A stretch of 64,000 bases of DNA. It comes from Chitinophagales bacterium (GTDB lineage: Bacteria > Bacteroidota > Bacteroidia > Chitinophagales > CAIOSU01). This document shows positions 1 through 64,000 of the stretch, piece by piece (position 1 is the stretch's first letter; each line of letters opens with the position of its first letter). A program made the position numbers and the translations under genes. The notes beneath the pieces are model-generated. The model ran no database searches. It was not told the DNA's origin and saw only the letters and a program-made list of their open reading frames with translations. The stretch is from contig BPHB01000001.1 of assembly GCA_026003335.1 (NCBI GenBank), positions 1,448,591 to 1,512,590 on the forward strand, in the 5' to 3' direction.

Positions 1-1230
1 CATAAAGGTAAAGTTGATTGTTCCCAATGTGTCTTGCGGAGTATGATAATTATGATTCCTGAAGTTGGCTCCATCGGTTAACATGATAGCTTTAATATTG
101 GCATCCCAGAAGCTGGCATGGTCGCTGCGCCTGAAATCGGGAGTAAAAATGCCATTATAAGGAAGGATAACGGAAATAACTCTCAGAGCAGGCACATAAG
201 CAGAAGCTGCATTACTGAAAGCCGCCCAGATGTTAGCAGAGGAGTCGTTGGCAGCATTCACTATAAAGTTTCCGCGAAAGCTGTCATTGCGCACCAATGC
301 ATATTCAGCCGGAAAAGCCACATCAAATCCCGCAGGGATCTGCTGGCTGTTAGGCACTTCAGAATAATAGCCGATCATCTCAAAATTAAATACCCCTTCC
401 AGCCGCTCATAGTTTTTAATACCCTGGCTAACATATCTTCGGCTGCCCTCCAGCCCTATAGTGGGGGAGCTTTCTTCAAAATCAAATCCGATAAATTTCA
501 GGGAGTACTTAAACTGATATTGCGAGAGTATCCGCATAGCTTCCAGCATACCTACTATCCCTGATCCGTTGTCGTCAGCTCCGGGGCTGTTACTTACCGT
601 ATCAAAATGCCCGTCAATGATATAGGTCTTTCTTTCATCCTTCAATCCGGGCAAACGCCCGATGATATTATGGGCATTATAACCATTATGGAGAAAGGGC
701 TGCCGGTAAGCCTGCAGTCTTTGATTGACAAACTGATTCTCTATATAATCCTTAACCATCTCCAGATGAGATGGATTAGCCTGATAATGGCGGATGCCCT
801 CAATGACGGAGAGCTCCTGCTTCAGGCGGTTGCTATCCACCAGAGCTATGAGAGAGGAAATATCCACCGGATTGCGGTCAGCAACTACCAACCTGATCTG
901 GTAATTGCTCATGCCGGCTGAATCCGGAGTGTAGTAAAAGGAAATCACTTTACCCGGACCCGGGGCCACCGGGTATCCGGTATCACCGGCAAGGCTATAT
1001 ACAGGAGCAAGAAAAGTCTCTCCCCCGTTGTCCGACAGACCCACGCTGACTTCCACGTCATCCTGTTCATCATCAGTAATGTCAAATTGCAGTTCAATAC
1101 GATGGGCTGCCGAATCGTGTATCACTTCAAAATTGCTGATTCGGGGAGGATGATTTTGCCCGTATACCAATGAGCACATCCAGGCAACAAGCCCCGCTAT
1201 CATTCCCGCTTGAATAACGTTGTTTTGCAT
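1..1230 (-). CDS. M28-family zinc metallopeptidase, partial (C-terminus off the left edge)
   Basis: Reading the minus strand from ATG at 1230 gives 410 uninterrupted codons that run out of the window. A hydrophobic N-terminus (residues about 5-24, ending near VYGQ) looks like a signal peptide. An Ig-like pre-domain of about 90 residues follows, then an aminopeptidase fold. Visible metal-site motifs in order are GHFDTVSNSPGADDNGSG (His and bridging Asp), FDFEESSP (catalytic and metal Glu), NFEMIGYY (acidic ligand, Glu where many members have Asp) and YHTPQDT (last His ligand). These match the M28 peptidases that remove N-terminal residues from peptides. It is probably exported; whether it carries a sorting domain cannot be seen. 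It is divergent from the phosphatase gene starting at 1294. Confidence 0.9.
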   Translation of the reverse strand, partial: MQNNVIQAGMIAGLVAWMCSLVYGQNHPPRISNFEVIHDSAAHRIELQFDITDDEQDDVEVSVGLSDNGGETFLAPVYSLAGDTGYPVAPGPGKVISFYYTPDSAGMSNYQIRLVVADRNPVDISSLIALVDSNRLKQELSVIEGIRHYQANPSHLEMVKDYIENQFVNQRLQAYRQPFLHNGYNAHNIIGRLPGLKDERKTYIIDGHFDTVSNSPGADDNGSGIVGMLEAMRILSQYQFKYSLKFIGFDFEESSPTIGLEGSRRYVSQGIKNYERLEGVFNFEMIGYYSEVPNSQQIPAGFDVAFPAEYALVRNDSFRGNFIVNAANDSSANIWAAFSNAASAYVPALRVISVILPYNGIFTPDFRRSDHASFWDANIKAIMLTDGANFRNHNYHTPQDTLGTINFTFM

Positions 1231-1254
1231 GGAAAATAATTATAGCAGAGTTCC

Positions 1255-1262
1255 TAAATTTG
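1255..1262 (+). promoter_or_regulatory. Possible Bacteroidota -7 promoter element
   Basis: TAAATTTG matches the Bacteroidota -7 consensus TAnnTTTG and lies 31 bases before the ATG of the phosphatase gene at 1294. No well-spaced TTTG -33 element is present (nearest TTTG at 1224-1227), so the call is tentative. Confidence 0.3.
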
Positions 1263-1293
1263 TCTGTAATCTTAACAAAAAAATCTTTCTGAG

Positions 1294-2994
1294 ATGACAC
1301 GGACCCACAGGTGTATTGCAGCAGTTGCTTTTTCACTCCTTGTTGCAACTACAGTTCCGTTATCTGCACAAACCGTCACGCGTGGTCCCTATCTGCAGGT
1401 GCCCACCCACAACAGTATTATTATTCGCTGGAGAACTGACCAACCTACCGACAGCAAGGTAAGCTACGGGACGGATCTAAATAATCTTTCCTTCACCGCC
1501 ACTGATACCACATTAACCACGGAACATTACGTGCAGCTTACAGGCCTCAGCCCCTACACAAAATATTATTATTCTGTCGGCAGCTCGTCACAAGTATTGA
1601 GCGGCCCTGCCAATGATCATTATTTTGTCACTTCACCTCTTCCGGGAACCGTAAAACCTATTCGTGTTTGGGCGATTGGTGATTTCGGCAAAGCCAACAC
1701 CCGACAGAATGCCGTTCGTGATGCCTATCTGAACTATACCGGAAGCACACATACAGATGTGTGGCTGTGGCTGGGCGATAATGTATATGACAACGGTACT
1801 GATCAGGAATATCAGGATAAGGTTTTTGATAATGCTTACTACGGTCAGGTGTTTCGGTATATGCCGTTCTGGCCTTGCCCGGGCAATCATGATTATGTGT
1901 CTGTATCTCCACCAACAGCGACAAAGGATCCTGCAAGCCCCAGTCATACGGGTCCCTATTATGAAATTTTTGAAATGCCTACTGCCGGAGAAATGGGAGG
2001 CGTGCCCTCAGGGCGGGAGTTGTATTATTCTTTTGATTATGGCAATGTCCACTTCATTTCTCTGAACTCCGAGCTTGGCTCACCCTTTAATCCATCACAC
2101 GACTGGACCGGGGCGCGGCTTACCGGAAGTTTCACCAGTTCCCCCTTGACCGAGTGGCTGCATCAGGATCTGCAGGCAAACACCCAGCCTTGGGTGATTG
2201 TGTATTTTCATCAGCCTCCCTATACGAAAGGATCACACGACTCGGATCTTTTTTATGAAAGATATATGATTGCTATGCGCGAAACGTTTGTTCCCATCTT
2301 TGATCAGTACGGGGTTGATCTGGTACTTTGCGGCCACAGCCACGTGTATGAGCGCTCATACCTCATCAAAGGACATTATGGTAACTCTTCTTCCTTTGAT
2401 CCTGGCACCATGCTGGTAGATGGTTCCAGCGGTATAGATTCGCTGGGAGAAGCTTATGTGAAAGATCTTACTCAACCCAATGGCAATGAGGGAACCGTCT
2501 ATGTAGTATGCGGAAGCTCAGGTTCGCTGGAAACGGGTGCTGCGCTGAATCATCCGGTAATGTTTACAGGATATGGTGATAAGGGTGGTTCCTTTATATT
2601 GGATATTCACGGTGATACGCTGCATGGCCGGTTTTTGAATGAGTCGGGAGAAATACTGGATCATTTCACGATGTACAAAATTCTGCCACCGGATACCACT
2701 CCTACCTCCACGGCAGGGTTTGCTGAATTGGTAAAAGGGTTTCAGGTCTATCCCAATCCTTTTATTGGTGAGGTGGAAGTGGCATTTCATCTGCTGCAAC
2801 CGGCTGCTGTAGTCATTGACCTGTTTGACATAAGGGGAAGGCAGATTAAGACGCTTTATACCCATGCACATCTTCATGCCGGAAAGCATACGCTGGTATT
2901 TCACAAATCAGATTTCCCGGCCAACGGGGTTTTTCTGCTAAGAATGACAACAAACGGGCACGAATATATTGAGCGTCTGATTAAATCTTATTAA
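1294..2994 (+). CDS. Purple acid phosphatase-like metallophosphoesterase with T9SS sorting domain
   Basis: The 566-residue protein has a signal peptide (about residues 1-26, ending LSAQ), a fibronectin-III-like purple acid phosphatase N-terminal domain (about 30-110), a calcineurin-like phosphoesterase domain (about 120-440) and a C-terminal type A T9SS sorting domain (about 485-566, starting FQVYPNPF and ending in a short basic tail). Metal-site motifs are GDFG, GDNVYDNG, GNHDY, a histidine in HQPPYT and GHSHVYER. The family hydrolyses phosphomonoesters or phosphodiesters with a two-metal centre. The sorting domain implies export through the outer membrane by T9SS and surface attachment or release. 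The substrate cannot be told from sequence. It converges on the PorE-like gene ending at 3020. Confidence 0.9.
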   Translation: MTRTHRCIAAVAFSLLVATTVPLSAQTVTRGPYLQVPTHNSIIIRWRTDQPTDSKVSYGTDLNNLSFTATDTTLTTEHYVQLTGLSPYTKYYYSVGSSSQVLSGPANDHYFVTSPLPGTVKPIRVWAIGDFGKANTRQNAVRDAYLNYTGSTHTDVWLWLGDNVYDNGTDQEYQDKVFDNAYYGQVFRYMPFWPCPGNHDYVSVSPPTATKDPASPSHTGPYYEIFEMPTAGEMGGVPSGRELYYSFDYGNVHFISLNSELGSPFNPSHDWTGARLTGSFTSSPLTEWLHQDLQANTQPWVIVYFHQPPYTKGSHDSDLFYERYMIAMRETFVPIFDQYGVDLVLCGHSHVYERSYLIKGHYGNSSSFDPGTMLVDGSSGIDSLGEAYVKDLTQPNGNEGTVYVVCGSSGSLETGAALNHPVMFTGYGDKGGSFILDIHGDTLHGRFLNESGEILDHFTMYKILPPDTTPTSTAGFAELVKGFQVYPNPFIGEVEVAFHLLQPAAVVIDLFDIRGRQIKTLYTHAHLHAGKHTLVFHKSDFPANGVFLLRMTTNGHEYIERLIKSY

Positions 2995-3000
2995 TACATC

Positions 3001-3021
3001 ACGCAGAGCTAGCGTATTTTT
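3001..3021 (+). terminator. Weak intrinsic terminator candidate after the phosphatase gene
   Basis: A 4-bp stem ACGC (3001-3004) / GCGT (3012-3015) with a 7-base loop is followed by ATTTTT. The stem is short, so this is only a candidate. It lies in the 25-base gap between two convergent genes. Confidence 0.25.
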
Positions 3022-5170
3022 AATTTCTTTCTTTCTTTTTATCTGCGGGAGCAGGTGTATTCTCACGGGATATTTTTTCTTCATAACGCTCGTCTTCATA
3101 GATAAGCTCTGCATCCAGCTCACCGATAATTTTAAATTCGGTTCTACGGTTGTTTTGATGGCATGGGCAGTCGCCCGAATTATCCTGAGGACACTCGGGA
3201 TATTTACGGCAATCATCTAACAGACGTGTCTCTCCATAGCCCTTCGCCTGCAGGCGGGTCTTGGGAATGCCTTTTGAAATCAGGTAGTTTACGCAGCTTT
3301 CAGCCCTTTTTTGAGAGAGGCTCAGATTATACTGATCAGTGGCTCGCGTGTCCGTATGTGATCCTATTTCTACAATTATGGTTGGATTTTCAATCATGAT
3401 GTTGTAGAGTGTGTCCAGTGTAAGTTTGGAGGCTTCGCGTAAATCCCATTTGTCAAAGTCGTAATAGATGTTTTTGAGGCGATAGGCTTTGTCTAAAACT
3501 TTCTTTTTCAGATAAATGTCAACATACAAGGTATCTGACTCCACAATGCCATGGGTATGAAAGGGCACTGAATTGGTGAGGTAGCCTTCTGCCGAGCCGC
3601 TTACCCGATAGTTTTTATCCACATTCAGTGAGAAATAGTAGCGCTGCCCATTCACGATGGTATCATCACCGAGATGAATGTTTTGAAGAATACCTTCCGG
3701 ACTTTCCAAAGAAAGGGCTACACGGGCATTTTCTATGGGTGTATGTGTAGTATCATCTTCATCATATACATACCCCATCACGGCAACATGAATAGTCTGG
3801 ATATATTCAAAGGAAAAGATATCATCGCAGCAGGTTTCACTGCGAATAGAAATAATTCCCGGACGATTGGACACAAAAAATCCGCTACGCCCGTCATCAT
3901 ACATTCTGAAATACATTTCATCGGTACTGGAATTGAGGGGATAACCAATATTGACCGGATCGCTATAACGTGATCCACTTCCTTCGGTTTTGAAAACGTC
4001 ATAGCCCCCCATGCCCACGTGGCCATTGGAACTAAAAAAAAGAGTGCCGGATACGGCATCAAAATAAGGTGTGGCTTCATCCCGGTCGGTATTGATTTTG
4101 GCACCCAGGTTTTTCGGAGTGCTGAATGTTTTTCTGCTGATGTTAAATGAAGATACCCAGAGGTCTAATCCTCCTTTACCTTCAGGACGGTCGGAGGCAA
4201 AGTATAAGGTTTCAAAACCCTTTCTTGCCGGAGCTACCCACGGATGCGTGCTGGTATATCCGGGTAAGTTAATTTCTGCACTTACCGGAGTAGGTTCGCT
4301 CCATGAGCCATTTTCCCGCTGACTCATATAAATGGCGCAGATTATTTTCCCGTTTTTTTCATTTTCGGAGCACTGGGTAAAATAGAACCGCTGGCGATCC
4401 GGTGAAAGGCAGCCATTAGCCACATGGTAGCCGCTGCGATTAAACAGCTCAAAAACACGTGCCGTATCAAATGCATGGCGTCCCAAACGGGTAGCCTTAT
4501 ATAGCTTAATGAAATGATCTACCTCATTACCACTTAAAACAATTACTGTATCCGAAGGCAGAGAAGCAAACAGCAACGTGGTGTCATCCCATAGCAGAGG
4601 AGCTATATCCGTATAGGGGGAGTTCACTCTTCTATCCAGATGATAAATATTAAGCGGCAGTGGTTGTTCCATGAGTTGCAGAGCCAGTTCGCATCCTCTG
4701 GATTCGGTCTGCGCCCATTTTTTCAGATACGTGGCCGGACCCTTATAAGTACGGGCAAAATCGTCAAAAGCCCTGCGTGCTTCAGAATATTTACCGTTCA
4801 TCTTCATCATCAGCGCCATCCAGAAAGCTGCATCCGGATAGGACACCGGATCCATTTCGGATACCCGTTTGTACCATTGTTCCGCTTTTTTATAGTCGCG
4901 TGCAATACGGTAAGATTCAGCCAGCTTATAAGCAACCTCAGCATTTTCAGGATCATGCTGCATGACTTTTTCAAACAGGTCGCTGGCTGCATAAATGTTG
5001 CCTTTACGCAACAATTTACCAGCCGCCTTACTTTGTTTTTTTACTTTAAACTTCGGAGATTGTGTATTCGTGTTTGGCAGGGCAATGGCTGTATCTGAGT
5101 CTTCACTGGTCTGGGCACAAAGCGGCAGGATACCTAACAATAAAGCAGTTGTAAGTATAAGAGTTTTCAC
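3020..5170 (-). CDS. PorE-like outer-membrane-associated protein (TPR, PD40 propeller, CRD, OmpA)
   Basis: The 716-residue protein begins at GTG 5170 with a signal peptide (LLLGILPLCAQ). Order of parts: TPR-like helices (about 50-165), a WD40-like/PD40 beta-propeller (about 190-450, with blades such as FETLYFASDRPEGKGGLD and GTLFFSSNGHVGMGGYD), a carboxypeptidase-regulatory-like domain (about 465-560) and a C-terminal OmpA peptidoglycan-binding domain (about 570-690, IYYDFDKWDL and IGSHTDTRA). A cysteine-rich insert (CRKYPECPQDNSGDCPC) sits inside the OmpA part. This architecture is that of PorE, which ties the type IX machinery to peptidoglycan. Many Bacteroidota carry several paralogues next to porP/sprF genes, so this may be a module-specific partner rather than the core PorE. 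It lies 46 bases downstream of a PorP/SprF gene and is probably co-transcribed with it. Confidence 0.85.
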   Translation of the reverse strand: MKTLILTTALLLGILPLCAQTSEDSDTAIALPNTNTQSPKFKVKKQSKAAGKLLRKGNIYAASDLFEKVMQHDPENAEVAYKLAESYRIARDYKKAEQWYKRVSEMDPVSYPDAAFWMALMMKMNGKYSEARRAFDDFARTYKGPATYLKKWAQTESRGCELALQLMEQPLPLNIYHLDRRVNSPYTDIAPLLWDDTTLLFASLPSDTVIVLSGNEVDHFIKLYKATRLGRHAFDTARVFELFNRSGYHVANGCLSPDRQRFYFTQCSENEKNGKIICAIYMSQRENGSWSEPTPVSAEINLPGYTSTHPWVAPARKGFETLYFASDRPEGKGGLDLWVSSFNISRKTFSTPKNLGAKINTDRDEATPYFDAVSGTLFFSSNGHVGMGGYDVFKTEGSGSRYSDPVNIGYPLNSSTDEMYFRMYDDGRSGFFVSNRPGIISIRSETCCDDIFSFEYIQTIHVAVMGYVYDEDDTTHTPIENARVALSLESPEGILQNIHLGDDTIVNGQRYYFSLNVDKNYRVSGSAEGYLTNSVPFHTHGIVESDTLYVDIYLKKKVLDKAYRLKNIYYDFDKWDLREASKLTLDTLYNIMIENPTIIVEIGSHTDTRATDQYNLSLSQKRAESCVNYLISKGIPKTRLQAKGYGETRLLDDCRKYPECPQDNSGDCPCHQNNRRTEFKIIGELDAELIYEDERYEEKISRENTPAPADKKKERN

Positions 5171-5216
5171 TTCTCGGTTAAGGATTTATTTATATCTGAT
5201 GTCATTCAGCAGCATG

Positions 5217-6224
5217 TTATAACCTCGGACAGGGTACAAGCACAGGAGCCTCTACTTTAGTGATTTTCCCCACATACAAAACCGCAATTTCAAACGCTCC
5301 GCGGCTGTGGCTGGCCGGTTTCAGCCCGGAAGTATTGACATCATAGGCAAAGCCCACCCGCAGGCCACGATGCTCAAAACCCAGGGTTATCACCCCGGCA
5401 TCCTCCAGACGATACCATCCGCCCAGGCTAATCACGGTGTTGTGGGGGTCATGAAAATGCCATTCTACGGCACTACCTAAATGCAGCTCCCGGGCCTTAT
5501 TCTGATACATGAATAAAACATTTGGGGTAATTACAATATGTTCTGAGGCTTTAACATGCAGGCCGGCATGGCCAGTTGCCCGCCTGGATAAACGCTCCTC
5601 TCTGCCCAGAAAAGATTCTTTAGGCGTTGTAAGATGATGCAATGCCCCTCCGGCAAATATTCCAAAGCGTTTTCCTATCATAGAGCTCCACATCAACCCC
5701 GCAGCCATGTCAAAATAACTGATGCCCGTACCCTGAAACGATTCCCCGTTGGTTTGGGCTTGGTCAAATTCATTTAGGGTGGCATTATACTGTTGCGGAA
5801 AAAGCAGGCTGTTATAGTCTAATGAGCGGTAAACATACCCGAGCTGGATTCCCGCTCCGATAAAATGGCGTTTTGATTTTCCAAGCACCTTGCTATAGGC
5901 CCCTGAAGCCATTAAACTCATCAAACTAAGATTGCCGTCACCGGCCTGATCGTACACCGCAGAGGCGCCCGCACCCAAAACATCCTTTATCTTTCCGTCC
6001 AATAAACGCATATCAAACGAAGCCCCCACAGTGTGATAGGGCGTAGTAACACTGCGCCACTGGTTTCGGTAAATTGCAGTTAGCCGGTAGGTGCCGTCAA
6101 TAAAGCCGGTGAGGGCAGGATTGAGTGTCAGCGGGGAAGCATAAAATTGGGAAAAATGAATATCCTGCGAAAAAGATATTCCGGAGAACGTGCTTACACA
6201 TAACAGCACAAGGATGGTGCGCAT
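5217..6224 (-). CDS. PorP/SprF family type IX secretion outer-membrane protein (second copy)
   Basis: The 335-residue protein has a signal peptide (residues 1-19, ending SFSQ) followed at once by the family hallmark DIHFSQFYASPLTLNPALTG, then alternating beta strands of an outer-membrane barrel (LTAIYRNQW, GAGIQLGYVYRSLDY, FEIAVLYVG near the end). PorP/SprF proteins work with T9SS and are often paired with a particular cargo carrying a type B C-terminal domain: SprF is needed for SprB. It lies between another PorP/SprF gene (6351-7409) and the PorE-like gene. A terminator-like hairpin separates it from the first copy, so it may have its own promoter in 6225-6290. Confidence 0.9.
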   Translation of the reverse strand: MRTILVLLCVSTFSGISFSQDIHFSQFYASPLTLNPALTGFIDGTYRLTAIYRNQWRSVTTPYHTVGASFDMRLLDGKIKDVLGAGASAVYDQAGDGNLSLMSLMASGAYSKVLGKSKRHFIGAGIQLGYVYRSLDYNSLLFPQQYNATLNEFDQAQTNGESFQGTGISYFDMAAGLMWSSMIGKRFGIFAGGALHHLTTPKESFLGREERLSRRATGHAGLHVKASEHIVITPNVLFMYQNKARELHLGSAVEWHFHDPHNTVISLGGWYRLEDAGVITLGFEHRGLRVGFAYDVNTSGLKPASHSRGAFEIAVLYVGKITKVEAPVLVPCPRL

Positions 6225-6289
6225 TTCCCAAAAGTATGTTATGCTTTAAAAGTAATAAAAGCCAAGGCAATTTTATCCGCAACTGTCTG

Positions 6290-6320
6290 ATAAAAATACA
6301 AAAGACCGGAGAAACCGGCC
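6290..6320 (-). terminator. Intrinsic terminator between the two porP/sprF genes
   Basis: On the minus strand GGCCGG (6320-6315), loop TTTCT and CCGGTC (6309-6304) form a 6-bp stem with one G-U pair, followed by TTTTGTATTTTT. It lies 30 bases after the stop of the upstream PorP/SprF gene. It suggests that the adhesin-PorP transcript ends here at least part of the time. Confidence 0.6.
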
Positions 6321-6350
6321 TTCGTATTTTACTGTAATTGCGGGAATGTA

Positions 6351-7409
6351 TTAAAAGCGCGGACAGAATTTCACCTTGTTCTTTTGTCGGAATGAGCCTA
6401 TGTGTATGGCGGACACTTCAAAGGCTCCCCGTGAATTGGTCGCATCGGTGAGTTCAGAGAAATTTAAGTCGTAAGCAAATCCGAAGCTGAAGCTTGCAAC
6501 ATCAAACCGGGTAGCCAGAATGAGTGCATCGCTGGCAATACCTTTTTGATAGCCTCTTACAATGCGATACCATGGACCGATATAGAAGGCATTCCCTTGA
6601 GGTTCGTTGGGAACGAACAACACCTTCAGGTAAGTACCTACTTGTGTTTCAAAGGCCGGACCCTGACTCAAAATGAGAAAACTGGGCAACAGATCCAAAG
6701 TATTGCTCAAAGGCACCTGTACTCCTCCTGTGCCGGTGTATTTAATGTATAACCGCGCGTCTCCGCTACCGAAAGATTGGTTCGGCATATTTACATGGCT
6801 CACCGAAAATCCTGCCCAGAAGTTGGTGCGTTTTTTAGGGAAGTAATACCAAAATACACCTGCACCCAGGTCAAAGAAAGTGAAGTTATTATTAAAGTTT
6901 TCATTATTGTTTATATTCGGATTAAAGTCACCTATGGCTGCATCAAACTGATTGCCGAAACGCAGCCTCGTGTAATCAATACTGCGGAAGCCGAGGCCGG
7001 CCTGTACGCCTGCCGAGAGAAAATGATTGCCTTGGCTGTTCAGAGACTTCAGATAAGCCACTGATAAGTTGGGTTGGTTGGTACCATAGGCAGCGTCACC
7101 GGCTTTATCATTTATAAATGATAGTCCCACGCCAATAGCGTCATGGCGGCTTGCCGGAATACCTATCCGCAAATCAAACGAAGCCGAGAACGTACGAAAC
7201 ATTGGAATGGTTTCATCCCGCAATATGCTGCTCCACTGACTGCGGAAAATGGCCGTAAAACGATAGTTGCCGCTAAACAATCCTGTCATGGCCGGATTCA
7301 CATTCAATGGACTGGAATTGTATTGTGAGAAATGAGGGTCCTGTCCAAAGGATTGGAAACCTAAAATCACCGCCAAAACTGCAATAAACGCTGTTTTAAA
7401 CTGTTTCAT
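6351..7409 (-). CDS. PorP/SprF family type IX secretion outer-membrane protein (first copy)
   Basis: The 352-residue protein has a signal peptide (about 1-22, ending SFGQ) and then the family start DPHFSQYNSSPLNVNPAMTG, followed by YRFTAIFRSQW and many amphipathic strands of an outer-membrane barrel, ending FEVSAIHIGSF and a basic tail. It lies 85 bases downstream of the giant SprB-repeat adhesin gene, the usual arrangement of an SprB-type cargo with its SprF-type partner. By analogy with SprF, it probably helps export or retain that adhesin at the surface. That role is inferred from position and family, not shown by the sequence. Confidence 0.9.
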   Translation of the reverse strand: MKQFKTAFIAVLAVILGFQSFGQDPHFSQYNSSPLNVNPAMTGLFSGNYRFTAIFRSQWSSILRDETIPMFRTFSASFDLRIGIPASRHDAIGVGLSFINDKAGDAAYGTNQPNLSVAYLKSLNSQGNHFLSAGVQAGLGFRSIDYTRLRFGNQFDAAIGDFNPNINNNENFNNNFTFFDLGAGVFWYYFPKKRTNFWAGFSVSHVNMPNQSFGSGDARLYIKYTGTGGVQVPLSNTLDLLPSFLILSQGPAFETQVGTYLKVLFVPNEPQGNAFYIGPWYRIVRGYQKGIASDALILATRFDVASFSFGFAYDLNFSELTDATNSRGAFEVSAIHIGSFRQKNKVKFCPRF

Positions 7410-7494
7410 GGTCTCAAATTTATAAAAATTTAGTGCTTAATTATAAATTATCAAAGAAACCCCGCAATACACTGTTTGTCTTCCACAACACACC

Positions 7495-10293
7495 CTATCT
7501 TATGAGTGTAACGCTTCCTTTAATTTGTTTTTCCTGCCCATCATCAAACACCGCCCTTACATAATACACATACACACCCGGTGTTGCTTTTTTTTCTTTT
7601 ATTGTCCCATCCCATCCCACTCGGGTACCATCCTGGGTTTCAAATACTTTCTGCCCCCATCGATTGAAAATCTGAAAGTCAGCCGAAGCTATGGAGATTC
7701 CTAAAACTTTCAAAATATCGTTTTCCCCGTCACCGTCTGGTGTGAAGGCATTCGGAACCACCACGATCAGCTCATTTGCTACTTCAACTATGATCGTATC
7801 ACGGTAGCTGCAGCTGGTGGTTGTATCGGTAACATGGAATACGTAGGTTGATGTGCTGACCGGTGAAGCATAAGGTTGCTGGCAATCTGTGCAGCTTAAT
7901 CCATTTGCGGGAATCCAGTCGTACAAGTAATTGTTGCCGGAAGGATCAATAATCGGCATGAGCTGAATTTCCTGCCCGAGATTGATTTTTATCCGATTGG
8001 TGTCAAAAGAAACCTCCACCGGAGGGTAGGCTTGCAATGTCACTGTGGAATCTGTTTCACACATTTGCTGGTCAGAAACCTTAACTGTATAGGCTCCAGC
8101 GGTTAATCCGGTATAAGCAGACTCACTTTGCCAGGAATTACTATTCATGGCATACTGATAAGGAGGTGTTCCTCCGAATGCTGTAATATGGATAACTCCG
8201 CCCGCCTCTCCGATACAGGGGCGTATAACATCTACTGCAAGAGATAAAGCGGGAGGTTCCTCAACGACCAGAGAAGTCAGAGAGTCTATGCACCCATTGT
8301 CATCAATCACTGTTACGGAATAAAGGCCCGCAGCAAGGTTGGCTGCTACAGGCATATTTTGCTGGTTAGACCAGAGGTATTGATATGGAGGAGTACCACC
8401 GGTAGCCGAAACCAACAAGATACCGTCATTCAGCCCAAAGCACGACACATCCACCGTATTTTGCAGGCTTAAAGACAGCGGTAAGGGTTCCCCTATCGTT
8501 ACCGAATCTTCTTTTATGCAATTGTTGACATCTGTTACAGACACATAATAGGTGCCGGCTGCCAGACCGGAGGCAATGGAATCCTGGGCGAGGGTGCTCC
8601 ATTGATACATGAATGGTCGTGTGCCGCCCGCAATCACCTGCACTACAGCTTCCCCGTCAGAAGAGCCATTACAGGAGGCCGGTGTCACCTGCCAGTTGAG
8701 CACCATATCCGGAGGCTGTACGATAGTTACGGTTCTGCTTTGAGAACATCCTAGCGTATCGGTGATCGTAACCGTATATACCCCTGCTGGTAAGCCGCTT
8801 ACGGTAGCCGTATTCTGCGGTGGTTGCAAAGCCCACCGGAAGGTATAATTGACTGTGTCGCCCTGCACGGAAGCACTGGCACCTCCGTCTGAACCATTGA
8901 AACAGCTAACAGGAGTGGTACCAAGACTAATCGAAAAACTGTCTGGTTGACCCACTGCAGCATTATCTACTGCTACACAACCGCTGTCATCAGTCACTGT
9001 AACAGTATATGTGCCGGCAGCCAGACCTGTTACCAGGGAACCGGTCTGATTATTCTGCCATAAGTAGCTATACGGTGGGGTCCCTCCGGAAACAGAAACC
9101 CCTACACTGCCATCCTGATATCCAAAGCAGGAAGCATCTGTGGCAAATGTAGTAGTTGTCAGTGCCGGAGGTTGGGTAATGGCTACAGCGTCACTCACGG
9201 TGCAACCGCTATAATCTGTCAGGGTAACTGAATAAGTACCTGCTACAAGGAGATCGGCTACGGGACCTATAGTTCCATTTTGCCAGATAAAAGCATAGCC
9301 GGGCGTTCCTCCGCTGGCGGCAGCAATAGCTCTTCCCGTGTTGGCACCGAAACAATCTACATGCTGGGCCGTCAGCGTTAATACCAGAGGCGGAGGCACA
9401 GTTATTTCCACAGTGTCTGAAGCCTGGCAATTATTGTTGTCCGTAACCGTGACCGAATAAATACCAGCAGGGAGATTAAACAATGTATCTGACATGACAC
9501 CGGAGTTGGTTTGGCTGGTGCTCCACACGAAAGTATAAGGCGGTTCTCCTCCGACAGGAACAGAAACAGCATTTCCATCACTTACTCCGTTACATCCCAG
9601 ATTCTGACCGAACACATTTACATTGTATGTATTGTAAAAGTATACTTCCACCGTATCAGTTGCAAAGCAGGTTCCATCCGTAACTCTCACAACGTAAAAG
9701 GTGGTATCCGTTGGAGTAGCAACGGGGTTAGAAATATTGGGATCACTTAAAGTAGTTGTGGGTGTCCACGAGTAGGTAAATACTCCCTGCGGTGGAGGGC
9801 TGATGCCAAAACGCACGTTGGGACGCGAGGAAGTAGCGGTGGGGTTGGTTAGCTGGCAACCGGAAGTAAAGTCGGCCTGTGCGTACAATACAGAACTGAA
9901 AGGCGTGGCTGCATAGCGGACAATATCAGCTCCCGCGTAGCCATTATTGTCAAAGCAAATTTCAACCAGCAGATTGGAATAGCCATCCCAGTCATAGGGA
10001 TTATCAAAATTGAAGGTATTCCAACCACTGGTAGTAGTGATGTTTTTCGGATTAAAAACGATTTCAAGATTGGGCTGAAAAGCCGTACCTATCACATCCG
10101 CGCTCGTACATCCCATTTTAATGGTGAATCCTGAAAACGGGGTTAGGGAGTTTTTAAAAGCAATCTGCAAAGCCAGACTCGTCAGAATGCCGCGTTGCAT
10201 TCCACTGGCAGCTAACTCTGATTTGCGGAAAAGCATCTGCATTCTGCCGTCATGAAAGTTACCGTTAAATGGTGTGGCGTGTTGAGGTAACAT
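7495..10293 (-). CDS. SprB-repeat adhesin, C-terminal part (separated from its N-terminal part by a frameshift)
   Basis: The ATG at 10293 is probably not a real start: it lies inside a domain whose first strands are encoded in the other frame of the upstream piece (10265-12931), and the two frames join by removing one base near 10280. Parts in order: remainder of a lectin-like Bacteroidota domain (about 8-165), a PKD/Ig-like SWTP module (about 170-220), seven SprB repeats of about 75-95 residues (about 222-785, each with a C-x-G-x-x-D/N-G start, a GGTPPYxYxW core and an AGTYxVTVTDxxGC end), a final PKD-like segment, and a gliding-motility-associated C-terminal domain (about 845-932, VVPNAFTPDGDGEND). 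The last is a type B T9SS signal. If restored, the whole protein is about 1811 residues: a secreted surface adhesin. Confidence 0.85.
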   Translation of the reverse strand: MLPQHATPFNGNFHDGRMQMLFRKSELAASGMQRGILTSLALQIAFKNSLTPFSGFTIKMGCTSADVIGTAFQPNLEIVFNPKNITTTSGWNTFNFDNPYDWDGYSNLLVEICFDNNGYAGADIVRYAATPFSSVLYAQADFTSGCQLTNPTATSSRPNVRFGISPPPQGVFTYSWTPTTTLSDPNISNPVATPTDTTFYVVRVTDGTCFATDTVEVYFYNTYNVNVFGQNLGCNGVSDGNAVSVPVGGEPPYTFVWSTSQTNSGVMSDTLFNLPAGIYSVTVTDNNNCQASDTVEITVPPPLVLTLTAQHVDCFGANTGRAIAAASGGTPGYAFIWQNGTIGPVADLLVAGTYSVTLTDYSGCTVSDAVAITQPPALTTTTFATDASCFGYQDGSVGVSVSGGTPPYSYLWQNNQTGSLVTGLAAGTYTVTVTDDSGCVAVDNAAVGQPDSFSISLGTTPVSCFNGSDGGASASVQGDTVNYTFRWALQPPQNTATVSGLPAGVYTVTITDTLGCSQSRTVTIVQPPDMVLNWQVTPASCNGSSDGEAVVQVIAGGTRPFMYQWSTLAQDSIASGLAAGTYYVSVTDVNNCIKEDSVTIGEPLPLSLSLQNTVDVSCFGLNDGILLVSATGGTPPYQYLWSNQQNMPVAANLAAGLYSVTVIDDNGCIDSLTSLVVEEPPALSLAVDVIRPCIGEAGGVIHITAFGGTPPYQYAMNSNSWQSESAYTGLTAGAYTVKVSDQQMCETDSTVTLQAYPPVEVSFDTNRIKINLGQEIQLMPIIDPSGNNYLYDWIPANGLSCTDCQQPYASPVSTSTYVFHVTDTTTSCSYRDTIIVEVANELIVVVPNAFTPDGDGENDILKVLGISIASADFQIFNRWGQKVFETQDGTRVGWDGTIKEKKATPGVYVYYVRAVFDDGQEKQIKGSVTLIR

Positions 10294-12931
10294 TTACCCC
10301 TACACCTACTGTATGGATGGTGGATGTACCAACCGGAGTGCCGTTTACTCCGCAGTTTAGCTGAATAGGCGCAGGAACTCCCGTTGCCACAGCATGCAAC
10401 TGTATCGGTGAGGAAAGACACAAACTTGTATCCGGACCAGCCGTAATTCTCACAGTTGTATCTACTACTACAGTAGCATATCCCTGACCGGCACATCCCC
10501 CTTCGGTAACATTGGCAATGAAGGTGGTGGTGCCTGAAATCTGCGCCTTGGGGGAAAGGCTGGATGGATTGTCCACTGCTGCGGAAGGCGTCCAGGAGAT
10601 GACGGCATTGGTTGCCACACGCTGGCATACGCCAAAACGGATATTCGGCCGGTTGACTCCGGAAAAGGGAGAAGCCAGGTTGCATCCGCTAGCGGCATCA
10701 TCAAAATCATGGGCTACGGAACGAAAAGCCGTGGAAGTGTAGTATACCTGATCGTCACCGGAAAAGTTGGTATTATCAAAGCACACCTCTACAATCAGAT
10801 TAGATACGCCATCCCAGTCATATTGGTTGGTTAGCAGAAAGGTGTTCCATCCTGCTGTGGTGGTATAAGAAACAGGACCATAAACAATAGCCATGCCCGG
10901 AGTAAAATTGGTGGAGCTTGAAGTGCCGGGAAATTCACTGAGGCTGGTGCACCCCATACGGATGGTAAAGTTCTGGTAAGGCGCGGTACTTGCTTTTAAA
11001 CCTATATTGAAGGCGAGCTCAGTGAAGGTGCCTCCGGAAATTCCCATAGCGTTCAGCTCTGAAGCACGATAGAGATATTGTACACGACCATCTTCCCAAT
11101 ATCCACGGAAAGGCGATCCGGTTGCGGTATAGGTACCACCAGTGCCCAGGGTGAATGTCTGAGTATTGTTGTTGCAAGGGGTAATTGCCGTTCCACATAA
11201 AGTAGGCGTAGTTGTCAGACTTAGCTGAATGGTTTCCCCAGGACACACCGTATCCGGATCAGCAAACGCCCTCACGCTGGGGGCAACCCCGGAGATGCGC
11301 ACAGTAATGGAATCGGTGCGCAAACACCCCTGCGCTGAAGAAGCAGTAAGATAGTACGTAGTAGTGGCTGGCGGACTGGCTATAGGATTAGGCACTGTGG
11401 TATTACTCAATCCTGTAGCAGGTGACCACGAATAGGTATACGGCCCGTAAGCCGGCTGGCTTACGGTTGCATTGAGCTGTGCAAGAGCGTTCAGACAGAT
11501 GGCCGTATCCGGGCCTGCATCAAGAGTATAGGGTGGCTGGACATCCACAAAAACCGAATCCATGCCACAGTCGCTGGTGACATAATACATAGTTGGCACA
11601 TTAGGCGTGGCAACAGGATTGGGAATATTCGGGTTGGAAAGTCCCTGAGTTGGAGTCCACTGGAAAAAAGTGCCTCCGATAGCACTTAGCTGTATGGGCA
11701 GGCCGCAGAAAACCTGGTCATTACTAGCTATCACACGGTTAAAAACATAAATAGTAAACACAAAAGTCTGGGGTGTGGACACAGGGCATCCATCATCTTT
11801 ATAGGTGATGTGAAATAAATGCAAGCCGCTGTCGGCAGTGGTTGGTATCCAACTAAATTTTCCGGTCACCGATGCGCCCGAGCCGATAACCGTAAAGGTA
11901 GCACCCGGTATAGCCGTTGCTGCATTGGAGCTCAGAATGACGTTATTGCCGTTGGGATCAGTAATGTTGACATCAAAAGTCAACTGCGTGTTGGGGCACA
12001 TTTGAATTACGCTGGAGTCTATAAATCCCCCACCACTGATATTGTGGATGCTATTAATTGATGGAGACGTATTACTACATAGGTTAGGTGGTAACACTAC
12101 TACCTGAATATCCCGCATTGTGGTGCCGATAAGCACGCCATTGCGATACTCTTCCACAATAACCGTTATCACCGCGGTTTGCTGAATGCTGGGGGTAAAG
12201 CCCATTTGCCCGGTGAGCGGATCAAAGCCAAAGGTGCTTGTAGTTGTAGATAAAGGATAATTTACATTATAGCTACCCTGATAGGCGATAGGAACGTTAT
12301 AACCGTCACTGGGCTGCACCATGCGGTAAACCAGGGAATCGCCATCCACATCAATGGCACCGTGATTGTAATTAAACGGCACCCCGGCACAGATATAAGG
12401 CACGGGAAATGTGGTAAAGACCGGAGAGTTATCACAGATACCACTGGTATTGTTTATAGTAGCGTAGGCGTATAGATTATAGCTGGATGCACTGGCAAGG
12501 TTTGTAATGGCATTATTGCGGCAACATTCAGCATACCCGACAATCCAGTCACTGCAGGATGCCGGAAGTGTGATAACACCGGAATAAACATATTGCTGAA
12601 CTCCCGGAAGGGCGCCTCCATTGCAGCTGCTGTTGGCCAGCTGGCTGGGACACAATGGGGACACCTCCTGCGAACCCTGCAGAGTCAATGTTTGCGAGTA
12701 GGTTCCTGCCGGAATATTACATGACGGAGAAAAATAACTAACCGAAATGCTGGTAGGCGCATTGATGCCTGCACAGTCACGATAAAAGGCTACTGATATG
12801 CGATACTGATTGTTCCCCAGGCATTGAAAGGTAATGTCCGTGCCCATGGCGTGTGACCCAAGCATCTGCAGCGGCAACAGCAACCCTCCCACCGCCCACA
12901 TAGCAGCATAAAACGGCTTCATACGCAGCAT
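10265..12931 (-). CDS. SprB-repeat adhesin, N-terminal part (truncated by frameshift)
   Basis: Starts considered are ATG 12931 or 12922; both give a signal peptide ending near MLGSHA. In-frame TTG 12973 is less likely. The first 350 residues match the N-terminal region common in large Bacteroidota surface proteins (GTDITFQCLGNNQYRISVAFYRDCAG, split here as GTDITFQC then YRISVAFYRDC), followed by cadherin/Ig-like segments and PKD-like modules (FFQWTPTQGLSNPNIPNPVA, YSWSPATGLSN). A domain of about 170 residues follows (WEDGRVQYLYRASEL to NRPNIRFGVC), and the start of a second copy of that domain, cut by the stop at 10265. The next 888 residues therefore lack any sorting signal alone. The C-terminal signal is in the 7495-10293 frame. 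As it stands this piece would be exported to the periplasm but not across the outer membrane. Confidence 0.85.
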   Translation of the reverse strand: MLRMKPFYAAMWAVGGLLLPLQMLGSHAMGTDITFQCLGNNQYRISVAFYRDCAGINAPTSISVSYFSPSCNIPAGTYSQTLTLQGSQEVSPLCPSQLANSSCNGGALPGVQQYVYSGVITLPASCSDWIVGYAECCRNNAITNLASASSYNLYAYATINNTSGICDNSPVFTTFPVPYICAGVPFNYNHGAIDVDGDSLVYRMVQPSDGYNVPIAYQGSYNVNYPLSTTTSTFGFDPLTGQMGFTPSIQQTAVITVIVEEYRNGVLIGTTMRDIQVVVLPPNLCSNTSPSINSIHNISGGGFIDSSVIQMCPNTQLTFDVNITDPNGNNVILSSNAATAIPGATFTVIGSGASVTGKFSWIPTTADSGLHLFHITYKDDGCPVSTPQTFVFTIYVFNRVIASNDQVFCGLPIQLSAIGGTFFQWTPTQGLSNPNIPNPVATPNVPTMYYVTSDCGMDSVFVDVQPPYTLDAGPDTAICLNALAQLNATVSQPAYGPYTYSWSPATGLSNTTVPNPIASPPATTTYYLTASSAQGCLRTDSITVRISGVAPSVRAFADPDTVCPGETIQLSLTTTPTLCGTAITPCNNNTQTFTLGTGGTYTATGSPFRGYWEDGRVQYLYRASELNAMGISGGTFTELAFNIGLKASTAPYQNFTIRMGCTSLSEFPGTSSSTNFTPGMAIVYGPVSYTTTAGWNTFLLTNQYDWDGVSNLIVEVCFDNTNFSGDDQVYYTSTAFRSVAHDFDDAASGCNLASPFSGVNRPNIRFGVCQRVATNAVISWTPSAAVDNPSSLSPKAQISGTTTFIANVTEGGCAGQGYATVVVDTTVRITAGPDTSLCLSSPIQLHAVATGVPAPIQLNCGVNGTPVGTSTIHTVGVGVNVTSTRHTI

Positions 12932-13073
12932 TTTATAATAATCACCAACACTTAAATGTAGGAATTTTATCAAAATCTTAATAAATCCCCTCCTGGGTCA
13001 ACGTAACATTTCAAATTTGCATCTTTAACCAAAGCTTAATAAAGCGTTTTTATCGCACAAAAACCAATTAAAC

Positions 13074-14819
13074 ATGTACAGAACCCACACCTGCGGAGAA
13101 TTACGCCTAACCCATCTGCAACACAAAGTTACCCTTTGTGGCTGGATTCATAAAAGCCGCGACCTGGGCGGCATGACCTTCATTGACCTGCGCGACCGCT
13201 ATGGCATTACCCAACTGGTTTTCAATATGGAAGTAAATGCTGAACTATGCCGCCAGGCACGTGGGCTGGGCAGGGAGTATGTCATTCAGGCTAAAGGTAT
13301 TGTAGCAGAGCGCAGCAATAAAAATCCGAATCTGCCCACCGGAGAAATTGAAATATCCGTGGAAGAACTGACTGTGCTCAATCCCAGCAAAACCCCACCG
13401 TTTACCATTGAAGACCACACAGACGGGGGAGATGATCTCCGAATGAAATATCGTTACCTGGATTTACGCAGAAAACCGCTGGCAGCAAACCTGCTCCTGC
13501 GTCATCGCCTGGCTATGGAAACACGTAAATACATGGATGCGCTCGGCTTCATTGAAGTGGAAACACCCATGCTTATTAAGTCTACTCCCGAAGGTGCGCG
13601 TGATTTTGTGGTGCCTTCACGAATGAATCCAGGTGAGTTCTATGCTCTTCCGCAATCACCTCAGACCTTCAAACAGATTCTCATGGTAGCCGGCATGGAT
13701 AAATATTTTCAAATTGTAAAGTGCTTCAGAGATGAAGACCTTCGGGCAGATCGCCAGCCGGAGTTCACGCAAATTGACTGCGAAATGTCATTCATTCATC
13801 AGCAAGACGTGCTGGATACTTTTGAAGGACTTATTGCCCATTTATTTAAAACGATAAAAGGCGTTGAGCTGGGCAAAATGCCCGTAATGACTTATCAGGA
13901 GGCAATCAAAAAGTATGGCTCCGATAAGCCCGACACCCGCTTTGAAATGACTTTTGTAGAACTAAATGACTGGGCTAAAGGTAAAGGCTTTCGTGTTTTT
14001 GATGAAGCTGAGCTGGTTGTGGGTATTTGCGCAAAGGGAGCGGCTCACTATACCCGCAGGCAAATAGATGAACTCACAGAATTTGTGCGTAAGCCACAGA
14101 TCGGTGCTAAAGGTCTGGTGTATGTGCGCTACGACAGCGATGGGACATTCAAGTCATCGGTGGATAAGTTCTTCACCCCGGACGACTTTGCCCGTTGGGC
14201 CGAACAGTTTAGCGCTGCTCCGGGCGACCTGATGCTCATCCTTGCCGGGGAAGCCGACAAAACTCGTAAGGCGCTCAATGCCCTCCGCCTGGAAATGGGC
14301 AACCAGCTTGGTCTACGCAACAATGATGTATATAAGCCATTATGGGTGGTTGACTTCCCCTTGTTGGAATGGAATCCCGATGACAAGCGCTGGTATGCTA
14401 TGCATCATCCTTTCACCTCCCCAAAAGAAGAGGACATCCCGTTGCTGGACAGCGACCCCGGTAGGGTACGTGCCAATGCATACGACATGGTCATCAATGG
14501 CGTAGAGCTTGGCGGTGGCTCCGTGAGGATTCATGATAGCGCGTTGCAACAGAAAATGTTTCGCCTGCTGGGGTTCAGCGATGCAGAAGCCGAGATGAAA
14601 TTTGGCTTTCTCATGAATGCCTTTGAATATGGCGCCCCCCCGCATGGAGGCATTGCTTTCGGCTTTGATCGCCTGTGTGCCATTTTTGGCGGACAGGAAT
14701 CTATCCGCGACTTTATCGCTTTCCCCAAAAATAATGCGGGAAGAGATATGATGATTGATGCGCCCTCTCCCATCAGCGAAGAACAACTAAAGGAGCTGCA
14801 TCTGCGCCTGACCATATGA
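13074..14819 (+). CDS. aspS: Aspartate--tRNA ligase
   Basis: The 581-residue class II aminoacyl-tRNA synthetase charges tRNA-Asp. The start [11 protein letters not shown] is the usual bacterial AspRS N-terminus, followed by the OB-fold anticodon-binding domain (about 1-105, [20 protein letters not shown]), motif 2 region [18 protein letters not shown], the bacterial GAD insertion (about 290-400) and motif 3 [11 protein letters not shown] near residue 540. Length is normal for the bacterial form. Neighbours are unrelated; it is divergent from the adhesin gene across about 140 bases and stands alone as a transcription unit. Confidence 0.98.
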
Positions 14820-14917
14820 ATGGGTTCCTGCAGGCCAGATTGGGCTTTTATCTGAATGTATTATATTGAAGAACCCTTTTTGCCCTGGTATGTTGGGCAG
14901 CACTGGAAAGCGTCTTT

Positions 14918-17083
14918 GTGAAAAGAATAATCTGCTTCAAAATCATTTCCTGCACAAGTGTATTCTCCGTGTTTTGCCTGCTGACAGGCTTCGCTTATAC
15001 CGGAGAGGCAAAGACTATGGTTTCGCTTATCATTCCGCCTGTTTTGCAGCAAAATTCTATTACCCGGATTGCCGTTGAAGATGTAACGGATTTGCTGCGC
15101 AAGGCCTGCCATTGTGAGGTGTATTGGAACAAAGACACTGCCAATGTGAAAATCATTCTTCCCGCAACAGATCCGGATGCAGAGCACCACCTAACACAGT
15201 TTGAAAAGCAATGGCCCTACCCTATTCTGCACTATCCTGAGCAGGATTATCAATGGGAATCTACCGACTCGGCAGGAGTAATCCTTTTGCGTTTATACGC
15301 CCGCACGGCTCAAGCCATCAGCTTCGGGCTTTACGGACTTCTGCAGGAAAAACTGGGATTTCAGTTTTATCATCCCCGTGAGATGATTATCCCTTCCTTT
15401 GAGCGCTGGCCCCTGCCTGCCGCATTTACCTGGAAGGCTTCTCCCCGCTTTCATAAAAGGGGATTTCATTTACATACACAACATCCCCTTGAACTGACAG
15501 AAGATTTGATGCACCCCTACAGTCCGGAATCCAGGCAACGTATCCGTGAATATATTGACTGGTTGGCCCGCAACCAGCAAAACTATTTTGAATTTAATCT
15601 GTTGGAGAGCGTCTGGCTGCCAGAATGGATTCCATATTTCCAATTTATCATTGAATATGGTCATCAACGAGGTATTCTCATGGGTGTTGACCTCTCCATG
15701 CGGATGATCCAACAGAAAGCATTTATGCTCTACCGAAATTTTCCGGCCTCCTGGCGCACCAAAAAAAAGCAGATTGACCGCAATCTTCGCCACTTATGCA
15801 AGGCAGACTGGGATGTGTTCAACATTGAATTTTCCACCACGGAATTCAGCAAAGGCAATGAAAAGAAAAAACGTGCTTTACAACGCTATATTACCGACCG
15901 TCTGGTTAACCAATATAGCATCAAACCCATGGGGCGTATGCATGTGGTGAAGGACGAAAGGATGATAGACCGCCGGGAAACAAGCAGCCAAAGCATGTCC
16001 GTTGCAGACTCTCTCCTTGACCAGAATCGCGGCATACTCATTCACACGGTGATGTTTTACTCTCTCACAGACAGCAATGCCCCTGTTTACGGCAATGAGA
16101 ATCTGCTCCATATGCTGGATGCGCTTCTTTATGAGCAGCAATACCGGGAAACCTGGTATTATCCTGAATCAGCCTACTGGATAACTTTTGATAACTCGGT
16201 GCCCATGTTTTTAGCCCCTTACCTGTCTGCACGCCTGGAAGATATTCTGCTTTGTGATTCCCTGCAGGTAACAGGGCATATCACTTTCAGCTCCGGATGG
16301 GAATGGGGCTACTGGCTGATTGACTGGAGCATTGCCCGATGGAGCTGGCAGCATGAAGAAAACGGAACAATCCGGCAGCCAAGACCGGACGATTATCTGA
16401 ATGAGTTGTTACATGATGCATCAGTAACCACAGGCCTTCTTGAAGCATTACGCCTGCAGCAGCTCTTCCTTAAAGACAGCGGCCTTATAGCATATCTTAC
16501 CGCTCAGACCGTTACTGACGAACTGCCTCGGCCTTTCAATCTGCAATTGCATCCGCGCCCAAAGCTTAGCTACCGTCAAATGTTTAAAAATCCGGAGCTG
16601 GCAGCCAAAGAACTGCAACCCGTAGTAACCTCTTTGATCCGATTTGCAAACCAAACAGACAGTATCCTTACCCACACCGAAGCTGCTTATTCCCGAAATT
16701 CACCTCAATCGCCACAGGTGGATAAAATCTTCAATGAAATTATGGATGGCTTGCGTATAACAAGCCTGCGGGCAAGACAGCGGGTAAGTATTTTCCAAGC
16801 TATGATGTATCCCAAACAACGAGAAGCTCATCTGCAAGAGGCTGAGTTAATCCGTCAACGGGCACTTCAGGTCGTCAGACGCAGGGAAGCAGAATATCGC
16901 TATCCGGTGAGCCTGCTGGCTGGACGCTACTACAGTCATACAGCCTATAATTACGGTTATCTGTATCCGGTACACAACCTGCATTTCTGGAAAAGAGAGG
17001 AAATGCAAATCAGGAAAAACCGTTGGGGACCTTTTTTTATGTCTATCTGGAACGTTGCCCGAATCATTGGCATTTCGGAATAA
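14918..17083 (+). CDS. Secreted glycoside-hydrolase-like protein of unknown specificity
   Basis: The 721-residue protein starts at GTG 14918, with a purine-rich GGAAAG about 10 bases before it. A hydrophobic segment at residues 5-25 looks like a signal peptide. Residues about 35-155 resemble the alpha/beta N-terminal domain found before the catalytic barrel in GH20, GH67 and GH115 enzymes; the best match is QAISFGLYGLLQEKLGFQFY. After SPRFHKRGFHLHT the protein looks like a TIM-barrel (YIDWLARNQQNYFEFNLL, then a long helical C-terminal half). I cannot place it in a numbered family or name a substrate, and catalytic acids cannot be assigned safely. It stands alone between aspS and an outer-membrane barrel gene on the opposite strand. 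Confidence 0.6.
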   Translation: MKRIICFKIISCTSVFSVFCLLTGFAYTGEAKTMVSLIIPPVLQQNSITRIAVEDVTDLLRKACHCEVYWNKDTANVKIILPATDPDAEHHLTQFEKQWPYPILHYPEQDYQWESTDSAGVILLRLYARTAQAISFGLYGLLQEKLGFQFYHPREMIIPSFERWPLPAAFTWKASPRFHKRGFHLHTQHPLELTEDLMHPYSPESRQRIREYIDWLARNQQNYFEFNLLESVWLPEWIPYFQFIIEYGHQRGILMGVDLSMRMIQQKAFMLYRNFPASWRTKKKQIDRNLRHLCKADWDVFNIEFSTTEFSKGNEKKKRALQRYITDRLVNQYSIKPMGRMHVVKDERMIDRRETSSQSMSVADSLLDQNRGILIHTVMFYSLTDSNAPVYGNENLLHMLDALLYEQQYRETWYYPESAYWITFDNSVPMFLAPYLSARLEDILLCDSLQVTGHITFSSGWEWGYWLIDWSIARWSWQHEENGTIRQPRPDDYLNELLHDASVTTGLLEALRLQQLFLKDSGLIAYLTAQTVTDELPRPFNLQLHPRPKLSYRQMFKNPELAAKELQPVVTSLIRFANQTDSILTHTEAAYSRNSPQSPQVDKIFNEIMDGLRITSLRARQRVSIFQAMMYPKQREAHLQEAELIRQRALQVVRRREAEYRYPVSLLAGRYYSHTAYNYGYLYPVHNLHFWKREEMQIRKNRWGPFFMSIWNVARIIGISE

Positions 17084-17124
17084 AATCAGCAAAAGTACCC
17101 TAAAAACAAGGGGTGCCCGTAAGG

Positions 17125-18069
17125 CTATTGATTCCAGATGCCAATTCCGGCAACGAAATAAAACTTTCGGGCATCAGGATTGGTGATCAGAGAGACAGAC
17201 ACAGGAAGCTGTACCTTATGCTTTTCGCCCAATTCAAAAGTTTTAGCCACCCGAACACCTGCGTTGACAATATTAAAGCGCTGATTTACGGTTACATCCA
17301 GGCCGTTACGGACATAGCCGCTATTTTGGGTATAGTACTTTCCGTAAGCTCCCCCGAGTATGAGAGTCAGCTCCACGTCACCCTTCAGTTGAAAAGAATA
17401 GCTTCCTTCCACATAAAAGGAGTGTTTCCACCCCACATAACTAACCGTTGTATCGGCAGGCAACTGATTTATGCTGTCGGCCGGAGTAATGGTCATGACC
17501 GGCTGGTCATCTGGCCCATGAAAATTGTAGCCCAGAAATACACTTAGTGGAACATTTTCCGGCCCATCAAAACCTATCAGCGCTTCGTAAATATGCGCAG
17601 TATTGCGTCCGTAGTTAAAATACCGGTCTTTAGCAGTGGTTTCAGTAGGGAAATAATAATCAATCAAGCCAATCCAAACATAGGGAAACCGGAGAGTGGC
17701 ATATAGGTCGGTTTCCGCAAAGCTGCCAGTCACTGCATAGGATGCCCAGGCCCCAATTTGAAAAGTTGCAACCGGCTGGTCTCCTTTTACTATTCGTTTG
17801 GTGGCAACGGAATAGGATACCCCGGGTTGGAAGGCTGGCGCCACGCCAAAATCCATGCCGCGCCAGATGTAACGGCTGACCAAGTCAAAGCCAAATGTGA
17901 CTGGAAACGAGGTTGCGCTTTCTGACAAAACTGTATCCCTACCCGAGGAGGAATTTGCTGGTAAAAACTGGTGTAAGCTTCCTTTAGCCTGGGCTTTCAT
18001 ATAGCCTAAAGAAAAAATGAAAATAAGAAATGTCGTTTCGCGAAAGTGTTTTACTAATATCATATTCAT
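17125..18069 (-). CDS. Outer-membrane beta-barrel protein of the TIGR02001-like type
   Basis: The 314-residue protein has a hydrophobic N-terminal segment (LIFIFSLGYMKAQA) and then strands typical of an outer-membrane barrel. The hallmark VTFGFDLVSRYIWRGMDFG near residue 55 resembles the SRYxxRG start of the TIGR02001-like outer-membrane family. Regular amphipathic strands follow (TFQIGAWASYAVTG, SFYVEGSYSFQLKGDVELTL) and the protein ends in FYFVAGIGIWNQ. Function is unknown; members are usually annotated as conserved hypothetical outer-membrane proteins. A very AT-rich 230-base region precedes it. Confidence 0.65.
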   Translation of the reverse strand: MNMILVKHFRETTFLIFIFSLGYMKAQAKGSLHQFLPANSSSGRDTVLSESATSFPVTFGFDLVSRYIWRGMDFGVAPAFQPGVSYSVATKRIVKGDQPVATFQIGAWASYAVTGSFAETDLYATLRFPYVWIGLIDYYFPTETTAKDRYFNYGRNTAHIYEALIGFDGPENVPLSVFLGYNFHGPDDQPVMTITPADSINQLPADTTVSYVGWKHSFYVEGSYSFQLKGDVELTLILGGAYGKYYTQNSGYVRNGLDVTVNQRFNIVNAGVRVAKTFELGEKHKVQLPVSVSLITNPDARKFYFVAGIGIWNQ

Positions 18070-18393
18070 ATATTTTTAAAAAATTTTGCAGCAAATGAAA
18101 ACAATTTCTGTTTTTTTTCAAAAATTTTTTAAATTTTTTTTATCAATTTTTAGGGCTAAATAATTCCATAAGAAAGCAAAAAAAATTAATAACAAATTGA
18201 TTTTTAGATATTTAATAAACGGCAGCATTTGATTTTGTCTGAAAAAAAAATTTTCAGTTTTTTTTAAAAAAACCATAAAAAATTAATTTTTACCCTATAA
18301 TTTTGAGTTTTTGTAAACGGGTGGTGTTGGGGCGCGGCTTTTCAGGGGTCGCGCCCTTTGTTTTGTGTGGATACTTTGATTTTATCGGATAAT
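18070..18393. other. Intergenic region, extremely AT-rich, with a GC-rich hairpin at one end
   Basis: This gap of 324 bases has no convincing gene. From 18070 to about 18300 it is almost wholly A and T with repeated runs of T or A, unlike the roughly half-GC neighbours. It ends in a GC-rich hairpin at 18330-18356. It lies upstream of the outer-membrane protein gene and downstream of radC, both on the minus strand. No DnaA-box cluster was seen. Confidence 0.6.
18330..18371 (+). terminator. GC-rich hairpin followed by a T-rich tract
   Basis: GGGCGCG (18330-18336) pairs with CGCGCCC (18350-18356) around a 13-base loop, followed on the plus strand by TTTGTTTTGTG. Shape and T tract fit an intrinsic terminator reading rightward, yet no plus-strand gene ends here. 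It may serve radC imperfectly in the other direction, end an unannotated plus-strand RNA, or be an intergenic palindromic repeat. Confidence 0.4.
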
Positions 18394-19104
18394 TTAGATC
18401 AGCCCTTCATCGGCAAAGCTGAAGTATCCGTCAGCGGTTATGATAAGGTGGTCTAAAACTGCTATATCCATAATTTTACCGGCCTCTTTCATTTTGCGGG
18501 TAAGAGCCTTGTCTTGCTCACTGGGCCTTTTATTGCCGGAAGGATGATTATGGGCAAGAATGATGGAAGAGGCCAACAGCTCAACTGCTCTGCGAAAGAT
18601 AATTCTTACATCCGCTACGGTTCCGCTCACCCCTCCTTTGCTTATGGATTCAATAGCAAGTATTTTGTTAGCTCTGTTTAAGCAGATCACCCAAAATTCC
18701 TCGTGAGTAAGATCAGCCATGCGGGGATGCAACACTTCATAAACGGTTTGGCTATTGATGATCTTCAGTTTATCCAGTGCATCAGCCGCCTTTCTGCGTG
18801 CCCCCAGCTCCAAAGCGGCCATAATAGTAATGGCTTTTGTAACTCCAAGCCCTTTGAGATTTTTAGGGTCTTTAAAGTCGGCCAGATGAAAACGGGCAAG
18901 CCGATTAAGGTCATTTCCGGCCTTGGCAAGCAGACGTTTTGCCAGATCAACGGCCGACAATTCCCGTGAGCCACTGCGAATCAGGATGGCAAGGAGTTCA
19001 GCATTTGAAAGGGCTTGCCTGCCTTTGGTGATCAGCTTTTCCCGTGGGCGATCATCTTCCGCCCATGTGCGGATAGGCAACCTGTATGATTCGTTTTCTT
19101 CCAC
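18394..19104 (-). CDS. radC: RadC family JAB-domain protein
   Basis: The 236-residue protein starts at GTG 19104 (EENESYRLPIRTWAEDDRPR, the normal RadC N-terminus). Residues about 10-100 form the helix-hairpin-helix-like N-terminal region (LSNAELLAILIRSG, LKGLGVTKAITIMAALELG). Residues about 110-236 form the JAB/MPN metalloprotease-like domain, with the zinc-site motif AHNHPSGNKRPSEQD (HxH and Asp). Despite its name, a role in DNA repair is not established for the family. It lies downstream of rpsT on the same strand, behind a strong terminator. Confidence 0.95.
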   Translation of the reverse strand: MEENESYRLPIRTWAEDDRPREKLITKGRQALSNAELLAILIRSGSRELSAVDLAKRLLAKAGNDLNRLARFHLADFKDPKNLKGLGVTKAITIMAALELGARRKAADALDKLKIINSQTVYEVLHPRMADLTHEEFWVICLNRANKILAIESISKGGVSGTVADVRIIFRRAVELLASSIILAHNHPSGNKRPSEQDKALTRKMKEAGKIMDIAVLDHLIITADGYFSFADEGLI

Positions 19105-19117
19105 GGATAATGTTTTT

Positions 19118-19156
19118 CTAAAAATAAAAAAGCATGCGCAAACATTTACACATGCT
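19118..19156 (-). terminator. Intrinsic terminator of rpsT
   Basis: On the minus strand AGCATGTG (19156-19149) pairs with CGCATGCT (19138-19131), an 8-bp stem with one G-U pair and a 10-base loop, directly followed by TTTTTTATTTTT. It begins 52 bases after the rpsT stop codon. Confidence 0.8.
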
Positions 19157-19208
19157 ACAGTCGGGATGTTGTATAGGCTTCCGGGAAGAAGTGTGCGAAA
19201 CTGGAGGC

Positions 19209-19463
19209 TTACTTCAGCTTGTTTACATGTATCATGACCGAAGATTTAAGATTAGCCGCCTTCTTCCAGTGTATCTGATTTCTTTTAACCAGCCGGTCAA
19301 TTCTGGAAACCACCTGGGGTAACAGCTTAAGTGCCTCAGTTTTATCGGTTGTAGCCCTCAACTTTGCAATCAGGTTGCGTGTGGTCTTACCGTAATACCT
19401 ATTTTCAGCTCTTCTTTTGGCAGATTGTCTTATTCTTTTGATAGCGGATTTGTGATGTGCCAT
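19209..19463 (-). CDS. rpsT: 30S ribosomal protein S20
   Basis: The 84-residue basic protein starts MAHHKSAIKRIRQSAKRR, the typical S20 N-terminus, which fixes the start at ATG 19463. An in-frame extension upstream to 19625 is not supported. It binds 16S rRNA as a primary assembly protein of the small subunit. A TAGCTTTG promoter element lies about 24 bases upstream of the start and a strong terminator follows, so it appears to be a single-gene transcript. Confidence 0.95.
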   Translation of the reverse strand: MAHHKSAIKRIRQSAKRRAENRYYGKTTRNLIAKLRATTDKTEALKLLPQVVSRIDRLVKRNQIHWKKAANLKSSVMIHVNKLK

Positions 19464-19486
19464 GCCGTATATTTTATTCAGGGTTG

Positions 19487-19518
19487 CAAAGCTAACGAAA
19501 TCTGAACGATTAGAAAAA
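19487..19518 (-). promoter_or_regulatory. Candidate rpsT promoter
   Basis: On the minus strand TAGCTTTG (19494-19487) fits the Bacteroidota -7 consensus TAnnTTTG. A TTTT stretch 19 bases further upstream stands at the -33 position. The predicted transcript start is near 19480, giving a leader of about 17 bases before ATG 19463. Confidence 0.45.
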
Positions 19519-19602
19519 CATACACCTGCAAAGGATTCGTAAGCAGATGCAAATAAAAGGTTTCTCCAAAATCCGATATTTGCATAAAGCATCGCTTCCT
19601 GC

Positions 19603-22302
19603 ATGGACGTATCGTATATTTCCAATGCCCATCCGGCTTACATAGAATCACTTTACCAGGATTACAAAAAAGATCCGACATCGATTGATGGAGAGTGGAA
19701 ACGTTTTTTTGAAGGCTTTGATCTGGCCGTTTCGCTCTACTCTTCAGAAGGAGCTTCCGTTTCACCAGATGAACTAAAGGTCTGGTCATTGATTCAGGCT
19801 TATCGTATGCGCGGACACCTGATTTCAAAAACCAATCCCATCCGCGAGCGCAAAGACCGCAAGGCCAATCTGGAGCTGCATCATTTCGGGCTTTCGGAGA
19901 AACATTTGAGCCAGACCTTTCTGGCCGGAAAAGAACTAGGGCTCACAGAACCTACACTGGGAAACATCCTCGCCCGGCTAAAGAAAATTTATTGCGGCTC
20001 TATCGGTTTTGAGTACGGCTACATCAGCAATACTGAAAAATACAACTGGCTGAAAACACGTATTGAAAAAGACGGAGGTGAAGTACATCTGCCGCTGGAA
20101 AAGAAAAAACGCATTCTCACCAAACTCAATGAATCGGCTGTGCTTGAAAAGTTTCTGCACACCAAATACATTGGCCAGAAACGGTTCTCACTGGAAGGCG
20201 GTGAATCCACTATTCCCGCTCTGGATGCCATCATTCAGAAGGCAGCCGAACTGGGCGTGCAGGAAATTATCATCGGCATGGCACATCGTGGCCGCCTCAA
20301 TGTGTTGGCCAATATTATGGGCAAAACCTACAAACAGATTTTCAGCGAGTTTGAAGGCAACCTCCCTGCCGATCTCACCATGGGTGACGGTGATGTAAAA
20401 TATCACCTCGGGTATTCTTCGCAAATAAAAACCCTTAACGACAAAATCGTGCATCTTAAACTGGTGCCCAATCCTTCGCATTTGGAAGCGGTAAATCCGG
20501 TCGTAGAAGGCTTTGCCCGGGCTAAGGCTGACATCGTTTACGGCTCAGACATTGATCTGATTTTTCCTTTGCTGATTCACGGAGATGCCTCTCTTGCCGG
20601 ACAGGGGGTGGTCTACGAAACCATTCAAATGTCACAACTGGAAGGATATACCACAGGGGGCACATTGCATTTTGTCATTAATAACCAGATCGGATTTACC
20701 ACCGATTTTGATGATGCCCGCTCCTCTAACTACTGCACCAGTGTAGCGGCCGTTATTGAGGCTCCTGTCTTTCATGTTAACGGTGATGATGTGGAAGCCG
20801 TAGTCTATGCTGTAGAACTGGCAACCGAATACCGGCAACATTTTAATACAGATGTATTTGTGGACATGGTGTGCTACCGTAAATACGGCCATAACGAAGG
20901 GGATGAGCCCCGCTTTACGCAACCTAAGCTATACAGCATTATCGCCAACCATCCCAGCCCCCGGGAGATCTATGTAAAAAAGCTCGTTGAAGCAGGCAGC
21001 ATCGAAGCTGAACTTGCAAAAAAAATGGATAAGGAGTTTTGGAAAATGCTCCAGGACCGCCTCAATGAGGTAAAACAGCAACCCCTTCCTTATGAATATC
21101 AGGAGCCGGAGCTGGCCTGGAAATCCCTGCGCAGATCCCGGCCTGAGGATTTTGAAAAATCCCCTGATACCTATATCTCCAAAGAGGTAATGGATAAGGT
21201 GCTGAATGGTATTATCACCTATCCTCCCGACTTTAAACCCTTACAAAAGGTTAAAAAACTTCTTGATCAGCAGCGGACAATGATTGAGGAAGGTGTACTG
21301 GACTGGGCCCTGGGGGAACTGCTCGCCTACGGATCCATTTTGCTGGAGGGCAAAGACATTCGCATGAGCGGCCAGGATATTCGCAGGGGCACCTTCTCTC
21401 ATCGGCATGCTATCATCCGTGACGAAGACACCAGCGCCCCCTACAATCGGCTGGCTCATCTGGATCCCCAACAAGGCAAGTTCAGAATATACAACTCGCT
21501 GCTGTCGGAGTTTGGTGTGCTGGGGTTTGAGTTCGGCTACTCCATGGCCTCACCCAACACGCTTACCATTTGGGAAGCACAGTTTGGAGACTTTGCCAAT
21601 GGCGCACAAACCATTATTGACCAATTTATAGCCCCTTCAGAAAGCAAATGGCAACGGATGAGCGGCCTGGTACTCCTGCTTCCTCACGGCTATGAAGGAC
21701 AGGGACCCGAACACTCCAGCGGCCGTCTGGAACGCTTCCTTCAGCTTAGTGCAGAGTTCAACATGATCGTTGCTAATTGCACTACCCCCGCCAATTTCTT
21801 CCATCTCCTGCGCAGACAACTTGCCTGGCCCTTTCGCAAACCACTTGTTGTTATGACTCCCAAATCCCTGCTTCGCCACCCAAAATGTGTTTCTCCGAAG
21901 GAGGAATTCCTCAAAGGCGGATTCAGGGAAATTCTTGATGATACTTACGCAGATGCACGAAAGGTAAAAAAGGTGTTGCTGTGTTCAGGAAAAATCTATT
22001 ACGACCTGCAGGAATTGCAGGAAAGGGATAAGCGCAAAGATATAGCCATCATAAGACTGGAACAGCTTTATCCGCTTAATTACAAAACCCTGGATGCAAT
22101 TACTGACAAATACCATAAGGCTAAATTCATCTGGGTGCAGGAAGAGCCCTCTAACATGGGAGCTTGGGTGTACATGTTAAGCTGTTACCGCAAGGTACCC
22201 CTGGATGTCATTTCACGGAAGAATAGCGCTTCGCCCGCAACAGGATATCAAAAAGTGCATTTTGAAGAACAACAGCGCATCATAGAACAGGCCTTTGCCT
22301 GA
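19603..22302 (+). CDS. sucA: 2-oxoglutarate dehydrogenase E1 component
   Basis: The 899-residue thiamine-diphosphate enzyme decarboxylates 2-oxoglutarate in the TCA cycle and passes the succinyl group to the E2 lipoyl arm. The N-terminus has the E2-binding pattern of the family (NAHPAYIESLYQDYKKDP, then WKRFFEGF). Later motifs include GMAHRGRLNVLANIMGK, the thiamine-binding region GDASLAGQGVVYE and NNQIGFTT, and C-terminal LLLPHGYEGQGPEHSS. Length is normal. The E2 gene follows 65 bases downstream and is probably in the same transcript. E3 (dihydrolipoamide dehydrogenase) is not in the window. Confidence 0.98.
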   Translation: MDVSYISNAHPAYIESLYQDYKKDPTSIDGEWKRFFEGFDLAVSLYSSEGASVSPDELKVWSLIQAYRMRGHLISKTNPIRERKDRKANLELHHFGLSEKHLSQTFLAGKELGLTEPTLGNILARLKKIYCGSIGFEYGYISNTEKYNWLKTRIEKDGGEVHLPLEKKKRILTKLNESAVLEKFLHTKYIGQKRFSLEGGESTIPALDAIIQKAAELGVQEIIIGMAHRGRLNVLANIMGKTYKQIFSEFEGNLPADLTMGDGDVKYHLGYSSQIKTLNDKIVHLKLVPNPSHLEAVNPVVEGFARAKADIVYGSDIDLIFPLLIHGDASLAGQGVVYETIQMSQLEGYTTGGTLHFVINNQIGFTTDFDDARSSNYCTSVAAVIEAPVFHVNGDDVEAVVYAVELATEYRQHFNTDVFVDMVCYRKYGHNEGDEPRFTQPKLYSIIANHPSPREIYVKKLVEAGSIEAELAKKMDKEFWKMLQDRLNEVKQQPLPYEYQEPELAWKSLRRSRPEDFEKSPDTYISKEVMDKVLNGIITYPPDFKPLQKVKKLLDQQRTMIEEGVLDWALGELLAYGSILLEGKDIRMSGQDIRRGTFSHRHAIIRDEDTSAPYNRLAHLDPQQGKFRIYNSLLSEFGVLGFEFGYSMASPNTLTIWEAQFGDFANGAQTIIDQFIAPSESKWQRMSGLVLLLPHGYEGQGPEHSSGRLERFLQLSAEFNMIVANCTTPANFFHLLRRQLAWPFRKPLVVMTPKSLLRHPKCVSPKEEFLKGGFREILDDTYADARKVKKVLLCSGKIYYDLQELQERDKRKDIAIIRLEQLYPLNYKTLDAITDKYHKAKFIWVQEEPSNMGAWVYMLSCYRKVPLDVISRKNSASPATGYQKVHFEEQQRIIEQAFA

Positions 22303-22367
22303 TGGAAACCCGTATAGGCTGATTGATTTAACTTCGTAAGTATTATTCAACGCGATAAACAGTTCTT

Positions 22368-23645
22368 ATGCTTGAAGTAAAAGTACCTGCAGTAGGCGAA
22401 TCCGTCACAGAAGTGACCCTGGCCAACTGGTTGGTAAAAGATGGCGACATTGTGGAAATTGACCAGCCTCTTTGTGAAATAGATTCCGATAAAGCTACCT
22501 TTGAAGTAACAGCTGAAAAATCAGGCCGCATCGCCATAGTTGTTCAGGCAGGCGAAACCGTTCCTGTAGGTGCAGTTATCGCAAAAATAGACACCAGCGT
22601 TGCCGTGCCTGCAAAGAAGGAGCCTGTTCCCGCTGAACCCCCGGCTGACTCTACGGTTAAAACAGAACCTAAGGAAGTAGTAAAAAAAACGGAAACAAAA
22701 GCCTCTCAGAAGCCTGCTGAGCAAAAAGAAACGGCCTATGCCCAGGGTGTGCCTTCTCCCGCTGCTGCCAAACTGATAGCCGAACATAACATTAAAACTT
22801 CTTCCATTACACCATCGGGTAAGGGAGGACGCATCACCAAAGAAGATGTGCTCAAAACCATGGCCCGGCAGCCGGAGCAGGGCAACGGTTCTGAAGCCCC
22901 CAAAAAGGGGAGTTTTAGCCGGGAAACACACAGGGAAAAAATGTCCACCCTGCGAAAAACCATTGCCAGACGCCTGGTGGCTGCTAAAAATGAAACAGCC
23001 ATGCTCACCACCTTTAACGAGGTGGACATGAGCGCCATCCTGCACATTCGCAACCAATACAAAGAGAAATTCAAAGAAATACACGGCATAGGACTCGGTT
23101 TTATGTCTTTTTTTACAAAAGCCTGCTGTATTGCCCTCCAGGAATTTCCGGCCGTTAACGGCATTATTGAAGATGAATATATCGTGTATCACGATTACTG
23201 TGACATCGGCATAGCGGTATCTACACCCCGCGGACTGGTTGTGCCCGTGATCCGCAATGCAGAATCTCTTTCCATGGCAGAAATTGAAAAAGCCGTTGTG
23301 GACCTGGCCACACGCGGCAGAGATAACAAACTTACCCTGGAGGAGATGCAGGGCGGCACGTTTACCATCAGCAACGGTGGGGTTTTCGGCTCCTTGCTTT
23401 CCACGCCTATACTGAACGCCCCCCAATCAGCCATTCTGGGTATGCATAAAATTGAGGAGCGCCCCATCGCTGTAAACGGACAGGTCGTAATTCGCCCGAT
23501 GATGTATGTCGCTTTATCTTATGACCACAGAATCATTGATGGCAAAGAATCCGTAAGCTTTCTGGTAAGAGTAAAGCAACTGCTGGAGAATCCGGCATTC
23601 ATGCTCACCGGAGATGATCCGGTGAAAACGCTGCTGGGCGTTTGA
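22368..23645 (+). CDS. sucB: Dihydrolipoyllysine-residue succinyltransferase, E2 of 2-oxoglutarate dehydrogenase
   Basis: The 425-residue E2 core moves the succinyl group from E1 to coenzyme A. Domains in order: one lipoyl domain (residues 1-76, lipoylated Lys in [11 protein letters not shown]), an Ala/Pro/Lys-rich linker, a peripheral-subunit-binding domain (about 125-165, [14 protein letters not shown] to GGRITKEDV), and the catalytic acyltransferase domain (about 195-425). The active site is [16 protein letters not shown] near residue 385 (HxxxDG). Pairing with sucA supports the 2-oxoglutarate rather than pyruvate complex. The gene ends TTTGA at 23645. Confidence 0.97.
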
Positions 23646-23829
23646 TTAATCCGTCTTTTGTGCGGGAATCCGCGATCACCTCTGCTATCGTATCCGTCAA
23701 ATGAGCGCAACCTGCAGAAGATAACGCCAAATAATTATTGCTGTTCTTCAAATGCGGCAAAAGGAGCAGGCCAGCGCATAAAATACCATCACCCGCTCCA
23801 GTGTCGGCAGCAGGAGAGGCAGGTTTTAA
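23609..23829 (-). pseudogene. Possible remnant of a PfkB-type sugar kinase gene
   Basis: On the minus strand, in the 186-base gap between sucB and an esterase, one frame stays open for about 74 codons with no plausible start. It encodes PAADTGAGDGILCAGLLLL, which resembles the PfkB signature (D-T-x-G-A-G-D-x-F-x-x-G). The last codons overlap the end of sucB. A short open frame this size can occur by chance, so the call rests on the one motif. Confidence 0.2.
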
Positions 23830-23831
23830 CC

Positions 23832-25085
23832 TTAGTGTTTTATAATGATTTTTTTATGCCCCAGCGGGCTTCCCTTATCATCAGCGGCATACACAATATA
23901 CAGTCCGGGCACCCAGCGACCGGTATACAACTTTTGCCGCTGTGCGGCATTAGCATATTGTTGCGTGTATATTTTTTCTCCCATTGCATTGAAAACATCT
24001 ATACGCGATATGGGCGCATAATTGCTCTCTGCATACAGCTCTTGGAATACAGGATTGGGAAATACCTGCAATAACCGGACGGGTTTAAAATCATCCGGAA
24101 CAGGAAGCGGAAAATCATTGCATATCATCGGATACAGAAAATCCCGGGCAATAGTATCTATTTCAGCACATAAAGCCCAGGAAGTATCCCATGGGGTATG
24201 ATCATAATCGTAATAGGTTTTTAATTGATGATATATCCCCCGGTTATTTAAAGCCGTGTCTATAGAACCCGATCCGTAAAGGGTTATCAAGGTGAAAAAA
24301 TTATAAGGCGGCAATCGGTAAACCTGGTCAAAGAAGTAAGGAATGGTGCGGTCCTTATCTCCGTGTATCAGCAGCATGGGCTCCTCATCATCACCAATCC
24401 ACCATAGGCGGTTGATGCCTCCTGCCATGGGTATGGCAGCTTTGACAGATGAAGAATAGCCCGGATTTCCGGCATCGCCTTCCAACCCGCCATGGGCGAG
24501 TACTGAATCCAGCAATACCGCAGGCACCTCACTCAAATCATCCAGATAGGCATAGTGAATGCTCAGCACAGCGCCTGCAGAGCTACCTCCTATGAAAATA
24601 TAATTGCTATCTATACGAAACTGATTGGCAGTGGCCGCATCTTTTACAAAAAAGCGTACTGCAGCTTTGGCGTCATAAATAGCGTTCAACACTGCATACA
24701 TCATTTTGACGGAATCAATGAGATTGAGTGCTTCGGTTAAGCGATATTGTATGGACGCTGTCACAAAGCCACGTTGCGCAAAGCTGCGGCACAGGACATT
24801 CACGGCACGGTCCGTATTTTTGTCACCTGAATTGAACCCTCCGCCATGCGCTAACAAAAGAAGCGGCCGTCTTTGTGCATCATCATTGACTGGCAGGAAC
24901 ACATCCATCTTGTTAAAGTCAGAGCGTACGGTAGTGTACTGCACTTCCATACTGTCAAAGGCAAAAATTTTATCATAAAAACGTCCTGCCCGCGGGCACT
25001 GCGCCCATACCTCTGAGAGTGTCAGCACAGCTATGACAATGGCCGGCACCAGGCAGCCGGAAAAATATTTACGAAGGCCGAACAT
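23832..25085 (-). CDS. Secreted alpha/beta-hydrolase esterase with T9SS sorting domain
   Basis: The 417-residue protein has a signal peptide (about 1-28, ending EVWAQ), an alpha/beta-hydrolase domain (about 50-330) and a type A T9SS sorting domain (about 345-417, LLQVFPNPVFQEL to GHKKIIIKH). Hydrolase motifs are the oxyanion-hole HGGGF and the nucleophile elbow GGSSAG. LLIHGDKDRTIPY carries the likely acid Asp, and a histidine in YDYDHTPWD is the probable base. This is the carboxylesterase/lipase type of fold; the substrate is unknown. It would be exported through T9SS and held at or released from the surface. It lies downstream of accC but is separated by 186 bases. Confidence 0.85.
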   Translation of the reverse strand: MFGLRKYFSGCLVPAIVIAVLTLSEVWAQCPRAGRFYDKIFAFDSMEVQYTTVRSDFNKMDVFLPVNDDAQRRPLLLLAHGGGFNSGDKNTDRAVNVLCRSFAQRGFVTASIQYRLTEALNLIDSVKMMYAVLNAIYDAKAAVRFFVKDAATANQFRIDSNYIFIGGSSAGAVLSIHYAYLDDLSEVPAVLLDSVLAHGGLEGDAGNPGYSSSVKAAIPMAGGINRLWWIGDDEEPMLLIHGDKDRTIPYFFDQVYRLPPYNFFTLITLYGSGSIDTALNNRGIYHQLKTYYDYDHTPWDTSWALCAEIDTIARDFLYPMICNDFPLPVPDDFKPVRLLQVFPNPVFQELYAESNYAPISRIDVFNAMGEKIYTQQYANAAQRQKLYTGRWVPGLYIVYAADDKGSPLGHKKIIIKH

Positions 25086-25120
25086 ACCGATCCCTCACAG
25101 CAAAAATGGATTCATGAGAG

Positions 25121-25143
25121 GTGCAACCCTGATTCAGTTGCAC
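25121..25143. repeat. Short perfect inverted repeat upstream of the secreted esterase gene
   Basis: GTGCAAC (25121-25127) and GTTGCAC (25137-25143) are perfect inverted copies around a 9-base spacer. They lie 36 bases upstream of the esterase start codon at 25085. There is no T tract, so a regulator-binding site or leader hairpin is more likely than a terminator. Confidence 0.4.
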
Positions 25144-25271
25144 ACTAAGATAGGATTTCTGTACCCTCCGGCAAAGAGCCAACCGAAAATCAGTAGGGTT
25201 ACGAAGATGTGTAAACAGGGCCTCACCGTCAGCGCCTTTTTACCATGAGCATACATCCCGCAGCGGGTAAG

Positions 25272-26612
25272 TTATTTTTTGAAATTAAGATGCTCTACAA
25301 AGGAGGTTGTGAAATTTCCGGCTTTGAAGTCATCATGCCGCATCAGGGCAATCTGGAAGGGAATGGTGGTTTTTATACCTTCCACGATAAATTCATTCAA
25401 GGCACGCTCCATTTTGGCAATGACGGCATCACGGGTCTGGGCGCGACAGATCACTTTAGCAAGTAATGAATCGTAATAAGGCGGAACGGTATATCCGGCA
25501 TAGACGTGTGTATCTACTCTCACTCCATGGCCTTTGGGTGTATGAAAGGAAGTGATCTTGCCCGGACAGGGTGCGAAATTGTTGTAGGGATCTTCAGCAT
25601 TGATGCGGCATTCCATAGCACAACCCTGTGGGAAATAGTTTTTACCGCTAATCTTCACACCCGCTGCAATCTTAATCTGTTCCTTCACCAGGTCATAGTC
25701 AATCACTTCCTCGGTCACCGGATGTTCCACCTGAATGCGGGTATTCATTTCCATGAAGTAAAAATTCTTGTACTTGTCCACAAGAAATTCTACCGTACCC
25801 AGGCTTTCGTAGTTAATGGCCTTTCCTGCCAGCACAGCTGCTTCGCCCATTTTTTTCCGCAACCGGGTGTCCACAAAAGGTGAGGGTGACTCCTCTACCA
25901 GCTTCTGCATTCTGCGCTGAATAGAGCAGTCGCGTTCCGACATGTGAATGACATTACCATACTGGTCACCGGCAATCTGTATTTCTATATGGCGCGGTTC
26001 TTCTATAAATTTTTCAATATACACCCCTTCGTTGGAGAAAGCCGCTTTCGCTTCTGCACGGGCTATTTCAAAGGCTTTTTCAAAGTCTTTTTCATCGCGC
26101 ACGATACGAATTCCTTTGCCTCCACCTCCGGCAGTGGCCTTAATTACAATCGGATAGCCTATTTTCTTAATCACCTTTTTTGCGGCACTCATATCAGACA
26201 CCAGGCCGTCAGATCCGGGAATCACCGGCACTCCGGCTTCTTTCATGGTTTTTTTTGCCGTTACCTTGTCGCCCATTTTCCTTATCATTTCAGCCGAAGG
26301 CCCAATCAGCTTTATATTGTGTTGCTCACACAATTCGGCAAAGGCAGGATTTTCGGCATGAAAGCCGTAGCCGGGATGAATGGCATCGGAGTTGGTGAGT
26401 TCGGCCACGGCCATGATGGTAGGAATTTTCAGATAGCTTTCGCTGCTGGGAGGGGGACCTATACAAACGGCTTCATCGGCAAAACGCACGTGCAGGCTCT
26501 CCTTGTCAGCCGTAGAATACACGGCTACCGTCTTAATGCCCATCTCGCGGCACGTGCGTATGATTCTAAGGGCTATTTCTCCCCGGTTGGCAATCAGGAT
26601 TTTCTTAAACAT
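25272..26612 (-). CDS. accC: Acetyl-CoA carboxylase biotin carboxylase subunit
   Basis: The 446-residue ATP-grasp enzyme carboxylates the biotin on AccB, the first step of fatty-acid synthesis. The start [20 protein letters not shown] fixes ATG 26612; a further 9 in-frame codons upstream overlap accB and are not needed. Motifs: the glycine-rich ATP loop [33 protein letters not shown] and [15 protein letters not shown]. Length is typical. It follows accB by 7 bases, the last gene of the operon beginning at 29514. Confidence 0.97.
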
Positions 26613-26619
26613 GGGTGGG

Positions 26620-27108
26620 TTATACTCCTTCTGGATCAATCAGAAAAAGGGGTTGATCATATTCTACCGGACTGGCATCTTCCACCAGAATTTTTACCAC
26701 CTTCCCATCCACTTCCGATTCAATTTCATTGAAGAGCTTCATCGCCTCAATAATACAGATATGATCTCCTTTTTTTATAATGTCGCCTACTTTCACGTAC
26801 GGTTCTTTGTCAGGGGCCGGTGCGCGGTAAAAAGTACCCACCATGGGTGATTTAATAGTAATGTATTTATTGGCTGCTGCCTTGTCAGAATCTGTTTTTT
26901 CCTGAGTGCCTGTTTCAACCGGAGGTGGGGTAATTGTGTTTTCCTGGAGAACATTTTTGGGGGCTTGAGGCTGCACGGCAGAAGGAATCAGCGGCATGGC
27001 CGTTCCCTTGCGCAGAGTAATCTTGAAGCTTTCCTGTTCAATCTTAAGCTCTGTCAGGTCTGACTTTCCCATGATTTTTATCAGCTCCTGAATCTGTTTG
27101 AAATCCAT
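26620..27108 (-). CDS. accB: Biotin carboxyl carrier protein of acetyl-CoA carboxylase
   Basis: The 162-residue protein has the AccB N-terminal segment ([20 protein letters not shown]), a Pro/Ala-rich linker (about 38-85) and a C-terminal biotinyl domain (about 88-162) with the biotinylated lysine in [12 protein letters not shown]. It carries CO2 from biotin carboxylase to the carboxyltransferase. It sits between efp and accC, an order common in many bacteria. Confidence 0.97.
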
Positions 27109-27156
27109 AGTTATATGTTTGAGTTGGAAACTGCAAAATACAAAAGTGAGCGGGAA

Positions 27157-27720
27157 TTATTTGACCCGTTCTACATAGGAACGTGAGCGGGTGTCCACTT
27201 TTATTTTTTCGCCCGTATCCACAAAAAGAGGGACGGCAACTTCTGCTCCGGTTTCCAGTCGTGCTGGCTTGGTAACGTTTGTGGCTGTGTCACCGCGCAC
27301 ACCGGGCTCTGTGTAAGCAACTTCCAGAATGACGAAAGGAGGGAGTTCTACCAGCAGAGGCTGTTCGGTTTCGGCTTGAAACAATATTTCCACCTCCTGT
27401 CCTTCCTTAAGCAGATCAGAGCTGGGCACCATGGATTCATTCAGCGTAAACTGATCGTAAGTATCCTGATCCATGAAGGTGTAGCCGGAATCATCTTTGT
27501 AAAGAAACTGCACTTTTCTTCTTTCCACGCGCACTTCGTCCACCTTGTCACCGGCACTGAAAGTAACTTCCAGCACCTTGGATGTAGTAAGGTTTTTAAG
27601 CTTGGTGCGCACAATAGGCCTGCGCTGTTGCATCTTTACATGCTGAAAGTCCAGGATTTGCCAGATTTCATTATTGTAATAGATACACATTCCATTTCGG
27701 AAATCTGCTGTTGTAGCCAT
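27157..27720 (-). CDS. efp: Translation elongation factor P
   Basis: The 187-residue, three-domain protein relieves ribosome stalling at proline runs. The N-terminal KOW-like domain starts ATTADFRNGMCIYYNNEIWQ. The central OB domain includes VPLFVDTGEKIKVDTRSRSY at the C-terminal end. The loop that usually carries the modified Lys or Arg reads HVKMQQRRPIVRTKL instead of the common KPGKG form. The residue aligning with E. coli Lys34 is Gln, followed by two Arg. The gene lies between fabH and accB. Confidence 0.95.
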   Translation of the reverse strand: MATTADFRNGMCIYYNNEIWQILDFQHVKMQQRRPIVRTKLKNLTTSKVLEVTFSAGDKVDEVRVERRKVQFLYKDDSGYTFMDQDTYDQFTLNESMVPSSDLLKEGQEVEILFQAETEQPLLVELPPFVILEVAYTEPGVRGDTATNVTKPARLETGAEVAVPLFVDTGEKIKVDTRSRSYVERVK

Positions 27721-27776
27721 GAGCGTATATTCATTTTTGTTTGCTAAACTTTTAACAAAAAGCCTGTCCCTGGGAT

Positions 27777-28763
27777 TTAATATGCCCAGGTCATGTAAAT
27801 GGCTCCCCAGGTATATCCTCCTCCCACTGCGGTAAGGATGAGCTTATCTCCACGGTGTAGTTTGTTTTCCCACTCCCACAGACAAAGAGGAATTGTTGCC
27901 GCAGTGGTATTACCGTACTTATGAATGTTTATCATTACTTTTTCTTCGGGTAGCCCGATGCGTGTGCGGGTGGCTTCAATAATGCGCTTATTGGCCTGAT
28001 GCGGCACCAGCCAGTCAATGTCATTTGCCGTCAGGCCGTTGCGTTTCATCAATTCCTCACAGGCATCAGCCATATTTACCACTGCAAATTTAAAGACAGC
28101 CTTCCCCTCCTGATAAACAAAATGTTCGCGGGCATCCACTGTTTCATGGGATGCCGGTTTTACTGATCCGCCTGCTTTCACGTACAAATGCCGGCACCCT
28201 GAACCATCGGCTTTAAGGATAAAATCCTCAATTCCGTATTTCGGTGAGGGTTCCAGCAATGCCGCTCCTGCCCCATCCCCGAAAAGCACGCAGGTTTCCC
28301 GGTCTTCATAGTTGACTATTGAAGACATCTTATCGGCACCTACTACAATAATTTTTCTGCACCTGCCTGATTCAATAAACTGAGCCGCTGTAATGAGGGC
28401 ATATAAAAAGCCGGAGCATGCTGCAGCCAGGTCAAAGCTAAAGGCGTTTTTGATGCCTGTTTTTTCGGAAATGATATTAGCGGTTGCCGGCAGGGGAAAG
28501 TCAGGAGTAACGGTAGCACATATCAGCAGGTCAATTTCTGCCGGATCGGTACCTGTATCCTGTAACAGTTTAAGCACTGCCTGTTCAGCCATGAAAGATG
28601 AGCCCATTTCCTTATCTTTAAGGATACGCCTTTCTCGGATACCGGTACGGGTGGTTATCCATTCGTCATGGGTATCCACCATTTTTTCCAGGTCTGCATT
28701 GGTCAGCACATCATCGGGCACATAGCCGCTGATGGCAGAGATAGCTGCACGTATCTGGCTCAT
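27777..28763 (-). CDS. fabH: Beta-ketoacyl-ACP synthase III
   Basis: The 328-residue thiolase-fold enzyme starts fatty-acid synthesis by condensing acetyl-CoA with malonyl-ACP. The catalytic triad is visible: Cys in DLAAACSGFLYAL, His in DWLVPHQANKRI and Asn in HKYGNTTAATIPL. TRTGIRERRI and the C-terminal GGGYTWGA are typical. It lies 24 bases downstream of rpmF, without plsX between them, in the lipid/ribosome operon from 29514. Confidence 0.97.
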   Translation of the reverse strand: MSQIRAAISAISGYVPDDVLTNADLEKMVDTHDEWITTRTGIRERRILKDKEMGSSFMAEQAVLKLLQDTGTDPAEIDLLICATVTPDFPLPATANIISEKTGIKNAFSFDLAAACSGFLYALITAAQFIESGRCRKIIVVGADKMSSIVNYEDRETCVLFGDGAGAALLEPSPKYGIEDFILKADGSGCRHLYVKAGGSVKPASHETVDAREHFVYQEGKAVFKFAVVNMADACEELMKRNGLTANDIDWLVPHQANKRIIEATRTRIGLPEEKVMINIHKYGNTTAATIPLCLWEWENKLHRGDKLILTAVGGGYTWGAIYMTWAY

Positions 28764-28787
28764 CTTAGCAATTTGACCCGGGAAGCC

Positions 28788-28979
28788 TCAGGTTGTTGTT
28801 TTAGCCTCCACGATCATTTTACCCTTGTAGTAGAGGTTGCCATCCACCTTGTAAGCTCTGTGGCGCAGATGCGTAACACCGGTAGTAGGACATACCGAAA
28901 GGGTAGGTACCGGGGCCTTGTATTTGCTCCTTCTGGTGCGAGTTCTTTGTTTAGAGTGTCGTCTTTTAGGATTTGGCAT
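28788..28979 (-). CDS. rpmF: 50S ribosomal protein L32
   Basis: The 63-residue basic protein starts MPNPKRRHSKQRTRTRRSKY. Only one cysteine remains (SVCPTTGVTHLRHRAY) of the four in zinc-binding L32, so this is the zinc-independent form. It lies 10 bases after the DUF177 gene and just before fabH, a conserved linkage of L32 with lipid-synthesis genes. Confidence 0.95.
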   Translation of the reverse strand: MPNPKRRHSKQRTRTRRSKYKAPVPTLSVCPTTGVTHLRHRAYKVDGNLYYKGKMIVEAKTTT

Positions 28980-28989
28980 GACTATTTTT

Positions 28990-29514
28990 TTATTTCAGAT
29001 TTTTCAATGCTGCCCAGCGCGGGTCTGTCTCAAACGGTTTTTGCTGTTTGTTTTCCAGTATTTTCAATACCTGCTCATTACATCCCGGTGAACCATCTTC
29101 TTTGGGGATACAGACCCTCCTTACCGGGATGCTCAACAGGATGAAGTCATAAATCATCTGACTGAGGTCAATATACACATCGTTGCGTGAAATGTAAATA
29201 ATGTCCTCGTCTTCTTCTTTTTTGAGTTTGAGGTCATCACTGTATTTTACATACACGGTAAATTCGTCAAGAATGGGCTGATCAAAGGTTTCCAGGCAGC
29301 GATCACATTCCACACGCACAGTGCCTTCAATGGAAAAGCCCACTACGAAAAAATTTTCCCGCTTTTCAAAATCCACATCCACCTGCACCTGTTTTTTACC
29401 GGTTTCCGCATCCGAGAAAGCCTTAAAAAACTCCTCAGTTATGTCAAACCGAAACAGATGATGCCCCACTTTGAGGCCGGTAAATGGAATGCGATATTGT
29501 TTTAAAATGTCCAA
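28990..29514 (-). CDS. DUF177 (YceD family) protein
   Basis: The 174-residue protein matches the YceD/DUF177 family, commonly encoded immediately before rpmF. Visible hallmarks are VECDRCLETFDQP in the middle, the strongly acidic stretch around KKEEDEDIIYI, and a second cysteine pair in the C-terminal third (CIPKEDGSPGC). YceD has been linked to 23S rRNA accumulation in some bacteria; the exact function here is unknown. It is the first gene of the operon DUF177-rpmF-fabH-efp-accB-accC, with a candidate promoter 26 bases upstream. Confidence 0.9.
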   Translation of the reverse strand: MDILKQYRIPFTGLKVGHHLFRFDITEEFFKAFSDAETGKKQVQVDVDFEKRENFFVVGFSIEGTVRVECDRCLETFDQPILDEFTVYVKYSDDLKLKKEEDEDIIYISRNDVYIDLSQMIYDFILLSIPVRRVCIPKEDGSPGCNEQVLKILENKQQKPFETDPRWAALKNLK

Positions 29515-29539
29515 GAACCGGTTTTTTAAAGCGAGTGGG

Positions 29540-29547
29540 CAAAGATA
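29540..29547 (-). promoter_or_regulatory. Candidate promoter -7 element for the DUF177-rpmF-fabH-efp-accBC operon
   Basis: On the minus strand the sequence TATCTTTG fits TAnnTTTG and would start transcription near 29533, about 19 bases before ATG 29514. The -33 position has TTCC rather than TTTG. Confidence 0.4.
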
Positions 29548-29595
29548 TGAAAAACCGGAAAATACGGGAATGTTTTGCCTATTTTGGTAATCCTT

Positions 29596-30522
29596 ATGAA
29601 TTGGAAGCTCAGGTTAGTTTTGCTGTTTGCCCGGCTCAGAAAACCCATTGAGCCCAATGCGCTTCAGGATGTAGATGCTCTGCGCAGGCAGGCCGAAGGG
29701 GCTGCCCGGCTGGGCTCGTTTTTGTTTGATAAAAAGTTGCCCATACGTTTTGTGGCTGACATCCCGGCAGGGAATGTGCCCGTGCGGATCTATCGTCATT
29801 GGGATGCGCCCGACCAGCAGATTATAGTGTATTATCACGGGGGTGGTTTTGTTTTTTACGGCCTTGACTCTCACGACTATGTGTGCCGAAGGCTGTGTCT
29901 GATGAACCGGTGTTTGGTTGTCTCGGTAGACTATCGGTTGGCTCCGGAGCATACCTTTCCGGCAGCTCATGAAGATGCCTTTTCCGCCCTGCAATGGGTC
30001 AGGGAGCATATTCAAAACCATGGCGGTAATCCCGATCGGATTATTCTGATGGGTGATAGTGCCGGGGGAAATCTGGCTGCCTGCATGGCGCATAAGTGTA
30101 AAAAAGAGCGCATTCCCGTGCTGGCACAGGTGCTGGTGTATCCCTGGATTGACGGGAAGCTGGAAAATCCTTCTATCGTCAGAAATGGCAAGGGTTACCT
30201 GCTTACCCGTGAAGCGATGCTGTGGTTTCAGCAGCAGTATACCCCTCGAAAAGAAGACCAATGCCATCCGCTGGTTTCCCCCTGCTATGAAGATGACTTT
30301 AGCGGGCTGGCGCCTAGTTTTATTTTAACCGCAGAACTGGACCCTCTTCGGGATGATGGATACAATTACTATCAACAGCTGCAGGTCGGAGGAACCCATG
30401 TTGTGTACCGGGAGTATCCGGGGCTGATGCATGGTTTCTTCAACCTGCCGTATGTGCATCCTCTGGCTTTACAGGCTTACCACGACATACGTGATTTTTT
30501 AAACAGCCTCCAGCACCCTTAA
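29596..30522 (+). CDS. Alpha/beta hydrolase of the hormone-sensitive lipase type
   Basis: The 308-residue protein is cytoplasmic by appearance: no signal peptide after the ATG at 29596 (an in-frame TTG at 29575 is less likely). Motifs of the HSL family (bacterial type IV esterases) are all present: oxyanion motif YYHGGGFVFYG near residue 85, nucleophile GDSAGGNLAA near residue 155, acid Asp in LDPLRDDGYNYYQQL and base His in GLMHGFFNLPY. Such enzymes hydrolyse short-chain acyl esters. It diverges from the DUF177 operon and converges on the polysaccharide locus. Confidence 0.88.
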   Translation: MNWKLRLVLLFARLRKPIEPNALQDVDALRRQAEGAARLGSFLFDKKLPIRFVADIPAGNVPVRIYRHWDAPDQQIIVYYHGGGFVFYGLDSHDYVCRRLCLMNRCLVVSVDYRLAPEHTFPAAHEDAFSALQWVREHIQNHGGNPDRIILMGDSAGGNLAACMAHKCKKERIPVLAQVLVYPWIDGKLENPSIVRNGKGYLLTREAMLWFQQQYTPRKEDQCHPLVSPCYEDDFSGLAPSFILTAELDPLRDDGYNYYQQLQVGGTHVVYREYPGLMHGFFNLPYVHPLALQAYHDIRDFLNSLQHP

Positions 30523-30573
30523 TGCCACTCAAACGATGCTGCAACAGTGCGGTTGCACGCAGTAAGATGCAGA

Positions 30574-31290
30574 CTATTCCTTTATTTTCCTGATCAGCTT
30601 CTGAGCAAAGCCGGGAAACGTTTCAATAATCCAAGCCCGCAGATTTCTTGTTTTCCAATATATGAAATCCCGAATTTTATTCCTGGAGGGTAGGCTTTGA
30701 GCTGTCTGCTGAAGTTTTTGAAAAACGATGATACTGCCCGCTTCCCGGTCGTGGAGTATCCTGTATTGAAACGGATCCATCAGCACCGAATCTGCAATGG
30801 CTCTGAAAACCACTTTGGAACCGTAGTGCCCCGGATAGTCGTGCAGGGCTATAAGGCCTCCCTCCACAACAAACTTTGACCAGTTTTTTATGTCCGTTAC
30901 CACACCCCGGTAGGAGTGATCGCCATCTATCCAGAGCAACTTAACAGGCTTATTCCACTGTTTCGCGGCCACATGGCTGGGGGAAATGATGCGGTTGACG
31001 TATTGGCTGACACCGGCTCTTTGCAGGTTTTGTTCAATAGCGGGATGCTGGAAGATGTCAATAGTGTGTATGGGGCGGCCGTTTTTTACCTTCTGGGCAA
31101 AAGCGAGGGCAATGGTGCTTTTCCCGACATTTGTGCCGATTTCCACCACTTCGCCTTCTACCTGCAGATTCAGCAGCAGATGAAACAAAAACTCCGGCTG
31201 GGAGCCGCCAAAGGTCCTTTCCGGAATGGCTTCTATGATTGCGTTGATCTCCGCAAAAGAGGTGATGGAGGATGTTTCGGAAGTATGCAT
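30574..31290 (-). CDS. Class I SAM-dependent methyltransferase (Methyltransf_24 type)
   Basis: The 238-residue protein has the SAM-binding motif VVEIGTNVGKSTIALA (about residues 37-52), the acidic loop HTIDIF, and LLWIDGDHSYRGVVTDI, typical of the Methyltransf_24 group seen in cell-surface glycan loci. The acceptor is not evident. It lies 19 bases downstream of a DegT-family aminotransferase gene on the same strand, the end of the left arm of the polysaccharide locus. Confidence 0.8.
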   Translation of the reverse strand: MHTSETSSITSFAEINAIIEAIPERTFGGSQPEFLFHLLLNLQVEGEVVEIGTNVGKSTIALAFAQKVKNGRPIHTIDIFQHPAIEQNLQRAGVSQYVNRIISPSHVAAKQWNKPVKLLWIDGDHSYRGVVTDIKNWSKFVVEGGLIALHDYPGHYGSKVVFRAIADSVLMDPFQYRILHDREAGSIIVFQKLQQTAQSLPSRNKIRDFIYWKTRNLRAWIIETFPGFAQKLIRKIKE

Positions 31291-31309
31291 AACCGGGTGC
31301 TCAATTTAA

Positions 31310-32434
31310 TCAAAGAGCCGCAGTTTTGGATGACTGGTGCGAGCATGAGAGGAGGTTTTCGGCTACATAATCTATCTGCCGGTCGGTGAGCTCTGCATAA
31401 ATCGGGAGGGAGAGAATCCGGCTTTGCGCAGCTGCAGAAACGGGAAAATCACTGGTTTGGTGATTCAGGTATGCGTAGGCTTTCACAAAGGGAAGGGCCT
31501 TGGGATAGTGCACCGCGGTTTCAATTCCTTTTCGGGACAATGCGTTTTGCAAGGCTTCTCTATCGCTCACCTGAACTACGAACAGATGATACACATGCCC
31601 GGAATACTCAGGCGACACGGGCAGCTTAATATCCGTGCCTTCCAACAGCTTTTTATACCTGGCAGCTGCAGCCCTCCGGCTATGATTCCACCGGTCCAGA
31701 TATTTCAGTTTCACCCCTAACACGGCAGCCTGGATGGTGTCTAACCGGCTGTTGCGTCCATGAATCTGATGGTCGTGTTTTACCGGTTGGCCATGATTGG
31801 TTATCAGCCGTGCCTGGCGGGCGATTTCGTCATGGCTGGTCACCATGCAGCCGCCATCGCCATAGGCGCCAAGGTTTTTGCCCGGATAGAAGCTGAAGGC
31901 TGCGGCATCGCCCAGGGCGCCCACCATTTTGCCTTTGTAGGTGGCTCCGTGCGCCTGGGCACAGTCTTCCAGAATTTTGAGTCGGTACTTTTTTGCAATG
32001 GCCAATATTTCATCCATTTCACAAGGCAGCCCATACAAATGCACGGGAATAATGGCTTTGGTTTTTTCGGTGATGCAGGCTTCTATTTTGGAAGGGTCTA
32101 TGGTGTAATAATCCGGATGAATATCTACAAAGACCGGCTGGGCGCCCACCGAGTTGACCGCTTCAGCCGTAGAGATCCAGGTCAAAGCAGGCACAAGGAC
32201 TTCGTCACCGGGGCCAATGCCAAGCGCCTTTAAAAGTATTTCCAGCGCGTCCGTGCCATTTGCACAGGTCACACAATGTTTTACGCCCAGATAGTCGGCA
32301 AACTCCTTTTCAAAACGGGAAACTATTTGCCCTCCAATGAAGGAAGACGTTTCCAGGCATTGTTCTAACTGCCGGTCAATTTCATTTTTAATCGTTACGT
32401 ACTGGGCATGCAGATCTAAAAAAGGCACTTTCAT
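31310..32434 (-). CDS. DegT/DnrJ/EryC1/StrS-family nucleotide-sugar aminotransferase
   Basis: The 374-residue PLP enzyme starts MKVPFLDLHAQYVTIKNEID, typical of the family that transaminates keto-sugars on nucleotides. Motifs: CANGTDALEILLKALGIGPGDEV (cofactor-phosphate region, first part CANGTDALEIL), IPVHLYGLPCEMDEI, EDCAQAHGA with the ring-stacking Asp, and AAFSFYPGKNLGAYGDGG with the PLP lysine. It probably makes an amino-sugar precursor, acting in the cytoplasm. It is divergent from the glycosyltransferase at 32552. A second family member lies at 47324-48463. Confidence 0.92.
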   Translation of the reverse strand: MKVPFLDLHAQYVTIKNEIDRQLEQCLETSSFIGGQIVSRFEKEFADYLGVKHCVTCANGTDALEILLKALGIGPGDEVLVPALTWISTAEAVNSVGAQPVFVDIHPDYYTIDPSKIEACITEKTKAIIPVHLYGLPCEMDEILAIAKKYRLKILEDCAQAHGATYKGKMVGALGDAAAFSFYPGKNLGAYGDGGCMVTSHDEIARQARLITNHGQPVKHDHQIHGRNSRLDTIQAAVLGVKLKYLDRWNHSRRAAAARYKKLLEGTDIKLPVSPEYSGHVYHLFVVQVSDREALQNALSRKGIETAVHYPKALPFVKAYAYLNHQTSDFPVSAAAQSRILSLPIYAELTDRQIDYVAENLLSCSHQSSKTAAL

Positions 32435-32551
32435 TCCGGGGGCAGAAGCGGTTTATACAGAAATCATGATGATGCATTAAAATTATTACTTTTCAGGGCG
32501 GCAGGCGGCTCTGCTTGTTTTTTGCCCTAATATTGAAAGGCGTAACCGGAA

Positions 32552-33895
32552 ATGAAGGTAACAAGGAAGGTATTGATTATCACCTACTACTGGCCTCCTG
32601 AAAATGGCGTGGGTGTGCAAAGGATAATGAAGTTTTGCAAATATCTGCCCCAATATGGCATCCATCCGGTAGTGCTGACTATCAGCCCGGAAAGACGCAC
32701 CGCGGGACAGCCCTTGCTGACACAGGAAGGAGGCGCTTCAGTGGCGCGGGTACATTACTGGTTTGATCCGGCACGCTGGTTTTCCGGCAGCAGCCGGCTG
32801 CCGGCTGCAGAAAAAAAGGCGCCTTCCAAAGCCGGGCGTTCATGGTTGCGTGATGGCATCAACTATCTGTTGCATTTTATCTGGCTGAATTTTTTTATTC
32901 CCGACTCAAAAATCGGCTGGTACCTGCCGGCCAGGAAGGCGATTGACGCCATCATGCAAACAACGGATATTTCGGCTGTGCTCACCACCGGCCCGCCCTA
33001 CACCGCGCATCTGCTCGGGCTGTATGTAAAAAACAAATACCGGCTGCCGTGGATCGTAGATGCCCGTGACCCGTGGGTGGAGAATGTGAACTACAATGCG
33101 GTGTACCGCTTTGGAGTGGTTAAGGCTATTAATCAATTGCTGGAAAAAAAGGTGTATCAAAAGGCTGACCGGATTATTACCGTTGGAGAAAAGATAGCTG
33201 AGCTGATCAGAAACAAAATACCCGATAACAGCAAGCTAAGCATTATCTATAATGGTTATGATGAAGAGGAGTTCAGCAATTTTCACGCAGTAAAAAACAG
33301 ACATTTCAAGATAGGCTACTACGGAAGTATACTGGACACTCAGATACCGATAAGCTTTTTTGCATCTGTAGGCAGATTAGTGAAAGACAACAGCCAACTG
33401 GCAGAGGATCTGATATTTGAGTTTTTCGGCCCCTTGACGCAGAAAGTAAAACATGAAATTGAACGACACATACCGGCACCCAACCTCCACATCGGAGACA
33501 ACCTGCCCCGCCAGAAGCTGATTGAAAAGCTGGGGGAAGAGCAAGTGCTTTTTCTCTATATTCCGCAAGACCCGACAAGCGAGCTGATCGTTTCGTCAAA
33601 AATATTTGAATACATCCGGTCGGGGTGGCCCGTATTAGTTATAGGCCCGCTGCAGGGTGAAGCCGGACGCATAATACGCATGGCAAATTCCGGTAAAGTC
33701 TTTGCATATGACGACAAGGAGGGTCCGTCACAATTTGTGCTGCAACATTATAAAAAATGGAAGCAAGGAGGATTAACCCGCAATACCTATCAAAACCCTG
33801 TTTTTGAACGAAAGGAACAAACCGGTCAGCTTGCCCGGCATTTTGAAGAGCTTTTGGAAGGAAAAAAAATTATGTCCGGAGCCTTTCCGGGTTAG
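32552..33895 (+). CDS. Glycosyltransferase family 4-like protein
   Basis: The 447-residue GT-B protein starts KVLIITYYWPPENGVGVQR, the usual N-terminal strand and loop of GT4-type transferases. The middle has WIVDARDPWVENVNY, and the donor-binding half IIYNGYDEEEF, IGYYGSI and SSKIFEYIRSGWPVLVIGP (acidic and sugar-nucleotide contacts). It probably adds one sugar to a lipid-linked glycan at the cytoplasmic face of the inner membrane. It is the only leftward-flank gene on the plus strand and converges on the first asparagine-synthase-like gene. Confidence 0.85.
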   Translation: MKVTRKVLIITYYWPPENGVGVQRIMKFCKYLPQYGIHPVVLTISPERRTAGQPLLTQEGGASVARVHYWFDPARWFSGSSRLPAAEKKAPSKAGRSWLRDGINYLLHFIWLNFFIPDSKIGWYLPARKAIDAIMQTTDISAVLTTGPPYTAHLLGLYVKNKYRLPWIVDARDPWVENVNYNAVYRFGVVKAINQLLEKKVYQKADRIITVGEKIAELIRNKIPDNSKLSIIYNGYDEEEFSNFHAVKNRHFKIGYYGSILDTQIPISFFASVGRLVKDNSQLAEDLIFEFFGPLTQKVKHEIERHIPAPNLHIGDNLPRQKLIEKLGEEQVLFLYIPQDPTSELIVSSKIFEYIRSGWPVLVIGPLQGEAGRIIRMANSGKVFAYDDKEGPSQFVLQHYKKWKQGGLTRNTYQNPVFERKEQTGQLARHFEELLEGKKIMSGAFPG

Positions 33896-33956
33896 GTATC
33901 CGCTTGCTGTTTGTTATGCTTTGAATGGTTCGGTCCAGAGGACTATTGGCAAGGGA

Positions 33957-35897
33957 TCAATCAATGAACTTCTGAAGCCATTGCTCCACCGTAACCAGAT
34001 GCCAGGCCCGGTAATAATCAGTCGGCCCCGCCTTTTTGTAAACTGCATCAATGCGGGTGGGGTTAAATATTCCTCTTTTTTTCAGGTTGTTTAAATTGTT
34101 CAGGCAAAAGTCCTGAAGTTCGTGTTGCATCCACCGGCCTACAGGCAAGCCGAAGCCCCGTTTTCTCATTGTTAAAGAGCGCGGAGAGATGTATTTGCCG
34201 GCCACCTGCTGCAGCAGATATTTCTGCACACCGTTGCGGATTTTATATTCAGGGGGGAGTTTAAAGGCCAGTTCAACTACATGATGATCCAGATAGGGAA
34301 ACCGCGCCTCAATGGAGAAATGCATCGTGTTCAGGTCAGAGCGGCTTACATGGTGATTCCCGATAAAATGCATGAAATCAAAGTAACTCAATTCCTGCAA
34401 GGCATCGGAAAACTGCTTGTTTTCCGGGTTGTAGAGGCGGGAGAGAATGGTTTTTGATTCAAATGCATCAGGAGCAGCAAAAAGTTTTCTTTTCTGTGTA
34501 TCCAGGAAGTTAGCAAACAGCACATAATAATACTCTGCTATACGGGAACAGTCTGCCAGCTCTTTGAGGATATCCAGATAATGACTTACACCGCCCGGCA
34601 ACAGTATGCTCAGGAGTTTCATGCGTCTTACGGTTTTCCAGACATTAAAGCGGGTATAATAGCGATAGCCGGCCAGCAGCTCATCGGGGCCTAAGCCGTT
34701 GAGGATTACTTTTATCCTGTGTCCGGCAACCAGGCGTGAAATGACATAGTCTGGGTGAATGGAATGATAGGGTTCCTCCTGGTTCAGAATAATATGCTCC
34801 ACATCGTCAAGAATATCTTTTGCACCTACCATTTTCACCACATGGTTCAGGTGGTTGATGCGGGCATTTTCCCGGGCTTCTTCCAGTTCATCATATTCTG
34901 AGATAGACTTGTCAAAAGCCAGGGTAAATACTTTTATTCCTTGGTGGAGTTTGTTGGCAATGGCAGAAATTGTGGTGGAATCAATTCCTCCGCTCATGAA
35001 TGTACCCACTTCCACATCAGCGATGAGTCTGTATTTCACGGATTGTGTTATCGCAGCTTCCAGCATTTCGGCTGCCTGGCGTTCAGGGATATTAAAATCA
35101 TGATGACCGGTGGGGAGCTGCCAATACCTTAGTTTTTTGATGTCACCTGTTTGCAAAGTGATATGCATCCAGTGCGCCTGCTCCAGCGCATAAATATTTT
35201 TAAAACACGTCATGGGCCGGGGAGCGATGCCGAAGCTCAGGTTGTGCCAAAGGCCCTCGTGATTTACCTCAGCCGAATACAGCCCGGATTGAAGGATTGC
35301 CTTCATTTCAGAGGCAAACAGGAAATAGCCGTTCTGCAGGGTATAGTAAAGAGGCTTTATGCCCACCCGATCCCGGGCCAGGAAAACAGTCTGGTCATGC
35401 GCATCATAAATGGCAAAGGCAAACATGCCATTAAATCTTTGCAGACACTGTGCTCCCCATTGCATGTAGGCATACAAAATCACTTCTGTATCCGTGGTGC
35501 TCCGGAAGCAAAAACCAAGGCTTTTCAGTTCTTCTTTTACTTCATGATGATTATACACTTCCCCGTTGTACACTATCCAGTAACGGGCGCTGGAATCACA
35601 CATGGGTTGGTGCCCCCGGTAGCTGAGGTCCACGATAGATAGTCTGCGGTGGCCAAATGCGAGGTATGCCGGCAACGGCAAAGCGTTTGTTATCGGCTCG
35701 TGCGGATAATAAATCATGTCTGTGTCAGCAGCGGGGGTGTCTTCACCGGCATAGATTTTCGCCCCCTGGGGCGTGAATAAAAGAAACCCTTCATCATCAG
35801 GGCCCCGATGGCGCAGGCTGTCGGTCATTTTTTTTAAAGGACCCGCAAGATTTCCCTGTTTTCCGGAGAGCGCGATAATACCTGTAATGCCGCACAT
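33957..35897 (-). CDS. asnB: Asparagine synthase (glutamine-hydrolysing)-like amidotransferase
   Basis: The start is set at ATG 35897, because the class II glutaminase needs Cys directly after Met (MCGITGIIALSG); 26 in-frame codons upstream would bury it. The 646-residue protein has the glutaminase domain (1-210, LRHRGPDDEG) and the synthetase domain (about 240-640) with the ATP-pyrophosphatase loop TFMSGGIDSTT. Members in glycan loci are thought to amidate sugar carboxyl groups (uronamides) rather than make asparagine; that role is inferred from context. A paralogue lies at 45406-47319. It converges with the glycosyltransferase at 32552 and diverges from the flippase. Confidence 0.9.
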   Translation of the reverse strand: MCGITGIIALSGKQGNLAGPLKKMTDSLRHRGPDDEGFLLFTPQGAKIYAGEDTPAADTDMIYYPHEPITNALPLPAYLAFGHRRLSIVDLSYRGHQPMCDSSARYWIVYNGEVYNHHEVKEELKSLGFCFRSTTDTEVILYAYMQWGAQCLQRFNGMFAFAIYDAHDQTVFLARDRVGIKPLYYTLQNGYFLFASEMKAILQSGLYSAEVNHEGLWHNLSFGIAPRPMTCFKNIYALEQAHWMHITLQTGDIKKLRYWQLPTGHHDFNIPERQAAEMLEAAITQSVKYRLIADVEVGTFMSGGIDSTTISAIANKLHQGIKVFTLAFDKSISEYDELEEARENARINHLNHVVKMVGAKDILDDVEHIILNQEEPYHSIHPDYVISRLVAGHRIKVILNGLGPDELLAGYRYYTRFNVWKTVRRMKLLSILLPGGVSHYLDILKELADCSRIAEYYYVLFANFLDTQKRKLFAAPDAFESKTILSRLYNPENKQFSDALQELSYFDFMHFIGNHHVSRSDLNTMHFSIEARFPYLDHHVVELAFKLPPEYKIRNGVQKYLLQQVAGKYISPRSLTMRKRGFGLPVGRWMQHELQDFCLNNLNNLKKRGIFNPTRIDAVYKKAGPTDYYRAWHLVTVEQWLQKFID

Positions 35898-36017
35898 GCT
35901 CTTAATGCTGATATTCAGAGGAGGACCACAGACCGTAATGCCCTCGTTGTACCCCGCCTGATAAAACTGTTGCAAGATTAGTATTTTTAGCCGCCTTTGC
36001 GGCAGTAATCCCCGGCA

Positions 36018-37454
36018 GTGATTAAGCGCTTCTTACAAGACAGTGTCATTTACTCCATTCCGCGTTTTTTGTCCAGCGGCATGCAGATATTTTTAATACC
36101 TCTCTACACCCATTATCTTCTGCCACGGCAGTACGGTGTAGTGGATTTGCTTACGGTGGTTTACACGGCTATCAATTTTGTGATCGGCTTTGAATTGACT
36201 CAGGCAGTAGGGCGGTTTCTGGTTGATGCCGGCTGTCAGAAGGAGAAGAAGGCTATTGCTTCCTCCGCTCTTTTTTTTGTTTTGGTGATGTATCTGATGT
36301 ATGCCGTTGGCTCTTTTGCCCTGGCCGAGCAGCTCACCCTGATCGTGCTGGACGACCTGCTTTTTCTGGATATCTATAGGTTATTCATTATAGCCTCGGT
36401 TTTCCAGAGTCTGTTTTATTTTACCACCAACCAGCTGAAGTGGGAGCTGAAATCCGGGCCGGCAGCTTTGGTTATGTCTTCGCAGGCACTCCTGTATGCC
36501 GTATTGGTGGTGGTCGGGTTAATCTATTTTGACGGGGAACTGAAAGCAGTGTACACTGCAGTTATCATTTCAAACGGTGTGGGAACAGCCCTCGCGTTTT
36601 ACTTTTTGAGGAACAGCTTTGCATGGCAGTTTGATCTCGCGCTGCTGCGGAAGATGCTCTTATTCTCGGCTCCCCTGGTGCCATCCAGCCTGGGTGTGCT
36701 CACGGCAATTTACATTGACCGGATCATGATAAAAGAGCTGTTGTCGCTGAAAGAGGTCGGCATTTATGGGATCGGCTATTCCATAGCTTCGGTAGTGGGG
36801 CTTGTGGTGGCGGGTGTGCAGTATGCTTTGATGCCGTTAATCTATAGCAATTACAAATCAGAAAACACTAAAACGGATATTGTGCGCATCTTCCGGTATT
36901 ACCTGCTGGTTGTGTGTATGCTGATTTTGTTGTGTGGCGTTTTTTCCAGAGAGATCGTGGTTGTTTTTACTGCTCCGGAGTATTACGGAGCACAATTCCT
37001 CATTCCCGTGCTGATGTGCTCTATTTTATTTTCAAACCTGTATCTGTTTTTTCCCGGACTTGGCATTGCAAAAAAGACGCTCATCATTGCCCTCATCAAT
37101 GTAGCTGTTGCCTTCGGCAATTTACTGCTTAACCTCTTGTTAATCCCCAGGATTGGTCTTATGGGAGCGGCTTCGGCCACCCTCCTCAGTGCACTTATCG
37201 GAGGAGGGTTATATTATATATTCAGCCAGCGCTTCTACCGGCTGGAATTTCCATGGAGGAGAATCTTTATTGCCTTTCTTCTGATGGCGTGCGTAATTGT
37301 TGCTGCGCTCTCCAGTGGCATGTTTCTATTATATAGAATAGTGGCCGGAATTTTCGGTGCAGGCATACTGGTGGTTCTTTTGGCGGAGATGGCTGAAGTC
37401 AGGGCAGTCTATGCCCTTGCAAGGAATAAGTTCTTTTCTGCTAACCGAAAATGA
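36018..37454 (+). CDS. Polysaccharide flippase (Wzx / MATE-MVF superfamily)
   Basis: The 478-residue protein starts at GTG 36018 (IKRFLQDSVIYSIPRFLSSG, a typical Wzx start) and has about 12-14 hydrophobic segments spread over the whole length. The family moves undecaprenyl-linked oligosaccharides across the inner membrane. It is the only transporter in the locus. It is divergent from asnB and ends 3 bases from the convergent glycosyltransferase stop. Confidence 0.88.
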   Translation: MIKRFLQDSVIYSIPRFLSSGMQIFLIPLYTHYLLPRQYGVVDLLTVVYTAINFVIGFELTQAVGRFLVDAGCQKEKKAIASSALFFVLVMYLMYAVGSFALAEQLTLIVLDDLLFLDIYRLFIIASVFQSLFYFTTNQLKWELKSGPAALVMSSQALLYAVLVVVGLIYFDGELKAVYTAVIISNGVGTALAFYFLRNSFAWQFDLALLRKMLLFSAPLVPSSLGVLTAIYIDRIMIKELLSLKEVGIYGIGYSIASVVGLVVAGVQYALMPLIYSNYKSENTKTDIVRIFRYYLLVVCMLILLCGVFSREIVVVFTAPEYYGAQFLIPVLMCSILFSNLYLFFPGLGIAKKTLIIALINVAVAFGNLLLNLLLIPRIGLMGAASATLLSALIGGGLYYIFSQRFYRLEFPWRRIFIAFLLMACVIVAALSSGMFLLYRIVAGIFGAGILVVLLAEMAEVRAVYALARNKFFSANRK

Positions 37455-37457
37455 CGA

Positions 37458-38795
37458 TTAATTTTTTTCCTGCAGCCCTGCCAGTTGCAGCAGGGCAGCC
37501 TTCTGCTGAGGTTTATCGTTCAGGAATAGCGACCAGGCACCAAAGTTTTTCACCATGCGGGACACCATAATTCCGATAGCCGTTTCCGGGCAGCCCCATC
37601 CGTGTACATATTGAATGCGCCTGGGGTCAAACCACCAGGAATCCGGTATGGCTTCCCCTTCTATAATGACGGCATACTTTCGCGCAACCTCCGTATAATG
37701 CCATCGTGTGCGAACAAAATGCTGAGCTCGCTGTCCCAATTCGTTTCTGAAAGCTGCATCGGTAACCATCTTTTCAATGGCAGACTCCAACTCATCGGGA
37801 TGCACGAACAGGGAGGGCGCAATATCTTCCTCGGCATGAATTAACCGCAGATGCCTGGCATAATAGCCCCCGACTACTGCAGGTTTACCGAAAAAAGCGG
37901 CTTCGGTGGCAAAGCCGGCCATGGGAGTGTCCGAATACAACTGGTCTATAATAAAATCACACTTTGTGATTTCCTGCAGCACCTGCTCATTGGGCATGTT
38001 CCGGATTTCCACAAACGCAATGGAGTACCGCTGTTTCAGTTTACTGATTACCTCTCTGATTCGGTCGGTGCCTTTCTCCACTGGATTTGAGGGCGCATGC
38101 AGAATGGTAATCTTATCTCCGGCAGGGGGCGGTGGATGTCCTGTAATTGGCTTGATGCATAACGGCACGCCTATGGTTATACCGGAAATAGCCCTGCGTG
38201 TGAGAAACTGAGCGCCACCGGGCCAAATTATTACCCGATGGGCCAGATGTTCAATCAGAAATACCCTTGTTTTTATCCGCATTGTCTGCAGCAGGAGGAA
38301 CAGCATCTGCAGGGGCTTCCTGAGCCGCAAAGCTCTTTTATGCGCTGATCCATCGATGTAAGGCGGCCTGGCATCAGATCCATTGAATACATAAATAATC
38401 TGCTTGCCTGCCAACCGGAGAATGAAAGTATCCACATAAAAAAAGAATGTACTGGCAAAGCCGAATATAAAAACATCATGATGCAGCAATGCCCACACAA
38501 AAATGACGGGGCGCACAACAAAATCCCTGTACATCCGGGCAACTATACCCGCCAGATTGCGCAGAAGCCCTGCACCGCGCCCCCGGGTATTTTGCAGAGA
38601 GCATCGTTCCAGTTTATACAGCAGGGATAAAAGCCTGTTGGAATATCCGCTTCCGTACCGAAACTGATGCTGACTGAGATATAACAGGGTAACCGGATAA
38701 CCCAGCTCCCTCAGCCCCTGGCTTATATAGTAATAATAGCCTGCCACCTCTTTGAGGCCTATAAAAATCCTCTTTTTAGCGGCAGCCCTATTCAA
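37458..38795 (-). CDS. Glycosyltransferase-like protein (GT-B type, divergent)
   Basis: The 445-residue protein starts at TTG 38795, inside the end of the upstream formyltransferase gene (8-base overlap); no ATG fits better. The N-terminal half is RIFIGLKEVAGYYYYISQGL, followed by a hydrophobic stretch near residues 95-130. The C-terminal half reads like a GT-B donor domain: ITILHAPSNPVEKGTDRI, CDFIIDQLYSDTPMAGFATE and FFGKPAVVGGYY. The sugar is unknown. Possibly the N-terminal hydrophobic stretch associates with the membrane. It is the last gene of the long minus-strand polysaccharide unit beginning at 49455. Confidence 0.7.
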   Translation of the reverse strand: MNRAAAKKRIFIGLKEVAGYYYYISQGLRELGYPVTLLYLSQHQFRYGSGYSNRLLSLLYKLERCSLQNTRGRGAGLLRNLAGIVARMYRDFVVRPVIFVWALLHHDVFIFGFASTFFFYVDTFILRLAGKQIIYVFNGSDARPPYIDGSAHKRALRLRKPLQMLFLLLQTMRIKTRVFLIEHLAHRVIIWPGGAQFLTRRAISGITIGVPLCIKPITGHPPPPAGDKITILHAPSNPVEKGTDRIREVISKLKQRYSIAFVEIRNMPNEQVLQEITKCDFIIDQLYSDTPMAGFATEAAFFGKPAVVGGYYARHLRLIHAEEDIAPSLFVHPDELESAIEKMVTDAAFRNELGQRAQHFVRTRWHYTEVARKYAVIIEGEAIPDSWWFDPRRIQYVHGWGCPETAIGIMVSRMVKNFGAWSLFLNDKPQQKAALLQLAGLQEKN

Positions 38796-39714
38796 ACAAA
38801 ATACCCTCCTTAATTTCAGCCGAAGGAGATGTGTAATCGGTAACCAGCAGGGTGCCCCCGAAGCATTTCACCACAAAATCCCCGGTGTGAAATACTTTCA
38901 CTATTTCCCCGATGCGCCATGCCGGATCGTCAATTTTAAAATCAAAGGGCTGCGCCTTCCAGATATATACTTTCTCTTTATTCAGAAGAGTAAACGCACC
39001 CGGATAGGGACGGGTCAGGGCTCTCACCAGGTTGTAAATCTGCAGGGGATTCTGATTCCAGTTAATCAAGCCGTCTTCCGGGCTTCTTTTGGGATAATAG
39101 GTGGGCTCACCGGTTTGCGGAACGCTGGTAAAGTTTCCGGACAGCAGTCTGGGTATCCATTGCAGCAACACCCTGGCGGTGACCAGTGCGTTTTTGTAAT
39201 ACAGGGTCCGGATGTCATCCCATTCGGTGATATCAAAAAACTCATAGTGAAAAACATTGCCGTCATCGGCATTGGGGGTCATTAAAAAATACTGCAGGAT
39301 AAAGCGTTTCTGTCCTTCTATGAGAGACCAGTTGAGCGGAGAACGCCCGCGTCCTTTGGGGAGAAATTCAGCGCTGCCATGTCCGCCCACGGCACCGATG
39401 CTGAGCGTATTCAGGATAGCTTCCGGGAAAAGACGCTGCCAGCCACCCTGTATCAGCAGGTCAAACCGGTTTTGTTCAAAAAACTCCAGGTCTTCTTGTG
39501 ATTGCAGGGAGTATTTGCGGGCATAATATACCGGTATGTGATATGCAGCGGCAAGGTCATCAAAGCGCTTATAGCCGGAAACATTTTGCTGCCGCGCCTT
39601 TTCTTCGGTTAAGGTGACGAAATAGGAAAATGCTATTCCCCGCTTCAGGAGGAACTCAATGATTTCCCATCCCACTTCATGGCATCCGCACATGACGATT
39701 TTTTTCTTGCTCAT
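38788..39714 (-). CDS. Formyltransferase-like protein lacking the usual catalytic Asn
   Basis: The 308-residue protein has the methionyl-tRNA/sugar formyltransferase fold: N-terminal Rossmann part (KKIVMCGCHEVGWEI), the active-site region GGHGSAEFLPKGRGRSPLNW near residues 110-129 and NADDGNV near 148-154, then a C-terminal OB-like domain (EDGLINWNQNPLQIYNLVRA). His112 and Asp150 of the Asn-His-Asp triad are present. The Asn two residues before His is Gly110. Related enzymes transfer formyl from N10-formyl-tetrahydrofolate to a sugar amine. The missing Asn raises doubt about activity or suggests a shifted mechanism. It is preceded by a deacetylase-fold gene (39747). Confidence 0.8.
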   Translation of the reverse strand: MSKKKIVMCGCHEVGWEIIEFLLKRGIAFSYFVTLTEEKARQQNVSGYKRFDDLAAAYHIPVYYARKYSLQSQEDLEFFEQNRFDLLIQGGWQRLFPEAILNTLSIGAVGGHGSAEFLPKGRGRSPLNWSLIEGQKRFILQYFLMTPNADDGNVFHYEFFDITEWDDIRTLYYKNALVTARVLLQWIPRLLSGNFTSVPQTGEPTYYPKRSPEDGLINWNQNPLQIYNLVRALTRPYPGAFTLLNKEKVYIWKAQPFDFKIDDPAWRIGEIVKVFHTGDFVVKCFGGTLLVTDYTSPSAEIKEGILFE

Positions 39715-39746
39715 GATGCTTTACGCATTAGACATAGAGTACCTAG

Positions 39747-40496
39747 TTACCAATCCACTATTAGTCTGTTTGCATTGGCCATGGCCTGCTGATAGTTGTG
39801 TTTTTTCCTTGAGGCCCAGTCATCAATACATTTCCATATCCTTTGTTTGGGCGACATGACTTCACGTTGCCACCAAGCCGGATGTGTAAGCACCTGCAGG
39901 CGCTTGTGCTTACCGCTTTGCAGCACCTCTTCCAGACGTTGGTAAATCCAGTAGCCGTTTGAATCAGAACAATAGCCCACCTCTCGTTTAAAATATTCAG
40001 CATAGACATTAATCAAACCAGCATACTGCCACTCCTTACATTTCATAGTGAAATCATTGGTATTATGAAAGGAAAACACCTGTGGCTTTATTTTAAATAT
40101 CCGCTCCATGATGGCAGCCTCAAAAGTCAGGTATTCTTCAATTTCATGCTCAGACCGTATGTCATAGAAATGCGGGTCAAAGTGAATACCGACAGCATGC
40201 CCTAAATCTATAATTTTTCTCACCAGCAGGGTGATTTCCGGCTCAAGCAAATTATAAAACTCACTATGCAGATGAAGAAAATAGGTGGCCCTGACGTGAT
40301 TTTCTGATTCTATTTTAGCCAGCTCATACGCGCTGTGGACCGAGAAGTCCACATCATGCCTCCAGAGAACGAAATTTTCCTCTTTATTAAAATCCGTATA
40401 GGTTTTGAACAGGTATTTTTCCCGGGCCAGGGATAACAACCGGCCATAGTTAGCATAGGTGAAATCGGAGAAGTGAAATTTTTTCTCGTTTTCCAA
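39747..40496 (-). CDS. Polysaccharide-deacetylase-fold protein (CE4/NodB-like)
   Basis: The 249-residue protein begins at TTG 40496, four bases after the stop of the upstream formyltransferase; no upstream ATG is available. Hallmarks of the NodB fold are WRHDVDFS near residue 46 (catalytic and metal Asp), VGIHFDPHFYD near residue 110 (metal His residues) and VFSFHNTND near 143. Absence of a signal peptide suggests cytoplasmic action on a nucleotide- or lipid-linked sugar. It probably removes an acetyl or other acyl group from an amino sugar. Position between two formyltransferase genes supports a role in exchanging acyl groups. Confidence 0.7.
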   Translation of the reverse strand: MENEKKFHFSDFTYANYGRLLSLAREKYLFKTYTDFNKEENFVLWRHDVDFSVHSAYELAKIESENHVRATYFLHLHSEFYNLLEPEITLLVRKIIDLGHAVGIHFDPHFYDIRSEHEIEEYLTFEAAIMERIFKIKPQVFSFHNTNDFTMKCKEWQYAGLINVYAEYFKREVGYCSDSNGYWIYQRLEEVLQSGKHKRLQVLTHPAWWQREVMSPKQRIWKCIDDWASRKKHNYQQAMANANRLIVDW

Positions 40497-40500
40497 GGTC

Positions 40501-41436
40501 TTATTTTAAGCGTTCTCTGATGGAGTGAATCACCTGAGCCGGTTTAATCCGATGCTGATTTGCAAATGAAACCTCATTCACTTTTAGCTTTCCCTTGCCA
40601 CATATCACAATGACGTGTCCGGCCTTTTTATCAATTTCGGCTATCTGTCCGGGCACTGCAAGATAGTTTTCCTTGTCCTCATAAAGTTCTGCATCCCAGA
40701 TAATCAATTTATCCTCTTTATAGGTACAGAATGCCCCGGGATAGGGCTCTGAAGAGGCATTGATAAGTCGCAATATCTCTATATTGGTTTGCTTCCAGTC
40801 AATTCTTCCGTCTTCCGGATTGCGCGGATAGCAGCGGAGGGCATCTTCCGGACGCGTGGATTGCTTCTGCAGATAGTAATGCGGATTGTTTTGCAAAAGT
40901 GTCACCGCTTCTAAAAACATGTCGGGAATCCGCTCCTGAAACCATTTATAGCATTGCCCGATCTTTGTGTGGACCGAAACCGGGAAATAATCTCTGACGA
41001 TGATGTCGCCTGCGTCAAGATGGAGGCCATCCATTTTGTGAATGCACAGGCCAATGCGACTTTCTCCATTGATTATTGCCCATGCCTGACAGGCATTTCC
41101 CCGGTAGCGTGGCAAATCGCCTCCATGGGCATTCAGAATTCCAAGCTTAAACAAATCAATGGCTTCCTGATTGATAATGGTAGGATAGTTCATACTAATA
41201 CCCAAATCCAGAGGCAATGAGCGCTTCACTTCTTCTATTACCTGCTGATTGAACAGGGTTGAGCACAGGTATCGCGCTCCAATCCGTTCTGCAAGTTCTT
41301 TAAAGCCGGAAGCCCCTATTTTGTATTCGGGAGCTTCTTTTGCCGTGATAATGAGGGGAATCTCATGCCCGGCTTCCAGAAGCTTAAGGGCGCTTTCATA
41401 AAGGGTCTCCGTTCTTCCGATGATGGCAATTCTCAT
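40501..41436 (-). CDS. Sugar N-formyltransferase
   Basis: The 311-residue protein has the complete formyltransferase triad: Asn102 and His104 in LNAHGGDLPRYRG and Asp141 in LDAGD. The C-terminal domain (EDGRIDWKQTNIEILRLINA) is like that of nucleotide-sugar and methionyl-tRNA formyltransferases. Probably transfers a formyl group from N10-formyl-tetrahydrofolate to an amino group on a dTDP-, GDP- or UDP-linked sugar. It is flanked on both sides by deacetylase-fold genes, with gaps of 4 and 8 bases, so it belongs to one translationally tight block. Too divergent from Fmt for a tRNA role, and its neighbours are all glycan genes. Confidence 0.85.
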   Translation of the reverse strand: MRIAIIGRTETLYESALKLLEAGHEIPLIITAKEAPEYKIGASGFKELAERIGARYLCSTLFNQQVIEEVKRSLPLDLGISMNYPTIINQEAIDLFKLGILNAHGGDLPRYRGNACQAWAIINGESRIGLCIHKMDGLHLDAGDIIVRDYFPVSVHTKIGQCYKWFQERIPDMFLEAVTLLQNNPHYYLQKQSTRPEDALRCYPRNPEDGRIDWKQTNIEILRLINASSEPYPGAFCTYKEDKLIIWDAELYEDKENYLAVPGQIAEIDKKAGHVIVICGKGKLKVNEVSFANQHRIKPAQVIHSIRERLK

Positions 41437-41444
41437 AGAGCCGC

Positions 41445-42173
41445 TTAGTATTTCAGATCTGAAATTTGGCAGAATGTAAATCCGCTATTCCGGGCTTGCG
41501 CAATAAGATCTGTTAAGAAGGTGCGCACTCCCTGCTTCCCGTTGTTGCGAAACTCCAGCAGCCGCAACGGATCTTTATGAAACTCCCTGGATTGGTTGTA
41601 GCGCTCCAGCGTTTCGGTGTTCAAAAACACATGGATCGGATGATAATCAAACACCTTAATTCCCGGGCGGGTCAGATATTTGTGTACGCTCCAGTCTGTA
41701 TCCAGACCGTTTTGCAATGCAATGGTGTGCACATCATCTTCCCACATGTAGGGTACCCGAATCATTCCGTTAATTTCTTTGTAAGGATAACATATGATGT
41801 TGCTCCAGAAGGGGATGAACATGTTTAAGTCATATTTCATACCTGCCCGGGCAAACACATTAAAGATGACACTGCTTTGCATCAACGAGTGGGTTCTGAT
41901 GCTGACCGCAGCGGGAAAGGCGCGCTGCAACTCCTCCAGCAGGGTCTGCACCGACTGATTGCCCTGGCCATTTAACAGATTATTGAAATTGGGATGTAGT
42001 CCTATTTCAATCAGAGGATGCTCCACAAGACTGTTTAACAGCGAAGAAGAGTGGGTGACGAAAAATGTTGCCCGAACCTGATGTTCTTCCAGAATGTCCA
42101 GTGTGTCACGGATTACTTCGTCACATGCCCAGTCAATATCAAACGTAAGAAAAATGCTTTTTTCCAGGTCCAT
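41445..42173 (-). CDS. Polysaccharide-deacetylase-fold protein resembling the WbmS type
   Basis: ATG 42173 is chosen (an in-frame TTG lies two codons earlier); it is 2 bases after the preceding stop. The 242-residue protein has NodB-like motifs: FLTFDIDWACDEV near residue 7 (metal and catalytic Asp), EIGLHPNFN near residue 75 and SIRTHSLMQSS near 105. The overall pattern resembles WbmS-type proteins of O-antigen loci. No signal peptide is present. Likely deacylates an amino sugar precursor that the neighbouring formyltransferase (40501) then formylates. That functional link is inferred. Confidence 0.7.
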   Translation of the reverse strand: MDLEKSIFLTFDIDWACDEVIRDTLDILEEHQVRATFFVTHSSSLLNSLVEHPLIEIGLHPNFNNLLNGQGNQSVQTLLEELQRAFPAAVSIRTHSLMQSSVIFNVFARAGMKYDLNMFIPFWSNIICYPYKEINGMIRVPYMWEDDVHTIALQNGLDTDWSVHKYLTRPGIKVFDYHPIHVFLNTETLERYNQSREFHKDPLRLLEFRNNGKQGVRTFLTDLIAQARNSGFTFCQISDLKY

Positions 42174-42175
42174 AA

Positions 42176-43096
42176 TCAAGCTTTAGCGGTTGCCAGAGCA
42201 ATCCCGTCATATCCGAAACGGTTACCGTTATAGAACATATAATAAAGGTCTGCATGCTTTATCACATAAGGGTAGCAGATCATATCGCTATCAAAGCCGG
42301 AGGGTGAAACATCAATGCCGGCAAGGTGATCCAGACGCTTCCACTGCCTGGCGTCTGCAGATTCGGCATATCCTATTCTGTAAGGGGTGTCAACGGTGTT
42401 GTAGGCATACCATGCCTTGTACACCTTTTGCTCTTTGATGACACAGGCCCGTGAAATATCTCTTTCTTTGCTGTGGCAGAAATCAATGGCCACCGTATCG
42501 CGTATCTGCCAGCTTATGCCGTCATCCGATTCGGTGTATTTTAAATGATAAAAGGATCTGAGTCTGCCCTGGTCATCCCTTTCCCATTTTAATCCAGAAG
42601 TATAGAGCATAGCATAGCCGTTGTGCATTGGGAAAACATAAGGAGCTGTTACCAGGCAGGGGGAGAATTCATTTCTTGAAAAAATGGGGGCACGGGAATA
42701 CTTGCGGAAGGTCAACCCGTCATCGGAACTGACGGCCAGTCCGATGGCAGCATAAAACAACGGAGGCTCGCACCCTTTATTCCAGCCGATGTAGTAGAGA
42801 TACAGTTGATTGTTTTTGCTGATAATGGAGGCGGGGTAAACGCCATGCTCATCAAAATACCCGATGTCACCGGGAAGCAAAACCGGCTCTTTGCTGTAGC
42901 GCAAAACCCTGTGGGGGTCGCGGATATCTATCTCAAAAAAACCCACATGGGAATATTGCCGTTCATCCCGTGCTGCGAAATAAATGCGATAGGTGTTTTC
43001 ACCAATGGGCAGCGCTACGGGCAGTTGGCAATGCGACTGCATCCACCAGTGTTCTTTGACCGGTTTAAATATCAGGCCTTTTTTTTCCCATTGCAT
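42176..43096 (-). CDS. Five-bladed beta-propeller glycosidase-like protein of a glycan locus
   Basis: The 306-residue protein has repeated propeller strands: YRIYFAARDERQYSHVGFFE, LYLYYIGWNKG, GLAVSSDDGLTFRKY, YAMLYTSG, YTESDDGISWQI, YAESADARQWKRL and LYYMFYNGN. This is the fold of GH32/43/62/68/130-like proteins. It lacks a signal peptide, and the context is synthetic, not degradative. Members of this group occur in surface polysaccharide loci, where their role is not settled: cleavage, phosphorylase or transferase. It is 2 bases from the WbmS-like gene and 3 from the methyltransferase gene, so it is clearly part of the operon. Confidence 0.75.
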   Translation of the reverse strand: MQWEKKGLIFKPVKEHWWMQSHCQLPVALPIGENTYRIYFAARDERQYSHVGFFEIDIRDPHRVLRYSKEPVLLPGDIGYFDEHGVYPASIISKNNQLYLYYIGWNKGCEPPLFYAAIGLAVSSDDGLTFRKYSRAPIFSRNEFSPCLVTAPYVFPMHNGYAMLYTSGLKWERDDQGRLRSFYHLKYTESDDGISWQIRDTVAIDFCHSKERDISRACVIKEQKVYKAWYAYNTVDTPYRIGYAESADARQWKRLDHLAGIDVSPSGFDSDMICYPYVIKHADLYYMFYNGNRFGYDGIALATAKA

Positions 43097-43099
43097 GCC

Positions 43100-43714
43100 C
43101 TAAGCAGGTTTGGTTACGAGCATAGTCCATTCATACAGGTCATAATCATGGAGAAGCGTCACATAACGGGAAATGTTTTTCTTACAGAAATCAAAGTAAT
43201 AAAACGGGTCAGCATAATAGAGGCCGGGGGCTTTATAGTCCACATAGGTAGTAAGGGCGTTAAAAGCAAAACCCTTCACCGAAAACTGACTCATGTTGAC
43301 AATCATATCCCGCACGTAGGCTTCCCACTTCTGATCATCCTCATCAAACTTGACATTGAAAATACCGGATGCTACGGCATAATCGGCCTGAGATTCAAGT
43401 CTGGACTTATGATACAAAACCACCTCCGGCCCGCCAATGTATTTGCGGGCTGCTTCCAGCATATCGGTGCTGATGTCATAGCCGTAATATTTCTGAATAT
43501 TGTAGCCTGTTTCTTTGCAATATTTATATAGCTCTCCGTAGCCACAACCCACTTCGTTGAGGGTGAAAGGTTCGCTTTTGTTTTGCACTATCTGCAAAAG
43601 CTTATGAAACCGGAGTTGCTGCGATCCCTCCCGGGTCCATCCCACACTGCGCGGATCAATGCCGAATTTCCTGAGGTTTTCAGAATAGAGTTTTTCAACC
43701 TTTTCCAAATTCAT
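43100..43714 (-). CDS. Class I SAM-dependent methyltransferase
   Basis: The 204-residue protein has the SAM-binding signature LNEVGCGYGELYKYCKE near residue 55, the acidic loop YYGYDISTDMLEAARKY and a hydrophobic strand corresponding to motif II (ADYAVASGIFNVKF). The start overlaps the stop of the upstream acetyltransferase by four bases (ATGA), so translation is coupled. Probably O- or N-methylates a sugar of the surface glycan or its precursor; the acceptor is not visible. Confidence 0.8.
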   Translation of the reverse strand: MNLEKVEKLYSENLRKFGIDPRSVGWTREGSQQLRFHKLLQIVQNKSEPFTLNEVGCGYGELYKYCKETGYNIQKYYGYDISTDMLEAARKYIGGPEVVLYHKSRLESQADYAVASGIFNVKFDEDDQKWEAYVRDMIVNMSQFSVKGFAFNALTTYVDYKAPGLYYADPFYYFDFCKKNISRYVTLLHDYDLYEWTMLVTKPA

Positions 43715-44367
43715 GATTCAGCTTTCTTGGTATATACGGAGGCCTTCACACCTATCAGCGTTTGATGGGGTTCGGTATCTTTTACAATCAGGCACCCGGC
43801 ACCTAACACGGTTCCTTCTGCAAGTGTAATACCATCCCGAAGCGTAGAATTCACGCCCAGAAAGCAATAGTCTTTAATCCTGCAATGTCCTGAAATGACA
43901 ACGTGCGAGGAGATGAAGACATGATTGCCGATGACCGAATGATGCCCTATATGATTGCCACTCCACAAAATGCAATTATCTCCTATTTGCACGAAAGGCT
44001 GTAATACATTAGCCTCAAAAATAAAACAGTTTTCTCCTATGGATTTTGCATAGTTCACCGCCCGGGAGCTCACATAGGTGAGTAACCGATAGCCTTTGGC
44101 TTTGGCTTCATGGAAAAAACGCTCCCGCACCCTGTTGTTTTGCTGATAGCCCACAGCGATATGCATCTCATAGCTATCCGGTGGATAGCGTTTTTCTATC
44201 TCCTCAAAGGGCACAAACGGCTTGTTGAAGAGCACATCCGATTTCACATAGTCACGTGTGCTGGTAAAAGCCGCTACTTCGTATTCGCTGTCGGCTTCCA
44301 GCAGGTAGGCCATCACCTCCGCCTGGCCTGAGGAGCCAAATAGTATTGCCTTTTTTGTCTTTTTCAT
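43711..44367 (-). CDS. NeuD/PglD-like sugar acetyltransferase
   Basis: The 218-residue protein has a Rossmann-like N-terminal sugar-nucleotide part (KKAILFGSSGQAEVMAYLL) and a C-terminal left-handed beta-helix of hexapeptide repeats (FVQIGDNCILWSGNHIGHHS through ITLAEGTVLGAGCLIVKDT). The histidine in GNHIGHH corresponds to the general base of PglD-type N-acetyltransferases. It probably acetylates an amino group on a UDP-linked sugar with acetyl-CoA. It overlaps its two neighbours by four bases each (ATGA), a tight operon. Confidence 0.85.
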   Translation of the reverse strand: MKKTKKAILFGSSGQAEVMAYLLEADSEYEVAAFTSTRDYVKSDVLFNKPFVPFEEIEKRYPPDSYEMHIAVGYQQNNRVRERFFHEAKAKGYRLLTYVSSRAVNYAKSIGENCFIFEANVLQPFVQIGDNCILWSGNHIGHHSVIGNHVFISSHVVISGHCRIKDYCFLGVNSTLRDGITLAEGTVLGAGCLIVKDTEPHQTLIGVKASVYTKKAES

Positions 44368-45428
44368 GCTTGCGTATTGAAGGGAAAAAGGTAAAAGTTC
44401 CGGAAGGTATCCATCAGCTGCTGCCGGGGAAGCTGCAGCACAGATTTATCCAGCACTTTTGTAAAATACCTGTAAGGTTTATCCACGGCACCCCAGCGTT
44501 TTTTAAAATCATACACTCCTTTTTGCGTGAGCCATGTTCCACCCCAGTTCCAATAGAGAAATCCGCGTTTCACGGCATCTTTCATGGCCTCAAAAATAAG
44601 CAATGATAACGGTTGCAGATTCCTGTACTCATACAGGATAGCAGGAGTAAAGTATTCAACGGTTCTGTTGAAATAAAACAGTAACAGACCGGCTACGGGA
44701 GTTTTTCCCTGATAGGCGATAAACACTGCATACTCCTTCGGCCCGAAAAAATCGGGTATAAGGGTAAAAAACGCTTCCCGTTTGGGGAGCCCGCCTATGT
44801 CCTGTATGTTTTTCTCATGCACCTTGTATAAGAAGCCCAGCGCACCGGCATCATGATGTATCTGAAATGTAATGCCTGACTTGAGGGCCTTTCTTATATT
44901 TCTGGGTCTGGGGTCTGAAAACATGTGCATCAATTCCACGCCTTCTTCACTGACGGCTTCCGGAAGCCGGGTAATCTGTCCGATACGCTGGTCGGTGTAG
45001 TCGGGAGCAAAATGCTGTTCCAGCCAATTTTCGCTCTCCGGATCAAACGGATTGCACACTATAGTTACCAAAACAGCGGATAAAGAACGGGCGTACCCGG
45101 TAATTTCCCGCAAACAATCTTCACGTAAGCGGTTTTGCTCTTGCACCGGCAACGTCCGGGAGATGACGAAACCTCCGTTACTGCCATAATAAGGAAGCGA
45201 ATTAAATACCGTACCCTGCTCCGCAGACTTATATAAAAACGGCATGGTTGCTATCAGCTCATCATCGTGCCAGCAGGTGAAATACACCGACTGGGCATCC
45301 AGATGTTTCTTTAATAATCTATGATAAGATAAAGACTGATAGAAGAGGGTGCTTTCGTGCCGAAGTAAAAACTCTTTGTACGCGGGCGCTTTATCTGGTG
45401 GAATATCATCGTAGATTTTCCAATGCAT
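44364..45428 (-). CDS. GNAT/FemAB-like acyltransferase
   Basis: The start is set at ATG 45428 (MHWKIYDDIPPDKAPAYKEF); 35 more codons upstream are open but overlap asnB deeply. The chosen start overlaps the asnB end by 23 bases. The 354-residue protein resembles the FemAB/GNAT double-domain group (Acetyltransf_6): YQSLSYHRLLKKH, FTCWHDDELIATMPFLY, LPYYGSNGGFVIS in the first half and EYAVFIAYQGKTPVAGLLLFYFN, FLYWNWGGTW in the second. Such proteins attach amino acids or acyl groups to amino sugars. The exact donor is unknown. Confidence 0.7.
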   Translation of the reverse strand: MHWKIYDDIPPDKAPAYKEFLLRHESTLFYQSLSYHRLLKKHLDAQSVYFTCWHDDELIATMPFLYKSAEQGTVFNSLPYYGSNGGFVISRTLPVQEQNRLREDCLREITGYARSLSAVLVTIVCNPFDPESENWLEQHFAPDYTDQRIGQITRLPEAVSEEGVELMHMFSDPRPRNIRKALKSGITFQIHHDAGALGFLYKVHEKNIQDIGGLPKREAFFTLIPDFFGPKEYAVFIAYQGKTPVAGLLLFYFNRTVEYFTPAILYEYRNLQPLSLLIFEAMKDAVKRGFLYWNWGGTWLTQKGVYDFKKRWGAVDKPYRYFTKVLDKSVLQLPRQQLMDTFRNFYLFPFNTQA

Positions 45429-47319
45429 TTTTATCAAAGTTTCTTTCGAGAAATATCCGGCACCACCATTCAAAGCATAAAAAAGACCAGATGACCAACC
45501 GGTGATTAATTCGCTGATTGATGTGCTCGTCAAGAATTTTTTTTATGTATTCCGGTCTTATAAATTCCGTACATACTGTTTTTCTTTGCAACAACAATTC
45601 CTTGACATACTGAGCATTTCCTCCCCTGTACCATGATTCGTCCGGAGCGGAAAATCCCTGTTTCTTTCTGTTGATTACCTGGGCAGGCAAGATATCTTTC
45701 ATCGCCTTACGGAGTACGTTTTTCCCATCATCAAACTCCCGGTAAAAAAGCTGCTTCTTCCCCAGTATGTTCTCATCCAGTTTTTTAAAGTGCTCCAGAT
45801 TGCCCAGCTTATACCGGACAGGCACTTTTTGCGCAAATTCCACAAGGTCGTTGTCCAGAAAGGGAAAACGCTCTTCCAGCCCATTGGCCATAGACAGCTT
45901 ATCGCCCACAATCAGCAATCCCGAAAGAAACGTTTTTATTTCAAAATACAGGCTGTTCTGGATGTGCTGTTCCGGAGTGTCATATTTAAGATGCTTGTTG
46001 AAGGTAAACACCTTTTCAAAGACCGAACGGGGGGCGTTAAGGTCAATCTTGCTGAGCACGGAATCCTGAAAGAGGCTTGTCTTGTCCTGATCGGGCACCA
46101 GACGCTGCCAGAAGTGATAATAGTTTTCAAAAAAACTTTTTTGGTCCAGAGAGCGGAAAACGCGATAGTAGCGCCACGGGTAACCGCCATAGAGCTCATC
46201 ACCACCGGTGCCCTGCAGGCAGACCTTCACAAACTTGGACGCCAGGCGGCTGATATAGAACTGCGGATAACTCATACCCACCCGCAAATCTTCCAGATGC
46301 CACACCACTCTGGGTAATGACCAGCCCAAATCACCGGCATTAATCACCTGCTCATAGTGTTCGGTTTTGTAATAACTGGCCAGCAGTTCGGCATCTCTTC
46401 TTTCATCATAGTTTGCCTCTACCCCATCCACTTCAGACATATCAAAACCTGCAGTGAAAGTGGGAAACCTGTTGAGGTGTCGGGCAGCCAGAGCCGTGAT
46501 GGAGCCTGAATCCATACCCCCCGACAAGTAACAGCCCACCGGAACATCAGACACCAACTGCCGGCACACCGCATTCTCCATCAGTCTCCGCGTTTCATTG
46601 GTTGCCTCTTCAAAAGAGATGGACTCATCGGGGTTGGAAAAGTCATAGTCCCACCAGGAATGATGTTTTACAAACTTTGAGTTTTTGTCCAGCCTGACAA
46701 TGTTAGCCGGTGGCAGCAGAATGATGCCCTGAAAGAGGGTATGAAATCTGAAGAGATTCTGAAAAGTAAAGTATTCATTCAATGCATCCAGATTCAGAGA
46801 CACGTGGTAATCAGGATGCTCCAGGATGGCCTTTATTTCAGAGGCAAAGACGATAGTTTCCCCGTTAAACCAGTAGTATAAAGGTTTTATGCCGTAGCGA
46901 TCTCTGCTGAGAAAAAGCTCTCCGGTATCCTTTTTCCAGGCGGCAACGGCAAACATGCCGTTTATGCGCTCAAAAAAGGCAGGTCCGAATTCTGCCAGAC
47001 CTTCCACGAGGACCTCCGTATCCGAAGAGGAAACAAAAGCATGGCCTCTTGCTTTTAGGAGTTGCTTAAGCTCCAGGAAATTGTAAATACAGCCGTTGAA
47101 GACGATAGTCCAGTTGCCGTCAGCGGAAGTCATCGGCTGTGCTCCCCGCGGGGAAGGGTCAAGAATGGCCAGTCTGCGGTGCCCCAGACCGATATTCTCG
47201 TGCACGAAATGCCCCTCTCCGTCCGGACCGCGGTGACTTAAAGCATGGGTCATTTTTTTCAGCAAGGGAAGCGAAACCGGACGTCCGCTGAAATTAAAAA
47301 TTCCGGCTATGCCACACAT
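45406..47319 (-). CDS. asnB: Asparagine synthase (glutamine-hydrolysing)-like amidotransferase, second copy
   Basis: The 637-residue protein starts MCGIAGIFNFSG, with the nucleophile Cys exposed after Met removal. The glutaminase domain (1-200) has LSHRGPDGEGH. The synthetase domain (about 230-620) has the ATP loop YLSGGMDSGSI and GTGGDELYGGY. It differs clearly from the copy at 33957 but has the same architecture. Its operon position, with an acyltransferase overlapping its end and an aminotransferase 4 bases before its start, argues for glycan amidation rather than amino-acid supply. Confidence 0.9.
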   Translation of the reverse strand: MCGIAGIFNFSGRPVSLPLLKKMTHALSHRGPDGEGHFVHENIGLGHRRLAILDPSPRGAQPMTSADGNWTIVFNGCIYNFLELKQLLKARGHAFVSSSDTEVLVEGLAEFGPAFFERINGMFAVAAWKKDTGELFLSRDRYGIKPLYYWFNGETIVFASEIKAILEHPDYHVSLNLDALNEYFTFQNLFRFHTLFQGIILLPPANIVRLDKNSKFVKHHSWWDYDFSNPDESISFEEATNETRRLMENAVCRQLVSDVPVGCYLSGGMDSGSITALAARHLNRFPTFTAGFDMSEVDGVEANYDERRDAELLASYYKTEHYEQVINAGDLGWSLPRVVWHLEDLRVGMSYPQFYISRLASKFVKVCLQGTGGDELYGGYPWRYYRVFRSLDQKSFFENYYHFWQRLVPDQDKTSLFQDSVLSKIDLNAPRSVFEKVFTFNKHLKYDTPEQHIQNSLYFEIKTFLSGLLIVGDKLSMANGLEERFPFLDNDLVEFAQKVPVRYKLGNLEHFKKLDENILGKKQLFYREFDDGKNVLRKAMKDILPAQVINRKKQGFSAPDESWYRGGNAQYVKELLLQRKTVCTEFIRPEYIKKILDEHINQRINHRLVIWSFLCFEWWCRIFLERNFDKNALENLR

Positions 47320-47323
47320 GTAC

Positions 47324-48463
47324 TCAAAAAGATTTCAGCGTTTCCACTATGTATGCAAAGTCAGCAGCATCCATTTTATTATGCAGCGGAATAGCCATGG
47401 AGCAATCATTGGCTATCCGCGCATTGGGATAATCATCGGGTTTAAAGTCGTATTTTTTTGCGTAGTAGTTCAGCATGTGCACGGCATGGGTTCCGGGTCT
47501 GGTGCTGATACCTTTTTCCTGGAGCTGTTCCATGATTTTATTTCTGGGCATCGGAGCCGAAGATTCATCCACGATAGTGACGAATGACTGCCAGCCGTGA
47601 TCGGATTCTGCGGGCACCAATGGCAGGCGCAGCCAGTTAACGCTTTGCAGCTCCCGGAAGTAGTAATCAGCCCAGTGTTTGCGTTCCTGTATAAAGCGGT
47701 CTAACTTTTTAAGTTGCACCATGCCCAGAGCGCCCTGCAGGTCGGTCATGCGGTAATTAAAACCCATCACCTTAAAGTCGGGCAAAATATAAGGTCTGGG
47801 ACCCCGGTGGCGTTGCTCTTCCGAAACCGAAGCACCGTGGTTGCGCAGGACATCCACCGTTTGGGCAAGCGCATCATCATCAGTCGTAATCATACCTCCT
47901 TCACCGGTTGTAATGGCTTTTCTCGGATGAAAAGAAAAACAGGCCATCGTGCCAAGGCCTCCGGCAGGCCTGCCTTTGTATCCGGCTCCTGATGCACAAG
48001 CTGCATCTTCAATAATCGGGATGTTGCCCGCCACAGCTTTTATGGCATCCATATCAGCACAGAGTCCAAACAGGTGCACGGCAATAATGGCTTTTGTTCT
48101 GGGAGTGATTTTCCTTTTAACTTCCTCAGCAGCTATATTAAAGGAGTCAAGGTGTATATCGGCAAAAACGGGGGTGGCTCCGCAGTAAAGCACGGCATTG
48201 GCTGTGGCTACCCAGGTGAAGGCCGGAACAATGACTTCATCACCGGGTTTTACGCCCAGCGCCAGCAGGCTGAGATGCAGCGCTGTAGTGCAGCTGGTTA
48301 CCGCAATGGCATTTTTCACCTGATGCCGTTCTGCAAACAGCCGTTCAAATTCTTTTACTTTGGGTCCCTGGGTGAGCCATCCGGTGGCAATAGGCTCCCT
48401 GAGGGCATTCCACTCCTCTTCGCCCATCACGGGCTCGGAAATATTGATTTTCCTTGGCTTCAT
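47324..48463 (-). CDS. DegT/DnrJ/EryC1/StrS-family nucleotide-sugar aminotransferase, second copy
   Basis: ATG 48463 is chosen because it overlaps the stop of the epimerase gene as TAATG and gives the usual family start (KPRKINISEPVMGEEEWNAL); 33 further in-frame codons lie inside the epimerase gene. The 379-residue PLP enzyme has TSCTTALHLSLLALGVKPGD, IEDAACASGAGYKG and the PLP lysine in CFSFHPRKAITTGEGG. It probably aminates a 4-keto or 3-keto sugar made by the preceding epimerase/dehydratase-family enzyme. Confidence 0.92.
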   Translation of the reverse strand: MKPRKINISEPVMGEEEWNALREPIATGWLTQGPKVKEFERLFAERHQVKNAIAVTSCTTALHLSLLALGVKPGDEVIVPAFTWVATANAVLYCGATPVFADIHLDSFNIAAEEVKRKITPRTKAIIAVHLFGLCADMDAIKAVAGNIPIIEDAACASGAGYKGRPAGGLGTMACFSFHPRKAITTGEGGMITTDDDALAQTVDVLRNHGASVSEEQRHRGPRPYILPDFKVMGFNYRMTDLQGALGMVQLKKLDRFIQERKHWADYYFRELQSVNWLRLPLVPAESDHGWQSFVTIVDESSAPMPRNKIMEQLQEKGISTRPGTHAVHMLNYYAKKYDFKPDDYPNARIANDCSMAIPLHNKMDAADFAYIVETLKSF

Positions 48464-49455
48464 TACACCAGCTCCGTGGTCTGTCTGGCTTTCAGCGCCT
48501 CTTTGTGTGTATTTCTCCACTCTATTAGTTTTTTCATTCCTTCTTCCAGTCCGATTTGCCACTTAAACCCGAGGTCTTTTTCGGCTTTCTCGGTGCTGCC
48601 TATTCTGTTGGTAACAAAGGTTAAACCGGCAGGCTCATACTGGATATCTATAGATTTTCCGGAAAGCCGGATCAATAGCTCAGCAAGCTCCTTAATTGAC
48701 GTTCCGATGCCGCGGCCAACATTGTAACAAGCGCCCGATACATCGGCTTTCATAGCACATATATTCGCCCGCGCCACATCTTCCACAGCAATAAAATCAT
48801 ACTGCTGGCTTCCGTCACCATAAATAACCGGTTTTTCATTTCGGTCCAGGCGGTCCAAGATCTTATGCATAACGGCAATGTAGGCGCCCTTATAGTCTTG
48901 TCGCGGCCCATACACGTTCATGTAACGCAGGCCTACCCAATTCAACCCATAGCGTTTGCCCAAGGAATGAAACATTTGCTCTCCGGCAATTTTGGTGGCT
49001 CCGTAAAATGTATCATTATTAAAAGGATGGTCTTCCCGCATAGGTATTTCCACCGCATTACCATACACCGAAGCGCTGGAGGAATACACTACCCGTTGCA
49101 CTTGGTTTTGAATAGCCGACTCTATCACGTTAAAGCAGCCCCGTATGTTCACTTCAAAAGCCGAGCGGGGATAGTCATGACAATGCAGCAACCACAGGGC
49201 TGCAAGATAAAAAACCCCATCGGTGCCTTTCATGGCAGCATTGAGAATATCCTGGTGCAGGATATCGCCCCCAAGCTCAAAAACCTTGCATCGGGGATCA
49301 CGTAGGGCATTTTCAATATTATCCAGCCGCCCGCGCGAAAAGTTATCGTAAATCACCACCTCTTTTACATCTTCCGCAAGCAGCTGATCTACCACGTGCG
49401 AGCCAATGAAGCCAGCGCCTCCGATCACAAGAAATTTTTTACCTCTGATATCCAT
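48463..49455 (-). CDS. NAD-dependent nucleotide-sugar epimerase/dehydratase
   Basis: The 330-residue extended SDR protein has the nucleotide-binding loop VIGGAGFIGSHVVDQLL (residues 10-26), an acidic residue at the end of strand 2 (VVIYDNFSRG), the catalytic Ser region YSSSASVYG and the YxxxK pair in DTFYGATKIAGE. It belongs with UDP-glucose/UDP-GlcNAc 4-epimerases and related dehydratases; specificity cannot be fixed by reading. It is the first gene of the twelve-gene minus-strand polysaccharide operon running to 37458, with a candidate promoter about 210 bases upstream. Confidence 0.88.
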   Translation of the reverse strand: MDIRGKKFLVIGGAGFIGSHVVDQLLAEDVKEVVIYDNFSRGRLDNIENALRDPRCKVFELGGDILHQDILNAAMKGTDGVFYLAALWLLHCHDYPRSAFEVNIRGCFNVIESAIQNQVQRVVYSSSASVYGNAVEIPMREDHPFNNDTFYGATKIAGEQMFHSLGKRYGLNWVGLRYMNVYGPRQDYKGAYIAVMHKILDRLDRNEKPVIYGDGSQQYDFIAVEDVARANICAMKADVSGACYNVGRGIGTSIKELAELLIRLSGKSIDIQYEPAGLTFVTNRIGSTEKAEKDLGFKWQIGLEEGMKKLIEWRNTHKEALKARQTTELV

Positions 49456-49779
49456 GTTTTAGTTTGTTCAAAAGTTAATATGCGGGCAATCTGATAATTG
49501 AATTACAGGAAAGCTGCAATCCTGATAGACACTCCATAATCTTATCTAAGGAATTGCTTTCACAATCCTGCAATTCCCCTCAACCTTGCCACTGTTTTAG
49601 TGCGAATATTAAATTATTAAATGGACAAAAGTTTCCCCTCTATTAAACAGCCTTACGTTTACGCCTCAAAGTTATCAGATATTACCACAAGCTCAAGCAA
49701 CGAGCGCTTTCTTTGCTAAATATTTTATTTGCGGGTGTTGACCGGAGAAATTTTATCTTAGTTGTTCAACCCACTCCTG
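49456..49779. other. Divergent intergenic region between the polysaccharide operon and radA
   Basis: These 324 bases hold no convincing gene. They must carry the promoters for the leftward polysaccharide operon and for rightward radA. One TAnnTTTG element was seen on the minus strand at 49667-49674. No riboswitch or tRNA was recognised. Confidence 0.5.
49667..49697 (-). promoter_or_regulatory. Candidate promoter of the polysaccharide operon
   Basis: On the minus strand TAACTTTG (49674-49667) fits the -7 consensus TAnnTTTG, with CTTG (49697-49694) 19 bases upstream at the -33 position. Transcription would start near 49660, giving a leader of about 205 bases before ATG 49455. Confidence 0.35.
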
Positions 49780-51147
49780 ATGCCCAAAGTAAAAACCACG
49801 TATATCTGTCAGAACTGTGGTGCTGAATCCCCGAAGTGGATGGGCAGATGCCCTTCGTGCAATCAATGGAACACCTATGTGGAAGAAATCATCAAAAAGC
49901 CTCAGGGGCAACTGCACGGGAGTAGCAATGGTTTTTTAAAAGGGTCTGTGGCCGTCAGGCTGGATGAGGCCGAGTCGCTGGATACATTCAGAATACTAAC
50001 CCCTGATGATGAGCTAAACCGGGTTCTTGGGGGAGGCATTGTTCCCGGCTCGGTGGTACTGGTAGCCGGAGATCCCGGCATAGGGAAGTCCACTTTGATG
50101 TTGCAACTGGCCGCAGGGCTTCAACAAGCTACGGTGATCTATATAAGTGGCGAGGAAAGCCCGGCACAGCTCGGATTGCGTGCAAATAGAATGGGACTGC
50201 GCACATCCAACTGCTATGTATTGGCTGAAACCTGTACACAACTCATTTTTGATCAACTCAAAGCACTCAATCCCGGGCTGCTGATTGTGGACTCTATCCA
50301 AACCCTTTACACGCAAAAGATAGAGTCGTCACCGGGCAGTGTCAGTCAAATACGCGAATGTGCAGCTGAACTGCAGCGGTATGCAAAGGAAAGTGGAGTG
50401 CCGGTATTTCTGATTGGGCATATCACCAAAGAAGGCATGATTGCCGGGCCTAAGGTGCTGGAACACATTGTGGATACAGTGCTGCAGTTTGAAGGCGATC
50501 GGAATTACAATTATCGTATCCTGCGCACCTCCAAAAACCGGTTTGGCAGCACCTCCGAAATAGGTATTTATGACATGCAAACCTCCGGACTGCGGCAGGT
50601 GAGTAATCCCTCCGAGTTGTTGCTCTCAGAGCGCGAAGAACTGCTGAGCGGGATTACCATCGCAGCAACGATGGAAGGCATGCGCCCTATGCTCATTGAA
50701 ACACAGGCGCTGGTGGCACCAGCTGTTTATGGCACGCCCCAGCGTTCTTCAACGGGTTTTGACATCCGCAGACTGCACATGCTGCTGGCGGTGCTGGAGA
50801 AAAGACTGGGTTTTCATTTCGGGGCAAGAGATGTGTTTTTCAATATTGCGGGCGGCCTGAAGGTGGAAGACCCGGCAATTGATCTGGCAGTGGTTTGCGC
50901 CCTGTTGTCTTCAGCCGAAGATACTCCTGTGCCTTACAACGTATGCTTCGCTGGCGAAGTAGGCTTGTCAGGGGAAATACGTGCTGTACGAGGTATAGAA
51001 CAGCGCATCTTCGAGGCTGATAAACTGGGTTTCGAAAAAATATTTATTCCGGCCGGAAACAGAAAAGCCTTGTCAGGCATGAACACCCGTATCAAAGTAG
51101 CTCAGGTATCCAAAGTACAGCAGGTGGCACAGCGGCTTTTCGCATAA
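49780..51147 (+). CDS. radA: DNA repair protein RadA
   Basis: The 455-residue protein uses ATG 49780 (PKVKTTYICQNCG); an in-frame TTG 18 bases earlier is not needed. It has the N-terminal four-cysteine zinc finger (CQNCG and CPSC), the Walker A loop GDPGIGKST near residue 98, the RadA-specific KNRFGSTSE near residue 254 and a C-terminal Lon-protease-like domain (about 280-455, DPAIDLAVVCALLSS). RadA is a branch-migration helicase-like partner of RecA in recombination repair. Length is standard. Confidence 0.97.
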   Translation: MPKVKTTYICQNCGAESPKWMGRCPSCNQWNTYVEEIIKKPQGQLHGSSNGFLKGSVAVRLDEAESLDTFRILTPDDELNRVLGGGIVPGSVVLVAGDPGIGKSTLMLQLAAGLQQATVIYISGEESPAQLGLRANRMGLRTSNCYVLAETCTQLIFDQLKALNPGLLIVDSIQTLYTQKIESSPGSVSQIRECAAELQRYAKESGVPVFLIGHITKEGMIAGPKVLEHIVDTVLQFEGDRNYNYRILRTSKNRFGSTSEIGIYDMQTSGLRQVSNPSELLLSEREELLSGITIAATMEGMRPMLIETQALVAPAVYGTPQRSSTGFDIRRLHMLLAVLEKRLGFHFGARDVFFNIAGGLKVEDPAIDLAVVCALLSSAEDTPVPYNVCFAGEVGLSGEIRAVRGIEQRIFEADKLGFEKIFIPAGNRKALSGMNTRIKVAQVSKVQQVAQRLFA

Positions 51148-51178
51148 ACCGGCATGGCTGTAAGTAAACAAAGCTCCG

Positions 51179-51886
51179 ATGCATGTCCTGGACATTACCC
51201 GGGAATATCTGAGTGATTTCATAGGGCTGTTTTTTCCTCACTCCTGTGAAGCCTGCGGTCGTACTCTGACGAAAGGCGAAGACATATTGTGCCTGTTCTG
51301 CCTGTATGCCATGCCTCAAACCCATTACCATCTTGAAAAGGACAATCCGGCTGAAAAGCTCTTCTGGGGAAGGGCGGATGTGCAGCGGGCGGCCGCTCTT
51401 TACTTTTATCATTCCAGGTCCAGAGTTCAGCACCTGCTTCATGCCATAAAATATCATGGCAAAAAAGAGATAGCCTACAAGCTGGGGCACCTTTACGGAA
51501 GCATGCTCAGCGGCACACCTTTTGCCGAAGGCATCAATCTGATTGTGCCCGTTCCCCTGCATGAGAAGAAAAAGCGTCAGCGCGGCTATAACCAGAGTGA
51601 TTACTTTGCCATGGGCCTTTCGGAAAGCATGGAAATACCCTGGTCAGCTAATATCTTGAAACGAAAAATTTACACACAAACACAGACTGCCAAATCGCGT
51701 TTTGAACGCTGGGGCAACGTCCATGAAGTGTTTTTCCTTCCACATGCGCCTTCCATACAGGGCAAACATATTCTGTTGGTGGATGATGTAATTACTACTG
51801 GAGCCACTCTGGAAGCCTGCACCCATACGCTGCAGCAGGCTGAAGCAGTTAAGGTAAGCATAGCCGCTATTGCCATCGCGCATTAA
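51179..51886 (+). CDS. comF: ComF family phosphoribosyltransferase-like protein
   Basis: The 235-residue protein begins with a small zinc-finger-like region (CEACGRTLTKGEDILCLFC) and ends with the phosphoribosyltransferase motif ILLVDDVITTGAT. The mid-region VPVPLHEKKKRQRGYNQS is typical of ComF. In other bacteria ComF is tied to DNA uptake and single-stranded DNA handling. It lies 31 bases after radA on the same strand, so both may be co-transcribed. Confidence 0.92.
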   Translation: MHVLDITREYLSDFIGLFFPHSCEACGRTLTKGEDILCLFCLYAMPQTHYHLEKDNPAEKLFWGRADVQRAAALYFYHSRSRVQHLLHAIKYHGKKEIAYKLGHLYGSMLSGTPFAEGINLIVPVPLHEKKKRQRGYNQSDYFAMGLSESMEIPWSANILKRKIYTQTQTAKSRFERWGNVHEVFFLPHAPSIQGKHILLVDDVITTGATLEACTHTLQQAEAVKVSIAAIAIAH

Positions 51887-51943
51887 CGGAAATTGTATTT
51901 CCTTTGCACCATAACTTTTTTAAAGCAGCGTTTAGCCTGAAGT

Positions 51944-53374
51944 TTGAAATCCAGTTTGCCATTTATAACTCTTGCGTTGCTGGCCGCTGTGCTGATATGG
52001 TCATCCGGATGCCGCAAAGACGTGGTCACCGATAATCCCTCAGCCAGGCTGGCTTTTTCTGTCGATACGCTCACCTTTGACACAGTGTTTACAACTCTGG
52101 GCTCTACGACTCTCTCTTTCAAGGTATATAATCGGAATCGTCAGGCTGTTGAAACAGACATCATGCTTGCCGGGGGTGATGCCTCCAACTTCAGAATCAA
52201 TGTGGACGGCTTACCCGGACGTAAGCACCAAAACGTACTCATCTATGGCAATGACAGTATTTATGTGTTTGTGGAAGTAACCGTTGACCCGAATAATCAA
52301 AACACTCCGGTAGTGATTTACGATAGTGTATTATTTGAAACCAACGGCAACCGGCAAAAAGTAATTCTGGAGGCATGGGGGCAGGATGCTTATTTCTACA
52401 AAGACTCTATTCTTCCCTCGGGTATATGGAGCAATGAAAAACCCCATGTCATTCTGCGTTACGCAATAGTGGACTCCGGAGCTAATCTGCAAATCCGGGA
52501 GGGTACCCAGATATACATGGGTGGCAACGCACAGTTTATTGTATATGGCACAGGGAAAATTCTGGTTACGGGCACTAAAGATCAGCCGGTAGTCTTTCAG
52601 GGCATTCGTCTGGAAGATTTTTATGAAGATCTGCCAGGACAATGGGCCGGCATATTTATTCTTCGGGGCAGCCGCAATAACCTGTTTGAATATGCCATCA
52701 TTAAAAATTCTGATTACGGTATCAACTTAGGCTCGGTGCCTGCCCGCATTGATACGTGTGCAGATATCACCACGCTCATCACCAACACCAATATTCCACA
52801 GGTAACCCTCCGGAATTGTATAATACAAAACAGTTTCTACAGCGGTCTTTCAGGACTTTTTTCCGAAATAACGGCTGAAAACTGTCTGGTATTCGGAAGC
52901 AGTGATCATCTGATTTCACTTGTTTACGGAGGAAACTACAGGCTCAATCACTGCACCTTTGCCAACTACGGTTCTGCTCTGCTTAATCATCAGGTGCCCG
53001 TGCTTTTTACTTCCAATGTGTTGTATTGCGATTTCGCTCCCTACGTAGCTGAATTGATCCTGCAAACGGATAATACAATTATTTACGGCTCGCTGGATGA
53101 AGAAATTAAATTTGAAGTGGCTGACACCTCCTTTGCCGAAATTGTTTTTGACCACTGCCTGCTGAAAACAAAGCTGCAAACCGACACCGTAAGCATTGTA
53201 GGTTCTATACTGAATCAGGACCCGCACTTTACCGACCCTGCAGAGGATGATTATACGCTCAAAGATGATTCCCCCTGCATCAATGCAGGCAAGCCTTCCC
53301 CACTAATGACCGATCTGAATGGAAATGCGCGTACGGATACCCCCGATATCGGAGCTTATGAATTTGTGCCCTGA
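51944..53374 (+). CDS. Right-handed beta-helix lipoprotein
   Basis: The 476-residue protein begins at TTG 51944; the codon before AGT-TTG is a stop and no upstream ATG exists. The N-terminus is a lipoprotein signal (LALLAAVLIWSSGCRKD) with the lipobox Cys near residue 24. An Ig-like strand region (about 45-150) precedes parallel beta-helix coils (about 180-430: NNLFEYAIIKNSDYGINLGS, LRNCIIQNSFYSGLSG, AENCLVFGSSD, LNHCTFANYGSALLN). The end, DLNGNARTDTPDIGAYEFV, is common in Bacteroidota beta-helix proteins. It is probably outer-membrane or surface anchored. Function is unknown. It ends directly against the stop of the convergent methyltransferase gene. Confidence 0.8.
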   Translation: MKSSLPFITLALLAAVLIWSSGCRKDVVTDNPSARLAFSVDTLTFDTVFTTLGSTTLSFKVYNRNRQAVETDIMLAGGDASNFRINVDGLPGRKHQNVLIYGNDSIYVFVEVTVDPNNQNTPVVIYDSVLFETNGNRQKVILEAWGQDAYFYKDSILPSGIWSNEKPHVILRYAIVDSGANLQIREGTQIYMGGNAQFIVYGTGKILVTGTKDQPVVFQGIRLEDFYEDLPGQWAGIFILRGSRNNLFEYAIIKNSDYGINLGSVPARIDTCADITTLITNTNIPQVTLRNCIIQNSFYSGLSGLFSEITAENCLVFGSSDHLISLVYGGNYRLNHCTFANYGSALLNHQVPVLFTSNVLYCDFAPYVAELILQTDNTIIYGSLDEEIKFEVADTSFAEIVFDHCLLKTKLQTDTVSIVGSILNQDPHFTDPAEDDYTLKDDSPCINAGKPSPLMTDLNGNARTDTPDIGAYEFVP

Positions 53375-54145
53375 TTACTTTTTCAGCACCAGGAAAAAAT
53401 CATAACAGCGGTCATCGGCAGGTTGAAGCCGGAAGCTGGAGGTATTGATTTCCATGACAAGTTTCTCGTTCTGGGTTTTCAGCCGGTTACGATTTATGCG
53501 ATTGAGAATATCATAGGGTACCTGAAGCCATGTTCTCGGCAGGCGGTATTGCAGATTAAATATATCAAAGCGGGTAAACTTCCTGACTGATTTTTTGTTT
53601 TCCTCATAATACTGGTTGACCTTCTCATCACCGTATACACCCAGCAAGCCGACATCGGAAAAGTATGCCCTGGAAAGGGCAGTCAACTCTTCGCGGGTGT
53701 ATTCGCGCACATGCCAAGGGTTGCGCGTAAGTGTCATCTTGATATTGGGTGTGGTAAGCACGGCAATGCCCCCCGGCTTCAATACGCGATGTATCTCACG
53801 CATAAATAACTGATCGTCCTCTATATGCTCAATCACCTGAAAAGAAACCACACTGTCAAAGCGGTTATCTTCAAAAGGGAAGGGTGGAATATGACCGGCA
53901 ATAAATTGAGCAGACGGGTATTTTTTCTTCAGCCGTTCAATAACCTCCTCAATTTTATCAACAGCCGTATAGGAACGGCATTTCTGCATCAGCAAATCAG
54001 TACCCCTGCCCTCTCCGCATCCCACATCCAGCAGGTCTCCGGAAACTAATTCTGCTGCTTTTACATAGGCAAACAGCAACCGCTGATGAATCGGATTATC
54101 TGAAGGCAGTATAGCTGAAGCAATCTCTGTGGTATGAACCGCCAT
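53375..54145 (-). CDS. Class I SAM-dependent methyltransferase
   Basis: ATG 54145 is chosen (MAVHTTEIASAILPSDNPIH); a longer reading to 54235 looks unconserved. The 256-residue protein has the SAM motif LLDVGCGEGRGTDLLM near residue 38, the acidic loop YTAVDKIEEVIERLKKKY, FDSVVSFQVIEHIEDD (motif II) and RVLKPGGIAVLTTPN. This is the Methyltransf_11 group, common in cell-surface and cofactor pathways. The acceptor is unknown. It is convergent with the beta-helix lipoprotein with no bases between the stops and divergent from the DUF2723 gene. Confidence 0.82.
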   Translation of the reverse strand: MAVHTTEIASAILPSDNPIHQRLLFAYVKAAELVSGDLLDVGCGEGRGTDLLMQKCRSYTAVDKIEEVIERLKKKYPSAQFIAGHIPPFPFEDNRFDSVVSFQVIEHIEDDQLFMREIHRVLKPGGIAVLTTPNIKMTLTRNPWHVREYTREELTALSRAYFSDVGLLGVYGDEKVNQYYEENKKSVRKFTRFDIFNLQYRLPRTWLQVPYDILNRINRNRLKTQNEKLVMEINTSSFRLQPADDRCYDFFLVLKK

Positions 54146-54267
54146 CTGTTGTATTTGGGCAGTAAAATTAACCCGCGGGGCGCACAACGCAGCCCTCCTC
54201 TTTTCATGTGAACCACCAGAAACTCTTTTGAACAATTACCGCTTCTGGCTGCCCTTTACTATTTTAG

Positions 54268-54275
54268 TAAATTTG
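54268..54275 (+). promoter_or_regulatory. Candidate -7 element of the DUF2723 gene
   Basis: TAAATTTG matches TAnnTTTG and lies 46 bases before ATG 54322. TCTG at 54244-54247 is a weak -33 candidate at 20 bases spacing. Confidence 0.4.
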
Positions 54276-54321
54276 CCCGTCCTGAATTCATATTTATTTA
54301 CTCATTTATTTACATGCCGGA

Positions 54322-57300
54322 ATGAAAACCTATAAGCTGCTCAATAATCTATTAGGATGGTTTGTCTTTGTCATAGCGCTGGCGGTTTACACCTCTACCC
54401 TTGAGCCCACCGCCAGCTTCTGGGACTGCGGTGAATTTATTTCCGGTGCCTACAAGCTAGAGGTGGTACATCCGCCCGGGGCGCCTTTTTTTCTGCTGCT
54501 GGGAAGAATATTCAGCCTCTTTGCTCCCGGCCCTGAGTATGTGGCTTATATGGTAAACTTTTCATCCGGTTTGTTTAGCGCTCTGGGCATCATGTTCCTG
54601 TTCTGGATAACCACCGCCTTTGCCCGCAAAGCCGTCATAGGCAAAAGCAGGGAGCCCTCCATTATGCAAACTCTTTCGGTAATGCTCACAGGCCTTATCG
54701 CAGCCCTGTGCTGTACGTTTTCTGACACCTACTGGTTTTCGGCAGTGGAAGGTGAGGTATATGCCCTGTCCACATTTTTTATTATTCTGGTTTTCTGGGG
54801 CATTATGAAATGGGAGGCTTCTGAAGATGAGCGCTATCGCGACCGCTGGATTATTCTGATAGCTTTTTTCCTGGGGCTGGCTTTAGGTGTACACCTGATG
54901 AGTTTGCTGGCTATTCCCGCTATGGCCATGGTGTACTATTTCAAAAAATATAATCCCACCCCCAAAGGCACTCTGGCTGCTCTGGCAATCGGAACTGCCC
55001 TGCTGTTTCTGGTTTACCTCGGCATTGTCAGCAAGTTTATCAATATCCTTGCAGGACTGGATCTGTTTTTCGTAAACACGCTCAATCTACCCTTTGGTAG
55101 TGGAGTTGCTTTTGGTGTGGTGCTGCTGGTTGCTGCCATTGTAGGAGGGCTGGTGTATGCACATCGTAAAAACCTTCCTAATCTGCAAACGGCTCTCCTT
55201 TCACTATCTATGATTTTCATCGGATTCTCCCTTTACAGCGTGGTAGTAATCCGGGCTTTGGCCATCCCGCCTATAGACATGAACAAACCGGCCGATATTT
55301 TCAGGCTGCAGTCTTACCTTAACCGTGAGCAGTATGGTGACAGGCCGCTGCTTTACGGACCCCATTTTAACGCATATCCGATAGAAATTGTAAAGAAAGG
55401 TAAGCGCTACTACAAAGGTGAAGATAAATACCTTGATATCGGATATAAAGTGGATTACAAGTTTGACGATAAGGATATGATGTTTTTCCCACGTATGGGA
55501 TCCTGGCAGGATGAGCGCCATGTTGAAGCCTACCGCGCCATTCTCGGGTTAAAGGAAAACCAGAATCCGACCATGGCTGATAATATTCGTTTTTTTCTCC
55601 ATTATCAGGTTGGATTCATGTGGTTTCGCTATTTCATGTGGAATTTTTCGGGCAGGCAAGACGATATTCAGGGACGCTTTGATAACAACAACGGCAAATG
55701 GATAAGCGGATTTAAATTTCTGGATGAGCCCCGTATAGGCCCCACCGACAACCTGCCCGATGAGCTAAAAAACAATAAGGGCAGAAACGTATTTTACATG
55801 ATACCCTTCCTGTTGGGCCTTATCGGCATGATTTACTTCTACCGGCACGATAAAAATGATTTTCTGGTGGTGCTCACGCTGTTTATGTTTACTGGTATCC
55901 TGGAAGTAATATTTTTTAACTCCCCTCCCTTTGAGCCCCGGGAGCGTGACTACACGCTGGTGGGATCATTTGTTACTTATTGCATATGGATCGGATTCGG
56001 TGCACTGGCAATATTTGACTTTCTAAAATCCAAATTGCCTGCCTCAGTAGCTCTGGGAGCAACCTTCCTTTTAAGCCTTACGGCACCTGCCCTGATGGCA
56101 AAAGATGGTTATGACGATCATGACCGCTCAGGCCGCTACACAGCCCGCGATTTTGCCATCAATTATCTGGAGTCATGCGCTCCCAATGCGATACTTTTCA
56201 CCCAAGGTGACAATGACACCTATCCGCTCTGGTATGCCCAGGAAGTTGAGGGTATCCGTACAGATGTAAGAGTAGTTAACCTCAGCCTGCTGGGTGTGGA
56301 TTGGTATATTGAACAACTGAAATACAAAATCAACGATGCCGACCCGGTTAAGCTCATCCATACCCCGGATAAATATCTCGGCAACAGACGGGATGTGATT
56401 CGCTATTTTGACAACAAAAGAATACCGCAGGATGTCCCGGTAGAACTAAAAAATGTGATTCAATTTATTGCCAGTGATGAACGCAATTCCAAGGTGCCTC
56501 TTTCAAACGGTGAAATGGTAAATTACCTCCCTACCAAATTCATGAAAGTAACCGTTGACTCCGCCACGGTGGTTAAAAATAAAGTCATCCCCGAATCCAT
56601 GTATGGTCAGATGAAAAAGGAGTTGCTTATCAAAATTAATCGCAACAACCTGCTGAAAAATGACCTGATGGTGCTGGATATTATCGCCTCTAACTTATGG
56701 GAGCGCCCCATTTATTTTGCCGTATCTGTTTCTCCGGATTCCTATCTGGGTTTTCAAAACTATTTTCAACTGGAAGGATTAGCCTATCGCATCGTTCCCC
56801 TGGAGAAAGAAGACCGCTTCGGTCAGGGAGGGCATGTGGCTACCGACATCATGTTTGACAATATGATGAATAAATTTAAATGGGGCGGTATAGAGCTGAA
56901 AGACACTATAGAGTACACCATTGCTACCGGAGAAACAAAAAGCTCGGTAGCTCAAAAATTCAATGTCACGGAAGATGAGCTGACCTTTGCCAATCCGCAG
57001 GCCACTTTTGCACCTAATGAGAAAATCAAAGTGGTACTCCCCAATCCACTTTATCTGGATGAAAATATCCTGCGCATGACGATGAACCTCCGCAGCAACT
57101 TCGCACGGCTCATTGAAGCTCTGCTGGAAGAGGGGAAAAAAGAACAGGCTCGCGCTGCGTTGGACCGATGTATCGCTGTGATGCCCTGGCAAACCGTGCC
57201 GTACAACATCTTTATGGTGCGCTTTCCCGAGTTTTGCTATCGCCTGGATGACCAGGCTAAAGCCAGGGCACTTATACGGCTGCTGGTGAAAAAATACAGC

Positions 57301-57471
57301 CAAGACTTACAATACTATCCGGATGTGCTGGACATTGATCCGGGAGCAAAACGCAGCATTCAGCAGGCCATGGCTGTTTTCCAGGAGCTCATTCGGGTAG
57401 CACGAATCTATAAAGACACCGAAACAGAGCAGGAGCTGAGCGCCCAGTTTGCCTCCTTTAAGGACATTTAA
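54322..57471 (+). CDS. DUF2723 multi-spanning membrane protein with an inserted LysM-like domain
   Basis: The 1049-residue protein starts KTYKLLNNLLGWFVFVIALA and has the DUF2723 signature TLEPTASFWDCGEFISGAYKLEVVHPPGAPFF, seen here as FWDCGEFISGAYKLEV and HPPGAP near residue 50. About 12 membrane segments fill residues 10-600, with ETREYSL-like loops PFEPRERDYTLVGSF and YTARDFAINYLESC. DUF2723 members look like GT-C glycosyltransferases related to protein O-mannosyltransferases, so protein glycosylation at the membrane is possible but unproven. Residues 865-907 (YTIATGETKSSVAQKFN to IKVVLP) read as a LysM domain, between KFKWGGIE and YLDENILRMTMNLRSNFARL, which would otherwise be continuous in the family. 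TPR-like helices close the protein. It precedes rlmB by 10 bases. Confidence 0.85.
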   Translation: MKTYKLLNNLLGWFVFVIALAVYTSTLEPTASFWDCGEFISGAYKLEVVHPPGAPFFLLLGRIFSLFAPGPEYVAYMVNFSSGLFSALGIMFLFWITTAFARKAVIGKSREPSIMQTLSVMLTGLIAALCCTFSDTYWFSAVEGEVYALSTFFIILVFWGIMKWEASEDERYRDRWIILIAFFLGLALGVHLMSLLAIPAMAMVYYFKKYNPTPKGTLAALAIGTALLFLVYLGIVSKFINILAGLDLFFVNTLNLPFGSGVAFGVVLLVAAIVGGLVYAHRKNLPNLQTALLSLSMIFIGFSLYSVVVIRALAIPPIDMNKPADIFRLQSYLNREQYGDRPLLYGPHFNAYPIEIVKKGKRYYKGEDKYLDIGYKVDYKFDDKDMMFFPRMGSWQDERHVEAYRAILGLKENQNPTMADNIRFFLHYQVGFMWFRYFMWNFSGRQDDIQGRFDNNNGKWISGFKFLDEPRIGPTDNLPDELKNNKGRNVFYMIPFLLGLIGMIYFYRHDKNDFLVVLTLFMFTGILEVIFFNSPPFEPRERDYTLVGSFVTYCIWIGFGALAIFDFLKSKLPASVALGATFLLSLTAPALMAKDGYDDHDRSGRYTARDFAINYLESCAPNAILFTQGDNDTYPLWYAQEVEGIRTDVRVVNLSLLGVDWYIEQLKYKINDADPVKLIHTPDKYLGNRRDVIRYFDNKRIPQDVPVELKNVIQFIASDERNSKVPLSNGEMVNYLPTKFMKVTVDSATVVKNKVIPESMYGQMKKELLIKINRNNLLKNDLMVLDIIASNLWERPIYFAVSVSPDSYLGFQNYFQLEGLAYRIVPLEKEDRFGQGGHVATDIMFDNMMNKFKWGGIELKDTIEYTIATGETKSSVAQKFNVTEDELTFANPQATFAPNEKIKVVLPNPLYLDENILRMTMNLRSNFARLIEALLEEGKKEQARAALDRCIAVMPWQTVPYNIFMVRFPEFCYRLDDQAKARALIRLLVKKYSQDLQYYPDVLDIDPGAKRSIQQAMAVFQELIRVARIYKDTETEQELSAQFASFKDI

Positions 57472-57481
57472 CTGCATTCTT

Positions 57482-58231
57482 TTGAATCAGCGTCATCTCA
57501 TCTACGGCCGCCATCCTGTGCTGGAAGCTCTGAAGGCAGGCAAATCTTTTGAAAAAATACTCATACAGCAGGATGCCCGCTCCGATGAATTGAAAACCAT
57601 ACGGCAATTAGCCACCCTCCATAAGATACCTCTCCAGCTTGTTCCTGCACGCAGGCTTCATCTCATAACCGCCAAAAATCACCAGGGAGTGATTGGCTAT
57701 CTCTCTCTGCTTCCCTACTATAAGGTAGAAGACATCATGCTGAAAGCTTATGACGAAGGGCGCTCTCCTCTGTTTCTTATTCTTGACCACATAACGGATG
57801 TAAGAAATTTCGGAGCCATCGCACGCACTGCCGAACTCACCGGTGTGGATGCACTGATAGTGCCCGAAAAAGGCAGCGCACTGATTCATGCTGATGCAAT
57901 CAAAGCCTCAGCCGGAGCATTGCATCATATGCACCTCTGCAAAACCTCCAGCCTCCGGCAAACGGCTGATTATCTGCACCTGAACGGAATACGGCTGCTG
58001 GCTGCGGACGAAAAAGCTGATAAAAAAGTTTTTGAAATGGATTTCGTTCCCCCTGTAGCCCTCATACTGGGTGCTGAAGGAAAAGGTATCAGTGCTTCCC
58101 TCAACGAAAAAGCAGACGAACGCTTTGCAATCCCCATGGTAGGAAAAACGGGGTCATTCAATGTTTCCGTAGCGGCCGGTATAATTTTGTATGAAGTGAT
58201 GCGCCAAAGGGCTAACGCCCCATACAGCTAG
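57482..58231 (+). CDS. rlmB: 23S rRNA (guanosine-2'-O)-methyltransferase RlmB
   Basis: The 249-residue SpoU-family enzyme probably starts at TTG 57482 (NQRHLIYGRHPVLEALKAG), 10 bases after the DUF2723 stop; a longer TTG start at 57449 would overlap that gene. It has the small substrate-binding N-terminal domain (about 1-75) and the knotted SPOUT domain with LILDHITDVRNFGAIARTAE, LILGAEGKGIS and IPMVGKTGSFNVSVAAGI. RlmB methylates G2251 of 23S rRNA in E. coli. Confidence 0.93.
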   Translation: MNQRHLIYGRHPVLEALKAGKSFEKILIQQDARSDELKTIRQLATLHKIPLQLVPARRLHLITAKNHQGVIGYLSLLPYYKVEDIMLKAYDEGRSPLFLILDHITDVRNFGAIARTAELTGVDALIVPEKGSALIHADAIKASAGALHHMHLCKTSSLRQTADYLHLNGIRLLAADEKADKKVFEMDFVPPVALILGAEGKGISASLNEKADERFAIPMVGKTGSFNVSVAAGIILYEVMRQRANAPYS

Positions 58232-58278
58232 TAGAAAATGCCGTTGCCTTTCGTAAATTAAAAATACAAAAGGCCTTT

Positions 58279-59580
58279 ATGATGCTTAATATCATTCGTA
58301 AAAAGCGTGAAGGCAAACCCCTTACCACGGAAGAGATTCATTACTTCATTGACAACTATACCCGCGGCAGCATACCTGACTATCAGGCAGCAGCTCTGCT
58401 CATGGCTATCTGCATCAGAGGAATGAACAAAACCGAGGTACTCACTCTCACACGGGCTATGATGTACTCAGGGATAACATTAAACCTCTCTGCCATAAAA
58501 GGAACTAAGCTGGATAAACACAGCACCGGGGGAGTAGGAGATAAAACCACCTTAATCGTTGCTCCCATTCTTGCGGCTGCGGGCATTCCTGTTGCCAAGC
58601 TATCTGGCCGTGGACTTGGACATACCGGTGGAACACTGGATAAACTGGAATCCATATCTGGTCTGCGTGTTGAAATGCTGGTAGATGAAATCATCCGCCA
58701 GGTGAAAGCTATTGGCTTGGCCATAGCTTCTCAGACGGCCGACCTGGTACCGGCTGATAAAAAACTGTATGCCCTGCGCGATGCCACCGCAACAGTGGAC
58801 AGCCGTGCGCTCATTGCCGCCAGCATCATGAGCAAAAAGCTGGCTGCCGGAGCAGATGTCATTCTGCTGGATGTAAAATGCGGCAACGGAGCATTTATGA
58901 AAACCCGCAAAGAAGCCTTCTCCCTGGCACGATTGCTGGTGGAAATCGGCAATAGTATGGAACGCAAAACAGTGGCCATTGTATCATCCATGGAACAACC
59001 ACTTGGAACAGCCATCGGAAACTCTCTTGAAGTGGCCGAAGCCGTTAAAACACTCAGCGGACAAGGTCCTGCTGACCTTACCGAGCTCTGTTATTATCTT
59101 GCAGCCACAGGTATGGTATTGTGCGGGCACGCCAGAACGGAAACTGCTGCCATGCGGGAAGTAAAAAAAATAATAGCTACCGGCCGTGCTTTGAACAAAC
59201 TGAAACTTATGGTGCAGGCTCAAGGGGGCAATGTAGATCAGATCAACAATCCGAAACAACTGCCGCTGGCACGCGTCACCGAAATTATTACCTCTCCCCA
59301 GGATGGTTATATCGTTCGCATAAAAGCCGAACCTGTGGGGCAGGCTGCCATGTTGCTGGGAGCAGGCCGCCACAAAAAAGACGACCCCATTGACCTTTCA
59401 GCCGGCATCGTGTTGCACAAAAAAGCCGGGGAAAAAGTGAAAAGAGGCGAAAAGATAGCTTCTTTATTTACCAACGACATTGACACACTGGAGGTAGCCG
59501 AAAAGAAACTGCTTTCAGCCTATACATTCGGGAAAAGAAAACCTGCGGCTACCCCTTTGATTTTAGGTAAAGTGCAGTAA
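58279..59580 (+). CDS. deoA: Thymidine/pyrimidine-nucleoside phosphorylase
   Basis: The 433-residue enzyme splits thymidine (or uridine) with phosphate into base and (deoxy)ribose-1-phosphate. Motifs: KLDKHSTGGVGDKTTL near residue 77, SGRGLGHTGGTLDKLESI near residue 112 and VDSRALIAASIMSKKLAAG near residue 172. The C-terminal PYNP-type domain is present (ITSPQDGYIVRIKAE). It converges on the aldehyde dehydrogenase/deoC genes, which would use its product, with only 26 bases between the stops. Confidence 0.95.
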   Translation: MMLNIIRKKREGKPLTTEEIHYFIDNYTRGSIPDYQAAALLMAICIRGMNKTEVLTLTRAMMYSGITLNLSAIKGTKLDKHSTGGVGDKTTLIVAPILAAAGIPVAKLSGRGLGHTGGTLDKLESISGLRVEMLVDEIIRQVKAIGLAIASQTADLVPADKKLYALRDATATVDSRALIAASIMSKKLAAGADVILLDVKCGNGAFMKTRKEAFSLARLLVEIGNSMERKTVAIVSSMEQPLGTAIGNSLEVAEAVKTLSGQGPADLTELCYYLAATGMVLCGHARTETAAMREVKKIIATGRALNKLKLMVQAQGGNVDQINNPKQLPLARVTEIITSPQDGYIVRIKAEPVGQAAMLLGAGRHKKDDPIDLSAGIVLHKKAGEKVKRGEKIASLFTNDIDTLEVAEKKLLSAYTFGKRKPAATPLILGKVQ

Positions 59581-59606
59581 CGTGCCGGCCGGACAGCCCG
59601 CTGATT

Positions 59607-60563
59607 TCAGATACCAACGGGGTGCCAGGTAGTTTTGATTTCCTGAGTATCCAGAATGAAGTAAGGACCCTGAGATGCCGGCTGCAGCCAATCTTTATGG
59701 TGATAAATAACGGCACGCTTCACATTAAAAGCAGCAGCTTCCTGCACCATCTTGATATCCGGCTGACTTTCTCCGCAATAAACAATCGCATTCACATCCA
59801 TGTGGGAGGCAAAATGCGGCAGCAATTCCTTTCGCAGGCCGGTCAGTATGTTCACCACTCCGGCGGGCACGTCAGAGGCATGCAAAACCTCCGCAAGGGT
59901 TACTGCTGTCATCGGGTATGATTGAGATGCCAACACCACACAGGAGTTGCCTCCCGTAATGGCAGGCAACATCACCGAAAGCAGGCCCGTGAGAGCCGTT
60001 TCTTCATCTGCTATAATAGCCACCACACCGGTGGGCTCACAAAGGGAAAAATTAAAATATGAGGCATTTACCGGATTCACACTGCTGAAGACCTGTTGAT
60101 ACTTATCAGCCCAGCCGGCATAGTAAACCACCCTGTCAATGGAGATGCCCATTTCGCGCGTAGCCGCTTCTACCGAATGCCCCTGCTGAATCATTTCTGC
60201 AACAAACTGCGCACTGCGACCTTCCAGCATTTCGGCAATGCGATAAATAATCTGTCCGCGGTGAAAGGCCGTCAAAGCTGACCATTTTTCAAAAGCTTTC
60301 CTTGCCGCAACCACAGCATCACGGAAATCTTTTCTGGTGCACCGGCAGATGTTGGCAATGGTGTTGCCCTTTTTATCTTTCAGCTTATAGTAACGGCCTG
60401 ATTCAGTGCGGGGAAATTTTCCGTCAATATAAATTTTATATGTCTTTTGCACCTGCAGTCGCCCAGCAGTAGGCGCCTTACCGTTCTCCTTCAGCGGAGC
60501 AAGCAGGTCGGCATGTATGCCCGCTTTTCTTGCAATGGATTTGCTGTCGTTGGATTTTGACAT
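59607..60563 (-). CDS. Truncated aldehyde dehydrogenase pseudoenzyme (ALDH16 C-terminal-domain-like)
   Basis: The 318-residue protein contains only the coenzyme-binding half of an aldehyde dehydrogenase: KTYKIYIDGKFPRTESGRYY, DAVVAARKAFEKWSALTAF, VVYYAGWADKYQQVF, PTGVVAIIADEETAL, LPAITGGNSCVVLASQSYP and VPAGVVNILTG are all recognisable. It then ends at GPYFILDTQEIKTTW. The catalytic Cys/Glu half is absent, and the LELGG motif is not conserved. It is not a simple decayed gene: it is intact, and the pattern matches the non-catalytic second domain of ALDH16 enzymes. It follows a small DUF4236 gene by 9 bases in the same operon as the full-length enzyme. Confidence 0.85.
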   Translation of the reverse strand: MSKSNDSKSIARKAGIHADLLAPLKENGKAPTAGRLQVQKTYKIYIDGKFPRTESGRYYKLKDKKGNTIANICRCTRKDFRDAVVAARKAFEKWSALTAFHRGQIIYRIAEMLEGRSAQFVAEMIQQGHSVEAATREMGISIDRVVYYAGWADKYQQVFSSVNPVNASYFNFSLCEPTGVVAIIADEETALTGLLSVMLPAITGGNSCVVLASQSYPMTAVTLAEVLHASDVPAGVVNILTGLRKELLPHFASHMDVNAIVYCGESQPDIKMVQEAAAFNVKRAVIYHHKDWLQPASQGPYFILDTQEIKTTWHPVGI

Positions 60564-60572
60564 ACTTCAAAT

Positions 60573-60833
60573 TTAATCATTCTCACGCTGGTTGGTCCGG
60601 GATTCCAATGATGACGACACTGGTTTCTGTGCATTGCTGCTCTTTTTCTCCGTGCCGAAATATTTCATGTAATAAATACCTGTGCCGGGAATGCGGAAAC
60701 TCACAAATCGCTTACCCCCGGGGCTGACTCCTATGCGGAATCCCAATATGCCTACACTTGCACCCATCCCATTTTGAGTAACCGAAGTACGTACCGGACC
60801 GGCTTGGAACCATTTTTTAAAAGTCCATCCCAT
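60573..60833 (-). CDS. DUF4236-like small protein
   Basis: The 86-residue protein starts GWTFKKWFQAGPVRTSVTQN and contains GILGFRIGVSPGGKRFVSFR and IPGTGIYYMKYFG, the layout of DUF4236 proteins, which have an N-terminal FRKSF-like start and an xxPGTGxSY motif. The C-terminal third is polar and low complexity. Function is unknown. It sits between the full-length aldehyde dehydrogenase and its truncated partner, so it may be part of that system. Confidence 0.65.
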   Translation of the reverse strand: MGWTFKKWFQAGPVRTSVTQNGMGASVGILGFRIGVSPGGKRFVSFRIPGTGIYYMKYFGTEKKSSNAQKPVSSSLESRTNQREND

Positions 60834-60923
60834 AACACAACGGTTTTTAATGCATAAGATAAACCGTCATTCTGAGTGCATCGGATACATCCTTATATCT
60901 GCTCACTGTCGATTTTAGTGTTC

Positions 60924-62408
60924 TCAGTTCAAATCAATATAGGCACTCAGCCCATGCAAACCACCTTCACGGCCCATTCCGCTTTCTTTGTATCCTCCAA
61001 AAGGCGATGTGGGGTCAAACTTGTTATAGGTATTTGCCCAAATGACCCCTGAACGAATTTTGGAGGAGACTTTGAATATTTTGGAGCCCTTATCGGTCCA
61101 TACACCTCCTGAAAGTCCATAGGGTGTGTTATTAGCCTTTTCAATAGCCTCCTCTACAGTTCTGAAAGTTTGCACGGCTAGCACAGGCCCGAAAATTTCG
61201 TCCTGCACGATGCGATGCGACTGGGAGCAGTTTAAAAACAACGTGGGACGGCACCAGTACCCTTTTTGCGGCACAGGACATGAGGTCTGATACATTTCGG
61301 CTCCCTCCTGTTTGCCGATGTGCAGGTATTGCTGAATCTTTTCCAGCTGTGCTTTTGAATTGATAGCCCCGATGTCGGTGTTTTTGTCCAGCGGATTACC
61401 GACAATGAGCGTTTCCATGCGGTCTTTCAATTTGCGAATAAGTTTTTCATAAATGCTTTCCTGAACAAACAGACGCGAGCCGGCACAGCACACATGGCCC
61501 TGGTTAAAGAAGATGCCATTGATAATACCTTCCACAGCCTGATCGAGTGGGGCATCCTCAAACACTATGTTGGCTGCCTTACCGCCCAGCTCCAAAGTGT
61601 ATTTTTTTCCTGTGCCCGCAAGGGTGCGTTGAATGGTTTTGCCTACTTCTGTGCTACCGGTGAAAGCAATTTTATCCACATCGGGATGCTGCACAAGAGC
61701 AGCGCCTGTTTTACCTGCTCCGGTAACGATATTAACTACTCCGGGAGGCAACCCCGCATCCTGAATCAGTTCGGCCAGTTTAAGAGCTGTAAGGGGCGTT
61801 GTTTCGGCTGGCTTCAGCACTACGGTGTTGCCTGTGGCAAGGGCCGGAGCAATTTTCCATGCAGCCATTAGCAGAGGAAAATTCCACGGTATAATCTGCC
61901 CGGCCACACCCAGAGGTTTGGGTTTTCTGCCGGGAAAAGCATAGCGGAGCTTGTCAGCCCAGCCTGCGTAGTAGAAAAAGTGTGCAGCCGCCAGAGGCAC
62001 ATCTACAGTCCGCGATTCGCGTATGGGCTTGCCCCCATCCAATGACTCAATCACCGCAAACTCACGTGCCCGCTCCTGTATGAGTCGTGCAATACGATAG
62101 ATATACTTGCCCCGCTCAGAAGGATCCATTACGGACCACACATTTTCGTATGCCTTTCGGGCTGCGCGTACAGCACGATCTACATCGTCAGCCGTAGCCT
62201 CGGCTACTTCAGCAATCTTTTCTTCAGTAGCAGGGTTTATCGTTTCAAAATATTTTCCTTTTTCCGGCTCAACGAATTTTCCGTTGATAAAAAGGTTGTA
62301 GCGCTCTCTGAGTTCTATATGTTCAGTACCTTCCGGAGCAGGAGCATAGCTCCAGCCTGCGTCAAAGGAAAGTGCATACGTTTTGGCCCTGGTAGTCTTG
62401 GATGACAT
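60924..62408 (-). CDS. Aldehyde dehydrogenase (NAD-dependent), full length
   Basis: ATG 62408 is used (SSKTTRAKTYALSFDAGWSY); an in-frame TTG at 62450 is less likely. The 494-residue protein has the complete ALDH plan: RYNLFINGKFVEPEKGKYFE, PWNFPLLMAAWKIAPALATG, KPAETTPLTALKLAEL, FTGSTEVGK, the general-base Glu in TLELGGKAANIVF, the catalytic Cys307 in NQGHVCCAGSRL and EIFGPVLAV. With DeoC next door it probably oxidises the acetaldehyde released from deoxyribose-5-phosphate. Together with the truncated ALDH 370 bases on, it resembles a split ALDH16. Confidence 0.93.
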   Translation of the reverse strand: MSSKTTRAKTYALSFDAGWSYAPAPEGTEHIELRERYNLFINGKFVEPEKGKYFETINPATEEKIAEVAEATADDVDRAVRAARKAYENVWSVMDPSERGKYIYRIARLIQERAREFAVIESLDGGKPIRESRTVDVPLAAAHFFYYAGWADKLRYAFPGRKPKPLGVAGQIIPWNFPLLMAAWKIAPALATGNTVVLKPAETTPLTALKLAELIQDAGLPPGVVNIVTGAGKTGAALVQHPDVDKIAFTGSTEVGKTIQRTLAGTGKKYTLELGGKAANIVFEDAPLDQAVEGIINGIFFNQGHVCCAGSRLFVQESIYEKLIRKLKDRMETLIVGNPLDKNTDIGAINSKAQLEKIQQYLHIGKQEGAEMYQTSCPVPQKGYWCRPTLFLNCSQSHRIVQDEIFGPVLAVQTFRTVEEAIEKANNTPYGLSGGVWTDKGSKIFKVSSKIRSGVIWANTYNKFDPTSPFGGYKESGMGREGGLHGLSAYIDLN

Positions 62409-62458
62409 GAGTTTGTTTTTAGTGTTCAGATCAGCATGTGATACATTCAATGAGGTTA

Positions 62459-63361
62459 TCAGTCCACAGAGAAATAGTCTGCACTTTGATAGCGACCGGT
62501 TTCTTCCTTCATAATCTGCATAAGTATATCATTGGCCAGCCTGCTTGCACCGAAACGGAAATAATCGGGCGTAAGCCAGCCTGCACCGAGGGTTTCCTTG
62601 ACCATTACCAGATACTGGAGTGCTTGTTTGGCAGCAGAAATCCCGCCTGCGGGCTTCATGCCTACTTTGCGTCCGGTTTCATAATAAAAATCCCGGATGG
62701 CCTCCAGCATAACCAGGGTAACGGGCATGGTGGCAGCCGGCTGTATTTTCCCCGTTGATGTTTTAATAAAATCAGCCCCGGCCCGCATGGCAATTTCACT
62801 TGCTTTGCGCACGTTGTCCAGGGTACTCAGCTCTCCGGTCTCCAGTATCACCTTCAGATGAGCCTGGCCACAGGCTTCTTTCACTGCGGCAATTTCATCA
62901 AAAACGTAGTTGTATTCACCTTGCAGAAACTTGCCTCTTGAAATGACCATGTCAATTTCATCGGCTCCTTCCTTGACGGCAAAGCGGGTATCGGCCAGCT
63001 TCACACTAAGGGGAGCAAGCCCCGAAGGAAAAGCAGTGGCCACAGCGGCAACTTTTATGTTACTGCCGGCCAATGCTTTTTTCGCCACACGTACCAAAGT
63101 AGGATATACACATACAGCTGCTACCGTTGGCAAACCCGGCAGTTCGTCATGTAAATGCATGGCTTTATAACAAAGCTGCCTTACTTTTCCCTCACTATCT
63201 TTACCTTCCAGGGTTGTAAGATCAATCATGCTCAAAGCAAGCCGCAGGCCTGCCACTTTAGATTCTTTTTTGATGCTGCGTGCACACAGGCGGGCTACCC
63301 GCTCTTCCACACCTATCTGGTCAATGGTCGTATCGCTGAATAATTGTACCTTGGTTCCCAT
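62459..63361 (-). CDS. deoC: Deoxyribose-phosphate aldolase
   Basis: The 300-residue TIM-barrel class I aldolase cleaves 2-deoxyribose-5-phosphate to acetaldehyde and glyceraldehyde-3-phosphate. The Schiff-base lysine is in ADFIKTSTGK, the proton-relay lysine in VGMKPAGGIS and the acidic residue in DEIDMVISRGKFL. An N-terminal extension of about 40 residues is present compared with E. coli DeoC. It lies 50 bases upstream of the aldehyde dehydrogenase gene, the probable next step. Confidence 0.95.
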   Translation of the reverse strand: MGTKVQLFSDTTIDQIGVEERVARLCARSIKKESKVAGLRLALSMIDLTTLEGKDSEGKVRQLCYKAMHLHDELPGLPTVAAVCVYPTLVRVAKKALAGSNIKVAAVATAFPSGLAPLSVKLADTRFAVKEGADEIDMVISRGKFLQGEYNYVFDEIAAVKEACGQAHLKVILETGELSTLDNVRKASEIAMRAGADFIKTSTGKIQPAATMPVTLVMLEAIRDFYYETGRKVGMKPAGGISAAKQALQYLVMVKETLGAGWLTPDYFRFGASRLANDILMQIMKEETGRYQSADYFSVD

Positions 63362-63416
63362 ATTAAATGAAAGTTAACGAGAATAGCATAAATGGCAAAA
63401 CTTACCGGCAGGCTTC

Positions 63417-64000
63417 TCAACGCTGGATCATGATTTTATGCAGCATTACGGTTTTCCCGCTAACTGCCCTGAGAAAATAAACACCCTGCGGCAGAGCCGA
63501 CAGGGAAAACGCATACGAAGTGCCCTGCATCGGAGTAACATGTACTTGTCTTCCCGTAAAATCCAGAATGGCCATTTCGGTTCCCTGGCTGAAAGATGTC
63601 TGAATAAAAAGTATTTCTGCTGCAGGGTTAGGATAGATGAGGAGCGCTTCCTTATCCTTATTTTTTTCTCCGGAGGAATTTATTATAAAGGCTTGCCTGG
63701 AGAAGGAGCGGAAAAAATTCCATATTTCCCTGGTAGCGTGCACATCGTTTTGAGCAAGCGGCCAGACGTGCGGCATGTTATTGGCCTTGTAAAGCACCAC
63801 CGCAGCGGAATCTGCACAAGGACCATATACCCATTTTTCAAACAGATAACCATCAGGATGGGTATCCGGTAAAGTATCATGTATAGGGGGTGCCTCGCAC
63901 GCATTATTTTGACGCCAGAAATGTATTGTAGAATCAGCCCCCAGGTTAGTTACTATTCCATATATCAGCCCGAAGTTGTAGGGGATAACCGGATCAGCCG
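63417..64000 (-). CDS. PHB-depolymerase-like esterase with T9SS sorting domain, partial (N-terminus off the right edge)
   Basis: Reading the minus strand from the right edge in the frame ending with TGA at 63417 gives 193 residues. The first about 75 residues (DTLPDTHPDGYLFEKWVYGP, CADSAAVVLYKANNMPHVWP, REIWNFFRSF) resemble the C-terminal end of LpqC/PHB-depolymerase or feruloyl-esterase hydrolases, where the His before WP is the catalytic base. The last about 80 residues are a type A T9SS sorting domain (LLIYPNPAAEILFIQTSF to MLHKIMIQR). A short GTG-initiated reading (63800) inside this frame is not the real start. It belongs to an exported esterase. Its nucleophile lies beyond the window. 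Confidence 0.75.
   Translation of the reverse strand, partial: ADPVIPYNFGLIYGIVTNLGADSTIHFWRQNNACEAPPIHDTLPDTHPDGYLFEKWVYGPCADSAAVVLYKANNMPHVWPLAQNDVHATREIWNFFRSFSRQAFIINSSGEKNKDKEALLIYPNPAAEILFIQTSFSQGTEMAILDFTGRQVHVTPMQGTSYAFSLSALPQGVYFLRAVSGKTVMLHKIMIQR

Follow-up and report, generated by a model that had tools for sequence, protein, structure and literature searches.

Many bacterial surfaces carry N-formyl sugars, and the formyltransferases characterised so far act on amines made by aminotransferases. The stretch of DNA analysed here (the window: 64,000 nucleotides from a Chitinophagales bacterium) raises the question whether some N-formyl groups might instead replace N-acetyl groups, since it contains an operon in which two genes for formyltransferase-fold proteins alternate with two genes for NodB-fold proteins. 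An exchange of this kind, if true, would explain N-formyl groups where N-acetyl starts, e.g., at C2 of UDP-GlcNAc-derived sugars, and genomes could then be read for such N-formyl positions.

The block lies towards the end of a surface-glycan operon

A sequence-only reading had placed four alternating open reading frames on the minus strand, and both their order and their coordinates were borne out. From 42173 down to 38788, the block encodes a WbmS-like NodB-fold deacetylase (WbmS; 41445–42173), the canonical sugar formyltransferase FT1 (40501–41436), the divergent NodB-fold hydrolase DA2 (39747–40496, with a TTG start), and FT2 (38788–39714), a formyltransferase-fold protein of the subfamily described below. 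The gaps between neighbours are 8, 4, and 32 bases. The start of WbmS is the alignment-backed ATG at 42173 rather than the TTG at 42179 chosen by the open reading frame finder. We refer to WbmS and FT1 as pair 1 and to DA2 and FT2 as pair 2, with the NodB-fold protein as the presumed deacetylase and its partner as the presumed acyltransferase. Absence of signal peptides, also claimed by the earlier reading, is consistent with simple hydropathy, by which none of the four proteins has an N-terminal hydrophobic segment of signal-peptide strength.

The block forms the downstream end of a same-strand run that starts with genes for an SDR nucleotide-sugar epimerase/dehydratase (48463–49455; Epimerase PF01370, with galE at 162 bits and LegB at 152 bits, both below cut-off), a DegT sugar aminotransferase (47324–48562; PF01041, E 9.5e-119), and an asparagine-synthase-like (AsnB-like) amidotransferase (45406–47319; TIGR01536, E 2.8e-125; PF00733) with a probable role in uronamide or other amide formation. 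The same operon continues with a FemAB/GNAT acyl- or aminoacyl-transferase (44364–45533; PF13480 and PF02388), a PglD/NeuD-type sugar N-acetyltransferase (43711–44367; TIGR03570 above cut-off, E 1.9e-51), a methyltransferase (43100–43714; Methyltransf_11), and, upstream of WbmS, a GH32/GH43/GH130-like protein (42176–43096; PF00251, E 2.6e-5). Directly downstream of FT2, also on the minus strand, lies a probable glycosyltransferase gene (37458–38795). It has no Pfam match of its own and shares 22–26% identity with the genes at the same place in two of the loci described below (L139 and L118), of which the L139 gene matches Glycos_transf_1. Adjoining the operon are genes for a flippase and another glycosyltransferase, as well as a second DegT/AsnB set. 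The locus is thus a surface-glycan locus. At 0.43–0.51 per kb, the G+C content of the operon is near the window mean of 0.473 and gives no clear sign of foreign origin.

Two neighbours deserve mention. The GH32/43/130-like gene encodes a glycosidase fold in a biosynthetic operon, where it has no obvious role, and the run FemAB-PglD-methyltransferase-GH-WbmS is kept in four Bacteroidia loci (L052, L056, L061, and L062). Many WbmS loci have, next to DegT/SDR, a gene about 70% identical to the AsnB-like gene; the SDR-DegT-AsnB trio is thus conserved as a unit and may serve to make an amidated amino-sugar.

Pair 1 consists of a WbmS family member and a canonical formyltransferase

The product of 41445–42173 is a clear member of the WbmS family and, by family assignment, a putative de-N-acetylase. 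It matches PF22537 with E 2.7e-67 and 226.8 bits (cut-off 27) over profile positions 1–185 of 186, and Bordetella WbmS (PDB 3hft) with E 4e-61, keeping the FDIDW, HPNFN, RxHS, and HPIH motifs. D15, H61, N63, H96, and H179 are invariant among 15 homologues. The protein has HPNF in place of the classical H-x3-H metal motif and thus lacks the second His.

FT1 and FT2 both exceed the Pfam cut-offs for the N- and C-terminal Formyl_trans domains, and in a profile search of solved structures ArnA was the best match of both. FT1 carries ILNAHGGDLPRYRG, and its Asn-His-Asp (N-H-D) triad, N102/H104/D141, is invariant among 11 homologues. Misannotation of FT1 and FT2 as sugar enzymes when they are the housekeeping Fmt was considered and rejected, as the genome has, outside this locus, two other, far higher-scoring Formyl_trans genes.

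Pair 2 combines a divergent NodB-fold protein with a remodelled formyltransferase

DA2 matched no Pfam family at E 0.01, Polysacc_deac_1 included, and no NCBIfam model. Its AlphaFold2 model (pLDDT 92.9) has a NodB/CE4 fold: Foldseek retrieved NodB/CE4 deacetylases, with a chitin deacetylase-family protein as best match (E 8e-7), and VIA gave Z values of 9–13 to many CE4 members (up to 12.9), among them 10.6 to 3hft and 10.8 to ArnD. In the homologue alignment D48, D50, H105, D107, H144, D178, and H205 are invariant. The second His of H-x3-H is missing here as well; position 109 is not conserved, and an invariant D107 is found instead (H105-F-D107). With the second metal-motif His absent, metal-dependent hydrolysis by DA2 is no more than putative.

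The model of FT2 is ArnA-like (Foldseek E 3.8e-26, TM 0.81), but its active site departs from that of ArnA. Where ArnA has AFNLHGS, FT2 has AVGGHGSAEFLPKGRG, i.e., the triad Asn is replaced by Gly, giving Gly-His-Asp (G-H-D). In addition, a second conserved His, which we take by our own count to correspond to ArnA His133, is replaced by Phe. The Gly is shared by every one of the six sequences in the close FT2 alignment, and among the 107 formyltransferase genes of the collected loci 49 are G-H-D and 55 N-H-D. The second position follows the same division, with His in 55 of 55 N-H-D proteins and Phe (48) or Leu (1) in the G-H-D proteins. On a tree built with the two diagnostic columns left out, at least three changes account for the Gly/Asn/Ala pattern, and a DA2-linked FT2 group of ten forms a clade (support 0.97). 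Of the 57 solved matches, five were aligned residue by residue, and all five have Asn at the triad position. This Asn is held to be essential in the relatives of FT2, and the subfamily thus poses the question of how a formyltransferase-fold enzyme works without it.

Further G-H-D genes, with the motif GxHASLLPxYxGG, form a second group located between AsnB and WbmS (L057, L058, L070, L076, L084, L087, L091, and others). Together with an FT1 gene after WbmS, they give a mixed layout FT(GHD)-WbmS-FT(NHD).

The alternating order recurs in distant genomes

Scanning 84,980 species genomes with the WbmS profile yielded 80 loci. The search for the four-gene order that the earlier reading had recommended was successful: the complete order WbmS-FT-DA2-FT is present in three other loci, from Roseivirga echinicomitans (L139), a Cytophagales MAG (L118), and a Rickettsiales MAG (L117). 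Six distinct loci have WbmS-FT-DA2 followed by a different fourth gene (L060/L120, which are one record, L090, L093, L099, L119, and L125). The R. echinicomitans operon shares with the window DegT (63% identity), AsnB (69%), FemAB (38%), FT1 (46%), DA2 (49%), and FT2 (57%). Both L118 and L139 have an FT2 of the same clade as that of the window; the fourth gene of L117 encodes a formyltransferase of the N-H-D type, with only 30% identity to FT2. With three further occurrences, two of which include an FT2 of the window's clade, the four-gene order is more than chance.

That the two pairs arose by tandem duplication can be dismissed, given that WbmS and DA2 have no significant sequence similarity and FT1 and FT2 are 26% identical. 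By this comparison, the pairs represent independent modules rather than products of duplication.

Both deacetylases exchange their acyltransferase partners

The gene directly downstream of WbmS (n = 85) encodes an N-H-D formyltransferase in 23 cases, a PglD-type protein in 12, a FemAB-type protein in 5, and other proteins in the rest; thus, wherever a formyltransferase directly follows WbmS, it is N-H-D (23 of 23). Downstream of DA2 (n = 27) the corresponding genes are G-H-D formyltransferases (7), N-H-D formyltransferases (3), PglD-type genes (2), and others, including WbqC-family genes. Members of the ten-member FT2 clade lie directly downstream of DA2 in all 10 loci. Such varied acyltransferase partners are expected if the deacetylase product is an amine for re-acylation. 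Moreover, when only the 64 WbmS genes flanked on each side by 4 kb or more are counted, 27 lack a formyltransferase within 6.5 kb, which weakens a role of WbmS as an obligate deformylase. Partner swapping and formyltransferase-free WbmS loci are predicted by locus-specific re-acylation and not by an Arn-type deformylase.

In three loci (L093, L101, and L119), the gene directly after DA2 belongs to the WbqC family (PF08889), which suggests WbqC as a further possible partner for group transfer to the freed amine.

G-H-D formyltransferases are coupled to deacetylases

Where loci had been collected by way of a deacetylase, 26 of 31 G-H-D genes are at most two genes away from one. Such a collection is biased, so a further sample was drawn with formyltransferase profiles as the only queries. 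All 18 G-H-D genes of this sample, for which one of the query profiles (A6) itself contained PIG-L-paired members, lie within two genes of a same-strand deacetylase, 15 of them directly adjacent, compared with one of 11 N-H-D sugar formyltransferases (Fisher p ~5.5e-7); the numbers are small, and the loci come from related genomes and are phylogenetically non-independent. Several of the N-H-D controls come from nonulosonic acid loci, where they adjoin NeuB or CTP-transferase genes. The partners of the 18 G-H-D genes are PIG-L (14, Pfam-confirmed in 11 loci and assigned by a local profile in the other three), DA2 (3), and WbmS (1). PIG-L (PF02585) is a third, unrelated deacetylase fold that adjoins relatives of FT2; these neighbours had first been guessed from gene size and were tested afterwards. 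A relative with Ala at the triad position, A-H-D/F (L189), has no deacetylase nearby.

Two proposed pairs for N-acyl exchange and the alternatives

Taken together, these comparisons make it probable, though by no means certain, that the block consists of two deacetylase-plus-acyltransferase pairs, following one another in an operon for surface glycans, which exchange N-acyl groups. The SDR, DegT, AsnB-like, and PglD products would provide an amino-sugar, probably bearing a carboxamide and acetamido groups, for later editing. In pair 1, WbmS would act in the cytoplasm and remove by hydrolysis the N-acetyl group from a sugar intermediate, whose freed amine FT1 would formylate from N10-formyl-tetrahydrofolate, so that pair 1 probably turns N-acetyl into N-formyl. 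In pair 2, DA2 would free another amine, at a second position or on a different sugar, and FT2 would re-acylate it. Formyl is the likeliest group, and a formyl donor for FT2 is likely but not assured; the remodelled active site makes this step less certain than that of pair 1. The proposal of the sequence-only reading, that each deacetylase frees an amine which its partner formylates, thus gives the best fit to the comparative data. It is well supported for WbmS and FT1, which keeps N-H-D; DA2 and FT2 are a real pair too, but with no catalytic Asn in FT2 and no second metal-motif His in DA2, formyl transfer and metal hydrolysis are no more than putative there. The two edited positions may lie on one sugar, but two different residues would look the same. 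Substrates, reaction direction, and positions are inferred, the order of reactions not being readable from gene adjacency.

An Arn-like transient formylation would reverse this order: the formyltransferases would protect an amine made by DegT, and the NodB-fold proteins would remove the formyl group after transfer, as ArnA and ArnD do for L-Ara4N. The ArnA match of both formyltransferases, the DegT aminotransferases in the operon, and the Bac_transf gene often found between or beside the pair in PIG-L/formyltransferase loci agree with this. So does the resemblance of the DA2 model to ArnD, which ranks below many de-N-acetylases; the Z values are close, however, so that the fold of DA2 is not decisive. 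We nevertheless regard transient formylation as unlikely: the hydrolase is not restricted to formyltransferase loci and, as a deformylase, would be idle in the 27 WbmS loci without one, and PglD or FemAB acyltransferases often take the place of the formyltransferase after both deacetylases. The exchange reading could also be true of pair 1 only. FT2 and its subfamily would then transfer another acyl or one-carbon group, or have a regulatory or scaffold role, coupled to deacetylation, and N-formyl groups would come from pair 1. The switch from Asn to Gly is complete and that from His to Phe nearly so across 49 G-H-D and 55 N-H-D proteins, with His and Asp kept; none of the five residue-aligned solved structures is G-H-D, and the coupling to deacetylases is near-constant. 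Yet FT2 retains the ArnA-like fold and the C-terminal domain, and in three loci (L117, from the Rickettsiales MAG, L146, and L243) an ordinary N-H-D formyltransferase follows DA2, suggesting the same kind of product, and we consider a non-formyl role improbable. Frequent gene shuffling in O-antigen loci and the many neighbours that differ between loci might even suggest that glycan-modifying genes have come together by chance in a hypervariable locus and are not functionally paired. This is hard to reconcile with distant taxa keeping the same order with near-zero gaps, with an FT2 clade directly after DA2 in every one of its loci, and with the difference between 18 of 18 and 1 of 11 in the formyltransferase-seeded sample, and it appears very improbable.

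Returning to the exchange of N-acyl groups by both pairs, we tentatively extend it to a wider proposal, which we hold with some doubt: FT2 may stand for a formyltransferase-superfamily branch (Gly-x-His ... Phe ... Asp) that is yet to be characterised, whose catalytic site has been remade for tandem work with deacetylases and which has been paired independently with WbmS, DA2, and PIG-L. Bacteria would thereby have a modular and general means of N-acyl exchange on their surface sugars, and its mechanism or donor may differ from that of known formyltransferases.

Relation to known systems

WbkC, QdtF, VioF, WlaRD, and PseJ share the Formyl_trans fold, are among the solved matches, and belong to surface-glycan pathways. 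Their substrates are aminotransferase-made amines and their triad is Asn-His-Asp, whereas FT2 has Gly-His-Asp and Phe for the second His. The ArnA/ArnD polymyxin-resistance pathway likewise has an ArnA-type formyltransferase and a NodB-fold hydrolase acting on the same sugar. However, Arn formylates first and deformylates once the sugar is on undecaprenyl phosphate, whereas the deacetylases considered here often occur without a formyltransferase or with other acyltransferases, and Asn102 of ArnA is missing from FT2.

WbmS and sugar formyltransferases are already known, as is their presence in O-antigen loci of Bordetella. The wbm loci, as described in two papers, contain WbmS and formyltransferase genes (PMC3849452, PMC12243275), and one of these also lists aminotransferase, asparagine-synthase, and methyltransferase genes (PMC12243275), a gene set similar to that of the operon analysed here. 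The WbmS of the window is a homologue (E 4e-61) of the wbm protein (BB0128; PDB 3hft). These descriptions include neither an alternating WbmS-FT-DA2-FT block nor a tested WbmS activity; this comparison is by description, Bordetella being absent among the 80 loci. The earlier reading knew of no described system with the doubled alternating layout. Our literature search, which covered mainly open papers, found no account of it either, including under PIG-L/LmbE, GalNFmA, and 2-formamido. In these papers, neither the block with its doubling and alternation, nor its recurrence, nor a G-H-D subfamily tied to deacetylases was encountered.

The combination of a PIG-L/LmbE de-N-acetylase and a neighbouring G-H-D formyltransferase follows the same logic of deacetylase and formyltransferase fold in glycan loci. 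It differs in that the deacetylase fold is unrelated, the pair is single, and some loci have a Bac_transf initiating transferase. In L178, L176, L223, and L225, a short gene adjoins those for the G-H-D formyltransferase and PIG-L, and in L178 and L176 this short gene encodes a Bac_transf initiating sugar-phosphate transferase. This hints at an exchange on the sugar that starts the repeat or on its lipid-linked form.
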